Of a DNA stretch of 20,209 bases, positions 1-20,209 are shown in pieces (the first letter of the stretch is position 1; every line of letters starts with the position of its first letter). Origin of the DNA: a virus; the IMG/VR virus record IMGVR_UViG_3300013010_000105, positions 1 through 20,209 of that record; one strand, given 5' to 3'. The position numbers were made by a program, and so were the translations under genes. The notes under the pieces were generated by a model that was not told the DNA's origin, searched no databases, and saw only the letters and a list, made by a program, of their open reading frames with translations.

Positions 1-326
1 CCGTCAGGAACAGCCCCCACAGCCTCCTGAAGCCATTTTGCGGCGCGTCTAGTACCTGAGTTAACACTAGCATCAAAAACGCAGTAGTTAACGCCAGATG
101 GAAGGTCATCCGCTTTTACTCTGTCCCAGTATTTGCGTTTATACAATGTAGATACATCGGCTGGCGTGAGCGCACGCATCTCGGATTCGCTTGACTCACG
201 CCCAACCCACTCCTCAAAGACTGCGCGGGTAACACCAAGGTTGGTCATGCCGCCGGGGTCTTTCGGATGGTCAACAAAGCCACCTTCGTGCTTTAAAACG
301 TGGTCAAGTGCTTCTGTGAAGTTCAT
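1..326 (-). CDS. Endolysin, glycoside hydrolase 108 family (partial, N-terminal 108 residues)
   Basis: This reading frame starts at an ATG at 326 and stays open to the left edge, so the C-terminus is missing. Translating the complement gives a start MNFTEALDHVLKHEGGFVDH followed by PKDPGGMTNLGVT, the N-terminal signature of GH108 N-acetylmuramidases, which cut peptidoglycan for host lysis. The glutamate of the HEGGF motif (residue 14) is at the position of the family's catalytic acid. A second family-like block, FDASVNSGTRRAAKWLQ, lies near residues 83-99. Family members are usually about 160-200 residues, so roughly half is here. The start overlaps the upstream gene's stop by four bases (ATGA), suggesting translational coupling, and the gene closes a lysis cassette. 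No signal peptide is visible at the N-terminus, so holin-dependent release is likely (inference). The family call is strong; the full domain set cannot be judged. Confidence 0.9.
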   Translation of the reverse strand, partial: MNFTEALDHVLKHEGGFVDHPKDPGGMTNLGVTRAVFEEWVGRESSESEMRALTPADVSTLYKRKYWDRVKADDLPSGVNYCVFDASVNSGTRRAAKWLQEAVGAVPD

Positions 327-523
327 AGTGAGTCGTTTGCTTTAGGTTTGATTTCAATGCACGCCATTCGGTATGCCTGTGCCTTGCCACTTCGCTTTAT
401 CAGCGCCTCGGCTTTATCGTTCTGGGTAGCGCACTGCTCAACAGAGACTGATATGTCGCCTGAATAAAACTCGCAGTTGTTAGTAGACAAGCAGATAAAC
501 AATACGGGTAGCCAGACAGACAT
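323..523 (-). CDS. Small exported cysteine-containing lysis-cassette protein
   Basis: This 66-residue protein begins with a short hydrophobic stretch (MSVWLPVLFICL) that resembles a signal peptide or membrane anchor. A hydrophilic body with cysteines at 11, 17, 31 and 55 follows. A good ribosome-binding site (AGAGG) precedes the ATG at 523, and the gene sits between the holin-like gene and the endolysin, whose start overlaps its stop by four bases. In many phages this position holds spanins or other small envelope proteins, so an outer-membrane-spanin-like or periplasmic role is possible. However, the residues before Cys11 (LFI) do not form a good lipobox, and there is no proline-rich region. 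I do not recognise the family with certainty. That it is a real gene is well supported by its start signal and context; the function is inference. Confidence 0.72.
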   Translation of the reverse strand: MSVWLPVLFICLSTNNCEFYSGDISVSVEQCATQNDKAEALIKRSGKAQAYRMACIEIKPKANDSL

Positions 524-531
524 ATTGGCCT

Positions 532-1029
532 CTACTTAATAACGCCCCGTAATTGATCGCCCTTGTCTTTGCTTCCAACGCTTGAGCCAAAGTAGTACGA
601 CAGAATCTGAGTCACAGCGGCTGACAGCACCCCAAGGATGTAAATCAAAATATCCTTTGCCTCTGGCTTCACCTCAACAAAGATGAGAACCGCGAACAGG
701 ACAAACGATAAGCCTGTGACCCCAAGCGCTAGAGCAGGCGTAACGATTTTGTTAAGTAAAGGTGCATTTGCACTTGAAGCAATAGCCATCTCACGCTCAC
801 GCGCACTGTTTTTATCCGCAAGAATAGCTGTAAATTTGTCATGCTCAAGTTGCTTGAGTTTTAAAGCCGCCTCTGGGTCTGCTTGAATCGCTTTAGTCAC
901 CGCCGCTACCTCATCAGCAACGCCAAACTGTTTTGCCAATGCTGATACAGCCATGCCGCCAAGTGGTCCACCAAGTGCAGTACCAATCGCGGGAGCAAAC
1001 TTGCTCACCATCGAAATGAGATCATTCAT
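532..1029 (-). CDS. Holin-like membrane protein
   Basis: The 165-residue protein has a Gly/Ala-rich amphipathic N-terminus (about residues 8-35), a charged middle, and two hydrophobic segments at about 96-118 and 126-148. It then has the motif YYFGSSVGSKDKG and a short hydrophilic tail. This arrangement, including the YYFGSS-GS-K signature after the last membrane segment, is known from holin-like phage proteins related to the GTA/3-TM holin group. Such proteins form inner-membrane lesions that time lysis and let the endolysin out. It lies two genes upstream of the GH108 endolysin and its start overlaps the preceding stop in a TAATG. The family resemblance is from memory of the motif; pore function is inferred from context. 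Confidence that it is a gene is very high, and that it is a holin moderate to high. Confidence 0.8.
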   Translation of the reverse strand: MNDLISMVSKFAPAIGTALGGPLGGMAVSALAKQFGVADEVAAVTKAIQADPEAALKLKQLEHDKFTAILADKNSAREREMAIASSANAPLLNKIVTPALALGVTGLSFVLFAVLIFVEVKPEAKDILIYILGVLSAAVTQILSYYFGSSVGSKDKGDQLRGVIK

Positions 1030-1472
1030 TAAATGTCACCCTTTGTGGCTATCAAGTAGATGAGTCCAGCAACAATGACTAGCCCGGTCACAACCGCTAT
1101 GACAATCAACACGCCGTTTATCCAAGCCCACACCAATTGTTTGCGTTTGTAGATTGCCAACGCTTTCTCACGTTCGGCTTGGTCTCGCTCACGTTTCTTT
1201 TTGGCTTGATGGGCAAGAAAATCGTCGTATAGCCCCGCCCGACCGCTGTATATAAGTAGCGTTTTTAACTCAGCCTCAGATTCTCTCAAAGCCTCCAGCG
1301 CCCAGAACTCCTCCGAGTCGCTACCCTTTGCAGATGCCTTCTTTGCTATCTCAGCCTTGAGGCCGAAATACTCACCTAGCTTTGCACCACAGGCGGCTAT
1401 CTCATGACCATTTTGCAAGGTGGTCTTGATGACTGCAAACGCGGCATTAGCCGCCGCGAGTTCAAGAAGCAT
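1029..1472 (-). CDS. Conserved phage membrane protein of unknown function, C-terminal anchor
   Basis: This 147-residue protein opens with an Ala-rich helix (ELAAANAAFAVIK), continues with a charged, probably helical body, and contains the block LLIYSGRAGLYDDFLAHQA (about residues 72-90). A Lys/Arg/Glu-rich segment (91-112) leads into one long hydrophobic segment at about 115-141, with a few residues after it. I recognise this architecture (AAANAAF start, Y-GRAGL-DDF block, C-terminal anchor) as a recurrent but unassigned family in aquatic phages near the lysis genes. The start overlaps the upstream stop as TAATG and its own stop overlaps the holin start the same way. A C-terminal single anchor would leave most of the protein in the cytoplasm, which argues against a classical i-spanin. 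A lysis-regulating or membrane-associated role is only inferred. Confidence 0.82.
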   Translation of the reverse strand: MLLELAAANAAFAVIKTTLQNGHEIAACGAKLGEYFGLKAEIAKKASAKGSDSEEFWALEALRESEAELKTLLIYSGRAGLYDDFLAHQAKKKRERDQAEREKALAIYKRKQLVWAWINGVLIVIAVVTGLVIVAGLIYLIATKGDI

Positions 1473-1660
1473 TACTTAGGCAATGAACCGTGACCACCGA
1501 GCCACATAGCTAGGCCAACGACCGCCGCGCCAGTCAACCACGCCAATTTGGTCAGAATAGACTTTCCGACCTGTTGGTAGACGCGGTTAAACGTTTTCTC
1601 AACAGCACGGTCTACGATAGCGTCAATCTGGGCTTCGGTGAGTTGGACTTCGTTGGACAT
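1472..1660 (-). CDS. Small tail-anchored membrane protein, unknown function
   Basis: The 62-residue product has a hydrophilic helical N-terminal half (VQLTEAQIDAIVDRAVEKTF) and one hydrophobic segment at about residues 37-55, ending GGHGSLPK. It follows the fibre-chaperone-like gene by three bases and its stop overlaps the start of the next gene (TAATG). With the next two genes it forms a run of three membrane proteins just upstream of the endolysin, so a lysis-related role is plausible, for example a pinholin, holin regulator or spanin component. None of these is shown by the sequence. I recall similar short proteins (TEAQID-type N-terminus, C-terminal anchor) next to the 147-residue family in other phages but no assigned function. 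Confidence 0.75.
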   Translation of the reverse strand: MSNEVQLTEAQIDAIVDRAVEKTFNRVYQQVGKSILTKLAWLTGAAVVGLAMWLGGHGSLPK

Positions 1661-1663
1661 GGT

Positions 1664-2206
1664 TTAATTTTCCCAGTTCTGAGCGTTGACAACGGCTATC
1701 AGTTGCTCGACATTTTCGCACAAGTTAATTGCCGCTTCAAGTCGGTCGGCTTCTGCCACAATCGCCGCACGGCTTGCAACCACGTCAGCAGGGATCGCCA
1801 CGTCACGCTCTGCCTTGCGAATCACCATCCAGTCAGTACCAGCCAGCATAGAGCCAGCAGTAGCCTTGACCTGAGCAATCCAGTTGGACTTCAAGCCCTT
1901 GGTTACCAGACGCTCATCGCTGTCAACCATAACTGGGTTAGCGGGGTCAGAGTTGTCCAGCACCTTGACAAACAGGGGGTTGCCGTCTTGGTCAACCTCC
2001 TCACGGTCTTCCAATGCCTTGGGGTTAGTGATGTCGCCATTCCAGTAGAAGCGGTCATCAGCACGGGTTGCATCAGCTTCCCATGTAATACCCAAGGCTA
2101 GTCGGGCTTCAGACATTGACCTGCGTAACCAGTTTGCAGGGTATTGAATGTCACCCAACGTAAAGGCACGGTCGAGTGGTAGAGGTTTGTTGTTTACTTT
2201 GTACAT
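1664..2206 (-). CDS. Tail fibre assembly chaperone-like protein
   Basis: The protein has 180 residues and lies directly after the giant fibre gene, with ten bases between them and an AAGGAAA ribosome-binding site that includes the fibre's TAA stop. The N-terminal half contains YPANWLRRSMSEARLALGI, a motif seen in phage tail-fibre assembly and related proteins. The C-terminal part has LAGTDWMVIRKAERDVAIP followed by a helical VVASRAAIVAEADRLEAAI region, resembling the C-terminal block of DUF4376-like proteins encoded downstream of fibres. Members are thought to help fibre folding or trimerisation. No signal peptide or membrane segment is visible. The chaperone role is an inference from motif and position; it could alternatively be a minor virion protein. 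Confidence 0.75.
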   Translation of the reverse strand: MYKVNNKPLPLDRAFTLGDIQYPANWLRRSMSEARLALGITWEADATRADDRFYWNGDITNPKALEDREEVDQDGNPLFVKVLDNSDPANPVMVDSDERLVTKGLKSNWIAQVKATAGSMLAGTDWMVIRKAERDVAIPADVVASRAAIVAEADRLEAAINLCENVEQLIAVVNAQNWEN

Positions 2207-2215
2207 ATGGTTTCC

Positions 2216-5200
2216 TTATCGTGCAAGTGAGTTTTTGAAAGGGTTCTCGGCAAAAGCCATGTAGATGTAGGTTTCAGCACCGTTGTAATTTGCCGAAAGA
2301 TTATTTCTCCACTTAAACCCGTTAGATAATAAATCAATACCTTCGTACCCAGCGCCTGTATATGCAGTGCCGGGGGTATTTGGTTGAAACGCACCATCCA
2401 TAACACCAACACCATTTGCCGTTCCTCTAGCGGTGTCCCACAATAACCAATCTCTACCAGCACTTGTAGATCGAATAATTAAAAATGCGGGTCTAAATCC
2501 TAAATACACAAACGGGCCATCAGGAGAATTGTTCCCCACATAGCTACCGAACTTGGAGTACCCTTCTACATCGGCGAAACAGTAGGCAACGTAGGTGTTG
2601 CTTGAAGTATTAACAGCAGGGTGATTAAGCGAAAATACCGTTGATGTAGGCGATGTGTTATTCCACAAACTTACTGCCGAAGAAGCCGCGGCTGTTGAGT
2701 TTAACGCTATGTATTTAGTATTTCCTAAACTAACGTGGTAAGAGTTCCAATCATAACTAGCAGAGTTTCTTGTTTTGACAATCACCATACTTGGCGCAAC
2801 ACCAAGCCCATGCCCCACAGTAGATGGTTGTGTGCTATTACCCGTATAAGTCACAATGCTAAAACCAGCGTCTTGGTTCACCGACCCCACGCTTGCAATA
2901 GTTGCGCCGTTTGTTCCTGCGTCGTTGCTAAAGGCTGTCCCAGCTTTCCAACCCCAGCCAACGTAAGTTCTGCCAGAAGTGTTAACAGCCGCACTAGCCC
3001 CTAACAGGAATCCGTTCTTGTTGAACTGAAGCAAAGAGTTGACATCAGTTACCTCAAGAGCCGTATTGTCGGACTTTAAGTAATCATGTACACCACGCAC
3101 ACTATCAAACAGAGTATGGCTTTGTGCCGCACTTCTTGACTTAATCCACACCAAGTCAGGCGTTTCCAAGTCATTAGTTACTTCAGGAATGTTGAAGCTG
3201 TTAAGTGTCTTGAAGCCCGTTGGAGGTGTATATGCAAATGGGCGTTGACCGAAGTTGGCTGTCCAGCTTGAGTTGTAACCAAAATAAGGAATCCATGTTC
3301 TGGCTGTAGAAACGGCTGTATCAATAGCCCCAGTTCCAGCGGCTGGATTCCCAGAATTCATCCAAGTTCCATTTTTGCCAAACCATATTTTTCCATTTTG
3401 ATATGCAATCATTACAACATCATTTACAGCATAAGAAGTATATGTACCAGCAGAGCTTCCAGTAGTTCCGCTTGCTGTATTGTAATAAGCACCAGTGCGA
3501 GACAAAATTGCTTTATCAACAAAAGCGTAAGAAGCGCCGGGTGCGGAGGATGTTGTTGTGGTTGAGTCAATAATTCCTATGTAAGTGCGAGCCGCATCCA
3601 AAGTTGTGCAAACGCCTTCCCAATACCAACTTGTTGTATCCCCTGCGGCAATTCCGAAAGTTCCCCAAACGTGTGTTGGAATACCCGCTCTTGCGGCAGA
3701 TAAATTTCCATTTGACATGGTTGGGTAATTACCGCCAATAAGATTACTCAATGGATTCAACACCGCATAGTTACCAGCATCCGCATAAGGCGTAGGCGAG
3801 TCCACCATGCTGTCATAGGTCGAACCAGCGGTTAGGCTAATGTTGTTTGGAGTCCAATCATTACCCGCACCACTTTGGTCTGCAACCAAGGTAGCCGTAC
3901 TTGTCGTGTCGCTGAAGTCTAAGTAAAAACCGTTGGTTCCGTATGTACCTGTGTAGGCTTTAGGAACCCAGTAGTTGTTACCATCGTAGTCGCCCAAGTC
4001 CGATGGGGTTAATGCTTGCCCATCGATGAAGTTGACTTCTGCTAGGTAGCCGTCGTGCGTGTCCCCAGAGGACGGAGTTCCAATACCGTGGTAAGCGTTA
4101 TTGTTTATTGCTCCGTCAAGGTTTAATGTTGGATAAGATGCTGTATAAAAAGAAGTTATCTCAGAGCCGTTCACATACATTTTTATTCGGTTGCTTGTAG
4201 TAGCTTGAGTTGTATCAAATGCAATAATAATATGATACCAAGCAGACGGATCTCGGAAAACTTGATTTGTCCTCAAATCAAATTGAGTTCCACTAACGCC
4301 AGTAAAATAGAACTTCCCATCTGCTTCAAATCTAAAAGCAGTGGTGTAATTTGAGGGGGTTCCTGAAATGTAATTTACTACCCCTTGCTTTCCACGCTTG
4401 ACCCACGCACTCCATGTCCAAGTCTTACGGTTTCCAGCAGACGCAGGTGTCCGACTCAGGTAAGCAGACGCACTTGCCCTAAAGCGTAAACTGTTTGAAA
4501 CTTCATAAGTTGTAAACGGTTTCTGAATCTCACCCACCTGCAAGCCACCACCGTTGCCTGTGTACAAATATGTCTTGAAGTAGTCATCTCCACTAACAAT
4601 CGTCGAGTCAGGCAAGTTACCCGTGTGTAGCGCTTTGAAGCCTGTGGGTGGCGTGTGGGCGAATGGGTGTTGACCGAAGTTAAACTCCCATCCGACATCG
4701 TTTGCAGTATCCCTATAAACACTAGCAAGAACCGCCCTAAAAGTTGTTGGTATTGTTTCGTCGGTTGCAACGGCAGTGCCATCTCTGTAAATGGTCATCA
4801 ACCCATTGACTAAATCGTAAGCAAAACCAAGTACCGTTCCAGTAGTGAGTCCACCACCAATTGAGGTATATACACCATTAACAATCTTGTTTAGGCCACC
4901 ATTTACACATTGAATACCGCTGTTTGTACCAGCAAAAGTTTGCGTTGTAGGCACTACTAAACCAATTTCACAAACTACTACTGCACCAGTATTATTACCA
5001 GCCGTAACCTCAAAATAAAATTTGTCTGTTGGCAACGTAATTGTGGCTATTGCAAAGTTGTTTTGTCCTGTGACGGCAGAACGAATCTTCAGATTCCCAT
5101 CTGACAAAGTTGCATTAGCGGATTTGTGCAACGGATTCATCACCGCATAATTTCCACCGCCCGCATAAATCGTGGGTGTGTCTGTCATGCTGTCGTAAGT

Positions 5201-5938
5201 GACACCAGAGGTCAGCGATATGTTGTTAGGTGTCCAGTCATTACCGTTGCCTGATGAGTCAGCAACCAAGGTTGTCGTGTTTGTTGCATCGCTGAAAGGC
5301 AGGTAGAAGCCGTTATTGCCGTATGTGCCCTCGTATTCAACTGGTTGCCATACGCCTGTGTTTTCGTTGTACTCACCAAAGTCTGAGGGGGCTAGGGCTT
5401 GTCCATCAACCCAATAACATTCAGCCATATACCCATCAAAGAAGGCGGTATGGTTATACTGAAAATCTCCAATATCCCCCGTGTAGCCCGACTTATTCCA
5501 TCTTTGAAAAGTAGCGTTTTGTGTCTGTGGCGTAGCGCCCCAAGATAGTGTTTGCTGAACCCCATTTACATACAAACGCATCCTGTCTACGGCAGTTGCA
5601 TTGGTTGTGTCAAAAACTAAAACAATGTGATACCAAGCTGACGGGTCACGATAAACTGCCGCCGTTGATACATATCCCGAGTTATTAAGATACGCAATCC
5701 TTATTTTGTCATCAGTATTAAATTGTAAAAAATCATAGTTTACAGAAGACCAAATAAATTGTTGTACTCCCAACTTTCCTCTTTTACACCAACCAGACCA
5801 TGTGCCTGTAGTTGTGCTTGTTGCAGAGCCTTGCGCTCTACTCAAATAAGCAGACGCACTTGGGCGAAAGCGCAAGGAGTTCTTAATGGTGTAGCCACCA
5901 CCACCTTGCGATCCGAATCCTACGGGTAGTACGCTCAT
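2216..5938 (-). CDS. Giant tail fibre/adhesin: LamG-SPRY-LamG-SPRY-DUF7483-like
   Basis: This is the largest gene here (1240 residues). After a Gly-rich start it has a concanavalin A-like LamG region (about 16-230; NSLRFRPSASAYLSR, DPSAWYHIVLVFDTT, YVNG, DGQALAPSDFGEY). A SPRY-like region follows at about 300-440 (FYFEVTAGN, GFAYDLVNGLMTIYRDG, then PFAHTPPTGFKAL). The whole unit recurs at about 478-900, starting YEVSNSLRFRASASAYLSR and closing PFAYTPPTGFKTL, an offset of 462 residues. From about 929 (LVWIKSRS) to the end lies a third module of the type I know as DUF7483, finishing in YMAFAENPFK. Such domains bind carbohydrate or protein ligands, so this is probably the host-recognition fibre. 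The start overlaps the previous gene by four bases (ATGA) and has a strong AAGGAG site. It lacks the fibre anchor seen in the preceding gene, so it may attach through that protein. Confidence 0.92.
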   Translation of the reverse strand: MSVLPVGFGSQGGGGYTIKNSLRFRPSASAYLSRAQGSATSTTTGTWSGWCKRGKLGVQQFIWSSVNYDFLQFNTDDKIRIAYLNNSGYVSTAAVYRDPSAWYHIVLVFDTTNATAVDRMRLYVNGVQQTLSWGATPQTQNATFQRWNKSGYTGDIGDFQYNHTAFFDGYMAECYWVDGQALAPSDFGEYNENTGVWQPVEYEGTYGNNGFYLPFSDATNTTTLVADSSGNGNDWTPNNISLTSGVTYDSMTDTPTIYAGGGNYAVMNPLHKSANATLSDGNLKIRSAVTGQNNFAIATITLPTDKFYFEVTAGNNTGAVVVCEIGLVVPTTQTFAGTNSGIQCVNGGLNKIVNGVYTSIGGGLTTGTVLGFAYDLVNGLMTIYRDGTAVATDETIPTTFRAVLASVYRDTANDVGWEFNFGQHPFAHTPPTGFKALHTGNLPDSTIVSGDDYFKTYLYTGNGGGLQVGEIQKPFTTYEVSNSLRFRASASAYLSRTPASAGNRKTWTWSAWVKRGKQGVVNYISGTPSNYTTAFRFEADGKFYFTGVSGTQFDLRTNQVFRDPSAWYHIIIAFDTTQATTSNRIKMYVNGSEITSFYTASYPTLNLDGAINNNAYHGIGTPSSGDTHDGYLAEVNFIDGQALTPSDLGDYDGNNYWVPKAYTGTYGTNGFYLDFSDTTSTATLVADQSGAGNDWTPNNISLTAGSTYDSMVDSPTPYADAGNYAVLNPLSNLIGGNYPTMSNGNLSAARAGIPTHVWGTFGIAAGDTTSWYWEGVCTTLDAARTYIGIIDSTTTTSSAPGASYAFVDKAILSRTGAYYNTASGTTGSSAGTYTSYAVNDVVMIAYQNGKIWFGKNGTWMNSGNPAAGTGAIDTAVSTARTWIPYFGYNSSWTANFGQRPFAYTPPTGFKTLNSFNIPEVTNDLETPDLVWIKSRSAAQSHTLFDSVRGVHDYLKSDNTALEVTDVNSLLQFNKNGFLLGASAAVNTSGRTYVGWGWKAGTAFSNDAGTNGATIASVGSVNQDAGFSIVTYTGNSTQPSTVGHGLGVAPSMVIVKTRNSASYDWNSYHVSLGNTKYIALNSTAAASSAVSLWNNTSPTSTVFSLNHPAVNTSSNTYVAYCFADVEGYSKFGSYVGNNSPDGPFVYLGFRPAFLIIRSTSAGRDWLLWDTARGTANGVGVMDGAFQPNTPGTAYTGAGYEGIDLLSNGFKWRNNLSANYNGAETYIYMAFAENPFKNSLAR

Positions 5939-6585
5939 GCAAAGCTCCTTGAAACCATAATGTAAGTATTAGTGCCGTTGTCAAAATAAGCAATGACATA
6001 CACACCCGCCGTAGATATGGCAGTCAGGTCATCGGCGTTAATCTTGGTCGTGCCAGCCGCCGTGATGCTGTGACCACCAGAGTTGTCTAGCAGAATAAAT
6101 CCAGACTGACCAGCCGTGTGATTCGTGAACGTAAGCGTCCCCGTACCCGCTGGTGTACAGAAGAAGTTGTTGGTTGCTGACAAGTCAAACGACAAGTCGT
6201 TATCGGTTGTTACAGTGCCGCGTTGCGAGGCTGTAAACGTCTGAGAAACGTCTGTCTTAGCTGTGTCAGCGTCGTATGCCTGCACGTCGGTATCAATAAC
6301 CAAGCCAAGGTTTGTACGCGCTCCAGTGGCGTCTGAGGCTCCTGTACCGCCATCCAAAACCGCTAGGTCAGTAATGCCGCTAATAGTGCCGCCAGTAACG
6401 ATGACGTTTGCGCTTGTAAGCGAGTCACCAGATGAGCCGTCCTGAAAATTCTTCAGATGCGTCATCAGTTCGCGGATAGCGTTATTGATTCCACTAGGCG
6501 CACAGCCTTCGTCAATGTTAATTGACTGAATGTCCGTGTTGTTTGATGCCGTTGGGCTGTATTCGCTAATCTTTGTCTTTGCCAT
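5935..6585 (-). CDS. Tail fibre protein with conserved N-terminal anchor
   Basis: The product has 216 residues. Its N-terminus (ISEYSPTASNNTDIQSINIDEG, then CAPSGINNAIRELMTHLKNF) is a widely shared phage fibre start that is thought to anchor the fibre to the virion. Next comes a GTISGITDLAVLDGGTGASD segment, a typical fibre linker with the DGGTGA motif, then a beta-rich C-terminal region (about 110-216) rich in Thr, Ser, Asn and Gly. A GGAG ribosome-binding site precedes the ATG. It is directly followed, with a four-base overlap, by the giant fibre gene, so the two are probably co-translated and may assemble together: this protein as the adaptor and the 1240-residue protein as the distal receptor-binding part (inference). 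Confidence 0.87.
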   Translation of the reverse strand: MAKTKISEYSPTASNNTDIQSINIDEGCAPSGINNAIRELMTHLKNFQDGSSGDSLTSANVIVTGGTISGITDLAVLDGGTGASDATGARTNLGLVIDTDVQAYDADTAKTDVSQTFTASQRGTVTTDNDLSFDLSATNNFFCTPAGTGTLTFTNHTAGQSGFILLDNSGGHSITAAGTTKINADDLTAISTAGVYVIAYFDNGTNTYIMVSRSFA

Positions 6586-6589
6586 TTAT

Positions 6590-8626
6590 TTACTCCATTG
6601 TTGACAAGTTGCCGCCAGACATACCGCCAAAGAAAGAACTTGTGCCAAGCAACCCAGCAGGCACTTGTGATGTTACACCCCGTGCCTTCTTCGCAAACTC
6701 AGCAAATGCGCTGTCATCTCTTAACGCCCTCAAAACCAATTGAGGGTCTTCACTTACTAAAACCTCGGCAACATCAGCGCGCTGTTTGTCTGTTAGGTTT
6801 GCTGGCAAAACGCTTCTTAGCATTTTACGCGCCGCGCTAACAATTGCCAATGGATTTCCAGTCATGGCAGAAGTAACTTCTTGCAAAGAAACGTCTGAGC
6901 CAATCCGACTTGCCTGCATCTGGGTAGGCGCGGTTCCAGAACCCCCCAAGATAGCCCCAGAAGCCTCCTGAGAGCGCGCCGCACGCCCTACGGTATCCAA
7001 CACACCCTCTAACTCATCTTGAGGGTAAATGGTGCGTAAGATTTGACCTTCTTTGGTTTGAGGGTCGCTTAAACGCTTCATAAACGTCAGCTTATTGCCT
7101 GTCGCCATTTTGTTGCGAATAGCATCCATCACACCAGCACGCAAGTACTTCATGTTTTCAGGCGTGACTCTTTCAAAGTCAATGGAAACCTGATCGGCAT
7201 TTTGCCCAAAAATTGTTTTGCCGTAATCAAACGAATCTCTTGATGAGCGTAACTTTGCGGCTTGTTTTCTTGTTTGCTCAACAGTCTTAACAACTGGTCG
7301 GTAAATACCGCTGTAACCTTCTGTGTCACCGCCACGCTCAAACAAAGTGGATGACTTGTTAATCTCAGCACGCAGTATCTTTTCGGCCTCCTTGAACCCT
7401 TGCCCAGCAGAGCCACGACCACCACGGAAAGCCTCGTCAGCCAAGTCGCGTAAACCCCGCATCAAAATCTCTGCGTCTTGCAACGTTGGTGCGCGGTCAT
7501 AAACAACCTCGCCATCCTTTAGAGAAAAGAAAGGCGTCTTGCCTGTCTGCGCTTGATACGCTTCCTGCAACGCTCGCCCAGATGCGGGAGAGCGACGAAT
7601 ACCTTGCTCTATTGCTTGTAGCGTTTCTTGCGTTATAACGCCGCCACGCTCAAAGGCAGATCGGTATTGCTGTCCTTCCTGCTTTCTCATTACCTCATCG
7701 GCCTCGCCAACTACGCGGCGCACGTTACCTTGTGCGTCGGGGAACAAGGCGCGATTTAAGTCCTCTAAAGCCTTGCCACGCAGTTCTTCTGGTCGCTTGC
7801 TTAGTGAGCGCTTCAAAATCTCACTGGCCTCGCCACCGCCTCGCGCATACGCCCTGACAATATCTTGGATTGTCTTGTTTTCGGCAAGAATATCGCCGCG
7901 CATAACGCCTGCGAAAATCTCATCGTCGGTCATGTTAGTTTCTCTGGCAATCCTTTGGATTTCATTTTCTACAATCTTTGCACCACGACCACCAATCCTG
8001 CGACGTGCCATATCAATGAGGGCATTTGTCCCCATCTGCAAGCCCTTGCCGACACCATAGCCTACTGGCCCAGTCACAGCGCCAAATCCAACGCCAGCGG
8101 GGACTCGCGCAGAACGCTCAATGATATTACCCTCACCCGTGCCAAGAGCAGAAACGCCTCCGCTTACTCCGCCCACACCAGTAGTAGCGCCCAAAACTCT
8201 TAACAATGTTGGAGACTTTCCTAGCGCAAACTTTAACGCACCGCCGGGAGCAATCATAGAGCCGCCAGCTTCGTATATCAAAGCGCCTGCTGGGTCATCT
8301 TCACGATAGGCCGCTAAATCAGACCGAATCTGAGCAATGGTTTTATCAAAGTCTTGACCAGCAACCTTGGAGCGTACCAACGCCTCAATCTCATCACCAA
8401 AGCCAAGCGTCAAGCCTTGAGCCGCAGACCGCAATCGTTGCGGTTCTACTTGCGGCTTCGGCGCTGGTGCGCTGATTGATGGGAACGTAGACTGTGGTTG
8501 CGCTTGTGAGCCAGATGTAGCAAGTGACTGACGCAACGTCTGCAACTTTTCGTTAGATATTTTTGAAAAGTCGCCATTACGAATGGCCTGCAATTCTTCG
8601 GTTGTAAATGTTGATAAATCAGCCAT
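6590..8626 (-). CDS. Large internal virion / DNA ejection protein
   Basis: The 678-residue protein starts MADLSTFTTEELQAIRNGDF, has a Pro/Gln-rich linker (about 38-62), and then the motif AAQGLTLGFGDEIEAL (68-83), which recurs in large phage internal virion proteins. A Gly/Ala-rich hydrophobic stretch at about 117-165 could insert into or cross a membrane. The remainder is charged and mostly helical (for example RRRIGGRGAKIVENEIQRIA and later Arg/Glu-rich helices), ending in a Gly/Ser-rich tail. In podoviruses such proteins are stored in the capsid and ejected to form a channel for DNA across the envelope. It is the last of three adjacent Gln/Ala-rich genes, mirroring the three ejection proteins of P22- or T7-like phages. 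An AGAGGG site lies in the end of the preceding gene. No lytic transglycosylase motif is evident. Confidence 0.77.
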   Translation of the reverse strand: MADLSTFTTEELQAIRNGDFSKISNEKLQTLRQSLATSGSQAQPQSTFPSISAPAPKPQVEPQRLRSAAQGLTLGFGDEIEALVRSKVAGQDFDKTIAQIRSDLAAYREDDPAGALIYEAGGSMIAPGGALKFALGKSPTLLRVLGATTGVGGVSGGVSALGTGEGNIIERSARVPAGVGFGAVTGPVGYGVGKGLQMGTNALIDMARRRIGGRGAKIVENEIQRIARETNMTDDEIFAGVMRGDILAENKTIQDIVRAYARGGGEASEILKRSLSKRPEELRGKALEDLNRALFPDAQGNVRRVVGEADEVMRKQEGQQYRSAFERGGVITQETLQAIEQGIRRSPASGRALQEAYQAQTGKTPFFSLKDGEVVYDRAPTLQDAEILMRGLRDLADEAFRGGRGSAGQGFKEAEKILRAEINKSSTLFERGGDTEGYSGIYRPVVKTVEQTRKQAAKLRSSRDSFDYGKTIFGQNADQVSIDFERVTPENMKYLRAGVMDAIRNKMATGNKLTFMKRLSDPQTKEGQILRTIYPQDELEGVLDTVGRAARSQEASGAILGGSGTAPTQMQASRIGSDVSLQEVTSAMTGNPLAIVSAARKMLRSVLPANLTDKQRADVAEVLVSEDPQLVLRALRDDSAFAEFAKKARGVTSQVPAGLLGTSSFFGGMSGGNLSTME

Positions 8627-8629
8627 TAT

Positions 8630-9949
8630 TTAGAACCCTCTGCGGCGCAATTCTGCTTCCACCCCTTGCTGTAATTGGTTTACGCCACCGCCATCGCTTG
8701 GCTGGTATGGCGGCAACGCATAAAACGGCGCATACTTCTCCATCCCCTTAAGTTGTTTAAACTGGTTAAATAATGTATCGTGCCGCTTAATTTTGTTTTG
8801 AGCAACCTTGCGAATCGCCGCCAAAGCCGCTTTGATCTCGGTAGCACTCATGTTTTGAGTTCCAGCAGACGCCCTCTTGATAATCAAGCGCTCGTTTTCT
8901 GTAATCTGACCCTGACCCTTCATTGCCGCCGCCGCTTGCAGTTCTCCCTTTGCTAACCCCTGAACAAGAACCGCCGTATTAGCTAGAATTTCGTCTGCGT
9001 CTTTTCCTGCGACACCCAATGATTGACCGACTCGCAACAAGACCGTTCTGGTGTCTGCGGCAGGGCCGACAATCGCTTTATCCAAAGCCGAGTAAATCCT
9101 ATCTGCGTTATCAAGCGTTTCTCTGGCTACCGTTGCTTGCTCTGTTGCGATACCAATCATTGAGCCAATGTCTTTGGCAACAGTATTAGAGAGCGCCTTT
9201 TCCCCGCCCACGTTTACATTTGTAGCGCCTGCTTTTTTCAGGGCTAGTTGGTAGTCAAGGAAACTACCTTTAAAACTTCCGTCGCTTGTGGCTCTTTGGT
9301 AGTCTCTGTAAGCGGGAGACTCTTTTGGAGCGCCAGCACCAACCTGCCGAACCTCACCCGTCATTGGGTCACGCTCAAACCGGGTAGCGCCTTCAGCAAG
9401 ACTAAACATCTCAGGACGCATAGCCTTCTGAGCGTTCATTAGGTCACCCAAAGCCGCACGACCTTCAGCCGTTTGCATCAACTGAGGAGCAATAGCTTGC
9501 AAGTCAAACCTAGCAGGTGTTGCTTGTCTCGGAGGTACAACTACATCAGGGCTATCCATGATGCCTTGCGTAGCCGCCTGTGCTGGTCTGTAAGCGCCAC
9601 CAATCAACCCTTGTACATCTGTGGCACGTTGCTGAGACTGCATTTTTCTTTGCATCTCTTGCATTGCTAACTTTTCCTGCGCCTGTTGTTGCAAAGTGCG
9701 CTGGTAGCCCTCTTTTGCCCCTGACATACTCTGAGCCAAGCCACTCAACGTGCTAACTGGCCTACCAGACTGAGGGCGAGCCGCTTGCGACAACTTTGCC
9801 GACAGATCATAAAATGCCTGAGTAGAGGCGCGTCTTTTAGCCGCCTGCAATTCTTCTTCTGACAGCAGGCCGCTGTATACTGATGGAGTGCCTCCGCCAA
9901 TGTACTCACCAGCGCGACCAAGTAATCCCATAATGTCGTTTATCGCCAT
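8630..9949 (-). CDS. Putative internal virion / ejection protein
   Basis: The product is a 439-residue, Gln/Ala-rich, largely helical protein. Residues 1-25 (MAINDIMGLLGRAGEYIGGG) are weakly amphipathic. A Gln-rich coiled-coil-like stretch occupies about 82-112. A Pro-containing linker follows, and the C-terminal half has long helices, including KGQGQITENERLIIKRASAG (about residues 340-360), a block I associate with phage internal virion proteins. No catalytic motif is visible. It lies three bases after its upstream neighbour and three bases before the 678-residue gene, so the three probably form one translational unit. The role in DNA ejection rests on composition and position between the nozzle/fibre genes, not on a firmly recognised domain. 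Confidence 0.7.
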   Translation of the reverse strand: MAINDIMGLLGRAGEYIGGGTPSVYSGLLSEEELQAAKRRASTQAFYDLSAKLSQAARPQSGRPVSTLSGLAQSMSGAKEGYQRTLQQQAQEKLAMQEMQRKMQSQQRATDVQGLIGGAYRPAQAATQGIMDSPDVVVPPRQATPARFDLQAIAPQLMQTAEGRAALGDLMNAQKAMRPEMFSLAEGATRFERDPMTGEVRQVGAGAPKESPAYRDYQRATSDGSFKGSFLDYQLALKKAGATNVNVGGEKALSNTVAKDIGSMIGIATEQATVARETLDNADRIYSALDKAIVGPAADTRTVLLRVGQSLGVAGKDADEILANTAVLVQGLAKGELQAAAAMKGQGQITENERLIIKRASAGTQNMSATEIKAALAAIRKVAQNKIKRHDTLFNQFKQLKGMEKYAPFYALPPYQPSDGGGVNQLQQGVEAELRRRGF

Positions 9950-9952
9950 AAC

Positions 9953-10723
9953 TTAACCCCAAAAATTAAGGTCTTTGCCTAAACCCCAAACGTCCCTTGC
10001 AAGGCCAATACCAGCGCTGGCCTCACTAGCTTTCTCAAGTGTTGGGTTGTAGTATTCGGGCGTCGTGGATGTTCCAGATGAGCCAGCAGGATAGCCATAT
10101 ATGTTGCTCAAGAAACTAGACAAGGCTTGTTGCGGTTGACTGTAAGCCGACTGCAAGTATTGCTCTTCAAGTTGACCAACGCCCAACAACTTACTAATGT
10201 CGCCATAATCAGCCGCCGCCATTTGAGGCGCGCCAGTAGCCGCCGCTTCTTGGCGACCGCGCTCTTGAGCGTAGTTTTGGTAGGCCAACTGTCCAGCAGT
10301 ATTTGTCAGGCTTTGAGCCAACTGACCAGCCGCTTGGTTTTGAAACTCACCCATCGCACCAGAGCCGTATCGACCAGCGCGTGAAGCCTGTGAGCCAATG
10401 TTGCCAATCGCTTGGTTAAATGCGCTCGTAGCCTGTTGTGCCGCAGGCTGGAAAGCGCCTTGGAAGAACGGGTTCCCAGATAAGTAATCACCCTGAACCG
10501 TCCCCAACTGCTGTGTTTGAGCCGCGCCCAACAAAGGAGAACCTTGCATAGCGCGGTTTTCTATCGCTTGCATGGCCTGTTGAGTAACGTCTGATGGCCC
10601 TACTACTGGTGTACCGCCAGCCTGATATAGGCGTTGGGATTCAGCTAGTCCATAGTCAAGATACGGCTTTACACTTCCGCTTGGCTCTGATGTAGTTGTA
10701 ACGGTTTGGTAGTTGACTGCCAT
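9953..10723 (-). CDS. Putative internal virion / ejection protein (SGRYGSGA family)
   Basis: This 256-residue protein is rich in Gln, Ala, Gly and Ser. The central part contains GNPFFQGAFQ, then GNIGSQASRAGRYGSGAMGE (about residues 108-127), then AYQNYAQERGRQE, then a GVGQLEEQYLQ segment. I recall this order as a recurrent protein next to ejection proteins in aquatic podoviruses. It is probably helical and lacks a signal peptide. The gene starts a new translational unit after a 66-bp gap with a promoter-like sequence and has a strong AAAGGAA ribosome-binding site. Its stop is three bases before the next ejection-type gene. It could be the smallest of three ejection proteins, or a structural component of the core; the sequence does not decide. 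Confidence 0.7.
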   Translation of the reverse strand: MAVNYQTVTTTSEPSGSVKPYLDYGLAESQRLYQAGGTPVVGPSDVTQQAMQAIENRAMQGSPLLGAAQTQQLGTVQGDYLSGNPFFQGAFQPAAQQATSAFNQAIGNIGSQASRAGRYGSGAMGEFQNQAAGQLAQSLTNTAGQLAYQNYAQERGRQEAAATGAPQMAAADYGDISKLLGVGQLEEQYLQSAYSQPQQALSSFLSNIYGYPAGSSGTSTTPEYYNPTLEKASEASAGIGLARDVWGLGKDLNFWG

Positions 10724-10746
10724 AGTCAGTTCCTTTCAAAGAATGG

Positions 10747-10770
10747 ACTCGTAGGCGGTCGTCCTAGAGT
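10747..10770 (-). promoter_or_regulatory. Imperfect inverted repeat over the predicted transcription start
   Basis: The arms ACTC-TAGG and CCTA-C-GAGT pair over eight base pairs with one bulged base and a seven-base loop. The repeat begins one base downstream of the -10 box and covers the predicted start site near 10765. No T-run follows on the minus strand, so it is not a typical intrinsic terminator. It could be a repressor site, a 5' leader hairpin or an mRNA processing signal. Confidence 0.4.
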
Positions 10771-10800
10771 CATTATATCAATCATTTTACTAACCCACAA
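10771..10800 (-). promoter_or_regulatory. Sigma70-like promoter candidate upstream of the ejection-protein genes
   Basis: On the minus strand a perfect -10 box TATAAT (10777 to 10772) lies 17 bases downstream of TTGTGG (10800 to 10795), which keeps the TTG core of a -35 box. It occupies one of the few intergenic gaps, and transcription would start near 10765, about 40 bases before the ATG at 10723. The spacing is ideal but the -35 box matches only three of six consensus positions, so this is a moderate prediction. Confidence 0.5.
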
Positions 10801-11572
10801 TAACGTAGGCGTAGGTTTTGTTTGCCGTGTCATTGGCAAAGTGCGAAAGCGTTGCTGAACCCTTGAACTGGGCGCTTATGTAAACATCAGCATAAGCCTT
10901 TGGTGCAATGTAGTTCACATTCAATGTGACAGATGGAACTGATGGCCGTGGGATGGTCAAATCAGCGGCGTAGTAGTCGAGTTCAACACCAACATCTGTG
11001 ACAGAGCCTGCAATTTGCACATAGTCGCCAGCACTTAGTTCAATGTTTTTTTCACTCATGCCAACAAGGTAAAAGGGTATGGTTCCCGACTTCCTCGCGG
11101 CTAAACCAAACCTGCTTGCAGAGTGAACTACATCAACTCCGTTTTTTCGTATCCAGATGTCTGCGCTTTCAACAGTGTTTACGGTGTTTTTTAACTGCAT
11201 TGTGTATTGAAAACTATACATACCATCATTTAGCACATATATTTTTGTGCTATCAGAAAGATATATTCCGCTTGAAGACTCTGTTGAATCAAATACAATC
11301 AAATCAACAGTTGCGCTACTCGTTGCAGTCTGCCCGCTGGTGTTTGTAAACTCACCATAAGGCGCTGAATCGACCTCTGCCGCATCAGAAAACGGAATCA
11401 CTACTATCTTACTGTCTGGGCTTATGCGCTCGTCATACAGCGTTGTAGTGGTTGCATTACCCGTTGCCAGTGTGATAGTGCCGTGGTTGTTCGTCTTGCC
11501 ATTCATGGCTCCACGCAAAACCTCCGAAACTGCGCGTTGGTCAGCACCGAATACTGGGACTGTACGAAACAT
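10790..11572 (-). CDS. Putative fibre/spike protein with C1q/TNF-like jelly-roll domain
   Basis: The product has 260 residues. The N-terminal 20 (FGADQRAVSEVLRGAMNGKT) resemble a short virion-attachment segment. The middle (about 105-200) reads IYVLNDGMYSFQYTMQLKN, then IWIRKNGVDVVHSASRF, then LSAGDYVQIAGSV. This is the strand pattern of C1q/TNF-like beta sandwiches (Y-F---L, W-RKNG, L-AGD-V-I), known from trimeric adhesins and fibre tips. The C-terminal 60 residues are also beta-rich. The start overlaps the nozzle gene stop by one base (TAATG), so it is likely co-translated with the nozzle. It probably sits at or near the nozzle as a short fibre or central spike; that location is inferred. 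Domain assignment is by pattern and would need a profile search. Confidence 0.7.
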   Translation of the reverse strand: MFRTVPVFGADQRAVSEVLRGAMNGKTNNHGTITLATGNATTTTLYDERISPDSKIVVIPFSDAAEVDSAPYGEFTNTSGQTATSSATVDLIVFDSTESSSGIYLSDSTKIYVLNDGMYSFQYTMQLKNTVNTVESADIWIRKNGVDVVHSASRFGLAARKSGTIPFYLVGMSEKNIELSAGDYVQIAGSVTDVGVELDYYAADLTIPRPSVPSVTLNVNYIAPKAYADVYISAQFKGSATLSHFANDTANKTYAYVIVG

Positions 11573-13011
11573 TAGCGACCGCCCTGTGGGGCAATGTCAA
11601 CATCAACAGCAACGGCATTAAGCCAATTGTCTCCTGTGGGGTTGACTTTAATTCGATGGTACTTGCCAGCGCTACGCAAAGCAACCCTGTTTTCCGATGT
11701 AGCCGCAACTGGCGTGGAATACGTTAATGGCTGGTCTAAACGCGCCCTAGACGCCACGGACACCGTAGCAGAGCCGTTATCAATCTGAGGCCGAGCCAAT
11801 GTTACAACCGAGTTACTAGCACCAATGTCACCAGTAATAATCTCAGCATCTCTAGGCAAGCCTGTAAAAGAGTATACGGACTGGTCTTTAACGCCACCAA
11901 GGAAATGCTGACCACCAATAAACGCAGACGAATCTAAAGACTGCCCAAGCGCATCTATTGAGGTAGAAATATTGTCCAAGTCTTCAAGAGTTACGCCGCC
12001 TGTTGAAGCATCAGAAACATAGTCAACGATGCCATCAGCGTTTGTCCATCTTGCTGTTTTAAAGTTATAAATCAGCAATGACCGACCGCCGTTGATGTTG
12101 CTAAAGTTCCAAATCACCAACTTGCGTATCGGGTCAACAGCGGCTGACATTGACGAAAGGTTATTTACTTGAGCAACATTAAAAAAGTGGCGATCAACCT
12201 TCTCAGAGCCAATGGGCTTGACTGTCTGTCCATCGCACATATAGAAACCGTCATCTGACAAGAAGAACGTAATGCCCTGATATTGAGCAATAGAATTCTC
12301 CTCGCGGCATCCAGTTCCGCGACTGATATTGTCAAACTGGAAAATAAATGGCGTCCCAACGTAGGACATTCTATAAATAGCGTTGTCCATCAAGATCAAA
12401 CCAAACTCGCCACCCCTAATGCCGACCACATTGCCGCCATCAGGAATGTCTTGGTAATCTGCTTGTGTTGTTTGCGAAAACGCCCACTCAGTTTCATCGT
12501 TGATGCCAGACCAACGGATGCGTGTGGGGTAGCGCGCACCAGACTCAAAAGTATTGGCAACCACGACAAAATCACGAACAACCGTAATATATTTTGCAAC
12601 TGGTGCGCCAGCATCTACATCAGCAAAATTGCCGCCAGACGTTACGCTTAATGATTGAACTTTGTCTGCGTTGTTTGTAAACAAGGTGCTTTGACCAAAC
12701 TGTGTAAACCTAATTCTGTCTCCTGATGGCGTTGCGTATGAGCCGCCAGAGACATTTGTGACCGTACCGATGGCAGAAACCTTATATACGTTAGCCCTTC
12801 CAGCGACATATAGCAAAGACTGGTTTGTCGGTGTCTGTGCTGTGTGCATGGTGTACAGGGTCTCACCGACACTAGAGGCAACTTCAACAGGCAAAGGCAA
12901 AGGGCCATACCCAATAGACTGAGAGATGACGTTCTTGGCCTCTGACAAAGCGCCAGAGATTGCAGGCTGATCTGGTAGCCACTCTCCAAATGTTAGACGC
13001 TGGGTTGCCAT
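11572..13011 (-). CDS. Tail nozzle / stabilisation protein (tail tubular B-like)
   Basis: The 479-residue protein is beta-rich with repeated short blades: LLYVAGRANVYKVS, TVVRDFVVVAN, GFYMCDGQTVKPIG and LLIYNFKTARWTN. The segment ITFFLSDDGFYMCDGQTVKP, followed by IGSEKVDRHFF (about residues 245-275), is characteristic of nozzle or stabilisation proteins of podoviruses, whose central part forms a beta-propeller. Six copies close the tail below the adaptor ring and open during DNA ejection. An AGGGAA site precedes the ATG at 13011. The gene lies between the adaptor group and the spike/ejection genes, the usual place. Two cysteines are close together (GTGCREE and YMCDG). Confidence is high for the role, lower for the exact family name. 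Confidence 0.85.
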   Translation of the reverse strand: MATQRLTFGEWLPDQPAISGALSEAKNVISQSIGYGPLPLPVEVASSVGETLYTMHTAQTPTNQSLLYVAGRANVYKVSAIGTVTNVSGGSYATPSGDRIRFTQFGQSTLFTNNADKVQSLSVTSGGNFADVDAGAPVAKYITVVRDFVVVANTFESGARYPTRIRWSGINDETEWAFSQTTQADYQDIPDGGNVVGIRGGEFGLILMDNAIYRMSYVGTPFIFQFDNISRGTGCREENSIAQYQGITFFLSDDGFYMCDGQTVKPIGSEKVDRHFFNVAQVNNLSSMSAAVDPIRKLVIWNFSNINGGRSLLIYNFKTARWTNADGIVDYVSDASTGGVTLEDLDNISTSIDALGQSLDSSAFIGGQHFLGGVKDQSVYSFTGLPRDAEIITGDIGASNSVVTLARPQIDNGSATVSVASRARLDQPLTYSTPVAATSENRVALRSAGKYHRIKVNPTGDNWLNAVAVDVDIAPQGGR

Positions 13012-13025
13012 GTATTATTCCCTAG

Positions 13026-13547
13026 TTAAACTGGTGTCCATGTATTAGAACTAGCAGGAACGTTAATCCAGTCCTCGCCAATGATGCGACCGTTGCACAA
13101 CACACTACCTTGAACGTAGGCACTGCCAGAAGAACTTAACGCGCCGTAAAGTTGGGCATAAGCATTTGAACTGGCAACTAAGTTAGCAATACCAGAAAAT
13201 GCCATTCCGCCAAGGGCGCTCGTAGATGAGTCTGTACTAATTGAAGCGCTAGATGTTCTGGTTCTGTAATAGTCAATTGAAACAGAGCCAGAGGCGCTTA
13301 CAGAGGCGCTAGATGACCTGTTCCTGTACGCATTAAGGGTGCTTGCCGCAAATGCGCTTACAGAGGCGCTAGACGTTCTGTTGCGTATTCCTGCGCCGCT
13401 AGTTGAGGCCAAGCCGTCAACCGACGCAGACCCATCGTAAATACAGGCTGTATCCCAAACTCCACTGTCAAGCGAAAACGCTAAAGAATCCAGATTACCA
13501 AACCGGTCTAAATCCTCTAGCGAAAATGGGCCACAAACATCTGCCAT
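13026..13547 (-). CDS. Ser/Ala-rich repeat protein, putative minor virion protein
   Basis: This 173-residue protein is strikingly rich in Ser and Ala. It contains three tandem 20-residue units beginning at residues 55, 75 and 95 with the core R-[NT]-R-[TS]-S-S-A-S-[VI]-S. The N-terminus (MADVCGPFSLEDLDRFGNLD) and a C-terminus of aromatic and small residues ending IIGEDWINVPASSNTWTPV are non-repetitive. There is no signal peptide or membrane segment. Between the 128-residue virion-type gene (one base upstream) and the nozzle gene (14 bases downstream), it is most likely a tail or head-tail accessory protein. I do not recognise a family. The start has only a weak ribosome-binding site, so coupling to the upstream gene is likely. 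Confidence 0.75.
   Translation of the reverse strand: MADVCGPFSLEDLDRFGNLDSLAFSLDSGVWDTACIYDGSASVDGLASTSGAGIRNRTSSASVSAFAASTLNAYRNRSSSASVSASGSVSIDYYRTRTSSASISTDSSTSALGGMAFSGIANLVASSNAYAQLYGALSSSGSAYVQGSVLCNGRIIGEDWINVPASSNTWTPV
13206..13385 (-). repeat. Three tandem 60-bp (20-codon) repeats inside a coding region
   Basis: The repeats are in frame and encode R-x-R-x-S-S-A-S-x-S cores exactly 20 residues apart. At the DNA level the best-conserved part reads, on the plus strand, GAAGCGCTAGATGTTCTG, GAGGCGCTAGATGACCTG and GAGGCGCTAGACGTTCTG, 60 bases apart. The rest of each unit has diverged. Confidence 0.85.
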
Positions 13548-13548
13548 G

Positions 13549-13935
13549 TTAAGCCAATGTAACTGTTAAGTTGCCTGATGAAATGCTGAAAGAGTCGCCA
13601 ATCTCAATAGCCTTGCTGGTGACTAAAGCGCCGTGATACATCAAGTTGCCAGAAGATGACGCATCAAAAATGCCAAACCATCCGACTGTACCCCATGCAC
13701 CAGTGGCTTGAGCAAAATCAACATCAGCATCGGTTGCTGACACACCGTTTGACGGCGCGGCAAACGTTGCTGGACGCCTAGCATAAGAGCCTCCAGAAAC
13801 TTCTGTGCCAGTACCCGCGTCGGTTGGGTCAGATGTAAACAGACCGACGTAAACGGTAGCTGGACTTGTGTACGCTGTGTTACGCAAGGTAGCGCTTACC
13901 AATGCGTCTTCTAAATAATTACTCATTGCAGACAT
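13549..13935 (-). CDS. Conserved small virion/tail protein
   Basis: The 128-residue product contains YVGLFTSDPTDAG, GGSYARRPATF, WGTVGWFGIFDASSSGNLMY and a C-terminal IGDSFSISSGNLTVTLA block. This pattern (LFTS-P, SYAR, FGIFDA-SGN, GDS) is known from small phage tail or head-surface proteins found in both myo-, sipho- and podoviruses. The fold is expected to be beta-rich. It follows the adaptor by ten bases and has a strong AAGGAG ribosome-binding site. A second ATG lies three codons in; I kept the first because its spacing to AAGGAG is good. Precise place in the virion is unknown; head-tail accessory or decoration protein are both plausible. Confidence 0.77.
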   Translation of the reverse strand: MSAMSNYLEDALVSATLRNTAYTSPATVYVGLFTSDPTDAGTGTEVSGGSYARRPATFAAPSNGVSATDADVDFAQATGAWGTVGWFGIFDASSSGNLMYHGALVTSKAIEIGDSFSISSGNLTVTLA

Positions 13936-13945
13936 AGAAAACTCC

Positions 13946-14560
13946 TTAAACTGCTTTAATTGCTAGTGGGACACCAGAATACTGACTTGATTCGTCAGAC
14001 TTTGTGACTGAAGCCGAGGCGCGTTCATACATGGCAATCCATGTCTGCAACCTAGCGTCATTCATTAGGTAGGGTTCGGCCTCAATCAATGAGGCGTACA
14101 GCAACATATCAGGAACGTTAGCCATAAACACATTAGACGCATTTGCATCCCCCAAGAGTTCTGGTGCGGCATAGTACAGTAGCTGAACCGTGTAGACGGC
14201 ACTTGGTATTGGTGCTAACTGAAACTCATCTGCCAAAATAGTGTACTCAATTGGCTTTCCGCTTGTTGAACTGTTTGCGTTGCGAGAAAGCGCAGACGGC
14301 GAAAAATAATTCAACGACTGTGTAGGATTGCCAACAACTACAAAGTCACGAACCTCAAGAAAGTCTGATGGCATTTCAACCGTAGAGTCTCCTGAATCTG
14401 TTGTCGTTGTTACTGACTTCAGCATCTGGCGAATACGCACCTCACGGCGCATACGGTACTCAGCCAAACGAATAAAGTCTGGTATTTGATCTGTTAGGTC
14501 AGTGCGAGCCAAGTAGTTGGCGACTGACGTTTTCAGGTCTGAATAGTTGGTAAGACTCAT
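13946..14560 (-). CDS. Head-tail adaptor protein, SU10-like
   Basis: The product has 204 residues. The N-terminal helical half (DLKTSVANYLARTDLTDQIP followed by DFIRLAEYRMRREVRIRQML) and the following PSDFLEVRDFVVVG and YYAAPELLGDANASN blocks match the pattern of the phage adaptor proteins I associate with SU10-type podoviruses. Such proteins form a dodecameric ring joining the portal to the tail nozzle. The C-terminal part (about 135-190; LLYASLIEAEPYLMNDARLQ) is again helical. The start overlaps the stop of the 103-residue gene by four bases (ATGA). Its location between capsid and nozzle genes agrees with the role. Confidence 0.85.
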   Translation of the reverse strand: MSLTNYSDLKTSVANYLARTDLTDQIPDFIRLAEYRMRREVRIRQMLKSVTTTTDSGDSTVEMPSDFLEVRDFVVVGNPTQSLNYFSPSALSRNANSSTSGKPIEYTILADEFQLAPIPSAVYTVQLLYYAAPELLGDANASNVFMANVPDMLLYASLIEAEPYLMNDARLQTWIAMYERASASVTKSDESSQYSGVPLAIKAV

Positions 14561-14868
14561 ATAGTCCCCGATCTTGTTCGGAAGAAACGATTGTCAGGAT
14601 TATTTAGCCATGAACGAAATCTTTTCTCGTCTAACACATGGAATCCACGCATGATGCCTTGCTTGTTTAGGTCATCAATAACAGTCAACGGGATAGAGGC
14701 CACCTTGTTGCCATAAACCTCGCCTGACCACTTGGCACGCTCATCGTACTGATTAAACTCTTTTTTGTTTTGCTCAATGATTGCGGTTACGTCTTGGCGT
14801 GTTTCGTAGATGACACCACCATCGCCATCAGCGTGAGCAACCGTTCTACGAAATTCAGTATTTTCCAT
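14557..14868 (-). CDS. Conserved small phage protein, unknown function
   Basis: This 103-residue protein has a charged N-terminal half and a C-terminal half reading VASIPLTVIDDLNKQGIMRG, then a RFRSWLNNPDNRFFRTRSG tail. The order (VASIPL, then WLN-PDN--FRTR-G) is a recurring one in small proteins located after the capsid gene in tailed phages, for which I know no proven function. It starts 23 bases downstream of the transcription-terminator hairpin and overlaps the adaptor start by four bases. No clear ribosome-binding site precedes the ATG at 14868. Basic aromatic residues in the tail could suit binding to nucleic acid or to the portal complex, but this is speculation. Confidence 0.78.
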   Translation of the reverse strand: MENTEFRRTVAHADGDGGVIYETRQDVTAIIEQNKKEFNQYDERAKWSGEVYGNKVASIPLTVIDDLNKQGIMRGFHVLDEKRFRSWLNNPDNRFFRTRSGTI

Positions 14869-14896
14869 ATTGATATTTTAGCCGTATTTTGCTAAA

Positions 14897-14928
14897 GAAA
14901 AAAGCCCCAGACTTGTGATCTGAGGCTT
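14897..14928 (-). terminator. Intrinsic terminator after the major capsid gene
   Basis: On the minus strand AAGCCTCAGA pairs with TCTGGGGCTT (ten base pairs, one G-T wobble) around the seven-base loop TCACAAG, and a T-run follows directly. It begins about 18 bases after the capsid stop codon. It would end or attenuate transcripts after the capsid gene, raising capsid mRNA over downstream genes. Confidence 0.9.
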
Positions 14929-14946
14929 CTCTCCTATCGCTTCAAC

Positions 14947-15894
14947 TTATGACAAGTCAGCAATGATGCCGTGTGCGGCCTCGTTCTTAACTTCCAAAGT
15001 GGCTTCACAGATCAACTGAGTCTTCTCAGAGTCACCAGTTTTAGCCAATTCGTTGGTTGAGAAAGGACGCAGGTAGGCAATTGCCAGCATATCTGGGTCG
15101 ATAACAAAAGCCGTCTCATCACAAGAGTTGGCGGCGTTCATAAAACGATTAGGAACGACGGACATCGAGCCGAAATCGCTGAGGTAAACGTCAGCCGCGC
15201 CGATGATGGTCGTTGCTTCGTTGCTAGGAGCCATGTAACGCTGTGCGGCGATACCAGCAAAGGCAGAGACCAACTGCTTGTGAGCAGGGTTGACCATCAG
15301 CACCTTGGGGTTGCCACCAGACTGGTAGACTTCCTTTACAACAGTCTTGAGGGTAGCTTCGTCAAAAGTGCGGTCAGTACCGTCAACGCGAGCAGTAGTG
15401 CCATTAGCACCAGCCACGCCAGAAGTACCGAAATCACCGTTGGTGTTCAACCATGACTGCAAACCACCCATTGTGCGAGCAGTAGAACTGTTGCCGTTTG
15501 ATGCAACTTGGTTGCTCAATAGGGTCAATTCCATGTCGCGCTTGACTTCGCTAGAGGCTTTAGCCAACTGGTAAGCCTTTTCAGACTTGCGACCAGCTTT
15601 GTCCACAGCTTCCAACGTCCCGGCGATTTGCACGGTCTTTTGGAAAATTTGGGTCCGGTTGCCAGCGCGGGTCGTGACGCCCATAGTAGCGGAAGTCGCA
15701 TCTGCACCTTCAACAGCGGCGTTGCTTAGTGACGCATCTGCGAGTGAGTCTACTTGCCACTCATGGTAGACAGCCGTAGCCTTAGTCTTGCCAATGGAAG
15801 ACATAAGAGGCGTGTCAGTGGGGCTGATGTTGTAGATAATGTCTGACAGGTCTTCACGCTGACCGATAGCGGTATATGTTTGATAGGTAGCCAT
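14947..15894 (-). CDS. Major capsid protein, SU10-like
   Basis: The 315-residue protein begins MATYQTYTAIGQREDLSDII, followed by YNISPTDTPLMSSIGKTKA and HEWQVDSLADAS, the N-terminal pattern of the SU10 major capsid family (HK97 fold). Later blocks include the RTQIFQKTVQIAGTLEAVDK region, LLSNQVASNGNSSTARTMGG, PKVLMVNPAHKQLVSAF and a C-terminal QLICEATLEVKNEAAHGII strand. It forms the icosahedral shell. A good ribosome-binding site (TTGGAG) precedes the ATG. It follows the scaffold gene by 18 bases and is followed by a strong terminator, as expected of the most highly expressed virion gene. No protease gene is visible in the window, so maturation by scaffold release without cleavage is likely, but this is inference. 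Confidence 0.93.
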   Translation of the reverse strand: MATYQTYTAIGQREDLSDIIYNISPTDTPLMSSIGKTKATAVYHEWQVDSLADASLSNAAVEGADATSATMGVTTRAGNRTQIFQKTVQIAGTLEAVDKAGRKSEKAYQLAKASSEVKRDMELTLLSNQVASNGNSSTARTMGGLQSWLNTNGDFGTSGVAGANGTTARVDGTDRTFDEATLKTVVKEVYQSGGNPKVLMVNPAHKQLVSAFAGIAAQRYMAPSNEATTIIGAADVYLSDFGSMSVVPNRFMNAANSCDETAFVIDPDMLAIAYLRPFSTNELAKTGDSEKTQLICEATLEVKNEAAHGIIADLS

Positions 15895-15912
15895 TTTTGA
15901 TACTCCAAAAAA

Positions 15913-16893
15913 TTACAAGAATCGTTCAAAAGCATTTGCCGCATCACGGACTTTGCCCGATTGACGCAACTTCTGCATCACTTTTTTATCTTGTGATGAC
16001 TTGGTAGGAGGGTTTGAAGAACCTGCCTTCATGGTCTTAGGTGCTGACTGCACTCGTTTCAGTGCTTCAGGCTTAGACTTCTGTAAAGCATCGTACTTCA
16101 TTGCCTTATACAAAGACAACACGGCGCGGTGGTCATAAATCGCACTCAACTCTTGGTCTCTGAATCCAATGGACTTAGCGTAAGACATTATTTCTTTCTT
16201 AACGCTATTTCCTTTTTCACCAGCTAACTCTGGGATAGCCTGCGTCATCAACTGGGACTCTTGTTGCAAGTGCGTCTGTAACTGCTCATTACGCTCGGCT
16301 TGTTGCTTTTCGGCAAGGCGTTGCTGTTCTGTGTTAATTACTGCGCGGCGCTTCTCAAGTTCAGTTCGCTCGGCAACCTTCACGGCATAGCCGATTGGGT
16401 CTGTTTCCTTTAGAGTTGTCAGGTCAACCTCATTGCCCATTTGCTGACCAAGGAACTGGTCAATCGCTTGTAGGCGCTGGGCATAGACCTCACGCTCTTT
16501 TTGCACTTCTGATACCTTCGCACGCTCGGCTTCAATTTCCTTGCGCTGGTCGGCTAGTGCTTGTGACTTCTGAGTGTAATCCTTGCTACGCTGGTAGCCG
16601 CTAATGAGTTCATCGAGGTCAACCTCTACCTCCTCGCCAGCCGCTTTCACCTTAAACTTTTGGGTTTCAGGTTCAGCATCAACAGCTTCTTCCACATCTT
16701 CATCCGATTCTTCGGTGTATTCCACCTCTGAGTCTTCGTCAGATGCTTCGACAACATCGTCATTCTCGTCTACGGGTTCTCCAGCAGGTTGGCCTTCATC
16801 GGCTCCGCTGTCATCACCCATCAGCCCAAGAAAGGCAGATGCCGCAGAATTTACATTTAATGGTTCACTCCCGTTAGGGTTGGTGTCATCCAT
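15913..16893 (-). CDS. Capsid scaffolding protein
   Basis: This 326-residue protein has the composition of a scaffold. An acidic N-terminal third (about residues 26-77) is full of Asp and Glu. It is followed by FKVKAAGEEVEVDLDELISG and YQRSKDYTQKSQALADQRKE, and a long charged coiled-coil region (about 105-215). A basic C-terminus ends QKLRQSGKVRDAANAFERFL. The YTQKSQALA block recurs in scaffolding proteins of podoviruses, and a basic C-terminal helix usually contacts the coat. The gene precedes the capsid gene by 18 bases, the standard position. Only a weak ribosome-binding site is seen before the ATG at 16893; the 54-bp gap upstream shows a short six-pair stem but no good promoter. Confidence 0.9.
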   Translation of the reverse strand: MDDTNPNGSEPLNVNSAASAFLGLMGDDSGADEGQPAGEPVDENDDVVEASDEDSEVEYTEESDEDVEEAVDAEPETQKFKVKAAGEEVEVDLDELISGYQRSKDYTQKSQALADQRKEIEAERAKVSEVQKEREVYAQRLQAIDQFLGQQMGNEVDLTTLKETDPIGYAVKVAERTELEKRRAVINTEQQRLAEKQQAERNEQLQTHLQQESQLMTQAIPELAGEKGNSVKKEIMSYAKSIGFRDQELSAIYDHRAVLSLYKAMKYDALQKSKPEALKRVQSAPKTMKAGSSNPPTKSSQDKKVMQKLRQSGKVRDAANAFERFL

Positions 16894-16947
16894 AAGTCAG
16901 TCCAGTTATCAACAGAATCCGTCTGCTAACGGTTGCAACCCATACGG

Positions 16948-17178
16948 TTACAAAATCTTCCACTTCTTGTCCTTAATCTTGGAGTCAGCCGCTAGGCTTT
17001 CAATATGTCCCATGATTAAGTCAAGAGTCTTGATGACGGTGTAAGCACGTTCCCTTGCCTCTACATCGCCCTCATTAGTGCTTATTATGTCACTAATCTT
17101 TGAGTTTTTCAAATCATTGATGACTTCTGTGAAAAACTCGTCCTCTAGCAGTAGTTGAGCGCGTTCGCTTTTTAGCAT
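16948..17178 (-). CDS. Small conserved head-region protein, unknown function
   Basis: The frame could start at 17229, but I place the start at the ATG at 17178. That ATG overlaps the upstream stop by one base (TGATG) and has a strong AAAGAGG ribosome-binding site, and the preceding 17 codons would overlap the upstream gene. The 76-residue protein starts MLKSERAQLLLEDEFFTEVI, continues helical with ARERAYTVIKTLDLIMGHIE (about residues 38-57), and ends in a basic tail (KIKDKKWKIL). Short helical proteins of this kind commonly lie between portal and scaffold in aquatic podoviruses. The function is unknown; a helper of portal or capsid assembly is a guess. Confidence 0.8.
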   Translation of the reverse strand: MLKSERAQLLLEDEFFTEVINDLKNSKISDIISTNEGDVEARERAYTVIKTLDLIMGHIESLAADSKIKDKKWKIL

Positions 17179-18860
17179 CAATCCTCTTTCAGAAACAGGC
17201 CAGTAACAAAAAACTGCACAGAGCGCCACAAAAATGTTTTAGCTGTTTTGGCATTGCGCTTTGTCCCCGTGGCAAACCGAACAAAGTCCCTAAACTCGTC
17301 GTAATACTGGTGAGCCTCGCCAGACTTAATTGCGCGATTGCCGTAAAATCTGTATCCCCTACGGATTGATTCACCCCACCAGCGGTTATGCAAGGTCTTA
17401 ACGCACCACACAACAGCCTTTTGTTTTTCTCGCTTTGTAAAGTTCCCGCTGTTTACGGCGTGCGTAGCTATAACACAACTGCCATCGCCATCGCCGCCGC
17501 CATCCCCAGAGGGCGCATCTACTGCATCAGGAGCCGTGGCTCCATCTGGGCCGTGACCCGAGCCTGATGCGGCGGCTTGACCTCCTATGCTGACATTGCC
17601 GCTTGATGCCGAGGCGTCCGCCGCCGCGTTTGCCGCCGCCGCCTCAGCGTAAGCCGCTTCAGCCGCCGCCTGTGACGCCGCGTCTGCCGCCGCCGCATTA
17701 GCGTGTCCCTCGCCGTATGCGATTGGATTGCCGCTACTATCAGTAACAACACCCCCAGAGCCGTCGGTGACAGAACCGCCGTAGGGTGCATCTGTGACGC
17801 CAGCCGCCGCTGTCTCTGATTCCGTCCAAGCATTCAAAGCGTTTTGAAGTGATTGCGCTTGCTGACTAGCAATTGCGGCAGGTGTACTTGCCTCTAAGTT
17901 GGCAATCAAAGCGCCTATTGGGTCTTGCGTGTTTAAGTTGGCTGATAACGTAGCCGCATAAGACGCAGGAACACCCATCTCTAGCGCAACGGATTGAACA
18001 GCCTCGCCCTTAGTCATACCAGAGGCAACATTAGACTCAATAGCATTGCTAATTGATGCCGCCGTAACCCCATATTCGTTAGCCGAATATGAGTTAGAGG
18101 TTTGACCAAGTTGGGCCGTCATTACTGCGTCTGTAATTGCTTGAACGGACGGGTCTGATACCGCGTCCATATAACCCACCATAGCGGCAGAGTCAGCAAA
18201 GTTACTAGCAAAACCAAGCGCGTTCTCCAAGCCTTCAGGCGTCTGTCCAAACGCCCCCATAAGCGCAGACGTGACTGGGTCAGCGGCTACGTTAGGCTGA
18301 CCGCCCCAAGCCTCCATGTCCGCTTGCAAAGCGTTTGCGGCTGTTGCTCCGCTATACCCTTGTGCCGCCCCAAGCGCAAGACCAGCAAATGGAACCGCCC
18401 TACCAAACAACGACATAACGCTGTTAGGTACTTGGTTAAACAACCCAGAATACGGGTCATCCATCCACGCTTGGTTTCCAACATTACCAACCGCGCTCTC
18501 GCCCTCGCCGCCGTAAAGGTCTCCAGTCGAGATTTTGTTTACAACTTCAGATGGCAGTGCTTTTTGAAAACTAGCCAAATCAAAGTCGCCTTGCTTAAAC
18601 CAAGACGGCGCAACGTTGCCGCCTAAATTCGAGCCAACTCCAGCAACGCTAGAACCATCATCAATAAATCTTCCAGCCCCATAACTACCTCCTGATTGTG
18701 TGAATGTCTGTGGAGTATATTGGCTTTGGATTGCCGCTAATATAGGGTCTAACCCTAATGCCTGTGGGTTCTGGCCTTGCACCGTCTCAGCACCTGCCAT
18801 CGGGTTGGTTGTACCACCTGTGACAGTTACAGGAAAATATGATGCAAAGTTATCTGCCAT
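17178..18860 (-). CDS. Ala/Ser/Gly-rich protein with C-terminal CFI-box-like domain
   Basis: I start it at the ATG at 18860 (MADNFASYFPVTVTGG, 560 residues), four bases after the portal stop; an in-frame TTG at 18881 would overlap the portal. The N-terminal 380 residues are small-residue-rich and mostly helical, with a hydrophobic Gly/Ala stretch near VPFAGLALGAAQGYSG. Residues about 384-421 are an almost pure Ala-rich run, followed by a Gly/Asp/Ser linker. The last 100 residues begin at Cys462 (SCVIATHAVNSG) and continue NRWWGESIRRGYRFYGNRAI and YYDEFRDFVRF. This resembles the CFI-box C-terminal domain (CFIATA, then FRD) of bacterial and phage proteins. Function is unknown. Its place after the portal suggests a virion protein, perhaps carried inside the head or ejected (inference). 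Confidence 0.78.
   Translation of the reverse strand: MADNFASYFPVTVTGGTTNPMAGAETVQGQNPQALGLDPILAAIQSQYTPQTFTQSGGSYGAGRFIDDGSSVAGVGSNLGGNVAPSWFKQGDFDLASFQKALPSEVVNKISTGDLYGGEGESAVGNVGNQAWMDDPYSGLFNQVPNSVMSLFGRAVPFAGLALGAAQGYSGATAANALQADMEAWGGQPNVAADPVTSALMGAFGQTPEGLENALGFASNFADSAAMVGYMDAVSDPSVQAITDAVMTAQLGQTSNSYSANEYGVTAASISNAIESNVASGMTKGEAVQSVALEMGVPASYAATLSANLNTQDPIGALIANLEASTPAAIASQQAQSLQNALNAWTESETAAAGVTDAPYGGSVTDGSGGVVTDSSGNPIAYGEGHANAAAADAASQAAAEAAYAEAAAANAAADASASSGNVSIGGQAAASGSGHGPDGATAPDAVDAPSGDGGGDGDGSCVIATHAVNSGNFTKREKQKAVVWCVKTLHNRWWGESIRRGYRFYGNRAIKSGEAHQYYDEFRDFVRFATGTKRNAKTAKTFLWRSVQFFVTGLFLKED
17610..17710 (-). repeat. GCN-rich low-complexity tract coding for polyalanine
   Basis: The plus strand shows repeated GCCGCC runs, and on the coding strand these are mostly GCG and GCA alanine codons. 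The tract encodes the Ala-rich segment just before the C-terminal domain of the 560-residue protein. Such tracts can vary in length by slippage. Confidence 0.7.
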
Positions 18861-18864
18861 AGTA

Positions 18865-20209
18865 TTAGCCCGGAATCTCAACGTTAGAAGTAATGCCAGC
18901 GGCGACCTTAGAAGCCTTTATCTGCACTTCAGCCTCGAACTCTTGTTGCTTCATTTGCAGTTCAGCCACTAGCTTCTGGCGGTCAAAGTCCATCTGCGCG
19001 GCAAACTTCTCACGTTGGAGTTGCAAGTCAGCCGCCGCCTTTTCGCGTGCCAACTGAATGTCAGCCTGTGCCTTGGCTTGCTGGGTTTGCAGGTCAGCCT
19101 GCGCTTTAGCCTGTGACGCCTGAATATCAGCCTGCATCTTAGCCATAGCCGCCTGAGCCATTGGGTCGGCCTGCTGTTGCTGTGGAGGAGGGTTCTGCAA
19201 TTGCTGATCCATCTCTGGAGGGATAGCCTTATAGAACTCAGCAGAGTCCTTGAAGCCTGCCGCCTCAACCATGCGACCAAGCGTGTTGCGGTACTGGGCA
19301 GGGCTGACGTAAGGGTTAGCCATTCCAAACGCACCAAGCAACTGCTCTTGCTTCTGCACAATCATACTCAGCATCGCCATTTGCTCTTGACGGTTGCCAG
19401 CGCCTAAGCCAACGTTCACAGATATATCGTACTCGGTCGCCCAAGTGCGCGGGTCGATGGGGATGTACTCGTTACGCAAACGAATGATGCGGTCTTTGTT
19501 CTGGTACTTAGTAACCAAGTGCATGATGCCTTTGAACAAGTCCTTAACACCCGTCTCAGCAAAGATGCGCGCAACCATCTCAATCTTGCCAGCACCAGCT
19601 TGTTGCATGGAGGCGACAGCCGCCGCAGTAACGTTTTGCAGGATGGCTGGGTCTAAGCCCTGAGACGCATCAGAAACACCTGTGCGCTTCGCCGCTGTCT
19701 GGTCTAAGTACTCCAACATCGGGAATGACTGAGACGCAATAGACTGCACATTTAACTGCTGTACAGCGCCCTGTGACTTGGCGCGAATAACGCCGCCTGC
19801 CGTACTGGTCAATAGGTCATCAAGGTTGACTTGACCTTCAACCGCCACCACTCGGGCATTGTTGGTCAAATACAGGTTATCCAACATCTGACGCAGGATA
19901 GTCGTCTTGATTAGCTGAATGTCTGTGGTGCGGTCAGCAAATGACTGCCCAAAGAACTTGTGAGGGATTGGAATCGGGCAAATGGAGTAGAACGGCACAT
20001 AGTCCGTTTCTTCTTCGCTCAGAATTTCGTTGCCAGCGTAAAAGACTTGGCGCAACTCAGCAATGCCATCATCATCCATGTCAGCCCGGATGTAGCACTC
20101 GTAGACCTCAATGTCCTGCATCGCAGGGTCAAGGCTTTGGTTGTCTTCAGGCTGTTCGCTCTGCTCATAGCGGATAACGCGCTCTGGGTTGTAGGTCAAC
20201 GTGTCGCCA
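18865..20209 (-). CDS. Portal protein, SU10-like (partial, N-terminus off the window)
   Basis: The frame is open to the right edge, so at least 448 residues of the C-terminal part are present; the first possible internal start is only a TTG at 20199. Diagnostic stretches are YIRADMDDDGIAELRQVFYA, PIPIPHKFFGQSFADRTTDI, and QLIKTTILRQMLDNLYLTNN. GVSDASQGLDPAILQNVTAA and MIVQKQEQLLGAFG are also found in podovirus portals of the SU10/P22-related group. The dodecameric portal sits at one capsid vertex and is the channel for DNA packaging and exit. The last 100 residues form a hendecad coiled coil (listed separately), probably the barrel or a tail into the capsid. The next gene starts four bases after the stop. 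Confidence 0.9.
   Translation of the reverse strand, partial: GDTLTYNPERVIRYEQSEQPEDNQSLDPAMQDIEVYECYIRADMDDDGIAELRQVFYAGNEILSEEETDYVPFYSICPIPIPHKFFGQSFADRTTDIQLIKTTILRQMLDNLYLTNNARVVAVEGQVNLDDLLTSTAGGVIRAKSQGAVQQLNVQSIASQSFPMLEYLDQTAAKRTGVSDASQGLDPAILQNVTAAAVASMQQAGAGKIEMVARIFAETGVKDLFKGIMHLVTKYQNKDRIIRLRNEYIPIDPRTWATEYDISVNVGLGAGNRQEQMAMLSMIVQKQEQLLGAFGMANPYVSPAQYRNTLGRMVEAAGFKDSAEFYKAIPPEMDQQLQNPPPQQQQADPMAQAAMAKMQADIQASQAKAQADLQTQQAKAQADIQLAREKAAADLQLQREKFAAQMDFDRQKLVAELQMKQQEFEAEVQIKASKVAAGITSNVEIPG
18913..19143 (-). repeat. Seven 11-residue (33-bp) repeats in the portal C-terminus
   Basis: Seven consecutive 11-residue units, from AKMQADIQASQ through AKAQADLQTQQ, EKAAADLQLQR and QKLVAELQMKQ to QEFEAEVQIKA, keep the same register. 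Hydrophobic positions recur at fixed places and Ala, Gln and charged residues fill the rest. An 11-residue period is the hendecad form of a coiled coil, so a long straight helix bundle is expected. Confidence 0.85.

Follow-up and report, generated by a model that had tools for sequence, protein, structure and literature searches.

The window analyzed here, that is, the whole stretch of 20,209 nucleotides, is a 20.2-kb IMG/VR fragment of a marine phage, with an SU10-type head module encoded on the minus strand. The portal, capsid, and adaptor proteins match PF23899, PF17236, and PF24175, respectively, well above cut-off, which identifies the head of this virus as SU10-type. The order of the minus-strand genes is portal, a gene encoding a 560-aa protein (hereafter X), a 76-aa gene, scaffold, capsid, and adaptor, with a nozzle-like protein encoded further on. 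The features of this region are as follows.

18865..20199, minus strand: SU10-type portal, truncated by the edge of the window (L001: 703 aa)
17178..18860, minus strand: 560-aa gene X in the portal-X-scaffold slot, defined by its open reading frame and neighbors
18681..18860, minus strand: X residues 1-60, N-terminal stretch, conserved (identity 95% in L242, 91% in L248)
17478..18680, minus strand: X residues 61-461, fast-diverging acidic Ala/Gly/Ser-rich spacer
18363..18422, minus strand: X residues 147-166, Gly-rich hydrophobic segment (KD19 1.48)
17607..17702, minus strand: X residues 387-418, Ala-rich run, 22 of 32 Ala
17478..17513, minus strand: X residues 450-461, Gly/Asp linker PSGDGGGDGDGS
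17181..17477, minus strand: X residues 462-560, the T1 module (CVIATHAV...WWGE..RRGYR...), five predicted helices, net basic
17176..17180, minus strand: TGATG, the stop of X overlapping the ATG of the next gene
16948..17178, minus strand: small 76-aa gene between X and scaffold, with relatives of 50-58% identity in L005 and L025
15913..16893, minus strand: head scaffolding protein (phrog_3927)
14947..15894, minus strand: SU10-type major capsid protein

The open reading frame of X extends from the ATG at 18860 to the TGA at 17180-17178, and the plus strand at these coordinates is full of stops; the 560-residue frame that an earlier note on this DNA had reported is real but lies on the minus strand. 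X is a genuine gene rather than an artefact because homologues are present in L005 and L009, with the module 79-80% identical and a dN/dS of about 0.10. The peptides quoted in the note are encoded as well (SCVIATHAV from residue 461, NRWWGESIRRG from residue 492, and YYDEFRDFVRF from residue 519), as are the Ala run and the Gly/Asp linker that it had described. Its placement of X directly after the portal, in the slot between portal and scaffold, holds, with the correction that the 76-aa gene (17178-16948) intervenes before the scaffold. Residues 1-457 consist of 20% Ala and 13% Gly and contain only 6 K/R vs 43 D/E, whereas residues 462-560 contain 19 K/R vs 8 D/E (+11). The Ala run was matched in none of 2000 shuffles of residues 1-461.

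X has no match in Pfam, NCBIfam, PHROGs, or PDB sequences and, as suspected earlier, is not a standard podovirus head gene. A prohead protease is the usual gene in the portal-protease-capsid order; no protease profile in Pfam, NCBIfam, or PHROG matched X, and neither did any ejection-protein PHROG. Elsewhere in the window, a 256-aa protein (9953-10723) weakly matches a DNA ejection PHROG and resembles Octadecabacter virus 2 gp18, the chaperone-annotated C-terminal end of which is absent in the window protein.

The 99-residue C-terminal module, denoted T1, has no profile match in Pfam, NCBIfam, PHROG, or PDB either, and none of these collections places the C terminus in an unrelated known family. 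Relatives of T1 in viral contigs numbered 7 with a two-sequence profile and about 205 IMG/VR stretches with a seven-sequence profile; 80 of the 205 stretches were fetched, and 84 T1 loci were read in all. In each of the 84, T1 forms the C-terminal end of the protein, and in 71 of 83, at least 75% of the 12 residues preceding the T1 cysteine are G, S, D, N, A, or T. Every member opens with CVIATH or CVVATH, and 21 diverse members share 25 invariant and 15 nearly invariant columns, including C, ATHA, WC, LH, W.GE, R, GY, and EF. The module is basic in all 47 sequences compared, and each family of N-terminal parts is acidic. The median dN/dS is 0.05 for the module vs 0.21 for the rest of the protein, with the lower value in the module in 14 of 15 pairs. 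Relative to the remainder, T1 evolves roughly fourfold more slowly and, as judged from these alignments, is a discrete unit under strong purifying selection. The last helix is moderately hydrophobic, and because its mean KD19 is only 1.0, no membrane insertion is predicted. Searches of isolated phages by tblastn (E 1) with three T1 queries yielded no T1. Among 385 alphaproteobacterial genomes, T1 was present in one, the MAG that had itself supplied the sequence; a cellular origin was rejected on this ground, and the sequence was taken to be a viral contig.

Comparison of close relatives shows replacement of the module within an otherwise conserved locus. In L242, the DNA is 94% identical to the window upstream and 97% downstream of X; residues 1-60 of X are nearly unchanged, identity then falls, and a T3-like module, T3 being another type, takes the place of T1 (20.7 bits with the T3 profile). 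Likewise, L248-L250, with portal and capsid identities of 93-95%, carry a T3-like end instead of T1 (T3 profile 14.4 bits in L248), and in L244 and L251, which belong to the window lineage, X has no module. In freshwater relatives (portal identity about 70%), no module was found in the longest open reading frame of the slot, the only one considered, and the gene may be split. In L258-L319, also with portals of about 70% identity, the C terminus of the slot protein (SINDVISGIQNQYGQ..SMG) resembles X residues 36-60, as if the conserved N-terminal stretch of X formed the end of another protein.

Gene-order comparison, which the earlier note had proposed, revealed the same portal-X-scaffold slot with varying ends in HMO-2011-type phages. 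The end is T3 in HMO-2011 gp49 and HTVC033P gp76, T4 in CRP-1 gp49, CFI-like in CRP-345 gp62, a genuine CFI-box in ctYwJ313 (NF041770, 57.4 bits, cut-off 40), and T1 in L007, L008, L015, and L022, and CRP-9, CRP-207, CRP-212, and CRP-3 have no such end. Roseobacter phage CRP-1 gp49, a hypothetical protein of 715 aa, resembles X in its post-portal position and its profile-related C-terminal module but has an N-terminal part of another family (the HMO-2011 gp49 type) and a more hydrophobic module end. Puniceispirillum phage HMO-2011 gp49 (762 aa) occupies the same slot, and its T3 has the same predicted fold as T1; a second protein of this phage, gp25 (706 aa), is Gln/Ala-rich and ends in a further type, T2. 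Both HMO-2011 proteins differ from X in their N-terminal parts and module types, and at the sequence level neither T3 nor T2 matches T1. On these genome comparisons, the protein encoded between portal and scaffold ranks with the most variable ones in genomes that are otherwise nearly identical, a variability that concerns abundant marine phages of both the HMO-2011 type and the SU10-type group of the window. The described anatomy of X and the swapping of its module are very probably correct.

The location of X between portal and scaffold, together with a basic module that could hold DNA, would suit an assembly or packaging tag that places X inside the head by attaching to the packaged DNA or to a partner in the virion or scaffold. 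However, portal, scaffold, and capsid remain nearly unchanged where the module has been swapped or has disappeared, and relatives whose portals are 94% identical lack it; a head partner is therefore unlikely. Given that T1 also occurs on a tail-side protein (in L012; see below), we consider such a tag improbable.

T1 was found on about ten unrelated N-terminal families, comprising podovirus head and post-nozzle proteins and a T4-like baseplate protein. The largest cluster of N-terminal parts has 51 members, and four others have 3 to 10 each. Several further sequences stand alone, without similarity to the others at E 1e-6, two of which (L037 and L048) are shortened or modified versions of sequences in other clusters. 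In the commonest carrier family, cl0, the gene follows the nozzle gene, and the ends again vary: T1 in 64 loci, T3 (LCTAY...GYRxWAxP...) in 21 distinct sequences, T2 (CWVAREVYG) in L110, and no module at all in, for example, Octadecabacter Antarctic DB virus 2 gp17. In the T4-like myovirus L012, T1 resides on a DUF4815 baseplate-region protein, and in the module tree this copy groups with those of the window and other podoviruses (95/78 support, long branch). At this locus (L012, 6254-12597), two adjacent genes together match phrog_358, a single long family, and the first of them ends in T1; the module would appear to sit at a break in a baseplate-region protein. In a cyanomyovirus, T3 is attached to a protein encoded beside a fiber gene and is followed by an extra hydrophobic tail. 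In cyanophage SynMITS9220M01, the protein beside a fiber gene (L207, 6669-8519) consists of a Gly-rich part, a long proline run, an arginine run, T3, and a hydrophobic end.

Because the module occurs on head-slot, post-nozzle, and tail-side proteins of both podoviruses and myoviruses, the shared partner is likely to be a structure of the host. The main rival to contact with the envelope is an injected effector, a module delivered with the DNA that would act in the cell, in counter-defense, takeover, or exclusion; its carrier would be conserved and the C-terminal ends variable. The conserved N terminus and variable C terminus of X in near-identical genomes would agree with this, as would the accessory presence of the module and the cl0 slot. 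In SU10, the ejection proteins gp20-24 are encoded after the nozzle gp17 and needle gp18 (PMC9509320), and by analogy ejection is plausible for the cl0 carriers. X itself may be packaged or ejected, as the earlier note had suggested, a possibility to which its position and these comparisons point. In addition, in L048 (3-956), an intein-like Hint domain ends immediately before T1 (VVHN-KGGGGGG-CVIATHAV), so that release of the module by self-cleavage could occur. In these respects, the X family recalls polymorphic toxins, which combine a conserved N-terminal part with an exchangeable C-terminal end, sometimes preceded by an autoprocessing domain. Unlike polymorphic toxins, however, the modules reside on phage structural-region genes and seem to have one fold, which is atypical of effector sets; no toxin family matched in Pfam or PHROGs, nor was there a nuclease profile match; the Hint domain was found once; and the baseplate-region carrier in L012 is not known to enter the cytoplasm. 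We thus regard an injected effector as rather unlikely. The earlier description of the end domain as detachable is apt in the evolutionary sense, the module being exchanged as a unit, and extends to the autocleaving-type Hint of L048, but not beyond that.

The relationship of T1 to the CFI-box, which the earlier note had suggested, stands as a lead, given the genuine CFI-box in the same slot of ctYwJ313 and the profile links of T2 and T3 described below, but not as membership. At E 10, the NF041770 profile (CFI_box_CTERM; cut-off 40 bits) matched neither the whole protein nor the domain by itself, nor the relative from L003. T1 shares with this domain the C-terminal position behind a flexible Gly-rich linker and the opening Cys-hydrophobic-Ile/Val-Ala/Thr-Thr motif, C-[FVYW]-[IVL]-[AT]-T; the bacterial members open with CF[ILV][AT][TS]A. 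It differs in its length (99 residues vs 69 positions), in having WWGE..RRGYR where CFI_box_CTERM has YY..SP, and in being strongly basic, whereas bacterial CFI-boxes are not, the canonical ones often being followed by a hydrophobic segment and a basic end. Direct comparison of T1 with CFI profiles aligned just 8-12 columns (12 in the default local hhalign run); homology across the full domain is suggested through indirect links between the module types.

The links among modules come from the default local hhalign run with 60 column-shuffled decoys, in which T1 was connected to T4 (probability 84, E 7e-6), T2 to CFI (probability 93, E 2.7e-7), and T3 to CFI (probability 50, E 1.6e-4), scores that no decoy reached; a global-style setting, with T4 not included, gave weaker links and none for T1. 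Two T2 ends also match NF041770 itself, with E-values of 2e-4 and 7e-4 that fall short of the curated cut-off. Modeled separately, T1 and T3 (pLDDT 82 and 94) each comprise five helices in the same order and have common BFVD matches (S4S2E0, A0A516LWU8, A0A6J5LIK6_2, A0A6J7XN45, and A0A6J5LKU4), so they are predicted to adopt the same fold. By equal length and context only, S4S2E0 is identified with HMO-2011 gp49 and the best T1 match, A0A646QVK5, with CRP-1 gp49. Foldseek found no significant match for the module among PDB folds; Borrelia surface proteins, considered as fold relatives (VIA-align, Z 3.7-5.4), were dismissed as within chance for helical bundles. The profile links, the fold models, and the common viral-structure matches unite T1, T2, T3, T4, and the CFI-box in one superfamily, to which T1 is accordingly assigned on predicted grounds without being filed as a CFI-box member. 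No paper naming the CFI-box was found in the literature. Exchangeable C-terminal modules as such are known; what is new is the fold family on phage structural-region proteins, and the libraries searched do not contain T1. Because neither T1 nor T3 matches a family library, annotation misses these ends.

The conserved cysteine just after a flexible linker and the C-terminal position are also what would be expected of an intramolecular chaperone or self-cleaving end, which folds its carrier and is then removed, as with S74; moreover, the neighboring slot of Octadecabacter virus 2 encodes gp18, annotated as tail spike/chaperone. However, there is no S74 or peptidase profile match, the carriers look like spacers rather than trimeric fibers, and T1 and T2 have few residues in common beyond the Cys motif, which makes this very improbable and the least likely of the alternatives.

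Taken together, the gene after the portal points to an exchangeable, previously undescribed host-contact or injected part, and X is polymorphic and probably associated with the virion; we found no virion proteome in the literature for any module-carrying phage. The best reading, to which we assign a probability of roughly one half, is an exchangeable end module that contacts the host envelope or is delivered. X consists of a short conserved N terminus, a long acidic Ala/Gly spacer, and an exchangeable helical module on a flexible Gly/Asp linker, with the basic helical module as the putative working end. As the genome is delivered, the spacer would display this end toward a target on the host that viruses of differing virion type have in common; the anionic envelope, whether membrane or LPS, is the likeliest such target. 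The exchange of module types would track the host. Envelope contact taken by itself is a tentative proposal; we infer this target solely from the spread of the module over head-region and tail-region proteins, and the basic charge of T1 fits DNA binding as well. With slightly less than even confidence, T1, T2, T3, T4, and the CFI-box may represent an exchange system shared by marine phages of different morphotypes, in which the swapped ends of head, ejection-region, and tail proteins serve as interchangeable host-facing or injected heads, that is, a polymorphic virion system outside the tail fibers, with the same fold used at the membrane by bacterial CFI-box proteins. Should these ends determine contact with the host or be active inside the cell, they would be a source of host specificity or counter-defense. 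The CFI-box, a bacterial C-terminal domain, also gains a second, experimentally tractable setting in cultured phages. The tail region of the window (2216-5938) additionally encodes a 1240-aa protein of two repeated halves with a LamG-type look.
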